Source of the DNA: Cellvibrionaceae bacterium 1162T.S.0a.05
GTDB lineage: Bacteria > Pseudomonadota > Gammaproteobacteria > Pseudomonadales > Cellvibrionaceae
Reading direction: 5' to 3'
NCBI GenBank assembly: GCA_000964245.1
Contig: LANB01000001.1
Location: forward strand, 1,405,501-1,469,500
Length of the DNA: 64,000 nucleotides
Shown here: piece by piece, positions 1 to 64,000 of the stretch
Layout: the number at the start of each line of letters is the position of its first letter
How positions within the stretch are numbered: the stretch's first letter is position 1
Made by a program: the position numbers and the translations under genes
Notes under the pieces: generated by a model
The model's input: only the letters and a program-made list of their open reading frames with translations
The model's database searches: none
What the model was told of the DNA's origin: nothing

Positions 1-722
1 AGGTCGGGCTTGTATACTTGCCCGCCAGCTGCTTCAACAACGGCTTGCGCCGCAGCAGTGTCCCACTCGCATGTGGGGGCGAGGCGCGGATACAGGTCCG
101 CCGCCCCTTCAGCGACCAGACAGAGTTTGAGTGAGCTGCCCATACTACTCAACTGAATTTCGTTGAACCGGTCTTCGAGCCTTTCAATCAACACATCCAC
201 TTCTTTCGCCCCGTGACGGCGACTGGCGACTAAAACAAATGGGCTGTGTTTTTCAAGCGCGCGGGTTTTGATTTCCTGCTTACCAGCTTCACTGATTTTC
301 CACGCACCACTGCCCTTCAGTCCTGCATAGCTTATATTCATGGTCGGCACATGGACGACGCCCAATACCGCTTCATGATGTACAACCAGCGCAACGTTCA
401 CCGTGAACTCGCCATTACGGTTAATAAATTCCTTTGTGCCATCGAGGGGGTCGATAATCCAATACGTGTTCCAGCCTTGTCGTTCCTCCCAGGTGGGCAC
501 CTCTGCTTCCTCCGAGAGGACGGGTACACCTTCAAGCAGGTCACTCAAGCCCGTAGCCAATACCTCGTGCGCTGCCAGATCTGCCGCTGTTACGGGCGAT
601 TCATCGTCTTTTAGGTTGATATCAAAATCCGGGCGTTGGTAGATCTCGAGAATGGCATTTCCTGCTCTCTCGCACAGATCGACTACTTTCGTAACGAGGG
701 CGTCATTCAATTCGTACTTCAA
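1..722 (-). CDS. cysQ: CysQ, 3'(2'),5'-bisphosphate nucleotidase (C-terminus cut by window edge)
   Basis: Inositol-monophosphatase-family enzyme that recycles PAP to AMP during sulfate assimilation. Translating the minus strand gives the family metal site: SEEAE about 80 residues in, followed by WIIDPLDGTKEF and, near the edge, CEWDTAAAQAVVEAAGG, which is the second metal-ligand motif. The last few dozen residues lie beyond base 1. No ATG precedes the conserved N-terminus. A TTG at 720-722 with GGAG seven bases upstream is the best start (LKYELNDALVTKV). The gene probably follows nudE in one minus-strand transcript, as these genes sit together in pseudomonads; the 139-base spacer shows no clear terminator. 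Confidence 0.9.
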   Translation of the reverse strand, partial: MKYELNDALVTKVVDLCERAGNAILEIYQRPDFDINLKDDESPVTAADLAAHEVLATGLSDLLEGVPVLSEEAEVPTWEERQGWNTYWIIDPLDGTKEFINRNGEFTVNVALVVHHEAVLGVVHVPTMNISYAGLKGSGAWKISEAGKQEIKTRALEKHSPFVLVASRRHGAKEVDVLIERLEDRFNEIQLSSMGSSLKLCLVAEGAADLYPRLAPTCEWDTAAAQAVVEAAGGQVYKPD

Positions 723-861
723 TTTTTTACTCCGGGGTCGGTTTCGGGCGTGGTACCAGGCTGCCTTGTTTGTAAGGGATACATCAGCGTAGACCATATA
801 GGGGGAGAGGCTGTGAGGCCTCAGGGTTTTGTGAGCTGCAGGTTCATGGCTGTTTATAGGT

Positions 862-1410
862 TCATGACTGCTGCAGCAAAGCACTCCTTGCGAGAAAGAG
901 GGCTGCAATACTGCGAGCCTCAGTCAGGTCTTCACGAGCGACCCAGTCTTCGAGTTCTGCCAGAGGCATGGGTACGACTTCGAGAGGCTCGGGTTCGTCA
1001 CCCTCAAGGCAGTCTTCGTAAAGGGCTTCCGCCAATACAATCTGGGTCCGATGCTGCATGTAATTGGGTGATTGTGACATCAGCTTCAATAAGCGCAGAT
1101 CGCGTGCGCCGTAGCCAATTTCTTCCTTGAGTTCACGATTTGCGGCTTCGAGCATATCTTCACCCTTCTCAACGCGCCCTTTCGGCAGGCCCAATTCATA
1201 GGCTTCCATACCCACACCGTATTCACGGATAAGCAGAACCGTGTCTTTGTCCAACATAGGGACTACAATAACCGCCCCGACCGAGCCAGCTCGCAGGCGC
1301 TCATAGGTACGTTCCACACCGTTACTGAAGCGCAATTCAAGCTGCTCGACACGAAATAGGCGGCTTTCCGCTACTTGTTTGCGAGAAAGTATTTGAGGTT
1401 TTTCTGGCAT
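862..1410 (-). CDS. nudE: NudE, ADP compounds hydrolase (Nudix family)
   Basis: Nudix hydrolase of 182 residues that cleaves ADP-ribose, NADH and related ADP compounds. The Nudix box is visible as GRVEKGEDMLEAANRELKEE (GX5EX7REUXEE pattern) at about residues 95-114. The reading frame is open further upstream, to 1755, but the family N-terminus begins at MPEKPQILSRK (ATG at 1408-1410), and the upstream extension lies antisense to the conserved phosphatase gene starting at 1453. Length matches the E. coli protein of 186 residues. It is divergent from the HAD gene with only 42 bases between the start codons, so the two promoters must overlap. Confidence 0.93.
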   Translation of the reverse strand: MPEKPQILSRKQVAESRLFRVEQLELRFSNGVERTYERLRAGSVGAVIVVPMLDKDTVLLIREYGVGMEAYELGLPKGRVEKGEDMLEAANRELKEEIGYGARDLRLLKLMSQSPNYMQHRTQIVLAEALYEDCLEGDEPEPLEVVPMPLAELEDWVAREDLTEARSIAALFLARSALLQQS

Positions 1411-1452
1411 CGTTGCTTTCAGTGTAAGGAAAAAAGCGAGAGTATAGCAGTA

Positions 1453-2109
1453 ATGATCAACTGGTCTTCCATCGACACCGTGCTTCTGGATATGGACGGC
1501 ACACTTCTGGATCAACACTTCGACAACTATTTCTGGACGGAACACCTGCCGCTGCGCTATGCCGAAGCCAATAATATTACTGAAGAAGAAGCCCGCAATT
1601 ACCTGGACAAACACATTCACAATCAGGTCGGCTCCCTGCAGTGGTATTGCCTGGATCACTGGTCTACCCTCGTCGATATGGACATCCCTGCCTTGAAACG
1701 GGAGGTTCTGCACAAGATTCGTACACGGCCTCATGCCACGCGTTTTCTTGAACAATTACAACAGTTGGGCAAGAAATTGATACTGATTACCAACTCACAC
1801 CGCGCTGGCCTCGACATCAAGCTTGAAGTGACTGAAATAGATCGCTACCTCGATTTAGTCATTTCTTCACATGACTATCAAAGCCCCAAAGAAGAGCAAG
1901 CGTTTTGGACACAGCTGCAAGAGCAAGAACCTTTTGACCCGGCTCGCACCTTGTTTATCGACGACACTCCGCGCATTCTTGAAAGCGCCGAACGCTTTGG
2001 TGTAAGACATCTGGTTTGCATTACCTTACCGGATCTCAACATGCCCGCGCGCGAGCCCAGTCGCTTTATCAACGTCGAACACTTCGATGAAATTATGCCG
2101 ACAAAGTAA
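1453..2109 (+). CDS. yrfG: HAD-superfamily nucleotidase, YrfG type (GMP/IMP 5'-nucleotidase)
   Basis: HAD hydrolase of 218 residues. Motif I is DTVLLDMDGTLLD (residues 8-20, nucleophile and acid/base Asp), motif II is ILITNS, and motif IV is TLFIDDTPRIL. In E. coli YrfG dephosphorylates GMP and IMP; that substrate is inferred from family and position between nudE and hslR, as in enterobacteria and pseudomonads. ATG 1453 starts directly at the conserved region. The stop at 2109 lies four bases before hslR, so the two are probably cotranscribed. Confidence 0.88.
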   Translation: MINWSSIDTVLLDMDGTLLDQHFDNYFWTEHLPLRYAEANNITEEEARNYLDKHIHNQVGSLQWYCLDHWSTLVDMDIPALKREVLHKIRTRPHATRFLEQLQQLGKKLILITNSHRAGLDIKLEVTEIDRYLDLVISSHDYQSPKEEQAFWTQLQEQEPFDPARTLFIDDTPRILESAERFGVRHLVCITLPDLNMPAREPSRFINVEHFDEIMPTK

Positions 2110-2113
2110 GCCT

Positions 2114-2506
2114 ATGGATAAAGTTCGAATAGACAAATGGTTATGGGCGGCGCGTTTTTTTAAAACGCGCAACCTGGCTAAACAAGCGATCGAAGGTGGC
2201 AAAGTCCACATGGACGGCCAGCGCGTAAAAGCGAGCAAGGAAATCGAATGCGGCGTGGTATTGCGCATTCGCCAGGGTTGGGATTTAAAAGAAGTGAAAG
2301 TACTTGCACTTTCAGACCAACGACGCGGTGCAAGTGAGGCCGCATTGCTTTATCAGGAAACTGAAGATAGCGAACAAAAGCGCGCCTTACACGCTGAACA
2401 ACGAAAAAGTTTACGTGGCAGCGAGCCACAAAATTATCATAAACCAAATAGCCGCGAACGCCGCCAAATACATCAATTTAAAAGAGAGATACTTGATGAC
2501 AAATAA
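2114..2506 (+). CDS. hslR: HslR (Hsp15), S4-domain ribosome-associated heat shock protein
   Basis: RNA-binding protein of 130 residues with an N-terminal S4 domain (MDKVRIDKWLWAARFFKTR at residues 1-19, then GGKVHMDGQRVK) and a lysine/arginine-rich tail. In E. coli Hsp15 binds free 50S subunits carrying a blocked nascent chain. The ATG at 2114 gives the family length (E. coli 133); an upstream in-frame ATG would overlap the preceding gene and adds no conserved residues. Its last 11 bases overlap the start of hslO, so the two proteins are probably translationally coupled. Confidence 0.93.
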   Translation: MDKVRIDKWLWAARFFKTRNLAKQAIEGGKVHMDGQRVKASKEIECGVVLRIRQGWDLKEVKVLALSDQRRGASEAALLYQETEDSEQKRALHAEQRKSLRGSEPQNYHKPNSRERRQIHQFKREILDDK

Positions 2507-3365
2507 ACACCACGACAAACTTCAACGTTTTATTTTTGAAAGTTGCGATATTCGTGGCGAAATTGTTTGCCTGAATAAAAGTTTTCAAGAGGCCTGCGCA
2601 CACCAAAACCTGAGCTCCCTTGAACGACGTCTACTTGGGCAGTTTCTCACTGCAGCGGGATTGCTTGCCGACTCTTTAAAATTCGATGGCCTTTTTACAA
2701 TCCAGGCGCGCGGCGATGGCGCCATCCCACTGATTATGGCAGAAGCAAATCATAAGAATAGCCTGCGAGGCATTGTCAAAAAAAACAGCCCTGTCGTAGG
2801 CCCGGAATTACCGTTGCCGGAATTGCTTGGTAAAGCCGCTTTATCCATCACGGTCGATCCCGATAAAGGTGAGCGCTACCAGGGTATTGTACCGCTGGAC
2901 TCGCCGACATTGGCAGACTGTCTAAATGATTATTTTACCCAATCGGAACAATTGCCCAGCCGTTTCTTTTTATATGCCGACGATCATTTTTGCGGTGGGA
3001 TTTTTTTACAAGCCTTACCTGCAGAAAAAATCAAGGATGCAGAACAAACCCGCGACAAGTGGGATACGGCAATTCAACTCGCCGCCACTCTGAGCCTTGA
3101 AGAGCTACGCGACCTTACGCACGAAGAAGTTCTGTATCGCCTATTCCACGAAATGGAGTGCAAAATCTTTCCAGAAAAACCCCTCCAGTTCGCTTGCAGT
3201 TGCACGGAAGAACGCAGCAGCAATGCCATAATGGCGCTTGGCCATGATGACGCCAAAGAGTTACTAAAACAACAAGGTAAAATCAACATTCATTGTGAAT
3301 TTTGCGGTAAAAACTATGCATTTGATGCGCCCGCAGTCGATGCAATGTTTACTCAACGGCATTGA
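2496..3365 (+). CDS. hslO: HslO (Hsp33), redox-regulated holdase chaperone
   Basis: Cytosolic chaperone of 289 residues activated by oxidation. The C-terminal zinc-binding redox switch is present: CSC at about residue 233 and CEFC about 31 residues later, the CXC...CXXC signature of Hsp33. The N-terminal part (FIFESCDIRGEIVCL) matches the substrate-binding fold. ATG 2496 lies inside the last codons of hslR and is preceded by AAGAGAG. An in-frame ATG at 2304 would lie wholly inside hslR and add unrelated residues. Order hslR-hslO is conserved in gammaproteobacteria, usually under heat-shock control; I could not identify a sigma-32 promoter here. Confidence 0.93.
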   Translation: MTNKHHDKLQRFIFESCDIRGEIVCLNKSFQEACAHQNLSSLERRLLGQFLTAAGLLADSLKFDGLFTIQARGDGAIPLIMAEANHKNSLRGIVKKNSPVVGPELPLPELLGKAALSITVDPDKGERYQGIVPLDSPTLADCLNDYFTQSEQLPSRFFLYADDHFCGGIFLQALPAEKIKDAEQTRDKWDTAIQLAATLSLEELRDLTHEEVLYRLFHEMECKIFPEKPLQFACSCTEERSSNAIMALGHDDAKELLKQQGKINIHCEFCGKNYAFDAPAVDAMFTQRH

Positions 3366-3428
3366 ACATAAGTGCTAACCGAAGGCGTGAAAACACCAGT
3401 CGAAAATTAAATAGAGTCATAAAAAAAT

Positions 3429-3779
3429 ATGAATCCCATTCTGGTGTCCATCGCTTTACTCTTATGCAGCAATGTATTTATGACGTTTGCCTGGTATGCC
3501 CACCTCAAAGAACTCAACAATAAACCCTGGATTATTGCAGCACTCATAAGCTGGGGGATTGCTCTGCTGGAATACCTTTTTCAAGTGCCGGCAAATCGCA
3601 TTGGCTTTACGGTTCTATCAATCGGCCAACTAAAAATAATACAAGAAGTTATCACACTGAGCATCTTCGTTCCTTTTTCGGTAATGTACCTGAAAGAACC
3701 CCTCAAACTGGACTATCTTTGGGCGGGCTTATGCCTCGTTGGCGCTGTTTATTTTATTTTTCGAAGCAAACTCGGTTAA
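3429..3779 (+). CDS. Small four-helix membrane protein, DMT / DUF486 family
   Basis: Protein of 116 residues with four hydrophobic stretches (about residues 4-20, 35-51, 65-85, 93-112). The sequence NPILVSIALLLCSNVFMTFAWY and the C-terminal FRSKLG are typical of DUF486, a small drug/metabolite-transporter-like family. No substrate is known. It starts at ATG 3429 after an A-rich stretch with a poor Shine-Dalgarno. It stands alone between hslO and a convergent hypothetical gene. A ccagggttt / aaactctgg inverted repeat at 3823-3847 may separate the two transcripts but has no U-tract. Confidence 0.8.
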   Translation: MNPILVSIALLLCSNVFMTFAWYAHLKELNNKPWIIAALISWGIALLEYLFQVPANRIGFTVLSIGQLKIIQEVITLSIFVPFSVMYLKEPLKLDYLWAGLCLVGAVYFIFRSKLG

Positions 3780-3872
3780 CACTCACCTTACTCAATTATC
3801 AGCCCCGAGCCCATTTTCGTAACCAGGGTTTACCAGGGAAACTCTGGGAAAGCTAAAACGCTAATCTTTATT

Positions 3873-4595
3873 TTAAAACAGGCTTACGATATTGTTAGGT
3901 CTCCATAAATAGTTTTCAAGGATATGGCGGTAAAGTTGATAGCTAAAACTAGCGGCCGTAACGATATTAAATTGAGACTGAAAATCCCGTATGCCATCAA
4001 GCGATTGTCTAAAAGCCCAGAATTTTACTTTTTGATTTTCAACACCCATAAGATAACGCGTTGCCTTACCGCCAAGATTTAATTGCTTATCCATGCTTTT
4101 GGCAAATTCGGGACCGTAATAACTTAACGTCTCTTCCAACATATAGAACACTCCGAGCAAGGCCACAGAGTACAATTTTCTAACCCGAATCATATAGTCC
4201 AACAATTCCTGAGCAAGAATAGGCAACTCCTGATCGACGATAGCGAATCGATGTTTTACATCATCAATATCTTGTTGAAGTTGATGAACATGCCAGGTGT
4301 TTTCGGTGATAAAGTTTTTCAAGTCAAACGTTTTTATCTGACCAGTAAAAATGTTACTGACGGACGACTGGCCTTCGAGTGAGGCAAACAACTCTTCAAT
4401 GTGCTGTCTCAAGCTGAGACGAATGCACAACAACTGGGCATAATCTTGCGCATTTGAATTGCTCACCCATGCCGCACAATCTGGATGAGCGCTCAGGATC
4501 TCCTTGCGAAATGCTTTCGAAACCTGAGTCAAGCTCGTGGATAGGCTGGGCTTGGCGGATTTCGCTTGCCGTATATCAATCACTTCTGCACACAT
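3873..4595 (-). CDS. Hypothetical helical protein, possibly heme-oxygenase-like fold
   Basis: Unrecognised protein of 240 residues, predicted mostly alpha-helical and soluble, with no signal peptide. The stretch LLGVFYMLEETLSYYGPEF (about residues 145-163) followed by KFWAFRQSL recalls the pattern GxxYVxEGSxxGG...W..F in TenA/heme-oxygenase-like helical bundles, but the resemblance is remote and I see no certain heme-ligand histidine. ATG 4593-4595 is preferred over the GTG at 4601 because GGGAG lies eight bases upstream of the ATG. It is monocistronic, between the DUF486 gene and the Chp cluster; context gives no function. Confidence 0.6.
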   Translation of the reverse strand: MCAEVIDIRQAKSAKPSLSTSLTQVSKAFRKEILSAHPDCAAWVSNSNAQDYAQLLCIRLSLRQHIEELFASLEGQSSVSNIFTGQIKTFDLKNFITENTWHVHQLQQDIDDVKHRFAIVDQELPILAQELLDYMIRVRKLYSVALLGVFYMLEETLSYYGPEFAKSMDKQLNLGGKATRYLMGVENQKVKFWAFRQSLDGIRDFQSQFNIVTAASFSYQLYRHILENYLWRPNNIVSLF

Positions 4596-4886
4596 ACGCA
4601 CGGCTCCCGGTTTAACTCGCTGACGCCAGATTCATTTTTTATCAAATAACTGATCAAAATACAACCAGCGGTGGCGAAGCGGTTTATTTACCTGCCCGAC
4701 ATCGACCCTGGGAGTTCAAGAGATTGGGTACTTAAAAATTTATGGGGAACAAGAAAAGTACAGCGCACGCAGGCGCTCGCTCAAGCATCAGCGCAACCCG
4801 TTAGATGAGAAAAGCTCTGTGGCTTTACCCTGGAGCTGGCAAAGGATCTCAGGGTATCGATCTGAATTTTATTGGGACTATTGGGA
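4596..4886. other. Intergenic stretch with a 9-bp tandem triplication at its right end
   Basis: About 290 bases between the hypothetical gene and chpC. I see no reading frame with a family signature and no tRNA. The only structure is at 4871-4897, where attgggact occurs twice and then as attgggatt. These copies carry the chpC stop codon and at least one further in-frame TAG behind it. Confidence 0.6.
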
Positions 4887-5378
4887 CTATTGGGATTTTA
4901 GCAAGTTCAGTTCCAGGAAGGCGGTCTCCAGAGCGGCAACATCTGGAATCGATAGTTCTTCCACTCCCACCCTGACAGCCATTAAATCAAAAGGCTTTTT
5001 CTGCGCGTCCGTATTTTCAGTGATGTCTTCCTTACTGACTTTGGCCATTCGCGGAATCCCTTGAGTGGGCACCGCCACAAAGGGGAGACGCTCGTCAACG
5101 CCAGTATTATTCATTACTGCGACGCGGCCTGCAGGGTTCAGAGGTGAATAGGCTGCGCCATTCAGAACTTCATAAGAAAGCAGGGGAATCGCTTGATTAC
5201 GCCAGTGATACAAACCTATTAACCAGTCAGGCGTATCCGGAATACTCTCAGCCGGCTGCATGGGTGCCATTTCGGCGATGGTCACAGTCGGTATTAACAA
5301 GGTGGTGCCCATCAAAGGGACCAGCAGACAGGGAATTTCACCTTGTTCGGAAAATTGTGCAACGGATTGATCGCTCAT
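4887..5378 (-). CDS. chpC: ChpC, CheW-like adaptor of the type IV pilus chemosensory system
   Basis: CheW-domain protein of 163 residues, near the size of Pseudomonas ChpC. Recognisable CheW features are PCLLVPLMGTTLLIPTVTIAEM (strand region, about residues 15-36, quoted in parts) and PDWLIGLYHWRNQAIPLLSYE (about 51-71). It likely couples MCPs other than PilJ to the ChpA kinase. It overlaps chpB by four bases (5375-5378) and is the last gene of the minus-strand pilG-chpC cluster. Its stop lies inside a 9-bp tandem repeat. Confidence 0.85.
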   Translation of the reverse strand: MSDQSVAQFSEQGEIPCLLVPLMGTTLLIPTVTIAEMAPMQPAESIPDTPDWLIGLYHWRNQAIPLLSYEVLNGAAYSPLNPAGRVAVMNNTGVDERLPFVAVPTQGIPRMAKVSKEDITENTDAQKKPFDLMAVRVGVEELSIPDVAALETAFLELNLLKSQ

Positions 5379-6334
5379 AAACCTGTATTCCCCGTAATAT
5401 GTGTCACAGTATTTCGCTGTTCAAAGTGCGCGGCAAGTTGCGCGGCAACGGCACTGTAGGAAACGCAGCCCGTCGCCTGTGCGCTCACCGGCATGGAATC
5501 AACGGTGCAGGACTCGGGTGCTTGCACCCATATTTTGCCACCGTTATGTTTCATAAAATGGCAACTTTTTGAACCATCGTCACCCATACCGGAAAAAATA
5601 ATTGCACCTGCATTTTTACCAAAAGCACGTGCAACTTTTGCCATGGCCTGATCGATAGACGGGCTAAATGGCCCAACCCAGGCATCGTTTAAAGGGTTTA
5701 GCACCCCGGTACTGCTAATTTCAAATTGGTTACTCGGTGACACAATATAAATACAGCCACCGCATAACATATGACTTTTTTCACAGGAAAATACTTTCCA
5801 ATCCGTATTTTGTGTAATCGCTTTTTTGAGCGTATCACTGATCTTGGCATCGATATGTTGCACATAGAGAAAGGCAACATCCTGAATATTTTCTGGCAAG
5901 TGTCGAAAAAATTCGACCACGGCTTCCACACCGCCTGTCGAGGCCGCCAGTATCCAGACTTCTTTTGCACGCGTGCCTTCGAGTAGTGAACTTACGCCAG
6001 AGCCACTGACCAAATTAATTTTACTGCCAAAGCGTTTAGCACGTTCCTTGCGATCAAGATTCGCCAGGCTTTGCGGCTCATCGTAAATCACCGGTACATT
6101 CAGGTTTTCCAATTCTTCGACAAACTGTTGACCCAGCTCGGTTTGCAAGTCGAGGCGCGCAACCCAGAGATCAACGTCTGGCCACTTTTTTTCCTTAAGC
6201 TGTTCCAGGCTGATGCTTGTGCACAGTATGCTGGCTTTTACCTGGTTGCCGGATTCCTGCACCAGGTTCTGCAAGTCTTGCTGTTGCGCGAGAGTATCGC
6301 TCAACACGCCCACGTCCAACACCTGAACGGACAC
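5375..6334 (-). CDS. chpB: ChpB, CheB-type methylesterase of the Chp system
   Basis: Protein of 319 residues. The C-terminal half is a CheB methylesterase with the catalytic triad visible: Ser in WILAASTGG, His in YVQHID, and Asp in IFSGMGDDGS. It should remove methyl groups from PilJ, opposing PilK. The N-terminal approx. 115 residues have the length of a receiver but lack the acidic pair at the end of strand 1 (VQVLDVGVLSD), so it is a pseudo-receiver, as described for Pseudomonas ChpB. The start is GTG at 6332-6334 with AGGTGG upstream, nine bases downstream of the chpA stop. Confidence 0.88.
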   Translation of the reverse strand: MSVQVLDVGVLSDTLAQQQDLQNLVQESGNQVKASILCTSISLEQLKEKKWPDVDLWVARLDLQTELGQQFVEELENLNVPVIYDEPQSLANLDRKERAKRFGSKINLVSGSGVSSLLEGTRAKEVWILAASTGGVEAVVEFFRHLPENIQDVAFLYVQHIDAKISDTLKKAITQNTDWKVFSCEKSHMLCGGCIYIVSPSNQFEISSTGVLNPLNDAWVGPFSPSIDQAMAKVARAFGKNAGAIIFSGMGDDGSKSCHFMKHNGGKIWVQAPESCTVDSMPVSAQATGCVSYSAVAAQLAAHFEQRNTVTHITGNTGL

Positions 6335-6343
6335 TAGACCACC

Positions 6344-9300
6344 TTAAGCGTTTTTGCTTTCAGCCAACAACTCATTGATGCTCTCCAGCAATACATCTTC
6401 CTGATAAGGTTTTCCGAGATATTTATTTACACCCAAACTCAAGGCGTGCTCACGGTGTTTATCGCCGGTTCGAGAGGTAATCATAATGATGGGAATATTT
6501 TTCCAGCGGCTTGTCGTGCGTACATTTTTGGCCACCTCAAAACCATCCATTCGAGGCATTTCGATATCGAGTAACATGAGGTCGGGAATGGTATCCTGAA
6601 GCACTTCCAAAGCATGTACGCCGTCTTTCGCGGTGATGACTTCAAAGCCTTCACGTTCGAGGAAGCGCGTTGTTACTTTACGTACCGTTACCGAATCATC
6701 GACAACCATAACGGTTGTAATTTTTACTTCTTTCGCACTGTCCGCCGACTGAATGTCTTCGTCGCTCGCTTCAAGCAAGGTATGTTGAGCAGACAAGAGC
6801 GCCATTTCCTTCCGCACCAGCGCGTGAGGATCAAGAATGATTACAACGCTACCGTCACCCATGACGGTGGCACCACTCAATCCCTGAACAGTACTAAATT
6901 GTTGTCCAAGCGATTTCACTACAATTTCGCGGCTTCCCATCAAGCCGTCAACTTGCAAGGCCATCGTATGTTCAGCGGAACGCACGAGTAGCACTGGAAT
7001 GGGTAGGGATTTTCCTTCCAGGCGAGGACGCGAACTTGCATCCAGCATAGTGCCCAGGTAACGTACTTCATAGCGCTCACCAGCGTATTCAAAACGCGCT
7101 TCCGGATCGGAATAATAGTGCTCGAGTTCGAAAGGACTCACACGCACAATACCTTCGATAGAGTTCAGGGGCACCGCGTAGTGGTCGCCACTCATTTCAA
7201 CCATCAGTGCGCGGTTTACCGAAACTGTAAAGGGCAAGCGTACAAAGAACTCTGTTCCTTTGCCCCAGGAAGAATTAATAGAAACACTTCCGCCGAGCTG
7301 CTTGATTTCGGCGTACACAACATCCATACCGACACCGCGGCCTGAAATTTGTGTCACATTTTCCGCTGTACTGAAGCCTGCATGCAAAATAAATTGCATG
7401 ATGTCATGGTCGCTGAGTTGCGCGTCTGCACTCATTAAGCCACGCTCAATGGCTTTTTCACGTACGCGTTTTAAATCAATACCGCGACCGTCATCTGCGA
7501 GGCGTAAAATTACGTCGCCCCCTTCACGGCCAAGCGTTAATACAATACGTCCGGATTCGGACTTACCTGCTGCAATTCGGTCGTTGGGCGTTTCGATACC
7601 GTGGTCCACAGCGTTACGCAACATGTGCTCGAGCGGCGCAACCATGCGTTCCAATACCGAACGATCCAGTTCCCCTTCAACATTGTCGAGTTCGAAACTG
7701 ACTTGCTTACCCAGCTCGGCAGCAACCTGACGAACAATACGACGCAGGCGCGGAACAAGACGCGAGAACGGCACCATGCGAGAGCGCATTAACCCTTCTT
7801 GCAAGGTTGAATTTACGCGTGCCTGTTGAAGCAAAAGCGTTTCTGTATCCCGTACCTTGTCAGACAAGGTCGCTTTCAAATCCATCAAATCCGATGCGGA
7901 CTCAATCAACGAACGCGAAAGTTGTTGCAGTGCGGAATAGCGGTCCATTTCCAATGGGTCGAAGTCTTTTTGCGCCTCTTCGATTTGTTCTTGCCGGAAC
8001 AGGATTTGCGCCTGGGTTTCAATATCGAGACGTCGCAACTGTTCCTGTAAACGTTCAATCGTGCCATCAATTTCATCGATGGCCACACCAAAATCAGACA
8101 CCTGCTGTTCAAGTCGACCACGACTGATTGACGTTTCACCCGCGAGGTTAACCAATTCTTCAAGCAGCTCTGCGGAAACTTTTACAACTTCCTGCGGGCC
8201 TGCTTTTCGCGCCGCAACTTGTGCCGTGGCTTGATTGCCACTCACTGTCGGCATAACAAAACCGCCGCCGCCATCATTGCCAGTTTCTACTGGCGCTGCT
8301 GCATCGCTTTCTTTCGGTTTGGCGGCAAAGGGCAGTACATTCGCTTTGGACTCACTCGCTGGCGTTTCCGTTGCAGGTGCTTCGTCAGCCTGTGCTTCAC
8401 TGGCGACGTCATCAGAAGGTGTGTCGACCGGGGCATACTCAATCGTATCCGGCGCCTGCTGCGGTTCGGCCGTCAATGAATCATCAGCCGTTGCGATTTC
8501 AGCACCGCTACCCATAAAGGCTTGAATCGCTCTTACACCACTCAGAACACGATCCTGATAGCTGTGAATACGATTGAAAAATGCGCCATCAACATCGGAA
8601 ATATCAACACCAATTAAATAGCTTTCGTATTCGTGCGTTAATTCACCCAGGTTATTCATGCCCGCAAGTCGTGCACCCCCTTTCAAGGTGTGCAGTGCGC
8701 GCTTGATTGCTTCAACACTATCGACATTCGACCAATCATTTTCCCAAGCGTGAACGGCCTCATCCAATTCCTCAATTAATTCTTCTGCTTCTTCGAGAAA
8801 AACTTCGAGAATGTCTTCATCGAAATCTTCATCATTTACGTCAATCGTATCGAGCAAACCGGTGGTAGCGACCGCTGCTGTTTGGGTGCTATCGTGCGGT
8901 TCGTCAACTCCGACCTGTTCACTCTGTTCAAGTGAAGAATCCGGTTCCTCCTGCGAAACCTCAATATGCTCTTCGAGAACGGGCTCAACAAATTGCGGAT
9001 CTTCAGTGTTGGAATATGCTTCTGCACCAGGAACCTCATCTTCTTCAGAGGAATCTGTGTGTGCAAACTCTGTAATATTCTCTTCATCACTGCTTTCATC
9101 AGTGATGTTTTCCGAAACGTTTATAGAATTTTCTGAAGGTTCGGGTATCAATGCTTCGGTGGGTTCGAAGCCAACACTTTCCAGACTTTGATGAGAATCT
9201 TGATCCGACGCGAAGTCCGAGAGTGTGAGCGACGCATTCTCATCGATGTTTTCTTCATCGATGAGTGTCAGGTCTTCGCTTTCAAAAGATGCAGGCTCTT

Positions 9301-12300
9301 CCTCATCAATCAACTCATCTTGCAACTCGCCTTGAAAGCTCGGCTCGCCCAATTCGAGTGTTTCATTTGCCGCATCTTCGAGAACAAAATCTTCATTTTG
9401 AATCGCTGCAAACTCGTCTTCTTCGGCTTGCTGTTCGACGGGCGCATCAAATTCCACTGCAGTTGATTCAATTGCAGGTTCTGCAAGCGGCAAGGCTTGT
9501 AAAGATGGAACAATATCCTCGGGCGGCGCCATGATATTTTGACCTGCTGCAACCGCATCGACCAAGTCAAGCAAGCTTTCGTGACCACGACCCAACAAAT
9601 TGAAAAAGGCATTGTCCGTCACCAATGCAGACGCCTGCGCCTTTTCATGTGTTTCGCGCAAGGCTTTAGCCAATTCCGCCATTTCAGGAAGCTTGGCTTT
9701 TTCTGCACCCACTTCCAGTAGAGAGAGTTCTTTAATCAATCCATGCAGATCAACAGCTTCAATACCTTGCTGTTCCCAGGTCGCCAATAATTTATCGGCA
9801 TCCAATAGCATTTTCATTTCTTCTGCCATAAAGATGGACAGAAGTTGTGGATCAACCTGGTTGTTGCCTTGCTTCTCTAGTTCGTGTAATCGAATGAGAT
9901 GACCAACAGATAACTCTCGCAATTCCGCCGATCGAGCAAGAAACTGTTCAAGCTTGGAGATATGAACCTCTTGCCTTGCTTCGATATGACCAAGGCCTTC
10001 ACGCGTGTAATCCACCGCATCCTTAAGTAGTTGAAGGATGTCTGCATTTATTGGAACTTGATAAGAAATTAATTCCTTGGCAAAGGTTTCCAAAGGCTCC
10101 ACCAAGTCTGCGATGGCTTTAATTTGTGCCATCTTTGCACTGCCTTTCAGCGTGTGCATCGCGCGTTGCAAATCATCACTTGGAGGCGAATAGATCGGCG
10201 CAGCATCTTCCATCTGCTCGATAAAATCCTGCATCACTTCAAGATGCGTTTCTGCTTCAGAAGAAAAGATATCCCACAAGACATGATCTTCGTTTTCTTC
10301 TTCGCTTTCATCAAGCGCTTCAACAACCGGAGTGGGCACGGCGACATCCGGTTGCTCGGCTTCATTAGCTTCTGCTGAGGGTGCTGCAAATTCTGGCAAG
10401 ACGGGCTCATCTTCCAATTCTGCAGGCACATTACCTTCACTCAGGGCGTTACCCCACGCCATGTATTGTTCAGTTAATTCCGGAAGGGGATTACTTTGAC
10501 GATTTTCAAATGCCGAAATTAATTGTGGCAGCACGTTTAAAACCAACATGATAAGGTGGCTATGTGCCGGTTGGGCAGACACAGTGCGATCAATCACGCG
10601 GTTCAACATATTTTCAACCGACCAGGCCAGCTCGCCAATATCATTGGCTTCAACCATACGGCCGCTGCCTTTCAACGTATGGAATGCCCGTCTTACAACA
10701 ACAAGTGAGTCGTTATCGTGCTGATCTGCTCTCCACTTCGGAAAATATTCTTCCAGGGTTTCACTGACTTCACCCGCTTCCTCGATAAAAATTTCAATAA
10801 TCTCATCGTCGATATCACTTTCATCTTCGTCGTCATCAACCGAGATTTTATCGAGAGAGATAATGGGTGCAGGTTTCTGTGGTGCAGCAGGTTTGTCTTC
10901 GGCAACCGCTTCTTGCTGGACCGTTTCCTGCGGCAGTTCTGCAGCCGGTTCTACAACCTCTTCCTGAGCTTGCGGATCATTAAACTCTGCTGTTATCGCT
11001 TCAACAGGCTCTTCATAGGTTGAAGGCTCAACCTCGACGTTTTGCCCGGCCTGCACAAAATCATCAGACGTTTCGGGAAGGGGAATATCGATATTCTCTT
11101 GCACTACCTCTGTACTCACCTCGGGCGAAGAGGAATACGCTGGGCTTTCCTGTGTTAACGACGTGTCTGCGGGCTCCTGAATATTGCTAACAGATGCCGG
11201 GGTTGTTGCAACCGCGTAGCCAAGCGCGCTAACACTTTCTTCTGCAACATCGAGAAGTGGCTCCAGATCTTCGTCAAGGTCTTCGATTAAACGCTCGAGA
11301 TAATATTCAACACTCGCGATTGCATCTGCCAAGGCATCAAGAGAAGACCACTCAGGGTGATCATCGCCAACCATCAAATTTTCTCGAATGTAGGCATTAC
11401 AGGCATCGAGAATTTTACCGGGCCTCGCGAGTGGCACCATATCAAGGCCGCCACGAATATCCGTCAGTAAGCTATCGATATTTTCAAGATGGCTTTTATT
11501 CCATTGCGAAGAAATATATTCAACAATTGCATCCTTCGCCTGTTCAAGACCACGCTGACACTCTTTCAAGACGGTCCGTTTTGCCTGATCAATTTCAACT
11601 GCGCGCTCATCAAGTGAATCGAGATCCTGATGACGGCCCGCCGCCTTGGCAATCGCAGACAAACGATTTTCAAATTCAATAACCTTGTTAGCGACTTCCA
11701 TTAATTGATAGCCGTCGAGGTCATTTTGATTACTGAGATCTTCCAGTACCTCAGCTTGCATTAGAACTTGTTTACGTAGATCGCCTATTCCGAGCACAGC
11801 CAGGGTGTCGGCAACACGTTTGATAACCGGTAAAACTTCTTTTAATTCAGTGGGCGCACTTTGGCCGGTAAGAGAAAGATCGAGAATATGTTTAATGGTG
11901 TTAATTTCATCTTGCAGAGCGACGACAACCGAGCGGATGGCATCCGGATCGGGCACTGCCATACCGCCTTTGTCTGCGCTTGCATCTACACCACCAATGA
12001 GTGCCTTACCGAGATTGTAACGCGCCTTAACGTTGAGGATTTTTTTGCTACTGCCTTTTGCGCGCGCGACATAGTACAAGAGGTTTTTAAGCAAACTTTC
12101 AGGCGGACGCATATCGAGTGCGCCCGGCGCTTTTTCACCGAGTATGCGTAATTCACGTGCGAGATAGCGAAGTAAGCCGCGCACTGCAACGCTGAGCTGA
12201 ATATTGTCTTCACGCAGCCCTTCAATCATCGCTGAGGCTGCTTCCCAAAGCGGATTGTTTGCTGTTCCACTGGTAATCAGCTGTAAACGGCCGAATACTT

Positions 12301-12886
12301 TTTCGATATATTCGAGGTTTTCCCGCGTTTTAATATCGCGCAATACACTGGCTGCGGAGAATTGGTACATTTCCCGCAGCTTTTTAAGTACTTCCTTCAG
12401 TTTTTCAGGATCGTGAGTGATCTGATGTTTTTGCCCTTGAATCGCACCCAGGGAACTCAGGTCTGGAGAAAATAAATTGGTTTCGCTGAGGTAGCTCTGT
12501 TTACGAACAGCCCGAAGGTCGTTTAGCAAAGGAAGAATCGCAGCAGGATTATCTTCCTTTTCGTTTTTTACACGCTCCAGATAAATGGGTAATTGCAGCA
12601 TCGAACGCATCAATACTTCGTGCGCTTCCGGGCCACTGGAGACGTTATTGTTTATCAGTGCTTGAGCAAGATGCTCCATTTCCTCGGCGAGCAAAGATGC
12701 GCCGTGAAATTCCACCATTTGCAAACTGCCATATACCTGGTGGATATGGGTGAGACAGAAGCGCATTTTTGTTGAGTCTTTTGGATCCTCAACAAAGGCT
12801 TCGAGCGCACTGCGGGCATCGTTCAGTGTTTCACTGATTTCTCCAATAACCCAATCCAGCGCGGCGAAATTAAGCTTGTCTCCCAT
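6344..12886 (-). CDS. chpA: ChpA, multi-HPt hybrid chemotaxis histidine kinase for twitching motility
   Basis: Giant CheA-type kinase of 2180 residues (Pseudomonas ChpA is about 2470). Phosphotransfer domains by eye: HPt with IHQVYGSLQMV near residue 49; one with Thr in place of His (LLTDIRGGLDMV, about 475); FHTLKGSGRM (736); MHTLKGSAKM (911); a weak one with LHGLIKEL (1048); LHTLKGGARL (1399). Acidic, proline/glutamate-rich linkers separate them. Then come the dimerisation helix ELVNLAGETSISRGRL (about 1570), the HATPase (LRNAVDHGIE about 1758; GRGVGMDVV about 1852), a CheW domain (about 1885-2035) and a C-terminal receiver with VMVVDDS and DLMLLDIEMP. It should receive signals from PilJ through PilI and phosphorylate PilG and PilH. 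The gene lies between pilK and chpB with short gaps. Confidence 0.95.
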   Translation of the reverse strand: MGDKLNFAALDWVIGEISETLNDARSALEAFVEDPKDSTKMRFCLTHIHQVYGSLQMVEFHGASLLAEEMEHLAQALINNNVSSGPEAHEVLMRSMLQLPIYLERVKNEKEDNPAAILPLLNDLRAVRKQSYLSETNLFSPDLSSLGAIQGQKHQITHDPEKLKEVLKKLREMYQFSAASVLRDIKTRENLEYIEKVFGRLQLITSGTANNPLWEAASAMIEGLREDNIQLSVAVRGLLRYLARELRILGEKAPGALDMRPPESLLKNLLYYVARAKGSSKKILNVKARYNLGKALIGGVDASADKGGMAVPDPDAIRSVVVALQDEINTIKHILDLSLTGQSAPTELKEVLPVIKRVADTLAVLGIGDLRKQVLMQAEVLEDLSNQNDLDGYQLMEVANKVIEFENRLSAIAKAAGRHQDLDSLDERAVEIDQAKRTVLKECQRGLEQAKDAIVEYISSQWNKSHLENIDSLLTDIRGGLDMVPLARPGKILDACNAYIRENLMVGDDHPEWSSLDALADAIASVEYYLERLIEDLDEDLEPLLDVAEESVSALGYAVATTPASVSNIQEPADTSLTQESPAYSSSPEVSTEVVQENIDIPLPETSDDFVQAGQNVEVEPSTYEEPVEAITAEFNDPQAQEEVVEPAAELPQETVQQEAVAEDKPAAPQKPAPIISLDKISVDDDEDESDIDDEIIEIFIEEAGEVSETLEEYFPKWRADQHDNDSLVVVRRAFHTLKGSGRMVEANDIGELAWSVENMLNRVIDRTVSAQPAHSHLIMLVLNVLPQLISAFENRQSNPLPELTEQYMAWGNALSEGNVPAELEDEPVLPEFAAPSAEANEAEQPDVAVPTPVVEALDESEEENEDHVLWDIFSSEAETHLEVMQDFIEQMEDAAPIYSPPSDDLQRAMHTLKGSAKMAQIKAIADLVEPLETFAKELISYQVPINADILQLLKDAVDYTREGLGHIEARQEVHISKLEQFLARSAELRELSVGHLIRLHELEKQGNNQVDPQLLSIFMAEEMKMLLDADKLLATWEQQGIEAVDLHGLIKELSLLEVGAEKAKLPEMAELAKALRETHEKAQASALVTDNAFFNLLGRGHESLLDLVDAVAAGQNIMAPPEDIVPSLQALPLAEPAIESTAVEFDAPVEQQAEEDEFAAIQNEDFVLEDAANETLELGEPSFQGELQDELIDEEEPASFESEDLTLIDEENIDENASLTLSDFASDQDSHQSLESVGFEPTEALIPEPSENSINVSENITDESSDEENITEFAHTDSSEEDEVPGAEAYSNTEDPQFVEPVLEEHIEVSQEEPDSSLEQSEQVGVDEPHDSTQTAAVATTGLLDTIDVNDEDFDEDILEVFLEEAEELIEELDEAVHAWENDWSNVDSVEAIKRALHTLKGGARLAGMNNLGELTHEYESYLIGVDISDVDGAFFNRIHSYQDRVLSGVRAIQAFMGSGAEIATADDSLTAEPQQAPDTIEYAPVDTPSDDVASEAQADEAPATETPASESKANVLPFAAKPKESDAAAPVETGNDGGGGFVMPTVSGNQATAQVAARKAGPQEVVKVSAELLEELVNLAGETSISRGRLEQQVSDFGVAIDEIDGTIERLQEQLRRLDIETQAQILFRQEQIEEAQKDFDPLEMDRYSALQQLSRSLIESASDLMDLKATLSDKVRDTETLLLQQARVNSTLQEGLMRSRMVPFSRLVPRLRRIVRQVAAELGKQVSFELDNVEGELDRSVLERMVAPLEHMLRNAVDHGIETPNDRIAAGKSESGRIVLTLGREGGDVILRLADDGRGIDLKRVREKAIERGLMSADAQLSDHDIMQFILHAGFSTAENVTQISGRGVGMDVVYAEIKQLGGSVSINSSWGKGTEFFVRLPFTVSVNRALMVEMSGDHYAVPLNSIEGIVRVSPFELEHYYSDPEARFEYAGERYEVRYLGTMLDASSRPRLEGKSLPIPVLLVRSAEHTMALQVDGLMGSREIVVKSLGQQFSTVQGLSGATVMGDGSVVIILDPHALVRKEMALLSAQHTLLEASDEDIQSADSAKEVKITTVMVVDDSVTVRKVTTRFLEREGFEVITAKDGVHALEVLQDTIPDLMLLDIEMPRMDGFEVAKNVRTTSRWKNIPIIMITSRTGDKHREHALSLGVNKYLGKPYQEDVLLESINELLAESKNA

Positions 12887-12903
12887 TCTGGAGTCCCGTT
12901 TTA

Positions 12904-13752
12904 TCAGTTTCTTATGTATGCCTGAACATCATCTGCTGCGATACGTGTCATATCGCGATGTGTCCAGTCAACAACTTCGCCCAGGCCAATTACTAAAATA
13001 CCGCCCGGCTTCAGGCGTTCGACAAAGGCGTTTAAAATTTCGTGGCGCAACCAACGACGGAAATAAATCAGCATGTTCTGACAAAAAATCACATCCAGAT
13101 TAATGGAAGGCAACTCACTTATGTTTAGAACATTTGCGTGGTTAAAGCAGACTTTTTCTTTTATTTCCGGCGATATTTTGTAGCGACCGTTTTCCTGCTC
13201 AGTGAAATAATTCTCGCGGTAATGTTGATCAACCAATTCGACTTTTCGCTGTGGATACAAACCGGTTTTAGCAATTGTCAGCGCTGCTCGGCTGATATCA
13301 CTGGCAATAATGCCGAAGTAGGGCGTTTGTTGAGCTTCAGTAAAAGCTTCCTTCATGACCATGGCGAGCGAATACGGCTCTTCACCCGAAGAGCAACCCA
13401 CACTCCAAAGATCAAAGGTCGCGCTTAATTTGTTCGCTTGTAACTGTTCACTGAGGTAATTCTTGACGAATTCAATAGAAGGGCGATGACGGAAAAAACT
13501 GGTTTCCTTAACAACCAGGCGATCGATAAGGACGGACCATTCAACCTTTCCCGACACACCATCGACAATGCGATTGTAGTACTGCGTGTAATCGTTGTGG
13601 CCGAGTTCACGCATGCGCATACTCACCTGGGTCTGCAGGAAGACTCGCTGTTGGTCGCTCAAACAAATTCCTGCTCGCTCCTCAAGCAGTTTGCTCCATT
13701 GGTCAAACTGCTTGTCGGTGAGGTCCGGCGCTGCCTGTAAAGACCAGATCAT
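12904..13752 (-). CDS. pilK: PilK, CheR-type chemoreceptor methyltransferase
   Basis: SAM-dependent methyltransferase of 282 residues that would methylate glutamates on PilJ. The N-terminal CheR helical domain is followed by VKETSFFRHRPSIEF (about 84-98), the CheR signature, then the SAM-binding LWSVGCSSGEEPYSLAMV (about 118-135) and NVLNIS. ATG 13750-13752. It sits 20 bases downstream of pilJ and 17 upstream of chpA, in the conserved order pilJ-pilK-chpA. Confidence 0.92.
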   Translation of the reverse strand: MIWSLQAAPDLTDKQFDQWSKLLEERAGICLSDQQRVFLQTQVSMRMRELGHNDYTQYYNRIVDGVSGKVEWSVLIDRLVVKETSFFRHRPSIEFVKNYLSEQLQANKLSATFDLWSVGCSSGEEPYSLAMVMKEAFTEAQQTPYFGIIASDISRAALTIAKTGLYPQRKVELVDQHYRENYFTEQENGRYKISPEIKEKVCFNHANVLNISELPSINLDVIFCQNMLIYFRRWLRHEILNAFVERLKPGGILVIGLGEVVDWTHRDMTRIAADDVQAYIRN

Positions 13753-13772
13753 AAGACTCTACTCTTTTTATT

Positions 13773-15965
13773 TTATGCGCGTGCTTCGGCGGATTGCTCA
13801 TCGTCCAGTGTAGGAATGAAGTCGTCATCAACATCGACGGCATCTTCCAAAGACAGGTCCATCACATCTTCTTCTTCGTCATCGGGGATAGCAAATTCAG
13901 TATCCGCTTCTGCATAGGCATCTTCTTCGTAGGCGTCTTCACCCATTTCGTCAGGCAGTTTGAAACCTGTTACCGAGTTACGCAGATCGATTGCCATGCT
14001 AGCCAGATTACCAATCGCCTTCGCCGTTGCATTCGTACCGGCAGAGGTTTGCGAGGTAATTTCCTGAATAACGTTCATCGTGTTGGAGATGTGACCCGCA
14101 GAGGAGGCCTGTTGTCTCGCTGCGTTCGAAATGTTTTGAATCAATTCCGCAAGGTTGGCCGATACCGTTTCGATTTCTTCCAGTGCCACACCCGCATCCT
14201 GTGCAAGGCGAGCTCCTCGTACCACCTCAGCAGTGGTTTGTTCCATCGAGATTACCGCTTCGTTGGTATCGTTCTGAATCGTTTTAACCAGCGCCTCAAT
14301 CTGCTTTGTTGCTGTTGCAGAACGTTCCGCAAGACGCTGTACCTCATCCGCTACCACCGCGAAGCCTCGACCTGCATCACCCGCCATCGATGCCTGAATT
14401 GCCGCGTTAAGTGCGAGGATGTTTGTTTGGTCGGCAATGTCGTTAATCAAGCTAACGATGTCACCAATCTCCTGGGAAGATTCACCCAGTCGTTTAATCC
14501 GTTTTGAGGTGTCCTGAATCTGTTCACGAATCGTATCCATACCGTTGATGGTGTTTTGTACCACCTTCGCGCCATTGTTCGCGATCGATACCGATCGCTC
14601 CGCAACGCCCGCTGACTCAGCGGCGTTCGCACTTACCTGGTCAATCGTGACCGCCATTTCATTTACCGCAGCAGATGCTCCAGCAATTTCCTGCGCCTGG
14701 TGCTCAGAGGCTTCGGCGAGGTGTAGCGCGGTTTGCTGCGTATCGGCCGATGCCGCCGCAACCCGTTCCGATGTTTCGTTAATGCGCGAAACCAGAACCC
14801 GCAGTTGGTCAATCGTGTAGTTAATCGAGTCCGCAATCGCACCCGTGAAATCCTCGGTTACCGTTGCGGTAGTTGTTAAGTCACCGTCTGCGAGGTCAGC
14901 AAGTTCGTCCAGCAGTCGCAAAATTGCGTTCTGGTTTCGTTCGTTGGTTTCACCGGTTTCGCGTGCGCGACGGTTAGTCGTTTGGTTAATCTGCCAGCCA
15001 ATCAGGAAGAGCACCAACAGTGCAAGACCGCCAACAAAATACAATAAGGTGTTGTTAATGCGACGACTGCCAGGCAAGCCTTCAATACCGTCACTCAAGC
15101 GACCTAACGCTTCAAGCAGGTTTGGAATGTCGTTAAGAACGGAGTCCGTTGCTTGACGTGCAGCAGACAGCGCTGGTTGCGCATCATAAATTTCACGAAT
15201 GGAGTTATTGACCAATTCAAAACTTTCAACAATCTCGTCCAAACTCTGAATTGCATCCGAATCAGTAATTGCATTAATGCTCATTGTGGGATCACCCACT
15301 TTCAAACCCGCAAGTACTTTACCGAAGAGGCTTGCATCAAGGTTAAACTGGTCAGCCGCTTTATCCGCGTCTTCACCACCAACAAGCATTTTTTCCAGGT
15401 TTCTCGCAATACGCTCAGCACGCCAGCTTTGCGTTTGCGCCACCGAGACCTGGTCAGCCGGTGCTTCGTTTTCCAGAAGAATATCAACAATATTTCTGTG
15501 TTCTGCCTGCAGCTCGGGAATCGATTCACTCAGCGTATTTGCCACCTGGTGAATAAAGATAATGGTTTCGCGGTTTTCAATAATTCCTTTTTCAGATGAT
15601 TCCTTGATGCGTAACCAAACATTATCGAAGTCATTAATTTGTTGCAGCAGCGCATAACGTGTTTGTTCATCCGCTGTTCTGAGTTGACCCCAGGTGCGCT
15701 CCATTTCGCCAATCACAGACTCCAATTCGCTAAACGCTCCCGGATTACCCGAAGTTGCGTCCCGCGCCAGAGGCGTGATTCGGTAGGACGATGCCCTAAG
15801 CTCACTGGCTAATTGCAATGCACGTTGGTCTTTTTGTGCATCTGCCAGTAATTTATAAATGATTACGCCAACCAAACAGAAACACGCGACTAACACCGCG
15901 ATCAATAAGGCCATGTAGGGACTGGTTTTCGCTCGCGCCAGCAAGCCTTTTGAATCACCTTTCAT
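13773..15965 (-). CDS. pilJ: PilJ, methyl-accepting chemoreceptor of the type IV pilus system
   Basis: MCP of 730 residues. One transmembrane helix follows a basic N-terminus (about 17-40) and a second lies near 310-330 (LLYFVGGLALLVLFLIGW). The periplasmic segment between them is the PilJ-type helical sensor. Beyond a HAMP-like linker is the signalling domain with DQTNILALNAAIQASMAG and GFAVVADEVQRLAE, the MCP hairpin tip region, though with the Pil-specific variation QAS for EAA. The acidic C-terminus has no NWETF tether. ATG 15963-15965 (MKGDSKG) is chosen over an ATG eleven codons earlier because GGGAG lies eight bases upstream. Confidence 0.93.
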   Translation of the reverse strand: MKGDSKGLLARAKTSPYMALLIAVLVACFCLVGVIIYKLLADAQKDQRALQLASELRASSYRITPLARDATSGNPGAFSELESVIGEMERTWGQLRTADEQTRYALLQQINDFDNVWLRIKESSEKGIIENRETIIFIHQVANTLSESIPELQAEHRNIVDILLENEAPADQVSVAQTQSWRAERIARNLEKMLVGGEDADKAADQFNLDASLFGKVLAGLKVGDPTMSINAITDSDAIQSLDEIVESFELVNNSIREIYDAQPALSAARQATDSVLNDIPNLLEALGRLSDGIEGLPGSRRINNTLLYFVGGLALLVLFLIGWQINQTTNRRARETGETNERNQNAILRLLDELADLADGDLTTTATVTEDFTGAIADSINYTIDQLRVLVSRINETSERVAAASADTQQTALHLAEASEHQAQEIAGASAAVNEMAVTIDQVSANAAESAGVAERSVSIANNGAKVVQNTINGMDTIREQIQDTSKRIKRLGESSQEIGDIVSLINDIADQTNILALNAAIQASMAGDAGRGFAVVADEVQRLAERSATATKQIEALVKTIQNDTNEAVISMEQTTAEVVRGARLAQDAGVALEEIETVSANLAELIQNISNAARQQASSAGHISNTMNVIQEITSQTSAGTNATAKAIGNLASMAIDLRNSVTGFKLPDEMGEDAYEEDAYAEADTEFAIPDDEEEDVMDLSLEDAVDVDDDFIPTLDDEQSAEARA

Positions 15966-16020
15966 ACCACGCTCCCAAGCGATTGTATGTTTAAACAATA
16001 AAATGAATTACCCACCGCGC

Positions 16021-16563
16021 TTACACCATCGCAGCATTTAAAAAACGAGGATCTTCCGCAAGAGTAGCCAAATTAAATACCGACCACATTTCGCCGCGTG
16101 AATCCTGATACGCACCTTTTACAAAAGGTTTTATTTCGTCCTTGATCTCTGTTCCTGTCGCATCAAAACGGTCTGCAGAAAAGTGCTGCATACCGAATGC
16201 ACGATCAACCACAATACCGCTGTATAAATTTTCTGTTTCCAACACCAGTACGCGGTGATTTTTTTTCTGTCCGCTGATACTGCCGCCGAAAAATGCGGGC
16301 AAGTCAAATAGGGGAAGTAGACGCCCACGCACGTTTGAAAGGCCAAGCACCCAGGGCTGTACACCCGGCAACTTGGTGGAAGTTGGCACTTCCATTAATT
16401 CTGCCATTTGCCCCATTGGGGTCACGAAACGGCTGCCTAAAAATGAAAACCCTACGCCACTCCAACGCGGAACGACATCCACCTGGGCCGGCAAACCCTT
16501 GGCTGAACGCCGGCTCAGGGCAGCAAGACTGGTGAGCGCTTTAAAGGCGGAATGCTCACTCAT
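16021..16563 (-). CDS. pilI: PilI, CheW-like adaptor
   Basis: CheW-domain protein of 180 residues that should link PilJ to ChpA. Conserved features are SFLGSRFVTPMGQMAELMEV (about 39-58), PWVLGLSNVRGRLLPLFDLP (about 71-90) and GIVVDRAFGM. It sits between pilH and pilJ, 16 bases from pilH, in the canonical order pilG-pilH-pilI-pilJ. Confidence 0.92.
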   Translation of the reverse strand: MSEHSAFKALTSLAALSRRSAKGLPAQVDVVPRWSGVGFSFLGSRFVTPMGQMAELMEVPTSTKLPGVQPWVLGLSNVRGRLLPLFDLPAFFGGSISGQKKNHRVLVLETENLYSGIVVDRAFGMQHFSADRFDATGTEIKDEIKPFVKGAYQDSRGEMWSVFNLATLAEDPRFLNAAMV

Positions 16564-16579
16564 GCTTTAACGGCGCGGA

Positions 16580-16942
16580 TTAAGCGCCGACCTGCTGCAT
16601 AGTGGTCATCAATTCCTTTTCGTCGATGGGCTTGGTCAGGTAGGCTTTCGCACCTTGACGCATACCCCATACACGATCGGTTTCCTGATCCTTGGTGGTC
16701 ACAATAATGACGGGAATGTGTGAAGTTTCAGGCGCTTTACTCAATTGGCGAGTTGCCTGAAAACCGTTGAGACCCGGCATAACAATGTCCATTAAAACCA
16801 GGTCGGGCAATTCTGCTTTTGCTGTGGCCACACCTTCCTCTCCGTTCCCTGCGGTAATGACAGTGTGTCCATTTTTTTCCAACATCCCCGTTAACTTGTA
16901 TGTTTCTGTTGGGGAGTCATCAACAATCAAAATTTTTGCCAT
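16580..16942 (-). CDS. pilH: PilH, single-domain response regulator
   Basis: Receiver-only protein of 120 residues. KILIVDDSPTETYKL supplies the acidic pocket; the phosphoacceptor Asp is in DLVLMDIVMPGLNGFQ; the conserved Lys is in AYLTKPID. In Pseudomonas PilH works with PilG downstream of ChpA, favouring retraction through PilT. Here it follows pilG after 51 bases, as in that cluster. Confidence 0.93.
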   Translation of the reverse strand: MAKILIVDDSPTETYKLTGMLEKNGHTVITAGNGEEGVATAKAELPDLVLMDIVMPGLNGFQATRQLSKAPETSHIPVIIVTTKDQETDRVWGMRQGAKAYLTKPIDEKELMTTMQQVGA

Positions 16943-16993
16943 ATTGCCTCCAGAATCGAGCCGGGATTGCTCTTTTCTTTTTTATCAAAGTTT

Positions 16994-17389
16994 TTAACTT
17001 GCACGTGCGACATTGACATGAGCTTCAATGGCACCAATTAATTCACCTTTGCTGAAAGGTTTTGTTAAATACTGATCGGAACCTACAATGCGGCCTTTGG
17101 CCTTATCAAATAACCCGTCTTTACTCGAAAGCATAATCACGGGCGTTGATTTAAATTCGCTGTTATTTTTGATCAATGCACAGGTTTGATAACCATCCAA
17201 ACGCGGCATCATGATGTCCACAAATATGATGTCTGGACGCGTATCAGCAATTTTTGCCAGAGCGTCAAAGCCATCCGTTGCGGTGACAACAGTACAACCT
17301 ACTTTCTTCAAAAGCGTTTCTGCCGTGCGACGAATCGTCTTGCTATCGTCTATCACCATCACTTTCAGGTGCTCGAGATTTGTGTCCAT
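16994..17389 (-). CDS. pilG: PilG, single-domain response regulator
   Basis: Receiver-only protein of 131 residues and first gene of the chemosensory cluster. The pocket is KVMVIDDSKTIRRTAE, the phosphoacceptor is in DIIFVDIMMPRLDGYQ, and the Lys is in QYLTKPFSKGE. PilG promotes pilus extension and cAMP signalling in Pseudomonas. The 270-base interval to the gshB start is a divergent control region that holds a cgaaat-N5-atttcg inverted repeat at about 17431-17447; I could not assign a convincing -35/-10 pair. Confidence 0.93.
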   Translation of the reverse strand: MDTNLEHLKVMVIDDSKTIRRTAETLLKKVGCTVVTATDGFDALAKIADTRPDIIFVDIMMPRLDGYQTCALIKNNSEFKSTPVIMLSSKDGLFDKAKGRIVGSDQYLTKPFSKGELIGAIEAHVNVARAS

Positions 17390-17659
17390 AAATTGACCTT
17401 ACGTCTTATTCTGGATTAACCCGAAATCGTCAATTTCGCTGCCGACCCTTCGGGCTCGATTTTTAGAGTATAAAATAGGGCTAAACTTTTAACATAGTTT
17501 TGCACTTTAATCTATAAGCGCTTGAAAAAAAAAGAATTCCAGGATTTTGAAGCTGTCTCACTTTTAATCAAATCTGACTCTTTTCAAGCAAACAATACTC
17601 TTTATAATCGACCACGATTCGGCATTTCGCCAACTAAAATACCTAAATTGGAGTCCAAA

Positions 17660-18634
17660 TTGAGCACTAATCTGACAGTCGGCGTTGTGATGGACCCGAT
17701 CGGTGGCATTCAATACCACAAAGATACAACGCTGGCCTTGCTTCTCGCCGCCCAGGAGCGCGGTCATACGCTGTTTTACATGGAGATGAACGATCTCAGC
17801 CTGAAGCAAGGCGAAGCCTACGGTTCATGCCGCACATTGAAAGTGAGTGCTAACCCACAGGGTTGGTTTGAGTTCGGCGACAGCGAGAGTAAAGCCCTCG
17901 CTGAACTCGATGTGATTTTGATGCGCAAGGACCCGCCTTTCGACAACCAATACATCTACGCGACTTATATTCTCGAGCGCGCAGAAGCCGCTGGTTGTTT
18001 AGTGGTCAACAAGCCGCAAAGTTTGCGCGACTGTAATGAAAAAGTGTTTGCGACGGCCTTCCCACAATGTTGCCCACCCGTTTTGGTCAGCCGCGATGCC
18101 GCTGAATTACGTGCCTTTCATCAAGAACATAAAGACATTATTTTTAAACCTCTCGATGGCATGGGAGGCGCCAGTATTTTTCGCTGCAAGGAAGATGACC
18201 CCAACGTCAGTGTGATTCTGGAAACGCTCACTGAACATGGTCAAAGTTTCATCATGGCGCAGCAATTTATTCCCGACATCAGCAACGGTGACAAACGTGT
18301 TTTAGTCGTTAACGGCGAAGCCATTCCCTATTGTTTAGCGCGCATTCCTGCCAAAGGAGAAACGCGCGGTAATCTGGCGGCAGGTGGCAAGGGTGTGGCT
18401 CAGCCATTGAGCGAACGTGATCGTTGGATTGTCAGCCAGGTTGCGCCAAGTTTGAAAGAAAAAGGATTATTGTTTGTCGGCCTCGATATTATTGGCGACT
18501 ATTTGACCGAAGTGAACGTCACCAGCCCAACCTGTGTGCGCGAAATCGATAAAGCTTACGACACTGCGATCGGTGAAAAATTAATACTCGCCATTGAGAA
18601 GCTGGTTGTGGAAAAGCAGGAGTCGCAGGCTTGA
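17660..18634 (+). CDS. gshB: GshB, glutathione synthetase
   Basis: ATP-grasp ligase of 324 residues joining gamma-glutamylcysteine and glycine. Family motifs: VGVVMDPIGGIQYHKDTTLA near the N-terminus, KPLDGMGGASIFRC (ATP-grasp loop), RIPAKGETRGNLAAGG, and the metal site TEVNVTSPTCVREID. The best start is TTG at 17660-17662, with GGAG six bases upstream (LSTNLTVGVVMD), giving the length of the E. coli enzyme (316). An earlier in-frame TTG at 17522 would add 46 residues without similarity. It overlaps the TonB-like gene by four bases. Confidence 0.93.
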   Translation: MSTNLTVGVVMDPIGGIQYHKDTTLALLLAAQERGHTLFYMEMNDLSLKQGEAYGSCRTLKVSANPQGWFEFGDSESKALAELDVILMRKDPPFDNQYIYATYILERAEAAGCLVVNKPQSLRDCNEKVFATAFPQCCPPVLVSRDAAELRAFHQEHKDIIFKPLDGMGGASIFRCKEDDPNVSVILETLTEHGQSFIMAQQFIPDISNGDKRVLVVNGEAIPYCLARIPAKGETRGNLAAGGKGVAQPLSERDRWIVSQVAPSLKEKGLLFVGLDIIGDYLTEVNVTSPTCVREIDKAYDTAIGEKLILAIEKLVVEKQESQA

Positions 18635-19515
18635 GTACAGTGGACAGTTTCGACTTCGCGAGCCATGCAAATGAGCGTTTACAGTTCACGATTTTCCTCG
18701 GCATCGCACTCAACGCCTTGATCATATTTGGTGTCGGTTCCAGCATGGATGTCGGCGATAAATTTGCACCGACGTTGAACATCACGCTTGCGACGCACAA
18801 ATCGAATGAAGAGCCCGAGCGCGCCGACTTCATTGCACAACACAACCAGGAAGCCAGTGGCACAGAAAAAGACATCCACGAACTGACAACCACCAAAATG
18901 GCCGATATCGCCGATGTACACATCCGTGAAGTCAGCCCCGAAGCGGAAACACGGGCACGCGTGTTACAGGAGAACGATTTACAGGTCGTCGACGCCAGCA
19001 GCGCCCAGCGCAAGTACAGTCAGGCGAAAGCGGATAACTTCGAGAAAACCGAAAAAGAAATGCCCGGCGAAGAAGTGGATGTCGAACAGAGCGACCCGGA
19101 AATCGCCAGCTTGCGTGCCAAGCTCGACCGTCTCAAACAGGAGCTTGCCAAGCAACCTCGCATTCGCCGCTTAACATCGGTATCGACCAAATCGTCTTTC
19201 GAGGCAGCTTACCTCAACAACTGGACCCTTAAAATCGAGGGCGTGGGAAATCGCCACTTTCCCGAACAGGCCTTACGCGATGGCATTTTTGGCGCCTTGC
19301 GCATGTCCGTGCTGCTGCGTGCAGACGGCTCTGTGGAAGACATCGAGATCCTGCAAAGCTCGGGTCATCACATGCTGGATGAAGCCGCATTGCAAATTGT
19401 TAAGTTGTCCTCACCTTTCCCGCGCTTCCCCAAGGAAATAACCCGTAACACGGACAAACTGGAAATCATCCGCACCTGGAAATTCGAGATTACCGGTTTG
19501 AGCACGTCCAACTAA
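18631..19515 (+). CDS. Energy transducer TonB family protein (PA0406/TonB3 type)
   Basis: Inner-membrane protein of 294 residues: one N-terminal helix (FTIFLGIALNALIIFGVG, about 18-35), a charged periplasmic region with coiled-coil character (LRAKLDRLKQELAKQ about 152-166), and a C-terminal TonB domain (YLNNWTLKIEGVGNRHFPEQ...VLLRADGSVEDIEILQSSG). It lacks the proline-rich spacer of classical TonB. The start is TTG 18631 overlapping the gshB stop; GTG 18640 is an alternative. In Pseudomonas the TonB between gshB and yqgE is needed for normal twitching. No ExbBD genes are in the window. Confidence 0.85.
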   Translation: MSTVDSFDFASHANERLQFTIFLGIALNALIIFGVGSSMDVGDKFAPTLNITLATHKSNEEPERADFIAQHNQEASGTEKDIHELTTTKMADIADVHIREVSPEAETRARVLQENDLQVVDASSAQRKYSQAKADNFEKTEKEMPGEEVDVEQSDPEIASLRAKLDRLKQELAKQPRIRRLTSVSTKSSFEAAYLNNWTLKIEGVGNRHFPEQALRDGIFGALRMSVLLRADGSVEDIEILQSSGHHMLDEAALQIVKLSSPFPRFPKEITRNTDKLEIIRTWKFEITGLSTSN

Positions 19516-19610
19516 GCCCTGGTGGCCCTGACACAAATCCATAAAATTTGGGTACAAATAAGCGCCATCTACCCCTTGAATTCTTTTTTTTCAGGCGCAT
19601 ACTGGGATCT

Positions 19611-20195
19611 ATGGCAAGCAAAAAACCTCCTTTCACTGACAAGGACAAAAGCCTGCGTAATCACTTCCTGATTGCCATGCCTGGACTTGTCGACCCACAG
19701 TTCGCGCGCTCTGTGACTTACATTTGCGATCACAGTGAGCACGGTGCGATGGGTATTGTTTTGAACCATCCACTCGGCATAACCCTGAACGAAGTGTTCA
19801 GCCAGCTCTCACTCGACACGGACTCCTTGTCAGCTAACCTTCCGGTGCTGGCCGGTGGCCCGGTGAACACCCAACGCGGTTTTGTTTTACACCGCGACCA
19901 AGGCACCTGGGATTCCACACTCCGCATTACCTCTGAAATATGTCTGACGGCATCGCGCGATATCGTCGCAGCCATCGCAGACGATAACGGCCCCAAAAGC
20001 GCACAATTTGCACTTGGCTACGCGGGCTGGAATGCAGGCCAATTGGAAGAAGAAATTGCCAACAACGCCTGGCTTACCCTTGAAGCCGACAGCAGCATTA
20101 TCTTTGATACGCCCGTCGAACAACGCTGGGCAGCCGCGGCAAATCAGCTCGGCATAGACTTAAATCTCATCTCATCAACGGCAGGCCACGCCTGA
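19611..20195 (+). CDS. yqgE: YqgE/AlgH family protein
   Basis: Protein of 194 residues of the UPF0301/AlgH family. Signatures are LIAMPGLVDPQFARSVTYIC (about residues 20-39), HGAMGIVLNHPLG and GYAGWNAGQLEEEI. Molecular function is not established; AlgH was named from an alginate phenotype in Pseudomonas. ATG 19611 is preferred to an ATG at 19548, which would add 21 unrelated residues. The gene is three bases upstream of ruvX, the usual pairing. Confidence 0.9.
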   Translation: MASKKPPFTDKDKSLRNHFLIAMPGLVDPQFARSVTYICDHSEHGAMGIVLNHPLGITLNEVFSQLSLDTDSLSANLPVLAGGPVNTQRGFVLHRDQGTWDSTLRITSEICLTASRDIVAAIADDNGPKSAQFALGYAGWNAGQLEEEIANNAWLTLEADSSIIFDTPVEQRWAAAANQLGIDLNLISSTAGHA

Positions 20196-20198
20196 GGC

Positions 20199-20621
20199 AT
20201 GTCACAAACCTTATTGGCTTTTGATTTTGGCAGTAAAAGCATCGGTGTAAGCGCTGGCCAATCATCTCTCGCGGTTGCCAATGAATTACCGCCTTTACGC
20301 GCGAAAGACGGCATTCCGGATTGGTCGCAAATTGAAAATCTGATCAGTGAATGGCAACCTGAAAAATTGTTGGTGGGTTTGCCTTTGAATATGGATGGTT
20401 CGGATCAGGAAATGACGCGTCGTGCGCGTAAGTTTGCCAATCGTTTGCACGGGCGTTTTCGGCTTGAGGTTGAGTTGGTGGATGAACGCTTGTCGACAAT
20501 GGAAGCCAAGGAAATTGCAGCGGAGCGCGGATTTTCAGGTTCTTACAATAAAAATCCCGTGGACTCTATTGCGGCAAGATTGATTCTTGAGTCTTATTTT
20601 TCCGATTTTTCTTCTCAATAA
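20199..20621 (+). CDS. ruvX: RuvX/YqgF, pre-16S rRNA nuclease (Holliday-junction resolvase-like fold)
   Basis: RNase-H-fold protein of 140 residues implicated in 16S rRNA 5' maturation. Acidic residues of the fold are visible in [14 protein letters not shown] (first Asp), [12 protein letters not shown] and DERLSTMEA, with a C-terminal Asp in [16 protein letters not shown] lies just before ATG 20199. Last gene of the gshB-tonB-yqgE-ruvX run. Confidence 0.93.
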
Positions 20622-20706
20622 TTTCAAGTTCGTAACATAAGAATCTCGATCACGAGGTAACACCAACAATATAATTTTATCTATTCGATTCCGCGATATG
20701 CTTGCA

Positions 20707-20827
20707 GAACGCCGAGCGCGGGGTGATGCCTTGTGAAACCGTCGCCGCTTGGAGCGGCGTCGGAGCTACAGGGATGTATTTACTGCGTTTTCACAAGGCA
20801 TCACCCCGCGCTCGGCGTTCCCGCGAC
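20707..20827 (+). repeat. Family A intergenic hairpin element, copy 1
   Basis: A perfect 32-bp inverted repeat, 20707-20738 with 20789-20820, encloses a 50-base core. The core contains a small hairpin (gccgc-ttgga-gcggc) and the family block ggagctacagggatgta followed by tttactgcg. It lies between ruvX and the ECF sigma gene. The core and inner arm (ttgtgaaac / gttttcacaa) recur at 37542-37656 and 54985-55119, while the outer arms differ. A lone gatcacgagg at 20649-20658 resembles the left edge of the other two copies. No coding capacity. Confidence 0.85.
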
Positions 20828-20917
20828 TTATCCAAACCTTCAAAGCAAATTAAAAAACCGATTTAAACCTTTCACGCGACCAGGACGACTAAAGAGAAAA
20901 CAAATCGAAAACACACA

Positions 20918-21469
20918 ATGCTGGTAGAAACCACGGACTTACACGCACAGTTTGATGAAGCGACTTTTATCAAACGCGCACTGGAGGGCGACAAGGTCGC
21001 CTTCAAGGCGCTGTATGACCGCCACCTCCCGATGGTTTATGGCCTCGCATTACGATTAGTGAACGACGTGTCAGCAGCAGAGGAAGTGACCCAGGAAAGT
21101 TTCGTCAAGCTTTGGCAGAGTTTGCGAAACTTTAAAGGTGAGAGCCAATTGTCCACCTGGCTGCATCGGCTCACATCCAATACCGCGGTGGATTATTTGC
21201 GAAAGCAGCGCTCATGGTTGCAGGTGGTGAGAGAAAAGTTTGTAGAAGAAGAACCCACACAAGCACCACAACATGATGATGCGCGCGATTTAAACAAATT
21301 AATTCAGCGCCTGCCCGAACGCGCGCGTATCGTATTTGTACTGTCTGCGGTTGAAGGGTATCAACACGATGAAATTGCAAAGATCACGGGTATGGCAGTG
21401 GGCTCTTCCAAAGCGCAATTGAACCGTGCGCGTCGTTTACTGAAAGAATGGCTTGCTTATGAACACTGA
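20918..21469 (+). CDS. ECF-family RNA polymerase sigma factor (RpoE-like)
   Basis: Sigma factor of 183 residues. Region 2 includes AFKALYDRHLPMVYGLALRL and EVTQESFVKLWQ (about 30-72) with STWLHRLTSNTAVDYLRKQR; region 4 is RLPERARIVFVLSAVEGYQHDEIA with KITGMAVGSSKAQLNRARR (helix-turn-helix, about 155-173). It directs transcription of a small regulon in response to an envelope or surface cue. ATG 20918. The last 11 bases overlap the next gene, an anti-sigma candidate, which is the usual arrangement. No promoter sharing a recognisable ECF -35 was identified upstream. Confidence 0.9.
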   Translation: MLVETTDLHAQFDEATFIKRALEGDKVAFKALYDRHLPMVYGLALRLVNDVSAAEEVTQESFVKLWQSLRNFKGESQLSTWLHRLTSNTAVDYLRKQRSWLQVVREKFVEEEPTQAPQHDDARDLNKLIQRLPERARIVFVLSAVEGYQHDEIAKITGMAVGSSKAQLNRARRLLKEWLAYEH

Positions 21470-21953
21470 TGACGAATTAACAAGGGACGCTAAAAAACTA
21501 AAGAGCGATGCGCTTCCTGAACGGGATTTATGGTCAGACATTGAGGCGAGACTCGACGCTCAACCAAAGGCAAATGTTCGCTGGACGTATATCGCGGCGG
21601 CCGCTTGTTTATTAACAGTTTTTATTGCCGGCCTCAGCTGGAGAAATTTTTATGAAACGCAACAACGCAACGCTTTTCTTGTCGAGTTGCAACAACAACA
21701 TCAGCAACAACTTCGTTACTTGTACAGCAATTTTGAAGATCAGGAAGCACTGGCAGGCAACTGGCAGGAACAGCTCGCTGAGCTGGAAAGTGCCGCCCAG
21801 GAAATTCTTAAGGCATTGGAAGATGACCCACAAAATATTGATCTTCTGAAGATGCTAATGCGTGTTTACCAACAAAAATTGATGTTGGTAGAGCGCGTAC
21901 ACAACCCTAAATGGCAATATATTTATCAATCTCAAGGCAAGGTGGCGTTATGA
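21459..21953 (+). CDS. Single-pass membrane protein, probable anti-sigma factor
   Basis: Protein of 164 residues with an acidic cytoplasmic N-terminus (about 1-40), one transmembrane helix (WTYIAAAACLLTVFIAGLSW, about 42-61) and a glutamine/glutamate-rich coiled-coil periplasmic part (about 65-145). There is no zinc-binding HXXXCXXC motif, so it is not a ZAS-type anti-sigma. The anti-sigma role is inferred from topology and from its overlap with the sigma gene. It starts at ATG 21459 within the sigma gene's last codons and its stop overlaps the next ATG (TTATGA at 21949-21953), indicating tight translational coupling of all three genes. Confidence 0.7.
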   Translation: MNTDDELTRDAKKLKSDALPERDLWSDIEARLDAQPKANVRWTYIAAAACLLTVFIAGLSWRNFYETQQRNAFLVELQQQHQQQLRYLYSNFEDQEALAGNWQEQLAELESAAQEILKALEDDPQNIDLLKMLMRVYQQKLMLVERVHNPKWQYIYQSQGKVAL

Positions 21954-22912
21954 AACGATGGCTTCCCAATGTATTTTTATTTTTTATTAGCACTTCGGTT
22001 ATTTTTATTTCGCTGGCCACAACTGCGGCGCTTGCCGGAGAAAAAGTTGATCAAACGCTAGAGTTTATCGAGGGCGGAAAAGTCTCCATCTCGAATGTGA
22101 ATGGCGAAATCAAGGTGTCAGGATGGAATAAACAAGAAGTGCGCGTTGTAGGCGAACTCAGCGATCGCAATAAGGAATTTACATTTAAACGCAATAATTC
22201 GCGCATGCTCATAGAAATGCTTGATAAATCGGGCTGGGGTGGCAAGGGCGATGATCTGGAAATTTTTGTACCGATAATGAGCGAAATTGAATTTGAAAGC
22301 CCTAATTCAAAATTTACTCTCGATACCATCAAGGGAAAAATAGATCTCGACGCAGTCAATGGCAACATTGAAGTCAATGATATTGAAGGCCGGGTGAAAA
22401 TTGAAGTCGTCAACGGCAATATTGTCTGCAAGGACATTGATGGTGATATTGACCTTGAAACTGTAAACGGAAATATCATCGCTAGCGCCATCAAGAGTGA
22501 ACACGGTGAATTCGAGGCCGTGAATGGAAATATTGAGGTAGAAGGGCACATTGTCGACTTTTCAGCTGAAACTGTGTCCGGCAATATCAAAGCCAGAATT
22601 AAAAATCTCAATACTATGGAAGTGGAATCCGTATCAGGGAATGCAGAATTGGAGCTCGGATTTTCTGGGGAACCGGAATTGCATGTGAATACGGTTTCTG
22701 GTGGTGTGAATGTGTTTTTCCTTAACGAACCTTCTGCACATTTTGATATCACCACACATACAGGTGGCAATATTAGCAACGCCCTCAGTGACGACAAAGC
22801 ACAAAAAGCCCAATACGGACCTTCTCGAAGCTTGAATTTCAGTCACAAGGGTGGCAAAGGGAAAGTCGCAATCAGCACCTTGCACGGGGATGTGGTGATC
22901 AAGAACAAATAA
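21950..22912 (+). CDS. Exported DUF4097-type beta-repeat protein
   Basis: Protein of 320 residues with a signal peptide (KRWLPN, a hydrophobic core, then cleavage near ALAG, about residue 31). The rest is a regular beta repeat with period of about 20 residues: ISNVNGEIKVSGW, LDAVNGNIEVNDIEG, IEVVNGNIVCKDIDG, LETVNGNIIAS, FEAVNGNIEVEG and AETVSGNIKAR. This is the DUF4097 pattern, a right-handed beta-helix-like fold of unknown function. As third gene of a sigma/anti-sigma unit it is likely part of the signal or its envelope output; that is inference. A terminator follows at 22934-22962. Confidence 0.8.
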   Translation: MKRWLPNVFLFFISTSVIFISLATTAALAGEKVDQTLEFIEGGKVSISNVNGEIKVSGWNKQEVRVVGELSDRNKEFTFKRNNSRMLIEMLDKSGWGGKGDDLEIFVPIMSEIEFESPNSKFTLDTIKGKIDLDAVNGNIEVNDIEGRVKIEVVNGNIVCKDIDGDIDLETVNGNIIASAIKSEHGEFEAVNGNIEVEGHIVDFSAETVSGNIKARIKNLNTMEVESVSGNAELELGFSGEPELHVNTVSGGVNVFFLNEPSAHFDITTHTGGNISNALSDDKAQKAQYGPSRSLNFSHKGGKGKVAISTLHGDVVIKNK

Positions 22913-22933
22913 ATTTGTCTTACACTCTATAAG

Positions 22934-22962
22934 AAAGGGCAAATAGTATTTGCTCTTTTTTT
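22934..22962 (+). terminator. Rho-independent terminator of the ECF sigma operon
   Basis: Stem aaagggcaaa / tttgctcttt with a tagta loop, followed by a run of T. It ends the sigma / anti-sigma / DUF4097 unit 22 bases past the stop and faces the convergent rlmJ. Confidence 0.75.
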
Positions 22963-22994
22963 CGCTTCAACTTTTAATTCACCTTCAACACTAA

Positions 22995-23834
22995 TCAGGT
23001 TTTAGGAATGAGCCAATCGCTCCGAAACCTTCCAGCCTCAGCGCCAAGAATACGATTTAACTGTTTGAGTAGCTCAATAATCAATTCATCCATTTTCCAG
23101 GGCAGATTGATAAACGCCATACCACTTCCATACATGCCAGTGTCTTCATTTTGTTTTTCAACTTGAAGCTCAGCGATAAACACATTAGGCGGTTGTAACT
23201 TAACCAGGTTTTTGAGTAATCGTTCTGATTGATCACGGCGTCTGGCGAGCAGGGGGTACCAGAGGCAATACACACCGACGGGCCATTTACTTTGCAATTT
23301 TCCTAACAAATTCACAACCGCGTCATACTCGCTGGCTTGTTCGTAGGGGGGGTCGATTAGCATCACACCGCGACGCGGCGTGGGGGGGCAAAGTGCCAAC
23401 GCCGCTTCAAAGGCATCGCGATGGTGAATGGCTGTGCGCTTGTCAGCGGCAAGGTGCCTTTTCAGAACCTCTATTTCAGTGTTGTGGCGTTCAATCAAAA
23501 CCAATCGATCTTGCGCACGTAACATTCTTGCCGCGATAGTGGGTGAGCCCGGGTAGAGGTTTTGTTCACGAAAGTTTGCGATCAAGGTGTAATAGTCTTC
23601 CAGTAAGGGCGAAGGCGCGGGATAGGCGAGCAAACGCTCAATACCACTGTGGAATTCCCGATTCTTCTGTGCCATCTCGCCCTTTAACGAATAGAGCCCA
23701 GCAGCCGCGTGCGTATCGATATAGGTCAGGGCTTTGTCTTTCTGTCGCAGTGTTTGCAGGAGTAAACACAGGCAGGCGTGTTTCAACACATCGGCGTGGT
23801 TGCCGGCGTGGTAGGCGTGGCGGTAACTGAGCAT
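22995..23834 (-). CDS. rlmJ: RlmJ, 23S rRNA (adenine-2030-N6)-methyltransferase
   Basis: Methyltransferase of 279 residues (E. coli 280). It begins MLSYRHAYHAGNHADVLKH, the hallmark N-terminus, has DTHAAAGLY (SAM-binding) and the N6-adenine catalytic motif DPPYEQ at about residue 164. ATG 23832-23834 is chosen because the family starts there; 22 upstream codons in the same frame are not conserved. Monocistronic on the minus strand. Confidence 0.94.
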   Translation of the reverse strand: MLSYRHAYHAGNHADVLKHACLCLLLQTLRQKDKALTYIDTHAAAGLYSLKGEMAQKNREFHSGIERLLAYPAPSPLLEDYYTLIANFREQNLYPGSPTIAARMLRAQDRLVLIERHNTEIEVLKRHLAADKRTAIHHRDAFEAALALCPPTPRRGVMLIDPPYEQASEYDAVVNLLGKLQSKWPVGVYCLWYPLLARRRDQSERLLKNLVKLQPPNVFIAELQVEKQNEDTGMYGSGMAFINLPWKMDELIIELLKQLNRILGAEAGRFRSDWLIPKT

Positions 23835-24006
23835 GAATCGGGCTTCGGTGGGTGGCAGGGAAAATCGCGCGGAGTCTACTGTTCCGCGCACTTTTAGCAC
23901 AATCGAAATTTATGGCAGGCGATAAACGGTTGATAAGTCATTCGTAGCGCCCTGGACCGTCATGACGCCGGGAAAACCGCACAATTGGCCTGCCACCTCT
24001 TGATTA

Positions 24007-24019
24007 TTGGTATTACCAC
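24007..24019 (+). promoter_or_regulatory. Palindromic operator candidate upstream of the GH28 gene
   Basis: TTGGTATTACCAC contains the perfect palindrome TGGTA-T-TACCA. It lies 48-60 bases before the GH28 ATG, inside a weak putative promoter (TTGATT at 24000-24005, N18, TTAAAT). The same half-sites occur at 35223-35235 and 35258-35270 by the pectate lyase promoter. E. coli UxuR/ExuR, GntR-family regulators of hexuronate genes, bind palindromes with a TTGGTATACCAA core, so a uronate-responsive GntR regulator is a plausible binder. Confidence 0.65.
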
Positions 24020-24066
24020 ATAGTTAAATTGACCTTACTGTCATTTCGCTGAATTCTGGAGGCCCC

Positions 24067-25407
24067 ATGCACGTTCGCCCCTTAACATTGATCATTCTGG
24101 TACTACTTGCTACCCACGCAAACGCAAAAGACTGGCTAAGCCCGGCCGAAATCGAACAAGCCATTGCCTTGCCCCGGATTCCCGATCGTACTTTTTCTAT
24201 CTCCGACTTTGGCGCACAGCAAGAAAATGCCTTGCCAGCGATTCGCGATGCGATTCAAAAAGCAAGCAACGCGGGCGGCGGCAAGGTGATCATCCCCAAA
24301 GGGCGCTGGTTGGTGAAGGGGCCAATTCATTTAAAAAGCAGAATCGAATTGCATTTGCAAAAGGGCAGCCACCTCTTGTTTTCACCTGAACCTGCCGACT
24401 ACCTCCCCACCGTGCTCACCCGCTGGGAGGGCACAGAGCTCTATACCTATTCCCCACTCATTTATGCCGCTGATGTCGAAGACGTGGCCATTACCGGTGA
24501 GGGCACACTCGATGGCAACGTCGACAGCCAATTCAAACTTTGGCACGGCGAACAGGAAGACGATATGCAAAAGCTCCGTCGTATGGGTGCAGGAGGCGTG
24601 CCGCGAGAAAAACGGGTGTTTGCAGAAGGCACGCATTTACGCCCGGCTTTCGTGCAATTTTTTCGCGCGAAACGGGTGTTGCTCGAAGGCTACAACATTA
24701 TTCATGCCCCTTTTTGGGTAAACCATCTTGTTTACACCGAGTCTGCGACGGTCAGAAAACTGCGCGTTGACAGTCACTTCCCCAACAACGACGGCCTGGA
24801 CATTGAGTCCAGTAATTTGGTGCTGGTGGAACACAATCTTTTTCGCACCGGTGACGACTCTGTGGTGGTCAAGAGCGGTCGCGATCTCGATGGCCGCACC
24901 GTTGGGATTCCAAGCAAAGATATACTCGTTCGCCATAACGACATGGGGGGTGAAGATGGGATTGCACTTGGGAGTGAAATGTCTGGCGGTATCAGCAATG
25001 TGTATTTTGATAACAACGTATTACGCAAAGGCTTGAGTGCGATTCGGTTTAAAGCGAACCTCGACCGCGGCGGCCTGGTAGAACATATTCGTGTAAGCAA
25101 TTTTAAAGTCGAAGCCTTTGAAACCCTGTTCTGGTTTCAACTCAATTACCCGGGTGAATTGGGCGGTAACTTTCCCTCGACTTACCGTGACATCGTTTTT
25201 GAAAATTTCCAGGTGGAGCAGGCCGGCGTATTTTTTGAAGTCCATGCGCCGGATGTTGCGCCGCTGGAGAACGTTACTTTCCGCAATATTGAAGTGAAGA
25301 AAAATGAGCAACCACTAATTCTGGAAAATGCCAGAGGGCTTCGCTTCGACAATGTTCTTATCGGCAGTCAGAAAATTAATGGCCAGCTTGATTGGTATGC
25401 ACACTAA
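24067..25407 (+). CDS. Secreted glycoside hydrolase family 28 enzyme (polygalacturonase type)
   Basis: Exported protein of 446 residues with a cleavable signal peptide (residues 1-20, ending THANA). The GH28 beta-helix starts at FSISDFGAQQENAL. Catalytic-region motifs are NNDGLDIESS (about 239-248), TGDDSVVVKSG (261-271, acid pair), ALGSEMSGG (about 300) where endo-enzymes have GHG, and RFKAN (about 326). The GSE variant and the N-terminal region with a substrate-channel insert favour an exo-acting or oligogalacturonide-specific enzyme; this is inferred. Strong GGAGG precedes ATG 24067. An operator-like palindrome is upstream and a terminator directly downstream. Confidence 0.88.
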   Translation: MHVRPLTLIILVLLATHANAKDWLSPAEIEQAIALPRIPDRTFSISDFGAQQENALPAIRDAIQKASNAGGGKVIIPKGRWLVKGPIHLKSRIELHLQKGSHLLFSPEPADYLPTVLTRWEGTELYTYSPLIYAADVEDVAITGEGTLDGNVDSQFKLWHGEQEDDMQKLRRMGAGGVPREKRVFAEGTHLRPAFVQFFRAKRVLLEGYNIIHAPFWVNHLVYTESATVRKLRVDSHFPNNDGLDIESSNLVLVEHNLFRTGDDSVVVKSGRDLDGRTVGIPSKDILVRHNDMGGEDGIALGSEMSGGISNVYFDNNVLRKGLSAIRFKANLDRGGLVEHIRVSNFKVEAFETLFWFQLNYPGELGGNFPSTYRDIVFENFQVEQAGVFFEVHAPDVAPLENVTFRNIEVKKNEQPLILENARGLRFDNVLIGSQKINGQLDWYAH

Positions 25408-25410
25408 ACG

Positions 25411-25438
25411 AAAGGCCTGCGATAAGCAGGCCTTTTTA
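25411..25438 (+). terminator. Rho-independent terminator after the GH28 gene
   Basis: Perfect 8-bp stem aggcctgc / gcaggcct with loop gataa and a following run of T, starting four bases after the GH28 stop codon. Confidence 0.88.
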
Positions 25439-25518
25439 TCTTGCGACGACTTTTTTTTGCGACAACTTTTTTTACGAAAACAGAGTTTCGCAATTTTTTA
25501 TTTCAACGTTCAGCAGGC

Positions 25519-26442
25519 TTAATTCGGCATACGTGTGACTGTGACGTATAAGGCATGCTGCGCAAATCGATGACTTTGATTCAGTGCAGAATCAGCGTAA
25601 CCATCATCGGCCGTGACCACACCGGGGTGCCGTGTCACCTGATTTGCAATATCATCCCGCGCCTCATTGAAACCTTCACCACCCGCAGCAGGCCCTGGCA
25701 CGGTCGTTGCGGTTTCGGTGTTGGCTTCTGTTCCCGCATCGTAAATTGGCAACCAGGCAGAGAGCGACTCACCCACTTTAAGCGAAGAAATATTCCAGCC
25801 GGTACTGCCAGTGAAAGCATCATTGGTGTTGACTGGCATTGATGCCAGGCTCAAAGCAAGATCACCGCGTGCAAACACTTCCGTCGCTAATTGCGCATTC
25901 AGGGATAGCATTAAGGAATCACCCGGTGCAAGAATGCCATCGGCCATGACAGATGAAAATGCGCTTTCTGCTTCTGCAATAAAAGCCGTGGGTGAACCTG
26001 ACTCCGCTAACATTTCCAAACCCGGTGAGGCGGCTTCACCAATGTGCCAGGCTTTGTATTCACCATCGTGCAGTAGTACAGCCAAGGGCGACAGCGGCTG
26101 ATTGTTAGTCAGATTTTTTACTTCGATGCTAAAGCTTACGCTGCTGGCATTTTCCAACTCCGCCAAACGCGCCTGCAGTTCGGCAACCATTGCAGCCAGT
26201 TCCGTGGCATCCACTGTGCCCACGCTCGCTTGAATATCAGCAAGCATTGTTGAAAGCGCCGTATTTTCTGTTTCGAGATTTTGAATGGCAGTTTCGAGGT
26301 TCGCAATGTCGTCCTGCAAACGATTGACGGCGGCATCATTATCGCCACCACAGGCAATTAAAGCGAAGGGCAGACTCACCAACGTCAGTCGCAGGGCGGC
26401 TTTTTTTGCAAATGCTTTTGTAAAAAAATGTTTAGTCAACAT
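25519..26442 (-). CDS. Spondin_N-domain lipoprotein with N-terminal coiled coil
   Basis: Lipoprotein of 307 residues: basic N-terminus, lipobox LIAC with Cys at residue 31, then a heptad-rich coiled coil (about 38-95, LQDDIANLETAIQNLETEN). The globular part begins FSIEVKNLTNNQPLSPLAVLLH (quoted to the family core) and continues with H..GEAASPGLEMLAESG, the Spondin_N pattern found in some marine bacterial exported proteins, and ends HALYVTVTRM. Function unknown in bacteria; a surface or matrix adhesive role is only suggested by the eukaryotic domain. GGAGG precedes ATG 26440-26442. It lies nine bases after a shorter paralogue. Confidence 0.75.
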   Translation of the reverse strand: MLTKHFFTKAFAKKAALRLTLVSLPFALIACGGDNDAAVNRLQDDIANLETAIQNLETENTALSTMLADIQASVGTVDATELAAMVAELQARLAELENASSVSFSIEVKNLTNNQPLSPLAVLLHDGEYKAWHIGEAASPGLEMLAESGSPTAFIAEAESAFSSVMADGILAPGDSLMLSLNAQLATEVFARGDLALSLASMPVNTNDAFTGSTGWNISSLKVGESLSAWLPIYDAGTEANTETATTVPGPAAGGEGFNEARDDIANQVTRHPGVVTADDGYADSALNQSHRFAQHALYVTVTRMPN

Positions 26443-26451
26443 GGCGCCCTC

Positions 26452-27165
26452 CTATTTTACAGTGACAACAACTTTTGCAATCGGATTGAGCCAACGGTGG
26501 ATGCGCGAGTCGATATCACTCACACCGCCTGTTGCATCAGTATCGCCGAGATTTCCGCGGTGCACGTGCACTGTTGTATTTTCTTCCGTACTGGTGACGC
26601 CACTACCACCGGTACCACCGTTCGCGCCCGGGTTAGCGGGAAAGCCCGGCATACCCGGCATGCCACCTGTATCGCCATTGAGGACTTCATCATTCGCTTC
26701 CGTACCGGCATCATAGCCCTGCAAATACAGTGTGTAGCGACCTGCCGCACTGGGAATAGGCCAGGCATCAAGACCAACAAAACCATCATTTGTAGGCAAT
26801 AACATGGCAACCAGACTCAAAACGTCCTGATTTTCGGTATCCCAATCGCTTAGCGATACACTGGCACCGGGAGCCAACAATCCCGACGCAGGGTTCTCTA
26901 CATTGAGTGCGCCTGCGGCATCAGTCATCGACACCAATCCGCTGATATCACCTCCCTCAGCCATTGCTTGCAATTCCATGCTGGCGTTTTCACCAACCTG
27001 AAATAAATGCATTTCACTATTGTGAGCACTAACCAACAAGGGCGTAAAATAAATACCGTGGCTTAAATTTGTAATTTCAATATCGAGTGTTTCCGCTTTC
27101 ACTGTGGCTGACATCGCCAGTGCGCTTACCAAAATTCCGCTAATAAATTTTCGTGACTTAAACAT
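26452..27165 (-). CDS. Spondin_N-domain exported protein
   Basis: Protein of 237 residues with a signal peptide (cleavage near VKA-ET, about residue 24). The domain starts LDIEITNLSHGIYFTPLLVS and shares with the downstream paralogue the pattern H..(I/V)GE.AS..L..MAE.G, a late LP(T/V)N(D/T).F.G..W segment and YDAGTEAN. An insert rich in Gly/Pro (MPGMPGFPANPGANGG, about 170-185) precedes the C-terminal strand AKVVVTVK. GGAG lies upstream of ATG 27163-27165. It is first gene of a two-gene minus-strand operon. Confidence 0.75.
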   Translation of the reverse strand: MFKSRKFISGILVSALAMSATVKAETLDIEITNLSHGIYFTPLLVSAHNSEMHLFQVGENASMELQAMAEGGDISGLVSMTDAAGALNVENPASGLLAPGASVSLSDWDTENQDVLSLVAMLLPTNDGFVGLDAWPIPSAAGRYTLYLQGYDAGTEANDEVLNGDTGGMPGMPGFPANPGANGGTGGSGVTSTEENTTVHVHRGNLGDTDATGGVSDIDSRIHRWLNPIAKVVVTVK

Positions 27166-27333
27166 GGGCTGACTCCTTGATCTTATTTGCAGAGCAAGCT
27201 TACTGAGCGGCTATCATGGGAGAATCACGAAATTCTAAAGTTTTTATCACATTGAAGATTTGAACGCGTGACTTGAGGCGCGTTGTAAAGCCGATTAAGC
27301 TTTAGGCCATAATAATTTTTAGCCGGAGTTCTT

Positions 27334-36286: not shown

Positions 36287-37429
36287 TTAAAAGCGGCGGT
36301 GTCGATTGCTTTCATCTTCCTGAATGGAAAGTTCGTCAGCTGCGTTATTGAGATATTCCGCATCGGTTTCGGAACCGAGCTTGATCATCAAGCGCAAGTC
36401 ATTCGGCGAATCTGCATGCGCCAGCGCGTCCTCATAGGTAATTTCCCCTGAGTCATATAAATCGTAAAGCGCTTGGTCAAACGTCTGCATACCCACTTCG
36501 TTAGACTTTTTCATGAGTTCTTTTAACTCGTGTACCTGGCCCTTACGAATAATATCCTGCGCCAGAGGCGTATTTAAAAAGACTTCCAAACACGCACGAC
36601 GACCGTTGCCATCGGGCGTAGGAATCAATTGTTGTGCAACAATCCCACGCAAGTTCAACGATAAATCCATCCACAATTGTGTGTGTCTATCGGCCGGGAA
36701 GAAGTGAATAATCCGATCGAGCGCCTGGTTCGCATTGTTAGCATGCAGGGTACACAGACATAGGTGACCCGTTTCCGCAAACGCGATGGCGTGGTCCATG
36801 GTTTCCCGTGAACGTACCTCTCCGATCAGAATGACATCGGGCGCCTGCCGCAAGGTGTTTTTCAAAGCCGTTTCAAAACTGTCTGTATCGATACCCACTT
36901 CACGCTGGGTGATCACACAGCCCTGGTGTTGGTGAATAAATTCGATGGGGTCTTCAATTGAAATAATATGGCCTTTGGAGTTTTTGTTTCGATGGCCAAT
37001 CATCGAAGCCAGCGATGTCGATTTACCGGTACCGGTTGCCCCTACAAAAATGATTAGTCCACGTTTGGTCATTGCCAATTCTTTAATAATTTCGGGCAAA
37101 CCCAGTTCATCAATTTGCGGAATTTTGGTTTCGATACGTCGCAACACCATACCGGCGAGGTTACGCTGATAAAATGCACTCGCACGGAAGCGACCAACGC
37201 CGCGCGCAGAAATTGCAAAGTTCAGTTCTTTGGTACTTATAAATTCCTTGCGCTGTTTTTCGTTCATCACGCTCAATACGGTTTCGCGCGATTTTTCCGG
37301 AGACATGGGCGTAGTCGTAACCGGGACGATTTTGCCGTGTAGTTTAATCGAGGGTGGCACACCCGCAGTTATAAAAAGGTCGGATGCGCCTTTTTCTACC
37401 ATCATTGAAAGCAATCTTTCGATTTCCAT
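36287..37429 (-). CDS. pilU: PilU, PilT-like type IV pilus retraction ATPase
   Basis: Hexameric secretion-type ATPase of 380 residues. Walker A is FVGATGTGKSTSLA (about 129-142), the Asp/Walker B region is ISIEDPIEF and DVILIGEVRSRETM, and the His box is LCTLHANNANQAL. It is closer to PilU than PilT: longer C-terminal tail (EDESNRHRRF) and no AIRNLIRE motif. PilU works with PilT to power retraction under load. It is downstream of pilT on the same strand, separated by 257 bases holding a family A hairpin. Confidence 0.93.
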   Translation of the reverse strand: MEIERLLSMMVEKGASDLFITAGVPPSIKLHGKIVPVTTTPMSPEKSRETVLSVMNEKQRKEFISTKELNFAISARGVGRFRASAFYQRNLAGMVLRRIETKIPQIDELGLPEIIKELAMTKRGLIIFVGATGTGKSTSLASMIGHRNKNSKGHIISIEDPIEFIHQHQGCVITQREVGIDTDSFETALKNTLRQAPDVILIGEVRSRETMDHAIAFAETGHLCLCTLHANNANQALDRIIHFFPADRHTQLWMDLSLNLRGIVAQQLIPTPDGNGRRACLEVFLNTPLAQDIIRKGQVHELKELMKKSNEVGMQTFDQALYDLYDSGEITYEDALAHADSPNDLRLMIKLGSETDAEYLNNAADELSIQEDESNRHRRF

Positions 37430-37534
37430 TAAGGGCTCCTGTTACTTTTTACCAAAAGTATATTGGCATTATTAGTTTATCGCGAGAATACTTTTTAAGA
37501 AGGGCGTTATTTATTGTTTAGTGTTTCGCGCAAA

Positions 37535-37670
37535 GATTGCCGATCACGAGGGAACCCTTTGCGAAACCCTCACTTCGAGGATGAAGCGGCCGGCGTACCG
37601 GCGAGGGAACTACAAGGATGTATTCATGTGTTTTCGCAAAGGCTTCCCTTGTGGTCAGAGATTCAGCGAC
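37535..37670 (+). repeat. Family A intergenic hairpin element, copy 2
   Basis: Arms 37542-37567 and 37630-37656 (gatcacgagggaacccttt.. against aaaggcttcccttgtggtc) pair along about 26 bases with a few mismatches. The inner block is gcgaaac / gttttcgc, and the core has ctacaaggatgtattcatg, close to the other copies. The left edge, gattgccgatcacgag, is nearly identical to copy 3. It occupies the pilT-pilU spacer. Confidence 0.8.
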
Positions 37671-37686
37671 TCACTAACTAACAATA

Positions 37687-38721
37687 TTAAAAATTCTCCG
37701 GCATTTTGGCTTTCTCTCGCGCCACATCGCGAGAAACAATCCGCCGCTCAACCAAATCCGCCAAACACTGATCCATCGTCTGCATGCCGAGCTGTCCACC
37801 GGTTTGAATCGCAGAATACATCTGCGCCACTTTATCTTCACGGATCAAATTTCGAATTGCTGACGTTCCTCGCATAATTTCGTGTGCAGCAACCCGGCCA
37901 CCCCCCTGACGTTTTAACAGGGTTTGCGAGACAACGGCCTCCAAAGATTCCGACAGCATCGAACGTACCATCGCTTTTTCGTTTGCCGGGAAAACGTCCA
38001 CGACCCGGTCGATGGTTTTTGCTGCTGAGGTGGTGTGCAAGGTTCCGAACACCAAGTGGCCCGTTTCTGCCGCAGTCAATGCCAGACGGATGGTTTCGAG
38101 GTCTCGCATCTCGCCCACGAGGATGATATCAGGGTCTTCCCGCAGTGCGGAACGCAGGGCTTCGGCGAAGCCGTGGGTATCGCGGTGAACTTCCCGTTGG
38201 TTGACGAGGCATTTTTTACTTTCGTGTACGAACTCGATGGGGTCTTCAATGGTAAGAATATGGTGATACTTGTTTTCGTTGATGTAGTCCATCATTGCCG
38301 CAAGGGTGGTGGATTTGCCCGAACCTGTTGGGCCGGTCACCAGCACCAGGCCGCGCGGTACCGAGGAGATGGTACGGAACACCTGGCCCATGCCCAGCTC
38401 TTCCATGGTCAATACTTTTGAAGGAATGGTTCGAAATACTGCACCGGCACCGCGGTTCTGATTAAAGGCGTTGACCCGAAAACGTGCCACACCCGGCACT
38501 TCAAAAGAGAAGTCTGTTTCCAGAAATTCTTCAAAGTCTTTACGTTGTTTGTCGTTCATGATCTCGTAGATCAAACCATGGACATCTTTGTGTTCCATGG
38601 GCGGCAGGTTGATGCGGCGAACATCTCCGTCGACGCGGATCATAGGAGGGAGGCCTGCTGAAAGGTGTAAGTCAGAAGCGCCCTGTTTCGCGGAAAACGC
38701 TAATAATTCTGTAATATCCAT
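37687..38721 (-). CDS. pilT: PilT, type IV pilus retraction ATPase
   Basis: Hexameric ATPase of 344 residues. Walker A VTGPTGSGKSTTLA (about 129-142), ILTIEDPIEFVH, DIILVGEMRDLETI (Walker B), LHTTSAAKTIDRVVDVFP (His box) and AIRNLIREDK (about 289-298), the motif diagnostic of PilT. It drives pilus retraction and twitching. It is divergent from yggS, with starts 114 bases apart, the arrangement found in pseudomonads. Confidence 0.96.
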   Translation of the reverse strand: MDITELLAFSAKQGASDLHLSAGLPPMIRVDGDVRRINLPPMEHKDVHGLIYEIMNDKQRKDFEEFLETDFSFEVPGVARFRVNAFNQNRGAGAVFRTIPSKVLTMEELGMGQVFRTISSVPRGLVLVTGPTGSGKSTTLAAMMDYINENKYHHILTIEDPIEFVHESKKCLVNQREVHRDTHGFAEALRSALREDPDIILVGEMRDLETIRLALTAAETGHLVFGTLHTTSAAKTIDRVVDVFPANEKAMVRSMLSESLEAVVSQTLLKRQGGGRVAAHEIMRGTSAIRNLIREDKVAQMYSAIQTGGQLGMQTMDQCLADLVERRIVSRDVAREKAKMPENF

Positions 38722-38835
38722 GTGCTTGCCTTCTTGTACAATTTGTTCTTCGTTTTAACGGTTCGATGTTGCCGGTTTGGTCGGCGCCGAATTCCAATGC
38801 ACAGTCACAATGTTTGGCTGTCAGGTTATAAGTAT

Positions 38836-39531
38836 ATGCATAAGATCGCCGACAAACTAACGCAAGTTAAGCATCGCATACAACAAGTCGCCCGGCTTTC
38901 GGGCCGCAATCCCGACGAAATCACACTTTTGGCGGTTAGCAAGAAACACCCGGCCGCCGCTATTGCCGACGCTTACGCCGCCGGGCAAGCTGATTTTGGT
39001 GAGAACTATCTGCAGGAAGCCCTCGACAAGATGGATACATTGGCAGATTTAGCAATAACCTGGCACTTTATCGGCCCCATACAAAGCAATAAAGTGAAAA
39101 AAATTGCCCAACATTTTGCCTGGGTTCACAGTGTCGACAACCTGAAAACTGCTCAGAAATTAAGCAAGCATAGACCGGAGGATCGAGCTCCTTTGCAGTA
39201 CTGTATTCAGGTCAATATCGACAACGAAGCAAGCAAAGCGGGTGTGCTGCCGGAAAATCTCGATGAACTTGTTAAGTCTGTGCGAAACCTCCCCAATATC
39301 ACTCTGCGCGGTCTGATGGCGATACCTGAGAAAGGCACCAGTAAAGACGATGAAAATAACGCCTTCGCACGCTTGCGACAGTTACTGAACGAATTACAAA
39401 TCAAACGTGGCAAACACTTCCCCGAGCTGAACACCCTGTCGATGGGCATGTCTGCGGATATGGATGATGCCGTGTGGGAAGGTGCGACAATCCTGCGCAT
39501 TGGCACAGACATTTTTGGCCCCCGCCCCTAA
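38836..39531 (+). CDS. yggS: YggS, pyridoxal-phosphate homeostasis protein
   Basis: PLP-binding alanine-racemase-fold protein of 231 residues (E. coli 234). The PLP lysine is in LLAVSKKHPAAA (about residues 31-42); FGENYLQEALDKM, WHFIGPIQSNK and LSMGMSADMDDAV with IRIGTDIFG are all present. ATG 38836 matches the family start; 38 in-frame upstream codons overlap the pilT promoter. First gene of a long plus-strand run through rdgB. Confidence 0.94.
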   Translation: MHKIADKLTQVKHRIQQVARLSGRNPDEITLLAVSKKHPAAAIADAYAAGQADFGENYLQEALDKMDTLADLAITWHFIGPIQSNKVKKIAQHFAWVHSVDNLKTAQKLSKHRPEDRAPLQYCIQVNIDNEASKAGVLPENLDELVKSVRNLPNITLRGLMAIPEKGTSKDDENNAFARLRQLLNELQIKRGKHFPELNTLSMGMSADMDDAVWEGATILRIGTDIFGPRP

Positions 39532-39581
39532 AAGCCCTTCAAAAAGTTATACTTGCGCCCTTTGATTTCCCCGGAGGCCTT

Positions 39582-40394
39582 TTGAACGAGCTCAATATCA
39601 GTTTTATCGGTGGCGGCAATATGGCTTCAAGCATTATTGGCGGCCTTGTGGATGCGGGGCTGCCCACCGAATGTATCAGTGTCAGTGACCCGAACGAGGC
39701 CAGTCTTGAAAACCTGAAAGCCCTGTGGCCTTTGCAAACCAGCACGCGCAATACCGATATTGTGACCAACGCAGATGTGGTGGTACTGGCGGTGAAACCG
39801 CAAATCCTGGTCCCGGTTTGTGAAGGGCTAAAAGACGCCTTACCTGAGGGTTGTTTGATCCTGTCTATTGCTGCGGGATTGAGCAGTACAACGATATCGC
39901 AGGCACTCGGGGGCAAAACAGAAATTGTACGCTGTATGCCGAACACCCCCGCTCTGGTGAAACAAGGTGCCAGCGTACTCTTCGCAACACCCGCGGTTAC
40001 CGATAAACAAAAGGCGAGCGCGGACCAGGTTCTGCGTGCAGTGGGACGCGTAGACTGGATTGACGATGAAACCTTGATGGATGCCGTCACTGCGGTTTCC
40101 GGCAGCGGTCCCGCTTATTTCTTTCTTGTGATTGAAGCCATGATTGACGCCGGTGTGGAGCTGGGCCTGACGCGGGAGCTCGCCAATAATCTCGCACTGC
40201 AAACCGCTCTGGGTGCTTCGCAATTGGCAATTAACAGCGTAGATGACGTCGCTGAACTGCGCCGCAAAGTGACCTCTCCCAAGGGCACTACTGAACAAGC
40301 GATCAAGACATTTGAATCCCTCGGGCTTCGTGATATTTTTAAACAGGCCATGCAAGCCTGCGCGGCACGCTCACACGAGTTGGGCGCGAATTAA
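39582..40394 (+). CDS. proC: ProC, pyrroline-5-carboxylate reductase
   Basis: NADPH-dependent enzyme of 270 residues making proline. The Rossmann motif ISFIGGGNMASSIIGGL begins at about residue 5; the catalytic C-terminal signature is VTAVSGSGPAYFF and SPKGTTEQAI. No ATG is available before the Rossmann strand. TTG 39582-39584, five bases after GGAGG, is the likely start and gives the E. coli length (269). It lies 50 bases after yggS. Confidence 0.94.
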   Translation: MNELNISFIGGGNMASSIIGGLVDAGLPTECISVSDPNEASLENLKALWPLQTSTRNTDIVTNADVVVLAVKPQILVPVCEGLKDALPEGCLILSIAAGLSSTTISQALGGKTEIVRCMPNTPALVKQGASVLFATPAVTDKQKASADQVLRAVGRVDWIDDETLMDAVTAVSGSGPAYFFLVIEAMIDAGVELGLTRELANNLALQTALGASQLAINSVDDVAELRRKVTSPKGTTEQAIKTFESLGLRDIFKQAMQACAARSHELGAN

Positions 40395-40412
40395 GACCAA
40401 ACGGACAACGCC

Positions 40413-40997
40413 ATGACTGCACTGACTTATTTGATACATGTCTTTTTATCGCTGTTTTTTTTCTTCGTGCTTTCGCGTTTTCTTTTGCAGTTGATGCGAG
40501 CAGACTTTTATAACCCTTTTTCACAGGCTTGCGTAAAAATTACCAACCCCTTCTTAAAGCCTTTACGCATGGTGATTCCCGGCATGTGGGGCATTGACCT
40601 CGCCTCCGTGTTTTTGCTTTTTCTGATTCAGCTTATTCATGCCGAAGTCCTGGCCCTGGTGACGACGGGCACGCTTGCTAACATCGCCACTGTTTTGGTA
40701 TTCAGTATCTTTGGCACCATCATGTACATCACCTGGATGATCTGGGTATGTGCAATTATTGTGATCATTGCCAGCTTTGTTGCCCCTCACAGTGCACACC
40801 CCATTTTGATGTTAATGCGGCAATTTCTGCAGCCCTTTTTGAATCCGTTTCAGCGCCTGTTGCCACCGATGGGCGGGCTCGACTTTTCCATCATGTTGTT
40901 ATTAATTTTCAACCGCGCCTTACAGATGTTGATCAGCGAACTCGTCGTTGGTTTTGACCCCTATGGTGCGGTAATGGGGCTGATTATCGGTTTTTAA
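40413..40997 (+). CDS. yggT: YggT family integral membrane protein
   Basis: Membrane protein of 194 residues with two copies of the YggT unit: NPFSQACVKITNPFLKPLR (about 33-51) and MRQFLQPFLNPFQRLLPPMG near residues 135-155, each next to hydrophobic helices (about four or five in all). Function unknown; in E. coli it was linked to osmotic tolerance. It is placed between proC and yggU, as in most gammaproteobacteria. Confidence 0.88.
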   Translation: MTALTYLIHVFLSLFFFFVLSRFLLQLMRADFYNPFSQACVKITNPFLKPLRMVIPGMWGIDLASVFLLFLIQLIHAEVLALVTTGTLANIATVLVFSIFGTIMYITWMIWVCAIIVIIASFVAPHSAHPILMLMRQFLQPFLNPFQRLLPPMGGLDFSIMLLLIFNRALQMLISELVVGFDPYGAVMGLIIGF

Positions 40998-41008
40998 GTG
41001 GCCTTGCC

Positions 41009-41296
41009 ATGGATGCGCATTTTGAATGGCGGGGCACAACCCTGAGACTCAAATGTAAATTGCAACCTAAAGCAGCGCAGGACAAAATAAGCGGGGTGCA
41101 CAATCAGGCACTGAAGATCAGCCTGACGTCGCCACCCGTAAAAGGGAAAGCGAATGCCCATTTGATACGTTTTCTCAGTAAACAATTTGGTGTAGCGAAA
41201 TCGGCTGTGCGTATTCAGTCTGGTGAGTTATGCCAGCACAAAGTGATAGAGGTCGAGGCACCTCAATGCATTCCACCCGAGTGTGAACTCGAATAA
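41009..41296 (+). CDS. yggU: YggU / DUF167 family protein
   Basis: Small protein of 95 residues with the DUF167 core: LKCKLQPKAAQDKISGVHN, LKISLTSPPVKGKANAHLI and VRIQSGELCQHKVIEV. Function unknown. It follows yggT by 11 bases and forms part of the proC-yggT-yggU-metX run. The reading frame is compact, with no obvious membrane segment. Confidence 0.88.
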   Translation: MDAHFEWRGTTLRLKCKLQPKAAQDKISGVHNQALKISLTSPPVKGKANAHLIRFLSKQFGVAKSAVRIQSGELCQHKVIEVEAPQCIPPECELE

Positions 41297-41399
41297 AACG
41301 GTAAGCGCATAACAGCGAAAACAAACAACAACGCCGATCAAGAATATAAGTGAAAACACTATACTTGGTTAAAGTGAGACAAAGGACGAAGATCAGTCA

Positions 41400-42545
41400 G
41401 TGAGTAAGCCTTTCCCGGAAGACAGTATTGGCCTGGTAAGCCCACAAACTTACCCTTTCGACGAGCCTCTCGAACTGGCGTGCGGTAAAAGCCTCGCGCA
41501 GTGGGAGTTGGTGGTCGAAACCTATGGCGAATTGAATGCAGAAAAAAGCAATGCTGTACTCATTTGTCATGCACTTTCCGGGCACCATCATGCCGCAGGC
41601 TACCACAGCGAGGATGACAAGAAGCCGGGCTGGTGGAATCACTACATTGGCCCCGGCAAAGCAATCGATACCTCGCGCTTTTACGTTGTCTCGCTAAATA
41701 ATTTAGGGGGTTGCCACGGCTCTACCGGGCCCGCCTCTATCAACCCCGAAACCGGAAAGCCCTGGGGAAAAGATTTTCCAAACCTGCGCGTTCGCGACTG
41801 GGTTCACAGCCAGGCCAAATTGGCCGACAAGCTTGGTATTGAGAAATGGGCTGCCGTTGTCGGAGGCAGCCTCGGCGCAATGCAGTGTATGCGCTGGGCG
41901 CTGGAATACCCTGAGCGTGTTGCGCATTGCGTCGTTATCGCGTCTGCAATGAAATTGACCGCGCAAAATATTGCGTTCAACGAAACGGCACGTCGCGCCA
42001 TTATGTCGGACCCACACTTTTTTGAAGGCGATTATTTGCTTAACGAGAGCTTGCCTTCCAGTGGCTTAAGTGTTGCGCGCATGATTGGCCACCTGACATA
42101 TTTGTCGGACGATGGCATGGGCAAAAAATTCGGACGTGAACTTCGCTCGGGTTCTTTTGAGCGCGGCCGCGAAGACCCAGTCGAATTCCAGATAGAAAGT
42201 TATCTGCGCTACCAGGGCGAGACTTTTTCAAAAAGTTTCGATGCCAACACCTATATACTTATGACACGCGCGCTCGATTATTTTGACCTCGCGCGTGAAT
42301 ACGATGACGACCCTGTTGCAGCGTTTCGTCATGCTCTGTGCAAATTTCTGGTCATTTCCTTTACCTCGGATTGGCGGTTCTCGCCGGAGCGTTCACGCGA
42401 GATTGTCAATGCGCTGATGCGTGCAGATAAAGATGTTGTTTACGCAGAAATAGAATCGTCTTACGGCCACGACGCTTTCCTGATTCCCAACCAGGTGCGC
42501 TATCAGGAATTGTTCGCTGCCTACATGAATAAAATCAAGGTATAA
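41400..42545 (+). CDS. metX: MetX, homoserine O-acyltransferase
   Basis: Alpha/beta-hydrolase-fold acyltransferase of 381 residues at the first committed step of methionine synthesis. Nucleophile Ser in [12 protein letters not shown] (about residues 157-168), oxyanion region [13 protein letters not shown], catalytic His in YGHDAFL near the C-terminus. Whether acetyl- or succinyl-CoA is used cannot be settled by eye; Pseudomonas MetX enzymes transfer succinyl. The start is GTG at 41400. It is 18 bases from metW, the usual partner. Confidence 0.92.
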
Positions 42546-42563
42546 AGTCAAGGTGCTGTCTCG

Positions 42564-43157
42564 ATGCGTTTAGACCATCAAGCCATACAAAAATGGATTC
42601 CACCCAAAACCCGCGTACTCGATTTGGGTTGTGGCGATGGCACCTTGTTGCGTCAACTCACCGATGAATTAAACATTCACGGCTACGGTGTCGAAATTAA
42701 CCCGGAAAACATTCTTCGTTGCGTTGAAATCTGCGTAAATGTCATTGAACAAAACCTCGACGAGGGCTTGAGCAATTTCGATGACCTCAGTTTTGATACG
42801 GTCATTATGTCGCAAACGATTCAAACCATGCATAACCCGGATAAAGTCCTCAACGAAATGTTACGCATCGGACGCCAGGCCGTCGTAACTTTTCCCAACT
42901 TTGCCCACTGGCGCGCACGCTGGCATTTATTCTGGAAAGGGCGCATGCCCGTATCAGAACACCTGCCCTATGAATGGTACAACACCCCGAACATCCATTT
43001 TTGCACCATCACTGACTTCGAAGTCCTGTGTCATGACATGGGCATCAAGGTTGTCGACAAATTGGTGATTGATCGTAACGGCACTTCGCCGCTTGTGGAA
43101 AGTTTTCCCAACTACTTCGCCGAAACCGCCTTGTACCTTCTCAGTAAGAAAAGTTAA
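42564..43157 (+). CDS. metW: MetW, methionine-biosynthesis methyltransferase-fold protein
   Basis: Class I methyltransferase-like protein of 197 residues. The SAM-binding loop is TRVLDLGCGDGTLLRQL (about 16-32); NLDEGLSNFDDLSFDTVIMS and MLRIGRQAVVTFPNFAHW are typical of MetW. MetW occurs paired with MetX and is thought to assist it; its own reaction is not firmly established. It is followed after six bases by the DUF4426 gene. Confidence 0.92.
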   Translation: MRLDHQAIQKWIPPKTRVLDLGCGDGTLLRQLTDELNIHGYGVEINPENILRCVEICVNVIEQNLDEGLSNFDDLSFDTVIMSQTIQTMHNPDKVLNEMLRIGRQAVVTFPNFAHWRARWHLFWKGRMPVSEHLPYEWYNTPNIHFCTITDFEVLCHDMGIKVVDKLVIDRNGTSPLVESFPNYFAETALYLLSKKS

Positions 43158-43163
43158 TCGCTT

Positions 43164-43601
43164 ATGAAACAAAAAATTATTTTTGCTGTAGCCTTTACCT
43201 GCCTATTATTTTCGTCAACACTTTTTGCCGTCGACTCCAAAAATTTCGGGGAATACAGTGTTGATTACACAACCTTTCCCAGCACGGCCATTACCTCCGA
43301 AATCGCGTCTATTTACGGCATCAAGCGCAGCGCCTACGAAACACTGATCAATGTTTTTGTCAGCAAGCAGGGTCAGCAGGGCGGCCTTGACCTTAACATT
43401 CGCGGCAGCGCCAAAAACCTGATGGGCCAACAGCAAACCTTGCAATTCCTGGAAATCAAGGAAGACAATACGGTTTACTATATCGCGCCAATACGCGTCA
43501 GCGGTAAAGAGGAAGTCTTGCACATCACCATTGAAGCCGAACTCGCTGACGGCAGCCAACGTTTCGATATTAATTTTTCAAAAACTTTTTACACACAGTA
43601 A
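43164..43601 (+). CDS. Exported DUF4426 family protein
   Basis: Periplasmic protein of 145 residues with a signal peptide (KQKIIFAVAFTCLLF, cleavage near LFA-VD, about residue 23). The remainder is a single beta-sandwich-like domain, with FGEYSVDYTTFPST and IYGIKRSAYETLINV as family features. Function unknown. It consistently sits between metW and rdgB in pseudomonads and relatives, and is separated here by a few bases on each side. Confidence 0.85.
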   Translation: MKQKIIFAVAFTCLLFSSTLFAVDSKNFGEYSVDYTTFPSTAITSEIASIYGIKRSAYETLINVFVSKQGQQGGLDLNIRGSAKNLMGQQQTLQFLEIKEDNTVYYIAPIRVSGKEEVLHITIEAELADGSQRFDINFSKTFYTQ

Positions 43602-43605
43602 ATTC

Positions 43606-44250
43606 ATGTCAAAAAAAATCGTACTTGCAAGCAGCAACGCCGGCAAACTTAAGGAATTTCAAATTTTATTAGCCGACTGCGGCTTCGACGTCCTCCCGCA
43701 AGCGGAGTTCAACATTCCCGATGCCGATGAAACAGGTCTCACCTTTGTCGAAAATGCAATTCTGAAAGCCCGCAACGCCTGCGCACACAGTGGCTTACCG
43801 GCTCTGGCTGACGATTCCGGCATAGAAGTCGATGCCTTAAAAGGTGCGCCAGGCATATACTCTGCTCGCTTTAGCGGAGAAGGCGCCACAGACGCACGCA
43901 ATAATGCAAAATTATTAGATGCGCTAAAAGGATTACCCAGAGAACAACGCAGCGCGCGTTACCAATGCATTCTCGTTTACATGACCCACGCGGAAGACCC
44001 AACACCCATTATTTGCCAGGGCGCCTGGGAAGGGTACATTCTGGAAGAAGAAGTCGGCGAAAATGGTTTTGGCTATGACCCATTGTTTTTTGTTCCTGAC
44101 CATGACTGCTCCTCTGCACAGTTGTCCAAAGAAGTGAAGAACAGCATTAGCCATCGTGCAATTGCAATGCAAAAGATCTTGCTGGAATTAAAAAAGCTCC
44201 AGGGAGCCTCTGGTTTTTTAAGAGGCCTGCATAATCCTGATGAATGCTGA
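43606..44250 (+). CDS. rdgB: RdgB/HAM1, dITP/XTP pyrophosphatase
   Basis: House-cleaning nucleotidase of 214 residues that hydrolyses dITP, dXTP and ITP. Motifs: VLASSNAGKLKEF (about 6-18), ADDSGIEVDALKGAPGIYSAR, QGAWEGYI, GFGYDPLFFVP and SHRAIAM. The conserved part ends near residue 197. The last 17 residues (GASGFLRGLHNPDEC tail) are extra compared with E. coli (197) and are encoded over a terminator-like hairpin. ATG 43606 follows the DUF4426 stop by four bases. Confidence 0.93.
   Translation: MSKKIVLASSNAGKLKEFQILLADCGFDVLPQAEFNIPDADETGLTFVENAILKARNACAHSGLPALADDSGIEVDALKGAPGIYSARFSGEGATDARNNAKLLDALKGLPREQRSARYQCILVYMTHAEDPTPIICQGAWEGYILEEEVGENGFGYDPLFFVPDHDCSSAQLSKEVKNSISHRAIAMQKILLELKKLQGASGFLRGLHNPDEC
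44199..44219 (+). terminator. Terminator-like hairpin inside the end of rdgB
   Basis: Stem ccaggg / cctctgg (one G-T pair, 3-base loop) followed by TTTTTT. It overlaps rdgB codons for the extra C-terminal residues, so it would act on transcripts before the stop codon is passed unless masked by ribosomes. Confidence 0.55.
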
Positions 44251-44255
44251 GTACC

Positions 44256-44398
44256 AGGGAACCTCTGAAAAATGGAAATATTTTTTCTGTGGCAAGGAAG
44301 CACCGCGCGGAGAACCGGAATTTACTAGAGTAAATGAGGATTCGAGCACGGAGCTGACGCCGCCACAGGGAAAATAAACCATTTTTCAGAGGTTCCCT
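44256..44398. repeat. Family B intergenic hairpin element
   Basis: Perfect 20-bp terminal inverted repeat, 44256-44275 (agggaacctctgaaaaatgg) with 44379-44398. Inside is a second pair (ttttctgtggc / gccacagggaaaa) and a central hairpin atttac-taga-gtaaat. It fills the rdgB / TraF-like gene spacer, and its right end includes two bases of the stop codon of the minus-strand gene. It resembles a MITE-like or REP-like dispersed element; only one copy is in this window. Confidence 0.8.
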
Positions 44399-45689
44399 AG
44401 AACGCCAGCCCAATTTGCAAAGCACCGCCTTGCATCTCATCGCTTTGCATATAACTCGCTTCCATCGCAAAAAAACCAAGCGACCAGGCAAAGCCACCCG
44501 TCATCACATCGGAACGAAAACCACTGAGATCGTGTTTATAGCCAAAACGTAAATCAATGGTCCAAAGCGGATTAAATTCGACACCAAAACTAACATCCTG
44601 ACTTGGCGACTCGCCAGCAACCGGCTTGTTTTCAACGACATCCACATCCAAACCGACCGCAACCCAGTTGTTAACATAACCCATCCCTAGACGAGTGCGA
44701 GGCTGAAAATTTATCTCCGGGCTGTCTTCAGCAAAACGAAAACTTTCGGGGACCACATCCTTGATGGCGAGACCTACGCGAAAGGCATCGTAAAACTCTG
44801 CTGCAACACCGAGATCAAAATTGAAACTGTAATGCGCGACGGCGTTTTCCCTGAACTCGGTATCGGTGCTGGCGACGGAGCGTGCTTCGCGATAGACATC
44901 CGTCCGTTTCGCTTTTGGCGAGACACCAAAGGCAATATCGTAACCGTAGATTTCGAACTCTTTCGACAAACTCAACCCCACCTCGGTAATGCCCACCGCA
45001 CCCACATCGTAACGTGAGGTGACGCCGTCGGAAGGGTCAATCAAGTTGCCGTTGTCATCCAGTAAATAATCAAATTCTGCACCCGGCGTGCCGCCGCCAC
45101 CGATGATATTCAAATAACTTCGGTAATCATTGAGAATGGTCTGGTCTTCTGCGGTGTAGTCAACACGGCCACCTGCAATCAGGCGAGTACCCAAATAAAA
45201 ACTTCCGCCTTCACGTTTTGCGGGTTCGGCCACCACCATGCCCACAAAGGCATCGGCAATGTAATCCCGGTCGGCAACCTGAAAGGCGAGGTCTTCAAAT
45301 TCATCGATCAGGGCGGACACTTGCAGGGCGCCGCCTACCGGGTCTGCGTTGTAGGCTGCAACCGCATCGTCAAGGCGCTGGTCGAGATCGTTGTCTTCAA
45401 CAGCCTCCAATACATCGAAGGCCTCTTCGTAATATTGGCCTGCGACTACAGGGAAGAAGAAACGCCCGTCCCGACCTTCATCCTCATTCCGGTCGTGAAA
45501 TGAAAGCAGGGCCGGGTTATAGAAGATGGCATTTTCGTGATTGCCAACGGCAACACCCACACCTCCCATACCTGCGGCGCGCGCTTCGTAGATACCGTAG
45601 TTCACGGCAAATGCAGGCTGCTGCACTGCAGTGATGCTGCCAAGCAAGAGGAGAGAGAGGGTGAAAGGTCCAGATTGTTTAAATTTCAT
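44397..45689 (-). CDS. TraF-like (PF13729 type) outer-membrane beta-barrel protein
   Basis: Exported protein of 430 residues with signal peptide (cleavage near AFA-VN, about residue 26). GIYEARAAGMGGVGVAVGNHE.. and AIFYNPALLSF give the FadL/TraF_2-like N-terminus; the rest alternates short strands ending in WSLGFFAMEASYMQ and a terminal aromatic (GLAF), typical of outer-membrane barrels. Members are annotated conjugal transfer TraF, but no conjugation genes occur here, so that label says little. ATG 45687-45689 starts the signal peptide; an ATG 28 codons earlier is rejected. The stop codon touches the family B repeat. Confidence 0.75.
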   Translation of the reverse strand: MKFKQSGPFTLSLLLLGSITAVQQPAFAVNYGIYEARAAGMGGVGVAVGNHENAIFYNPALLSFHDRNEDEGRDGRFFFPVVAGQYYEEAFDVLEAVEDNDLDQRLDDAVAAYNADPVGGALQVSALIDEFEDLAFQVADRDYIADAFVGMVVAEPAKREGGSFYLGTRLIAGGRVDYTAEDQTILNDYRSYLNIIGGGGTPGAEFDYLLDDNGNLIDPSDGVTSRYDVGAVGITEVGLSLSKEFEIYGYDIAFGVSPKAKRTDVYREARSVASTDTEFRENAVAHYSFNFDLGVAAEFYDAFRVGLAIKDVVPESFRFAEDSPEINFQPRTRLGMGYVNNWVAVGLDVDVVENKPVAGESPSQDVSFGVEFNPLWTIDLRFGYKHDLSGFRSDVMTGGFAWSLGFFAMEASYMQSDEMQGGALQIGLAF

Positions 45690-45859
45690 TACTTCGCCTG
45701 TTATCACGTTATATTTTGCGATCGACTTTTGTTCATTTGGATTCGATTCATTGAAAACTTTAGCACTGGTCACAGTTGATTTGGCGCTGTGGCTTTCTCA
45801 AGGCAATTATTGTGCAAACAATGTCTCGAAAAAAGATTGAATCCCATTTATTCTCTTGA

Positions 45860-47053
45860 ATGTTAAATATGGCACATTCGTCAGCGGCAATGACAGCACG
45901 ATTTTCACAACTCCCACCTCTCGCCTTGTACATTCATGTTCCGTGGTGTGTCAAAAAGTGCCCTTATTGCGACTTCAATTCGCATGTACACAAAGGTAAT
46001 TTGCCCATTGCTGACTATGTAGACGCCTTAAAGCAGGATTTGGATCAGGACCTGGAGCATGTTCAGGGCCGCAAGCTCAGCAGTATTTTTTTCGGCGGCG
46101 GCACCCCCAGTTTAATGCCGGCCACTGCGGTGGCTGAGATTCTTGACTTTGCCAGGCAATCTATCGGTTTTGAGCCCGATATCGAAATTAGTCTCGAGGC
46201 CAATCCCGGCACCACCGAGTACGACAGTTTCAGTGCGCTTGCACAGGCGGGTGTCAATCGTCTATCGATTGGAATACAAAGCTTTAATGACAAACAATTG
46301 CAAGGCCTGGGGCGTATTCACTCCAGCGAGGAAGCCCGTCGCGCCGTCACCAATGCGCAAGCGGCAGGCTTCAACAATATCAATCTGGATTTGATGTACG
46401 CACTTCCCGAGCAAAGCCTGGCTGAGGCATTGGACGATCTTGAACAAGCCATGTCGCTCGGTTGCAGTCATCAATCCTGGTATCAGCTCACGATTGAACC
46501 CAACACTGAATTCTACAGCCGCCCCCCTCGATTACCGACGGAAGGACGCCAATGGGAGATTCAGGAAGCCGGTCTCGCCTTGCTGGAAACATCTGGCTTC
46601 GAGCGCTATGAAGTCTCGGCCTTCTGCAGGGCAGGGCGGCCTTCCCGTCACAACCTCAATTATTGGCAATTCGGTGACTACCTCGGGATTGGTGCCGGTG
46701 CTCACGCAAAAATAAGCCATTTCGACCGTGTGCTTCGCTTTCACAAAACCCGCCTTCCCACGGATTACCTGGCACGTAAAGCCGGCCCCACTGCCAAATT
46801 TGTCGCCCAAACCCACACAATTGATGAGCACAACCTGCTTATCGATTTCATGATGAATGCGCTGCGTCTGCGCAAAGGTGTCGCCAGCGAGCTTCTCGAA
46901 CAACGCACGGGCATCAAGCCCTTCACACACTCAAGGATTTTCTCCGACTTACGCGAACGAGGCCTGCTCAAAGCCGACCCCGATATCTTGTGTTGCAGTG
47001 ATCAAGGGTACAACTTTCTCGACAGTATTCTGCAAGCCTTCCTCGAGGATTAA
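45860..47053 (+). CDS. hemW: HemW, radical-SAM heme chaperone
   Basis: Protein of up to 397 residues, formerly called HemN-like coproporphyrinogen oxidase. The radical-SAM cluster motif is PWCVKKCPYCDFNSH (CX3CX2C), preceded by LPPLALYIHV; FFGGGTPSLM and GIQSFNDKQLQGLGRIH follow, with a C-terminal HemN_C domain. HemW members lack the oxidase activity of HemN and bind heme for transfer. It could start at ATG 45860, 45869 or 45890; the last (MTARFSQLPPL) best fits E. coli. Usual neighbour of rdgB, here separated by the TraF-like gene. Confidence 0.92.
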   Translation: MLNMAHSSAAMTARFSQLPPLALYIHVPWCVKKCPYCDFNSHVHKGNLPIADYVDALKQDLDQDLEHVQGRKLSSIFFGGGTPSLMPATAVAEILDFARQSIGFEPDIEISLEANPGTTEYDSFSALAQAGVNRLSIGIQSFNDKQLQGLGRIHSSEEARRAVTNAQAAGFNNINLDLMYALPEQSLAEALDDLEQAMSLGCSHQSWYQLTIEPNTEFYSRPPRLPTEGRQWEIQEAGLALLETSGFERYEVSAFCRAGRPSRHNLNYWQFGDYLGIGAGAHAKISHFDRVLRFHKTRLPTDYLARKAGPTAKFVAQTHTIDEHNLLIDFMMNALRLRKGVASELLEQRTGIKPFTHSRIFSDLRERGLLKADPDILCCSDQGYNFLDSILQAFLED

Positions 47054-47177
47054 TTCCCGTTTTTTACACAGAGAGTTACAGCAGGGCCTGCTAAACTGAA
47101 ATGAGGAAGCGCTAAAAAACCTCAGCCTTCGCGCATGCTGTTTTATGCGCCAAACTCAGCCTTGCTATTGACCCGCT

Positions 47178-49172
47178 ATGCGAATGGATTTACTACGGCG
47201 AATTAAATTCCGCCGTGTCTTACTTAAGCTCAGCCTTAGCAGCTTCGCTATCAGCGCGGCGGTTTTACTTTTGTTGCGTCAGCTTCGTATTCAACTCGGT
47301 ACTGACTCCCTTTGGCTGGATTTAATTGCCGTCTGCGCATGTTTAATTGCTTTTATCGTGCTCTGCGAAATTTTTGTTTTCAAAGAGCTTCGACAGGTCT
47401 TGAATTACAGCAAGAAAATTCTGCACAAACCCGACGCGCCCGTTACCCCTCTGGTGAAAAGCCATCTTGCAAAAAATGAAATTGCCTCACTAAAGCTCGC
47501 AATCAACGACTTGCATCAAAGCATGCAAAATGAATTTCAACAACAACGGCAAATCGAAGAAGCGTTGATGCAGGAAAAGCAAGAACGCCTGGCCACCAAT
47601 CAAAAGGTCGCCGCAGCTGAAGAAGCCAATGAAGCCAAAAGTCAATTTCTGGCGACCATGAGCCACGAAATTCGTACCCCGATGAATGGCATTATCGGTA
47701 TGGTGGAAATGCTCAACAGTACCGGCCTGAACGAAAATCAAAAACACTATGCAGAAATGATTTATCGATCGAGTGAAACCTTGATGGCGATCATTAATAA
47801 CATCCTGGATTACTCAAAGATCGAAGCTGGCAAGATGTATCTGGAAAGTATTTCATTTGACCTCTACAAGCTTGCAAATAAAAACCTTCAACATTTTCAA
47901 GCGAACTCTCGCAAAAGCCGCCTGGAATTTGTTATCAATATTCACAACGAAACACCCCAATTCCTGATCGGCGACCCCATCAGAATTGGCCAGATTTTCA
48001 ATAATATGCTCGCGAATGCCTATAAATTTACTTCTGATGGCTACATTTATCTGGAGATATTTCCTCGCCAACCCATCGACGAGAAAAGCGGCCTCGTCGA
48101 CCTGGGGTTTCGTATCGAAGATACCGGCGTTGGCGTTGAGGACGCCGCAAAGGAAAATCTGTTTTGCGCTTTTAAGCAAGCAGAGGAGGGAACCAAAAGA
48201 AAATATGGCGGCACCGGCCTCGGTTTAACGATTGCGCAACAGTTGGTCAAGCTTATGGGTGGCGAAATTGTCATCGATAGCACACCTGGGCGAGGCTCTA
48301 CTTTTGAGTTCAATTTAAGGCTGGAAGTGAATCGTGAGAAAAAAACCTCTTCCCCTTATAAAAACAGCTTGCAAGGTAGAAAATTATTATTGATTTACGC
48401 AGGGCGCATATTAAATAAAGCCCTGCAACATTATTGTTCGGTGAGTGGCCTGGAAATCACTGTGGTTGATACGGCAGCCATCGCCCTGGCGAGGCTGGAG
48501 CGCGAACAACAATTTGATTTCATCCTGGTCGCAGATAATCTTCCCCAACAAAAAGGCAGCGACCTTGCAAAAAGCATTCGCCACTTGCACGGTTTTGAAA
48601 AAACCCCTTTGCTCTTTTATCCCGAAAAGAATCTGGACCGTTATGACCAAAAGTTGCTTACGCTTTTCGACGAGATCCTGGAACCTCCTTTTTCTGTCAT
48701 AAAACTGTCACAGTTTCTGAATAAAAACCTTGAACAGGCAAAAATCGAAAGTAACCCGGCAAACATTTCAACGGGATCGGGTTTACATGCCCTGGTTGCT
48801 GAGGATAACCCCGTTAACCAGATGGTTATTGAGGGCTTACTGAAAAAACTGAATATCAAAGTGAGCATTGCCGCAGATGGACTTCAGGCAAAAACAATGT
48901 ACCAGCAGCAAACTGGACATTACGACCTGATCCTCATGGACTGTGAAATGCCCAAGCTGGACGGCTATGAAGCAACGAAAGCGATTCGTGAATTTGAAGA
49001 AGAAAATGCCCTTGCAAATACCCCTATCATTGCGTTGACCGCGCACGTTGAAGCCGACCACAGGCAACGGGCCTACGACTGTGGCATGAATTACTATATC
49101 GGCAAACCTGTTACAATCGATAAGCTTAAAGAATCGTTAAACGCCACAGGCCTGGACGCCTCAGTGGAGTAA
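47178..49172 (+). CDS. Membrane hybrid histidine kinase with two receiver domains
   Basis: Sensor kinase of 664 residues: two N-terminal transmembrane helices (about 15-33 and 45-65) with almost no periplasmic domain, a coiled coil (about 110-155), HisKA with [20 protein letters not shown] (His about 163), HATPase ([27 protein letters not shown]), a divergent receiver-like region (about 395-520, one Asp in [10 protein letters not shown]) and a canonical receiver ([36 protein letters not shown]). BarA/GacS-like layout, but without a C-terminal HPt, so phosphate must pass to an HPt protein elsewhere. Monocistronic; no regulator adjacent. Confidence 0.88.
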
Positions 49173-49251
49173 ACCACAAATCAGGAAACACGCCCGCTGA
49201 ACAGAGTTCCCGTGGAACCTTTCTGGTTAGCGTTTCCGCGAGAATTTATTC

Positions 49252-51342
49252 ATGAATGATATGAGCACACCCGCAGTGGAACCGGCTCCTTTGGACCTCG
49301 ACAATTCATCACATTACATCAACAGAGAATTGAGCCATTTGGAGTTTAATCGCCGCGTATTGGCGCAGGCGACGGACACGCGACACCCCCTCATGGAACG
49401 CCTCAAATTCCTGTTGATTTTCAGCTCTAACCTCGACGAATTTTTTGAAATTCGCGTTGCCGGGTTGGTGCAAAGCATCAAGTTTGAACGCGAAACCGCA
49501 GGGCTCGATGGTGCCCACCCGGAAGAGACCCTGCGCACAATCAGTGAAATGTGTCACGAGATTGTCAATGAACAGTATTCAATTTTAAACAAGATTCTGA
49601 TCCCGGAACTGGAAGCAGAAAATATCCGCTTTTTGCGCCGCAACCAATGGACCGAAAAGCAAAACGCCTGGATACAACATTACATCGAAACCGAGGTGCT
49701 ACCCATATTGAGCCCTATTGGGCTTGACCCTGCTCACCCTTTCCCTCGCCTCGTCAACAAGAGTCTGAATTTTATTCTAGAACTCGAAGGCAACGATGCT
49801 TTTGGCCGCGATCTCAATCACGCTATCTTACCGGCGCCACGCTCCTTGCCACGCGTGATCAAGTTGCCGGATGATCTGGGCGAGCCCGGTCACAATTTTG
49901 TTTTTCTCTCGTCGATGATTCACGCCCATGCCGATCGACTTTTCCCCGGCATGGAAGTTAAGGGCTGCTATCAGTTTCGCATTACGCGTAATGCCGACCT
50001 CGATGTCGACGTCGAAGGTATTGCCGATCTTGCACGCGCTTTACGCGGAGAACTCCACTCCCGGCGTTTCGGCACGGCTGTGCGCATAGAAGTTGCCGAA
50101 AATTGCCCGGAAGAACTCGTTCAATTCCTGCTCGCCAATGTCGGTTTGAACGAAAGTGATTTGTACCGTGTTGATGGCCCGGTAAATTTGAAGCGGCTGA
50201 TGGATGTACAAAACCTGGTTGTCCGACCCGACCTTTGTTACACGCCTTTCTCCCCCGGTATTCCAAAAGGCTTGAATCGCAAGAACAATCTATTTGATGC
50301 GATAGCACGAAAAGACTATTTGCTCATGCACCCCTTTGAGTCTTTTGCACCGGTGGTGCAGTTTTTACGACAAGCCGCTAAAGATCCACATGTGCTCGCC
50401 ATCAAACAAACGCTTTATCGAACCGGCTCACAAAGTGCGATTGTCGATGCACTCATTGATGCTGCGCGCAATGGTAAGGAAGTAACCGCCGTTGTCGAGC
50501 TGCGCGCACGTTTCGATGAAGAAGAAAATCTCGAGTTGGCCAGTCGTTTACAGGAAGCGGGTGCGGTGGTGGTCTACGGCGTGGTTGGTTATAAAACTCA
50601 CTGTAAAATGATACTGATTGTTCGGCGGGAACAAGACGGGCTGAAACGTTACGTGCACCTCGGTACAGGCAACTACCACAGCGGCAACGCCCGACTGTAT
50701 ACCGACTATTCCCTATTGACCTCGGAAACCGATATTTGCGAAGACGTGCACCTGCTGTTCCAACAACTGACCGGGATGGGCCAAAATGAACGCACTTCCA
50801 AGCTGCTGTATGCCCCCTTCACACTCAAGCGGCAGATACTGAAATTAATTGAAGGCGAAGTGAAAGCCCATCGTGAAGGAAAGGATGCGTACATTATTCT
50901 CAAATGTAACGGCCTGACGGAAGAGAAAGTGATTCAGGCTTTGTACAAAGCCTCCCACGAAGGTGTCAAAATCGATTTAATTATTCGCGGCATGTGCTGC
51001 ATCCGCCCGGGAGTACCGGGCCTCTCGGAAAATATTCGCGTATTTTCCGTTTTGGGCCGTTTTCTCGAGCATACACGCGTCTATTACTTCGCAAATGCCG
51101 AAATGCCGATGTGGTGCAGCAGTGCCGATTTAATGGAAAGAAACCTGAATCGTCGCGTCGAAGTGGGATTTCCGATAGTATCCCGATCCCTGATAAAGCG
51201 CATGAATACTGAACTCGAACTTTATCTGGATGAACGTGCCGGCAGTTGGCAATTACAGACCGATGGCACCTACAAAGCCGCGACAGAAAGTGAAGACATG
51301 CCCGCAGCCCAGGCTATACTTTTGCAGAATTTGGCAGGTTAA
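49252..51342 (+). CDS. ppk: Ppk1, polyphosphate kinase
   Basis: Enzyme of 696 residues that polymerises inorganic polyphosphate from ATP. N-terminal domain: RELSHLEFNRRVLAQA (about 25-40) and SSNLDEFFEIRV. The two catalytic phospholipase-D-like domains hold the autophosphorylated His in GYKTHCKMILI (about residue 453) and the second His in FLEHTRVYYFAN (about 602), with HLGTGNYHSGNARLYTD. The N-terminal sequence before the family core is slightly extended. ATG 49252; a short gttcc-cgt-ggaac hairpin lies in the 79-base spacer upstream. Confidence 0.95.
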   Translation: MNDMSTPAVEPAPLDLDNSSHYINRELSHLEFNRRVLAQATDTRHPLMERLKFLLIFSSNLDEFFEIRVAGLVQSIKFERETAGLDGAHPEETLRTISEMCHEIVNEQYSILNKILIPELEAENIRFLRRNQWTEKQNAWIQHYIETEVLPILSPIGLDPAHPFPRLVNKSLNFILELEGNDAFGRDLNHAILPAPRSLPRVIKLPDDLGEPGHNFVFLSSMIHAHADRLFPGMEVKGCYQFRITRNADLDVDVEGIADLARALRGELHSRRFGTAVRIEVAENCPEELVQFLLANVGLNESDLYRVDGPVNLKRLMDVQNLVVRPDLCYTPFSPGIPKGLNRKNNLFDAIARKDYLLMHPFESFAPVVQFLRQAAKDPHVLAIKQTLYRTGSQSAIVDALIDAARNGKEVTAVVELRARFDEEENLELASRLQEAGAVVVYGVVGYKTHCKMILIVRREQDGLKRYVHLGTGNYHSGNARLYTDYSLLTSETDICEDVHLLFQQLTGMGQNERTSKLLYAPFTLKRQILKLIEGEVKAHREGKDAYIILKCNGLTEEKVIQALYKASHEGVKIDLIIRGMCCIRPGVPGLSENIRVFSVLGRFLEHTRVYYFANAEMPMWCSSADLMERNLNRRVEVGFPIVSRSLIKRMNTELELYLDERAGSWQLQTDGTYKAATESEDMPAAQAILLQNLAG

Positions 51343-51364
51343 CACTGTTGGCGCACAGACAAAC

Positions 51365-51393
51365 TTGTCACATTTGCGCACAATTCATAGAAT
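51365..51393 (+). promoter_or_regulatory. Sigma-70 promoter of trxA
   Basis: TTGTCA at 51365-51370, exactly 17 bases, TAGAAT at 51388-51393. Transcription would start near 51400, about 75 bases before the trxA ATG. Confidence 0.7.
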
Positions 51394-51424
51394 AGTAGGC
51401 CCGCGAAGTGCTTAGCCTACTATT
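51391..51424 (+). promoter_or_regulatory. Inverted repeat overlapping the trxA -10 box and start site
   Basis: Perfect 10-bp arms aatagtaggc (51391-51400) and gcctactatt (51415-51424), spaced by 14 bases. The left arm includes part of the -10 element and the right arm lies about +15 to +25, so it fits an operator for a dimeric regulator better than an RNA hairpin, because most of the left arm would not be transcribed. Confidence 0.5.
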
Positions 51425-51475
51425 AGCGAGCATAACTCAGCCTTACCACCCCTTATCGAATACCGGAGATTGTAT

Positions 51476-51802
51476 ATGAGCGACGCAATTCAACACGTAA
51501 CTGACGCCAGTTTTGAGCAGGACGTTTTGTCTGGAGACCTGCCGGTGTTGGTTGATTTTTGGGCAGCCTGGTGTGGCCCCTGTAAAATGATTGCACCGGT
51601 ACTCGAAGAGTTAGCAGGTGAATACGAAGGGCGCATCAAGATCGCAAAAATGGATGTGGATGCCAATAAAGAGACACCTGCGAAATTTAACATTCGCGGC
51701 ATTCCAACGCTTATCATCTTCAAAGGCGGCAGTGCAGAAGCGACAAAAGTCGGTGCATTGTCCAAAGGCCAACTGAAAGAATTCATTGATAGCAGCATCT
51801 AA
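51476..51802 (+). CDS. trxA: TrxA, thioredoxin
   Basis: Thioredoxin of 108 residues with the active site [18 protein letters not shown] (WCGPC at about residues 32-36) and the cis-Pro region [16 protein letters not shown] 51476 has GGAG seven bases upstream. It lies between ppk and rho; trxA-rho adjacency is common in proteobacteria. Confidence 0.96.
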
Positions 51803-52156
51803 AATCTGCGGATCAGAGTAAGGAGACTTGCTCTGATTCGACAAACAAAAAGACATTGGGCTTTGCACACAGGAAAAACCTAGCTATACTGAGTTCAATC
51901 ATCAGCGAACCCAAGCAGTAACCGGCACCCCGACTCGCCGGTTTAACAAGCCAAATTGAAGCGCCCCGAACTTGCACTCACAAAGTTAGCAAGTGCCATT
52001 GAGAAAACGCAGGAATAAGCTCCCTCGCAAAAGTCGCATTCAGTCTGGTTAACAAATAACTCTCGTTCACTTCCCCTACTTTAATACTAATAACTGTGAG
52101 CGAATTTCCTTTATCCAATTCAACTTAATAACTTTTAATTTTCAGTATTACATCAT
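51803..52156 (+). promoter_or_regulatory. trxA-rho spacer: hairpin, rho promoter and long rho leader
   Basis: 354 bases without a supported gene. An 11-bp stem with a GAGA loop (51812-51837, atcagagtaag / cttgctctgat, one G-T pair) follows trxA without a T-run. A promoter TTGCAC (51863-51868), N16, TATACT (51885-51890) would give a rho leader of about 260 bases. Inside it are an aaccggc / gccggtt hairpin (51920-51943) and an acttgc / gcaagt repeat (51970-51994). E. coli rho is autoregulated by attenuation in its leader, so a similar role is plausible. Confidence 0.6.
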
Positions 52157-53416
52157 ATGAATCTCACCGACCTCAAAACCAAACCTATTGAAGAGTTAAT
52201 CGAAATCGCCAAGGAAATGGGCATGGAAAATCTTGCTCGTTCTCGCAAGCAAGATGTCATTTTCAACATCCTTAAAAAACACGCCCGCAGCGGTGAAGAC
52301 ATTTACGGCGACGGCGTATTGGAAATTCTTCAAGACGGTTTTGGCTTCCTGCGTTCTTCGGGCGCTTCTTACCTTGCTGGACCGGATGATATCTACGTCT
52401 CCCCCAGTCAAATTCGACGATTTAATTTGCGAACCGGCGACACCATCGCGGGTAAAATTCGCCCGCCAAAAGAAGGTGAGCGTTACTTTGCTCTGCTTAA
52501 AGTAAACGAAATTAATTTCGATAAGCCCGAAAACTCACGCAACAAGATTCTGTTTGAAAACCTGACACCCCTGTTCCCGACTGAGCGTTTGGCCCTGGAG
52601 GCCGGTAACGGCTCTTCGGAAGATTTAACAGGCCGCATCATTGATTTGATATCGCCTATCGGTAAAGGCCAGCGTGGCTTGATCGTGGCACCGCCGAAAG
52701 CCGGTAAAACCATCATGATGCAAAACATTGCGCAGGCCATTACGCGCAACAATCCCGAGTGTCATTTGATTGTTCTGCTCATTGACGAACGCCCTGAAGA
52801 GGTGACCGAAATGCAGCGCTCGGTTCGCGGCGAAGTGGTTGCTTCCACCTTTGATGAACCGCCTTCACGTCACGTACAAGTCGCCGAAATGGTGATTGAA
52901 CGCGCGAAGCGTTTGGTTGAACACAAAAAAGACGTTGTTATTCTACTCGACTCAATTACCCGTCTGGCCCGTGCATACAACACTGTAATTCCTTCCTCCG
53001 GTAAAGTACTGACCGGTGGTGTGGACGCCCATGCACTGGAGCGCCCCAAGCGCTTTTTCGGTGCCGCGCGAAATATCGAGGAAGGCGGCAGCCTGTCCAT
53101 CGTCGCAACGGCATTGATCGACACCGGTTCGAAAATGGATGAAGTGATTTACGAAGAATTTAAAGGCACCGGTAACATGGAATTGCACCTCGACAGAAAA
53201 ATTGCCGAGAAGCGCGTTTACCCTGCTATTAATGTTCGCCGTTCCGGTACACGTCGCGAAGATTTGTTGATGAAAGAAGACGAATTACAACGCGTGTGGA
53301 TTCTGCGTAAACTCCTGCACGATATGGAAGACATTGGCGCAACAGAATTTTTGGTTGGCAAGTTAAAAGACTTTAAAACCAACAATGACTTCTTCCTGTC
53401 CATGCGTTCAAAATAA
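52157..53416 (+). CDS. rho: Rho, transcription termination factor
   Basis: Hexameric RNA helicase of 419 residues, same length as E. coli Rho. N-terminal Rho_N ([20 protein letters not shown]), cold-shock-like RNA-binding domain ([22 protein letters not shown]), Walker [12 protein letters not shown] (about 180), Walker [17 protein letters not shown], and R-loop region [19 protein letters not shown]. No insertion domain. ATG 52157 follows a long leader. Confidence 0.97.
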
Positions 53417-53458
53417 ATTCGACTCTTACACCCTCCCTTAAAGAGAGACGAAGACTTT

Positions 53459-54922
53459 ATGGCCCTGAAAGACTTGCGTGCCTTTATTGCACTGCTGGAA
53501 GAGCGGGGCCAACTCAAGCGCATTCAACACGAAGTCGACCCCCACCTGGAAATCACTGAAATATGCGACCGCTGCCTGCGCGCTGGCGGTCCTGCGCTTT
53601 TATTCGAAAATGTGAAAGGTTCTGACATTCCCGTGCTCGGCAATTTGTTTGGCACACCGGAACGCGTTGCCCTGGGAATGGGGCAAGAGAATGTCGACGC
53701 ACTCCGCGAAGTCGGTGAGTTGCTCGCTTTTTTAAAAGAACCTGAACCGCCTAAAGGCATGAAAGACGCCTGGGAAAAACTGCCCATATTCAAACAGGTT
53801 TTGAATATGGCACCCAAACAAATTAACAAAGGCCAGTGCCAGGAAGTGATACTTGAAGGCGACGCTGTCGACCTGGAAAAAATCCCTGTGCAAACCTGCT
53901 GGCCCGGCGACGCCGCACCTTTAATTACATGGCCGCTTGTAATCACCAAAGGGCCGCACAAGGAAAGACAAAACCTTGGCATCTACCGCATGCAAGTGCT
54001 GGGGAAAAACAAGGTTATTATGCGCTGGTTGAGCCACCGCGGTGGTGCGTTGGATTTTAAGGAATGGCAAGCGCAACACCCGGGTGAAAATTTTCCTGTC
54101 TCCGTTGCCCTGGGCGCGGACCCCTGTACCATATTAGGCGCAGTAACCCCGGTACCGGATACCCTCAGCGAATACGGCTTCGCGGGTTTACTACGGGGAA
54201 GTAAAACAGAAGTCTGCAAAAGCATGGGTAATGATTTGCAGGTGCCCGCCACGGCTGAATTTATTCTCGAAGGTCATATCGCGCCCGGCGAAATGGCCGA
54301 CGAAGGCCCTTACGGTGATCACACAGGCTATTACAACGAAGTTGACCGCTTTCCTGTTTTTACCATTGAGCGCATTACACATCGCAAAGACCCGATCTAT
54401 CACAGTACTTACACCGGCCGGCCGCCCGATGAACCTGCGATACTCGGAGTGGCCCTGAACGAAGTGTTTGTTCCCATTCTCAAAAAACAATTTCCCGAAA
54501 TTGTCGATTTTTATTTACCGCCTGAAGGTTGTTCCTATCGCATGGCGGTCGTCACCATGAAGAAACAATATCCTGGCCACGCGAAACGCGTCATGCTCGG
54601 CATCTGGAGTTTTCTTCGTCAGTTTATGTACACAAAGTTTATTATCGTCTGCGACGATGATGTGAACGCCCGCGATTGGCAAGATGTGATTTGGGCAGTG
54701 ACCACACGCGTTGATCCAACACGCGATACAACGATGATCGACAATACGCCGATTGATTATCTGGATTTTGCTTCACCTGTGAGTGGGCTGGGTTCAAAAA
54801 TGGGCATTGATGCAACCAATAAACTGCCTGGGGAGACTCAGCGCGAATGGGGGCGCAGCATTTCGATGGACCCTGAAGTGAAAGCGCGCGTTGATGCGAT
54901 TTGGTCTGAATTGGGGATTTGA
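53459..54922 (+). CDS. ubiD: UbiD, 4-hydroxy-3-polyprenylbenzoate decarboxylase
   Basis: Prenylated-FMN-dependent decarboxylase of 487 residues in ubiquinone synthesis. Family motifs: [22 protein letters not shown] at the N-terminus, [29 protein letters not shown]-type region ([18 protein letters not shown]) and [19 protein letters not shown]. The cofactor-making UbiX is not in the window. The gene starts 42 bases after rho; a Shine-Dalgarno AGAGAGACGA precedes ATG 53459. Confidence 0.95.
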
Positions 54923-54984
54923 TATTCTCCACTCATGCTTTTTGAAATTTCTTTATTTTCTATTTTTCTTATTAGACGCGTAAT

Positions 54985-55119
54985 GATTGCTGATCACGAG
55001 GTGGCCTCTTGTGAAACCGTCACCGCAGGGTGCGTGGGCCGCATCCGGGTGTCGGAGCTACAGGGACGTATTTACTGCGTTTTCACAAGAGGCCACCTTG
55101 CAATCCGTGCTCTCGCGAC
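54985..55119 (+). repeat. Family A intergenic hairpin element, copy 3
   Basis: Perfect 18-bp arms 54999-55016 (aggtggcctcttgtgaaa) and 55081-55098, with the core gtcggagctacagggacgta-tttactgcg between. The left flank gattgctgatcacgag matches copy 2, and the right end ctcgcgac resembles copy 1. It lies in the ubiD-hemY convergent spacer. Confidence 0.85.
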
Positions 55120-55164
55120 GAACCAAAATTTTGGCCGCTATCAAACTCATCTGAATCAAAAAAA

Positions 55165-56376
55165 TTAGCTAGAAACTCTATTTGCCAACTCGAGCCCTTT
55201 GTGAAAACATTCAACACTTTCCTTGTGCTCATCGAGATGAGCCAGCAAATCGGCAAGTTCGGCATAGGCAGCCGGAGAGGGTTTGATTTTGAGGCTTTTT
55301 TGTAAGTAATCTCGCGCCTTGCCCCATAACTCATTGGCACGCGCGAGCTTGCCCAACACAAATAATAATTTTTCATCACCTGGGTGTGAACGCAACCAGG
55401 TTTCTGCTTGCAGGAGTTGGTGCTTTTTATCCTGAAGTTTTAGCTCGCCATAGGTTTCCAAAAGCACAGAATTCCAGTTTTCATTTAACGCGTAGATCAG
55501 AACCTCCATGGCACGCTCGTGAAAACCATATTTGGCTAGCACTTTAGTGTATAGCGAAACAATATCCGCCTCTTTTTTTACCGAAGTCGGTAAATTTTTC
55601 CAGATATGTTCAAAGGACGCCCGCGGCTCGTCATTCAGTTCCGAGGCTTTGGCGAGAGCCGTTTCCAACTGTCCTGTCCAGGCTTGTACTTCCAGCTTTT
55701 GCGTTTCCTCTTTGGAAAGCAGCTTCAGGTTTTTCATTTTCGCTACAACATCTAAAAGCGAAGGCCAATCCTGCAAATTGAGGTGTACATCTTTTAAAAG
55801 TTTAAGCACAACCGGGTCTTGTGGAAATTGTTTGTGTGAGCGTTCAAGGCCTGCAAGTGCTTTTTCAAAACGACCTGCACGCATATCCATTCTTGCCTGC
55901 ATTAGGTACACAGCCAATGCGTGTTCGGGCGCTGCCTTCTCTGCCAGGTCGAGAAGAAAACGAGTTTCCTCTTCGTCGTTGAGTTCAAACGCACAGTTGG
56001 CCGCAGCGAGATAGTGAACCAGGGGTTTGTTATTGAGTTTGGCTGCCGCCAGCAGTTCTTTTTTCGCTGCGCGCCAGTTACCTTCCACAAAATAAATCAA
56101 GCCGCGCTGGCTACGCTTTTCATAGCGCTTATCGCGGCTTTCAGATATCCAGCTGATACTGCCTGCAAGGCTATTGCGAATAATTTTGTAAAGTTGAAAG
56201 CTTTTAAAAGAAAGGTAAAGGCCGCCCAGAATTAGCAACACGGTAAACACAAAACTCATTTCGATGGTGAGTTTGCCTATGCTGATCAAGACGTAGCCCT
56301 GATCCTGTGCCAACAAAAGGATAAGCGCTGCACCACCTATCGCAGCAATCAATCCATAAATTATCCAACGAGTCAC
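55165..56376 (-). CDS. hemY: HemY, heme-biosynthesis-associated TPR membrane protein
   Basis: Protein of 403 residues with two N-terminal transmembrane helices (about 3-22 and 40-62) around FKSFQLYKII, then a helical TPR-like region (for example LLAAAKLNNKPLVHYLAAANCAF and RARANELWGKARDYLQKSLK-type repeats, quoted in part). Family members of about 400 residues sit downstream of hemX; biochemical function is unresolved, and it is not the Bacillus protoporphyrinogen oxidase HemY. It overlaps hemX by four bases. Confidence 0.9.
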   Translation of the reverse strand: MTRWIIYGLIAAIGGAALILLLAQDQGYVLISIGKLTIEMSFVFTVLLILGGLYLSFKSFQLYKIIRNSLAGSISWISESRDKRYEKRSQRGLIYFVEGNWRAAKKELLAAAKLNNKPLVHYLAAANCAFELNDEEETRFLLDLAEKAAPEHALAVYLMQARMDMRAGRFEKALAGLERSHKQFPQDPVVLKLLKDVHLNLQDWPSLLDVVAKMKNLKLLSKEETQKLEVQAWTGQLETALAKASELNDEPRASFEHIWKNLPTSVKKEADIVSLYTKVLAKYGFHERAMEVLIYALNENWNSVLLETYGELKLQDKKHQLLQAETWLRSHPGDEKLLFVLGKLARANELWGKARDYLQKSLKIKPSPAAYAELADLLAHLDEHKESVECFHKGLELANRVSS

Positions 56377-57629
56377 AGCATCTCCTCAGTCTGAACGGAA
56401 GGAGGTGCTGATTGTACTGCGGGTTTTTCACTGCTCTCTGGATTCAGGTCATGCAACATTTCTATATGACTCTGAAGTAATTTCAGGGATGCACTAATAT
56501 CGGGTAAGACTTGCGTAATATTTCGTTCAGACAGCGCTTCAACTTGTTCAATGAAGCTGTCTCGTTGCGGGTTCACAGGGAAATATTGTTGTAGCCAACT
56601 GACAACTTCCTGCAAGCTCGCCTGATATATAGCGGGTTCTTCGCGCAACAAAGCCAGTTGCGAACGCTCCAGTTTTAAACGCAAATTTTGCTTGAGATAA
56701 AGTGCGTGCTCCGGACTGAGTAGAACCGGTCTGGCTTCTTCCTGCCAGGAGATACGAATATAGTTATCGAGGCCGGCGAAGCTCGCACGAACCCCTCGAC
56801 CCAACTTTTGCCACCAACTTAGCTCTTCAACCTCAGTCGCGTCGTCGCTTGGCGTTTCTTCTTGCTCACTTGATTGTTGAGTGTTCCTTTTCCTTGTTGG
56901 TTGCGGGTTCAGGTTCTCAACTTCATTGGCCAAGGCCGTCAACAAAAAATAAATGCCTTCCAAATCAATGTCTTTTACCAGGCGCAAACTTGCGAGGTCT
57001 TGCGCTAACTGTTGACGAAGAGGTAACAAGTCCGGGTCATCCAAACCGCGTACAATTTCATCCACCTTTTCCAAAAGCGCTAAAGCACTGCGTGCATTGC
57101 CTTCAATCAAGACACGCTGGTTTGCTAATCGCAGAAGGTATTCTGCTTCTGCCAATATCCAATCATCTTGCGTGCTGGTTGAAAGTGAAAGAATCTTTTT
57201 TTGCTGTGCTTGTAAACGCTGTTCGAGCATCTGCATTTGCTGCTGATATTGACGCTCTTGCTGGCGCGCGCTGTTAAGCAAGGCATTTTGTTGATTGGCC
57301 AGCGTGGCAGAATGTTGTTGGCTCTCGGCAATCACACTTTCAAGGCGGCTTATTTCTTCTTTCACCATGCTTTGTTGTTTGAGGGTTTGCTGATAAACGA
57401 ACCACGCCGCTCCCGCAATCAGCCCCAAAAGTAAAATCAGTAAAAAAATGAGAACGATTTTAAGGGCTTTAAAGCCCGAGGCTGGCTTTCGGGTTTTACG
57501 AATTTTTTCTTGTGCCGCTTCCAGACGTTTTGCTTCAAGCTCGGGATCTTCACTGGTTGATTCCACTTCTACTTGCGGCGTGTCGCCCGCTTCAGTCTCC
57601 GCCACTTCTTCGTTTTCTTTTTCACTCAT
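56373..57629 (-). CDS. hemX: HemX, uroporphyrinogen-III C-methyltransferase-like membrane protein
   Basis: Single-pass protein of 418 residues: acidic cytoplasmic N-terminus (about 1-50), one helix (IVLIFLLILLLGLIAGAAWF, about 58-78), glutamine-rich coiled coil (about 80-155, QQERQYQQQMQMLEQRLQ) and a periplasmic helical domain with DDWILAEAEYLLRLANQRVL (about 156-175), the HemX signature. Often annotated uroporphyrin methyltransferase, but lacking SAM-binding motifs. It starts about 98 bases after hemD on the same strand. Confidence 0.9.
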   Translation of the reverse strand: MSEKENEEVAETEAGDTPQVEVESTSEDPELEAKRLEAAQEKIRKTRKPASGFKALKIVLIFLLILLLGLIAGAAWFVYQQTLKQQSMVKEEISRLESVIAESQQHSATLANQQNALLNSARQQERQYQQQMQMLEQRLQAQQKKILSLSTSTQDDWILAEAEYLLRLANQRVLIEGNARSALALLEKVDEIVRGLDDPDLLPLRQQLAQDLASLRLVKDIDLEGIYFLLTALANEVENLNPQPTRKRNTQQSSEQEETPSDDATEVEELSWWQKLGRGVRASFAGLDNYIRISWQEEARPVLLSPEHALYLKQNLRLKLERSQLALLREEPAIYQASLQEVVSWLQQYFPVNPQRDSFIEQVEALSERNITQVLPDISASLKLLQSHIEMLHDLNPESSEKPAVQSAPPSVQTEEML

Positions 57630-57727
57630 GGTTTCGGCTTATTCCTGAAGATGCAATTACGCACCCTGGTTCGAGTTAACTTTTAGATTGATGTTTTCCT
57701 ATGGGCCACAGGATTGTCGAGCCTTGA

Positions 57728-58546
57728 TCAGCGTCCGGCAATCCCGTTTTGTAAGGCATTGAACATGGCATCCTCTCCCGCATTTTCTGCAACAATGACA
57801 CGCCCAAAGCCTGATTGCCGCGCAAGCTGAGCGACTCTTTCACCCGGTACTAGCGTAGCCAGTTTTGCCTTGTTTGCAAAGCCAACTTTTGCAAGGCAAT
57901 CATCAAGATAGGAGAGGGTTTCGCCACTGAAAACGGTGAAGACGTCGGTATCGCTATTTGGGGTATATTCACGCAAGAGCGTTTCTGCATTTTCAGGGCA
58001 TCGACGTTCATATAACTCACAGGCTACGACATCCGCTCCACGTTCACTCAGCACCTTCTGTAGATGATCCCGCCCGCCCCGACCCTTACACAGCAGGATT
58101 TTCTGCCCTGTAACATCTTTCAGGGCGGGAAGTTCCAGCAGGGCTTCACTGTTCATTGCCATACCGTCGCTGCTTGCCAGCGTGCGCTCTATGCTGCTCG
58201 CCGCCTGGTCGTCGCTCGGTTTTAGACCATAGCTTTTAGCAAGACGTTCTCGCAAATGTGCTTCGGTTTTCTTTCCAATGGCGTAACAGTGTTGTTGAAC
58301 CGGCAATTGTGGCCAAAAATCTTCAATCCAGTTCAATGCGTGATCGACCGCATTCTGGCTGATAAATATCAGTGCGTGGAAGCGATCAAGCTCAAGGATG
58401 CAATTTTTGATAGCTTGTTTTTGCTCGCGACTTTCAAGTGGAATAATGTCCAGCAGAGGCAGCTCGACAACGTCGTGGCCAGCCTTTCTCAGTGAATCAG
58501 TCCAGCTACGATTTTGGTGTTGTGGTCGAGTATTGAATACACGCAT
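57728..58546 (-). CDS. hemD: HemD, uroporphyrinogen-III synthase
   Basis: Enzyme of 272 residues closing and inverting ring D of the hydroxymethylbilane. Recognisable parts: NTRPQHQNRSWTDSLRKAG at the N-terminus, ALIFISQNAVDHAL, YAIGKKTEAHL, KILLCKGRGGRDHL and FTVFSGETL. HemD is poorly conserved, so the call also rests on its one-base overlap with hemC (58546) and on hemX downstream. Confidence 0.92.
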   Translation of the reverse strand: MRVFNTRPQHQNRSWTDSLRKAGHDVVELPLLDIIPLESREQKQAIKNCILELDRFHALIFISQNAVDHALNWIEDFWPQLPVQQHCYAIGKKTEAHLRERLAKSYGLKPSDDQAASSIERTLASSDGMAMNSEALLELPALKDVTGQKILLCKGRGGRDHLQKVLSERGADVVACELYERRCPENAETLLREYTPNSDTDVFTVFSGETLSYLDDCLAKVGFANKAKLATLVPGERVAQLARQSGFGRVIVAENAGEDAMFNALQNGIAGR

Positions 58547-59478
58547 CAGTTGGCGTTGTTGCCGTAGACCGCTGCCAGTATCTTGTCAGCGCCCGCCTGT
58601 AAAAGGCGTTCAGCGAGGGCTTCACCTAACGATTCGGCCTCGCTTGCCGCGCCAGTGATGTGATCCTGCAGACAGAGACCCCCTTCTGGTTCTGCGACCA
58701 AACCGCGCAACCAAAGCTCGCCATCGCGGTGAATGGCATAAGCACCTATGGGAACCTGGCAACCGCCTTCAAGACGGCGGTTCATCGCACGCTCTGCGCT
58801 CACCGCTTCATGCGTTTCAACATGGTGCAAGACCTCAAGTAACTTTTTGCAGCGCATATCATCACTGCGGCATTCAATGCCGATTGCCCCCTGGCCTCCG
58901 GCCGGAAGGATGGTTTCCGGGGCGATAAAACTGCTGATTCGTTCACTCATTTCAAGGCGTTTTAACCCGGCAGACGCAAGGATAATCGCATCGTATTCAC
59001 CGCTGTCCAATTTGGCCAGACGGGTATTCACATTACCGCGCAGGAAGGTGACTTCCAGATCTGGTCGCAAGGCCAATAACTGGCTTTGGCGACGGAGGCT
59101 GGAGGTTCCTATGACTGCACCGGTCGGTGTATCTTCAAGTGTCGGATATTTGTTGGAAACCCAGGCATCGCGTGGGTCTTCGCGTTCGCAAATTACGGCT
59201 AATTCGAGGCCTTCAGGAAATTCCATCGGCACATCTTTCATGGAGTGCACGGCAATATCTGCTCGGCCCTCCAACATCGCATGTTCAAGCTCTTTGACAA
59301 ACAAACCTTTGCCGCCCACTTTGGCCAGTGGCACATCGAGAATTTTATCTCCCCGGCTCTCTAGCGGCAGAAGTTCGACGTGTAATTCGGGATGGGCCGC
59401 TTCCAACTGCGCTTTAATATGCTCAGCCTGCCACAGTGCCAGGGCACTGCGGCGCGTCGCAATTTTGAGGGTATTCAT
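58546..59478 (-). CDS. hemC: HemC, porphobilinogen deaminase (hydroxymethylbilane synthase)
   Basis: Enzyme of 310 residues that assembles four porphobilinogens. [19 protein letters not shown] (about 4-22), [40 protein letters not shown] and the dipyrromethane-attachment Cys in [14 protein letters not shown] (about residue 243) are all present. ATG 59476-59478. It follows algR by 22 bases, the arrangement of Pseudomonas. Confidence 0.96.
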
Positions 59479-59500
59479 GAGCTTTCCTAAAGATGAGAGG

Positions 59501-60238
59501 TTAAAGCCGACTCAGTAATTCGCGAACACTGGCAACATGGCGGCGACTGACAACAGGACGGTAATCAGCCTCTTTTAATTTAATTTCGTATTGCCCGGCA
59601 CTGTTGCGCTCCATGCCTTCAATTTTCTCAATTGCAACCAGTGAATTGCGGTGTACACGGACGAATTTTTTCGGGAATTCGAGTTCGAGCTCTTTTAGCG
59701 TGTCATCAATCAGGGTTTCCCCTTCTTCGTGCACGACGGTGACGTATTTATGGTCAGCGACAAAACAGTGGATGTTAATGATGGGAATTAATTCAACGCC
59801 TTTACGCGTTTTTGCGGAGATGTGCTTGCGCTGGCTATCGTCTTCTTCACTTTCATTTTGCAGTGAATGTTTTTGAACTTTGGTTGTTTTTTGTGCTTTG
59901 CTCAGGGTCGCAACAAGTTGATCTTCCTGCACAGGCTTCAATAAATATCCCACGGCCAGTGTTTCAAAGGCTTCAAGCGCATACTCGTTATAGGCAGTAC
60001 AAAAAATCACAGCGGGCGGTTCGGGGAGGTCTGCGATGGCATGAGCGGCACTCAGGCCATCTTCACCGGGCATGCGAACATCCATTAATACAATGTCCGG
60101 ATCATGCTCTTCAATCGCCGCCAACGCCTCAGCGCCATTGGTTGCTTCGCCAACCACTTCGTGCCCTTCGAGCGATTCAATCATTTTTACCAGTCGAAGG
60201 CGCGCAAGGTCTTCGTCATCGACAACCAATATGTGCAT
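59501..60238 (-). CDS. algR: AlgR, LytTR-family response regulator
   Basis: Response regulator of 245 residues. Receiver: [15 protein letters not shown], phosphoacceptor Asp in [15 protein letters not shown] (about 54), Lys in [11 protein letters not shown]-terminal LytTR DNA-binding domain: [20 protein letters not shown] and [15 protein letters not shown] with [12 protein letters not shown]. In Pseudomonas AlgR controls alginate, twitching (fimU-pilVWXY1Y2E) and virulence genes. It is downstream of its presumed kinase algZ by 36 bases. Confidence 0.94.
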
Positions 60239-60274
60239 GCCGCGTACTCCCGTTTATTTTATTGTTAGTGCATT

Positions 60275-61318
60275 TTAATGCCTAACAGGATTATGAACCA
60301 ATGGATACCTCACACTTACCTTGAATGTATCCTCTTCCTGTTCAGTTTTTAGTAAAGCTTGCGTGCCGTAATAAGCATTTAGTCTATGTTTGATGTTTTC
60401 CAGGGCAATGCCATTCCCCTTGTAGTCCGAATGGCTCACATTCGGGTCCCCAACCGGGTTGCTGATTTCAAATTGAATATACTTGCCGTTACAGCTCGCA
60501 TTAAATTCTATTTTACCGCCTTCAAGAATAGGTTGAATACCGTGGTAGATCGCATTTTCCAGTAGCGGTTGGATCAACAAGCTTGGAATCGTCGCATGAT
60601 CAGGAATATCTTTCACTTGCCAATCCATTTCCAGGCGCTTGCCAAAGCGTAATTTTTCCATTTCAACAAATTTTTCGCAGAGCTGCACTTCGTGAGAGAA
60701 CAAAACCAGTCCCGGTTGATCCAGGCTTGCACGAAACAGGTGCGCGAGATTCACAATCATTTTTTCGGCGACAGCGGGATCAATTGTAATCAAGCTGGCA
60801 ATTGCATTCATACTGTTAAAAAGAAAGTGAGGGCGAATGCGCGACTGCAGACTTTGAATGCGCGCCATCAGTTCTGCTTGTTGCTGATTGCTAAGTTGCT
60901 GCTGAATGTAAAAATAACGCAATGCAACGCCCGCAAAAACCGCAGCGATACAGATATTACTGAGAAGCTGATTCAGGTTTTTAAATATTTCACCTGTTTG
61001 AAACCATTCACCCACCAGGGAAAAAAATACCGTAAAGCCCAACACAATGGCATAACAAACCGTGCCCGCAAAAATCGAGTTGTGGCGTCGCAACCAGCCA
61101 CGCAAGGGACAAAGACAGGCTGCTGAACACATGGTGATCCACAGAACAAGGAAAGAAACCATGCCAAATCGCAACCAGCTAAATCGGGTGACGCCCATGT
61201 CGGCCACGACTAATGCGAATGAGAGCAATTCTCCCACCAGGACCAGTGAAAGAATGGCTTGAACGTTACAAAGATCAGGGAGGAAATCGCCTCTCTGATC
61301 AGACGCGGGAACTTTAAT
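60275..61318 (-). CDS. algZ: AlgZ/FimS, LytS-type sensor histidine kinase, apparently with an ATT start
   Basis: Membrane sensor of 347 residues (Pseudomonas about 358). Several N-terminal helices occupy roughly residues 20-140; the PF06580 region has RPHFLFNSMNAIASLI (His phosphoacceptor candidate) and the ATPase SLLIQPLLENAIYHGI and GNGIALENIKHRL. The in-frame GTG at 61235-61237 would begin inside the first helix. Upstream of it the frame stays open and encodes DFLPDLCNVQAILSLVLVGE, matching the conserved family N-terminus, back to a TAA at 61334-61336. That stretch has no ATG, GTG or TTG. ATT at 61316-61318 has AGGAG seven bases upstream and is the best start. Confidence 0.88.
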   Translation of the reverse strand: MKVPASDQRGDFLPDLCNVQAILSLVLVGELLSFALVVADMGVTRFSWLRFGMVSFLVLWITMCSAACLCPLRGWLRRHNSIFAGTVCYAIVLGFTVFFSLVGEWFQTGEIFKNLNQLLSNICIAAVFAGVALRYFYIQQQLSNQQQAELMARIQSLQSRIRPHFLFNSMNAIASLITIDPAVAEKMIVNLAHLFRASLDQPGLVLFSHEVQLCEKFVEMEKLRFGKRLEMDWQVKDIPDHATIPSLLIQPLLENAIYHGIQPILEGGKIEFNASCNGKYIQFEISNPVGDPNVSHSDYKGNGIALENIKHRLNAYYGTQALLKTEQEEDTFKVSVRYPLVHNPVRH

Positions 61319-61519
61319 AGGCGTGCTCCTGGCTTAATCTGCGAACAATCATTATGGATTCTGGATCAGCAAGCATGGCGAGCTTTATTCACTTGTTTAT
61401 TCTTTCTATTCTTTCTATTGCCGTCTTTGGCCATAGCGATGTCCAGACTATGCCCATGCACTGCCGACCCGGGTTCTTGTCGCTGTATTGCCTGTTTTAG
61501 TTTGTGCTCACTTAATCTG

Positions 61520-61525
61520 TATAAT
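61520..61525 (+). promoter_or_regulatory. -10 element of the argH promoter
   Basis: TATAAT 39 bases before the argH ATG, in the spacer divergent from algZ. The -35 region at 17 bases is poor (ttagtt). Transcription would start near 61532, giving a leader of about 30 bases. Confidence 0.5.
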
Positions 61526-61563
61526 GCGGCGCTTCATTACCGCCAAATTCTTACTATAGCCTT

Positions 61564-62961
61564 ATGAGTTCAGAAAAAGAAACCAATAAGTCCTGGGGTG
61601 GCCGTTTTAGCGAAGCCACCGACACTTTTGTTGCCCGTTTTACCGCCTCTGTGGATTTTGATCAACGCCTTTATGCGCAGGACATTCAGGGCTCAATAGC
61701 CCATGCCACCATGCTGGCTTCTGTGGGTGTGCTGACTGAAGAAGAGAAAGATCAGATCATCGAGGGCCTCAGTGACATCAAGGCGGAAATCGAGGCGGGG
61801 CAATTTGCCTGGTCTGTCGAACTTGAAGATGTCCACATGAATATCGAAGCCGCCTTGACCAGGCGCATTGGTATAACCGGGAAAAAATTACACACCGGTC
61901 GCTCCCGAAACGACCAGGTCGCCACCGATATTCGCCTGTATTTACGCGATCAAATCGATGTCATTGCTGCCGAGCTCACGCGCCTGCAAAAGGGCGTGTT
62001 AGCACTCGCCGAAAAAGAAGCTGAAACCATTATGCCGGGTTTTACACATTTACAAACAGCGCAGCCCGTGACATTTGGTCATCACTTGATGGCCTGGTAT
62101 GAAATGCTCAATCGTGACTACGGACGCTTGATGGACTGTCGCAAACGGGCGAATCAAAGCCCTCTCGGCGCTGCAGCGCTCGCCGGCACCTCCTACCCGA
62201 TTAACCGTGAATTGAGTTCAGAACTTCTGGGCTTTAGTCAGCCCACGCGTAATTCACTGGATTCAGTCAGTGACCGCGATTTTGCCATCGAGTTTTCCGC
62301 TTTCGCTGCCCTGTTGTTAACGCATATGTCTCGCGCCAGTGAAGAACTCGTATTGTGGACGTCTGCACAATTTAACTTTATCGAGTTGCCCGATCGCTTC
62401 TGCACCGGCTCATCCATCATGCCGCAAAAGAAAAATCCTGACGTGCCGGAATTAGTGCGAGGAAAAAGCGGACGCGTTAACGGCAATTTAGTTAGCTTGT
62501 TAACTTTAATGAAGTCCCAGCCCCTGGCTTACAACAAGGACAACCAGGAAGACAAGGAACCCTTATTTGACAGTGTGGATACCGTGCGCGATTGTTTGCG
62601 CGCTTTTGCAGACATGGTGCCTGCCATTGTGGCCAATCGCGACGTGATGTACGAAGCGGCCAAGCGCGGTTTCTCGACCGCGACAGACCTCGCAGACTAC
62701 CTGGTTCGCAAGGGCATTCCTTTTCGGGATTCACATGAAATCGTCGGCTCAGCGGTAGCCAAGGGTGTTGCGGAGAAGCGGGATTTATCTGATATGAGCC
62801 TTGAAGAATTACAAGCCTTCTCGCCGGAAATACAGGCCGATGTGTTTGATGTTCTCACGCTCGAAGGCTCCGTTGCGGCGCGCGCGCACCTGGGCGGCAC
62901 TGCACCCGCGCAAGTTCGCGCTGCAATTGCTGATGCTAAAAATGCGTTGGATCAACGATAA
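61564..62961 (+). CDS. argH: ArgH, argininosuccinate lyase
   Basis: Enzyme of 465 residues for the last step of arginine synthesis. It begins with [19 protein letters not shown] (about 10-28); [26 protein letters not shown] and the superfamily signature [19 protein letters not shown] (Ser catalytic, about 280) follow. ATG 61564. It is divergent from algZ, as in pseudomonads, and convergent with the Crc gene. Confidence 0.97.
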
Positions 62962-63027
62962 ATAAAGTCTTGCTTGAGCTGCGGGGCTAGCGCTCAAGCC
63001 AACTTTAATTCAAGACAGCCAAACGAC

Positions 63028-63801
63028 TTAATAATCTTCCAGATCGTATTCAACAATCACCGGAAGGTGGGAGGAGAAGGTTTTGGTTTTATACATCGCC
63101 GCGTATTCAACATTACGCGCAAGATCCTGCGAAATCACCTGGTAATCAATTCGCCATCCGTCACCGACGCCCACTGAGCCTGTAGGCCACCAGGAGTACT
63201 CTCCGGCGTCGGGTACGGCGATACGGAAGGCATCGGCATAACCGAGCTGGGTAAACAATTGATTCATCCATTGCTGTTCATGGCCGAGAAAGCCGCTCTG
63301 GTCTGAGTTGGCGCTCCAGTTTTCAACGTCAATACGTTTGTGCGCCATCGCCCAGTTACCGCAGAAAATAAAGTTGCGACGCTTGCGCGTTATTTTGTGG
63401 AGCAGGGCCTGAAAGTCATCAAAGAACTGGATTTTTACTTCCTGTGATTCCATTTCGGAGAACGCTGGTGGAGCAAGTAAAGAACCGATAGAGAGGTTTT
63501 CATAATCCACTTGCAGGTAGCGGCCTTCCATATCCACACCACTGGAAAAACCCAAGCCATAGATCAAGGCTTTGGGTTGGCGCTTAACGTAAATTGCCAC
63601 GCCGTTATAATGTTTGATGCCGGAGTCAAAGAAATAGGCAAAGTAACCTTGCGGATGGAAAACGTCATTGTCTAACTCGTATTCCTGGGCACGCAAATCC
63701 TGGAGGCAGATAACATCTGCATCCTGTTCGCTTAACCATTCGTATAGTCCTCTCTGCGCAGCTTGATGAATTCCATCCACACTGAGACTTATTATTCTCA
63801 T
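63028..63801 (-). CDS. crc: Crc, catabolite repression control protein (exonuclease III-like fold)
   Basis: Protein of 257 residues with the exonuclease III fold but a degraded active site. ExoIII residues and their counterparts: N7 to Ser7 (MRIISLSVDGI), E34 to Asp35 (ICLQDLRAQ), GDxN to GNWA (FIFCGNWAMAH), SDH to SSH near the C-terminus. It matches Pseudomonas Crc in GRYLQ.D, DDFQALLHK..RKRR.FI.CG, NW..N..QSGFLG.EQ.W, GY.DA.R, YSWWP and GWR.DYQV. Pseudomonas Crc, with Hfq, represses translation of catabolic mRNAs at A-rich AANAANAA sites. An ordinary nuclease is much less likely. Confidence 0.85.
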   Translation of the reverse strand: MRIISLSVDGIHQAAQRGLYEWLSEQDADVICLQDLRAQEYELDNDVFHPQGYFAYFFDSGIKHYNGVAIYVKRQPKALIYGLGFSSGVDMEGRYLQVDYENLSIGSLLAPPAFSEMESQEVKIQFFDDFQALLHKITRKRRNFIFCGNWAMAHKRIDVENWSANSDQSGFLGHEQQWMNQLFTQLGYADAFRIAVPDAGEYSWWPTGSVGVGDGWRIDYQVISQDLARNVEYAAMYKTKTFSSHLPVIVEYDLEDY

Positions 63802-63953
63802 ACCGGCCTCTTATCCTGGGAACCTGCTATGATACCGATTCGTTTGACGCTTTGTTAGATGGCGCCATAATTTTCGCTTTTTAATTATCCTTATTCTGGC
63901 CCAATTCGCTTAATTTCCGCTCATGCTGGTGCGATTATGAGGTCGCTCTTATT

Positions 63954-64000
63954 TATAATAGACACTAATGAGCAATACTCTAACTATGGCCGATGCTTCG
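63954..64000 (+). other. Possible promoter and start of a gene cut by the right edge
   Basis: TATAAT at 63954-63959 with a weak -35, then ATG at 63968 opening a frame that reads MSNTLTMADAS up to the edge. There is no Shine-Dalgarno in front of the first ATG and eleven codons are too few to identify a product. The frame would be divergent from crc. Confidence 0.25.

Follow-up and report, generated by a model that had tools for sequence, protein, structure and literature searches.

AlgZ, a sensor kinase of the Cellvibrionaceae, is probably translated from an AUU codon in one member, with AUU or AUC recurring at the same place in relatives

Only a small number of bacterial genes are known in which AUU, AUC or AUA is maintained as the start codon. 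In E. coli, the gene pcnB encodes poly(A) polymerase, and its AUU start, as Binns and Masters reportedly described in 2002, limits its expression. The genes infC and pcnB are named in PMC9410913 as the only two AUU genes in E. coli. The start codon of infC is ATT in E. coli and ATC in Streptomyces (PMC5472188), and AUA in S. aureus (PMC13009471). IF3 disfavours start complexes on non-AUG codons (PMC5472188), and its effects on AUU/CAU pairs in vitro are described in PMC10158994. In Streptomyces, sigR starts at GTC in 32 of 34 species and at GTT in 2; it is repressed by IF3, and IF3 level and fidelity alter its yield (PMC5472188). For infC fidelity mutants, the same paper quotes rises of 3- to 15-fold. 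In S. aureus, cvfC1 (AUU) and ccpN (AUA, shared with B. subtilis) carry an extended Shine-Dalgarno and yield about 10% of AUG in poor medium, with ccpN rising to about 30% in rich medium (PMC13009471). Conserved ATT codons were also considered as starts of V. fischeri ainS (PMC5601948).

In P. aeruginosa, algZ (fimS) encodes an orthologous kinase, judged by name and arrangement, and lies divergent from argH with algR downstream (PMC8787478). It starts at ATG and was disrupted in that paper by changing ATG to TGA, which sets it apart from the gene described here. The same source mentions that algR has a promoter within algZ, by which the two genes would be uncoupled in that species. Among the papers listed in our literature searches, judged by title, abstract opening or selected passages, we found no report of an AUU or AUC start for algZ; most subscription papers lie outside the library searched.

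The window analysed here is a stretch of 64,000 nucleotides, positions 1405501-1469500 of the single-contig genome (4,404,964 bases) of Cellvibrionaceae bacterium 1162T.S.0a.05. Read from ATT, its algZ gene occupies 60275-61318 on the minus strand and encodes a LytS/AlgZ-type histidine kinase of 347 amino acids, followed by a stop codon. The product matches Pfam His_kinase (PF06580, E 4.4e-21, residues 152-229), and several hydropathy peaks in its first 150 residues indicate membrane segments. The gene order also agrees with an AlgZ/LytS-type kinase. Directly downstream lies algR (59501-60238, minus strand), a LytTR response regulator with Pfam Response_reg and LytTR domains, an ordinary ATG and a Shine-Dalgarno of dG -6.9; argH (61564-62961, plus strand, assigned by Pfam), with an ATG start, is the divergent upstream neighbour.

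The algZ frame is closed upstream by TAA at 61334-61336 (minus strand) and then reads GCC AGG AGC ACG CCT ATT AAA GTT CCC GCG TCT GAT CAG AGA GGC GAT TTC CTC CCT GAT CTT TGT ... CTG GTG. From this TAA to the GTG at 61235-61237 (minus strand), the frame contains no ATG, GTG or TTG, so none of these codons is able to start the conserved protein. The same interval contains AGGAG (61326-61330, minus strand), ATT (61316-61318, minus strand) and the codons for GDFLPDLCNVQAILSLVL, with the conserved motif GDFLPDLC at 61268-61291 (minus strand, from the alignment), upstream of the first canonical codon. AGGAG lies 7 nt before ATT, a Shine-Dalgarno distance, and its duplex with the 16S tail gives dG -6.6 kcal/mol. 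The initial annotation had described both the frame without canonical codons down to GTG and the ATT seven bases after AGGAG, and both were confirmed when the positions were re-read.

Such an arrangement is rare in the window. In a comparison set of 45 largely non-overlapping stop-to-stop frames of at least 150 amino acids, the first ATG, GTG or TTG occurs at codon index 17 or lower in 43; it comes later only in algZ (index 32) and in the frame at 43423-44247 (index 36). The Pfam domain of the latter, Ham1p_like, does not begin until frame residue 66, so that a downstream start costs nothing conserved as far as is known; in algZ, by contrast, the conserved motif and the beginning of the first transmembrane segment (TM1) precede the first canonical codon. 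Close to this second frame, and adjoining MetW-type and Ham1-family genes, we observed a chromosomal gene for a TraF_2-type protein (PF13729, a name that derives from the transfer operon of the F plasmid) at 44400-45797 on the minus strand.

If algZ were instead translated from the GTG at 61235-61237, the conserved stretch upstream would be untranslated. GTG is a canonical codon and the first one in the frame, which favours this reading. The stretch before it, however, is conserved as protein across genera. We compared 20 codons from GDFLP in 15 AUU or AUC (AUY) loci, comprising 14 of the family and one, L161, from outside it. Pooled pS was 0.779 against a pN of 0.198, and pS exceeded pN in 105/105 pairs. 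The shifted frames, scored on stop-free pairs, gave pS/pN of 0.384/0.309 (pS above pN in 26/36 pairs) and 0.114/0.423 (0/66). The entropies at the three codon positions across the N-terminal stretch were 0.74, 0.27 and 1.42, and an alignment of 13 sequences contains the conserved FLPDLC motif. This pattern indicates that the N-terminal motif is under protein-level selection. Furthermore, GTG falls at residue 28, inside TM1, whose hydropathy peak is the 19-residue window from residue 21, and a start there would remove the first TM1 residues. The GTG codon is also not fixed in relatives, as its place is taken by seven different codons (GTG, GTT, GTC, GTA, CTC, CTG and GGC) in the 15 segments. 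We therefore regard a start at GTG as highly improbable and read the frame from ATT below.

The strongest evidence for the ATT comes from relatives. We searched 144 genomes of the family, one per species, and 143 gave a match, though in a few cases just a partial or paralogous one. We read 110 algZ loci (30 including the window's own, and 80 others); the 33 matched genomes outside these comprise 29 of genus g22 together with G007, G008, G023 and G052. ATT (8 loci) or ATC (6 loci) stands behind a good Shine-Dalgarno, with dG from -5.6 to -12.2, in 14 of the 110 loci, which belong to 11 genera (L001, the window's own, and L005, L006, L007, L008, L009, L010, L011, L012, L016, L018, L020, L026 and L060). 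Five of them (L001, L005, L008, L016 and L060) contain no ATG, GTG or TTG within 60 codons before the motif, and an AUY codon is found at Shine-Dalgarno distance in 5/5. The other nine do contain a canonical codon in frame, but its Shine-Dalgarno is weaker (+0.6 to -4.8). The two least certain calls are among these nine: L011, with an ATG 6 codons upstream (-4.8), and L018, with a TTG 6 codons downstream (-2.5). In the remaining 96/110 loci, one or more ATG, GTG or TTG codons lie in frame, and none of these loci was called AUY; the trait is therefore not shared by the whole family. Several algZ starts share their post-start letters (ATT AAA, ATC AAC) with infC of this family.

The initial choice of the 14 loci was made by visual inspection, in which the Shine-Dalgarno could be seen; all of them later cleared the energy threshold of -5.5 kcal/mol or better at an aligned spacing of 4-8. 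The scripted table holds 104 family loci; six others (L044, L051, L059, L062, L087 and L091), all with in-frame canonical codons, were dropped because the motif pattern failed. Five further loci passed the scripted test (a non-canonical codon with a good Shine-Dalgarno, no canonical one) and were excluded by eye: L046 (ATT, -5.6), L078 (ATT, -6.6, which has an ATG 3 codons downstream), L050 (CTG), L054 and L109. Canonical codons lie nearby in all five. In genus g22, ATA and ATT codons with a marginal Shine-Dalgarno were rejected as noise, because an in-frame ATG precedes them by a few codons in these loci.

The relatives also bear on whether a sequence or assembly error, or a strain-specific mutation, simply removed an ATG. 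Such an event would go unnoticed in a data set with one genome per species in which the window's genus has no second member. It is hardly credible here, because in thirteen other, independently sequenced family genomes the corresponding position holds ATT or ATC, preceded by a Shine-Dalgarno. The same thirteen loci supply the comparison of this site in related genomes that the initial annotation had proposed, and they indicate an old, recurrent AUY state that makes use of both ATT and ATC. The annotation's main claim, that algZ starts at ATT, is thus supported by position, Shine-Dalgarno and protein conservation, and above all by the codons of the relatives.

Outside the family, we read 80 algZ loci from the same taxonomic order (60 and 20). 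Of the first 60, 56 could be scored; L165, L180, L186 and L199 gave no motif match. Two of the 56 (L161 and L184) have no canonical codon within 60 codons. In L161, from family f12, which is represented by one genome, GGAGGTAGCGCA is followed by ATT (dG -10.8). In L184, from family f19, AAGGAGACTTCC is followed by CTG (dG -9.2). Of 16 f19 loci (L184, L200 and L301-L314), three (L184, L301 and L302) have no canonical codon and carry CTG behind AAGGAG (dG about -9), and several others have competing ATG, GTG, CTG or ATT codons. These three loci suggest CUG starts of algZ in another family. Among 80 loci from named records, two were flagged by the script as lacking a canonical codon. One of them, L208, proved a script artefact with an ATG present and was not counted. 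The other, L223 from a Rhodanobacteraceae bin, has no ATG, GTG or TTG and a single CTG before the motif, which may be a CUG start or an artefact of the bin.

To judge the Shine-Dalgarno match, only loci free of selection on it can be used, namely L001, L005, L008, L016, L060 and L161; that 14/14 family loci pass is not an independent test. The unselected set comprises 7 loci without a canonical codon: six have AUY with a good Shine-Dalgarno (five of the family and L161) and one has CTG (L184). In the background, ATT or ATC has such a Shine-Dalgarno in 149/2995 cases inside algZ bodies and in 93/1603 in upstream DNA. The chance that all six AUY loci pass is about 1e-7, as estimated from the ATT and ATC counts in the six frames.

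Neighbouring genes do not share the feature. In the same 30 loci, an in-frame canonical codon is present at or before the aligned protein start of algR in 30/30 and of argH in 30/30, and algZ has none within 60 codons in 4/30 (L001, L005, L008 and L016). The infC gene served as the positive control: in 31/47 family loci, no canonical codon precedes the conserved INDQ region. In the other 16, a canonical codon is present, yet in each an ATT or ATC has the better Shine-Dalgarno (-6.4 to -9.5). The smallest margin is in L285, with GTG at -7.9 (spacing 2) against ATT at -9.5. The infC gene of the window's genome is one of the 16, with an ATG three codons before ATC; the ATC has -9.1 at spacing 7 and the ATG -1.7. 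Stray canonical codons, as in nine of the 14 algZ loci, are therefore no argument against an AUY start in this family. We also observed that the infC codon behind the Shine-Dalgarno, ATT or ATC, varies between genera in L284-L300 and L114-L143, that three infC loci of genus g31 have two ATT codons in tandem, and that the canonical codons in the 16 loci could mislead gene callers.

The phylogenetic distribution points to repeated change. Mapped onto a 110-locus algZ tree, the AUY label requires 7 changes compared with 13.4 for shuffled labels, and on a careful 34-row tree it again requires 7, compared with 11.1; gene trees with long branches are uncertain. A single AUY clade, and with it a single origin, was rejected on the 34-row tree (lnL difference 89, p-AU 6.6e-15). 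The AUY state thus appears to have been gained or lost repeatedly in the family, where the change counts fit gain as well as loss. One supported group joins L022 (ATG TTA AAA) and L008 (ATT TTA AAG), a difference resembling a single-base substitution at one shared site.

We also considered relaxed selection, in which AUU is indeed the start, little product is needed in these lineages and start quality drifts without regulatory meaning. The canonical relatives are compatible with this, as the canonical codon with the best Shine-Dalgarno, not a proven start, is often GTG or TTG in 90 family loci (ATG 43, GTG 25, TTG 22), and a weak start may be tolerated across the family. Drift should not strengthen the Shine-Dalgarno, however, and its median is -7.0 for the AUY loci (n=14) against -3.65 for the best canonical codon (n=90; Mann-Whitney p 2.3e-6), a contrast that is partly selected. 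A switch from AUG to AUU is also rare, at 1 of 61,358 ancestral AUG starts in the broad survey of PMC5622118, where a stronger Shine-Dalgarno paired with a weaker start codon is a pattern reported for GUG and UUG genes. We consider drift alone an unlikely account of the AUU start, though one that deserves weight.

Re-initiation was considered as another route to the AUU. A 12-codon ORF in another frame (61314-61352, minus strand, ATG at 61350-61352) ends in a TAA that overlaps the ATT (ATTAA), so a ribosome terminating there could restart on the AUU. L005, the nearest AUY relative, has an ORF of equal length and position, and non-AUG re-initiation is documented in E. coli with mutant initiator tRNAs (PMC2268962). 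No such ORF is present, however, in 8/15 AUY loci (L006, L007, L009, L010, L012, L018, L020 and L060), and in five further loci besides L001 and L005 its stop is placed differently, at 1 to 19 nt upstream of the start. The overlap follows partly from the letters ATTAA themselves, and the AUU has a good Shine-Dalgarno regardless of the ORF. Coupling to an upstream ORF was rejected as a general mechanism, because the matching geometry occurs only in L001 and L005 and the ORF is not conserved. For the window's gene, we judge that the AUU being used mainly by re-initiation is improbable.

Other signals around the start were also examined. A scan for a sigma-70-like promoter of algZ found none (0, compared with a mean of 0.6 in shuffles), and a hairpin over the start was rejected, as 61276-61360 folds no better than shuffles (z -0.54). 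On the plus strand, a TATAAT at 61520-61525, 38 bases before the argH ATG, was not called by the promoter scan. In 27/30 loci, its reverse-strand form, ATTATA, lies no more than 260 nt ahead of the aligned start of algZ and is perhaps the argH -10 element.

Taken together, we consider it very probable that algZ starts at the AUU at 61316-61318, chosen by AGGAG and presumably disfavoured by IF3, so that the kinase would be scarce compared with a normally made AlgR, and that the state recurs in the family. In the proposed mechanism, AGGAG 7 nt upstream would select the AUU. The initiator anticodon CAU would pair with the A and U of AUU or AUC and leave the third base unmatched, and IF3 would destabilise such two-base-paired initiation complexes. 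AlgZ yield would then be a small fraction of the AUG rate, a steady low output; low expression is what published AUU and AUA reporters lead us to infer by analogy. With algR made normally from its own ATG and Shine-Dalgarno, low AlgZ output would result in a low ratio of kinase to regulator, with the sensor kinase scarce relative to the response regulator. Kinases are commonly kept scarcer than their regulators, and this ratio may be the purpose of the weak start.

The known systems resemble algZ in part. Like algZ, infC has an in-frame AUH codon behind a Shine-Dalgarno, and unlike algZ it encodes IF3, which creates a feedback loop that a membrane kinase cannot form. The initial annotation had invoked feedback through IF3; this applies to infC, and algZ would be a possible IF3 target outside any such loop. 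E. coli pcnB resembles algZ in having AUU on a gene other than that of IF3 (as cited in PMC9410913 and PMC13009471), and it differs in having no sensor role. Streptomyces sigR shares with algZ a conserved non-canonical start, a strong ribosome-binding site, a regulatory function and the use of two codons, and its weak start helps to bring about an excess of RsrA, its antisigma partner (PMC5472188), a skewed partner ratio that may be likened to algZ and algR. It differs as a sigma factor gene of a Gram-positive with another codon, and as one whose IF3 dependence was, according to PMC5472188, shown by experiment. The conserved AUH starts of ccpN and cvfC1, with their extended Shine-Dalgarno, are also similar, whereas they belong to a transcriptional repressor and a small protein, respectively, and were mapped by ribosome profiling (PMC13009471). 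RcsD-Hpt of Y. pestis is a phosphorelay protein made from an internal AUU with a predicted ribosome-binding site; unlike algZ, a full-length kinase across genera, it is a fragment of 103 residues, encoded by a frameshifted gene of a single species (PMC10191623).

A response of AlgZ to IF3 activity is possible, by analogy with the IF3 treatment of non-AUG codons and the precedent of Streptomyces sigR (PMC5472188). In its fullest form, AlgZ synthesis would increase whenever 30S subunits outstrip the supply of IF3 and decrease when IF3 is plentiful, AlgZ/AlgR would read growth or ribosome status without a dedicated sensor, and algZ would be a recurrent member of an IF3 regulon, through AUY here and CUG in part of another family. 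We put this forward tentatively, as a doubtful extension of the start assignment.

AlgZ would thus join the small class of conserved non-canonical starts, in which it stands out as a sensor kinase and by its recurrence within a family; the start assignment is well supported from sequence comparison, and the regulatory claim is plausible by analogy. Gene callers that accept only ATG, GTG or TTG would be expected to mis-start AlgZ in such genomes and to cut its first membrane segment. That a sensor kinase carries AUY repeatedly in one family, and possibly elsewhere, points to start-codon quality as a means of setting the ratio of kinase to regulator, and would link a two-component system to the fidelity of initiation.
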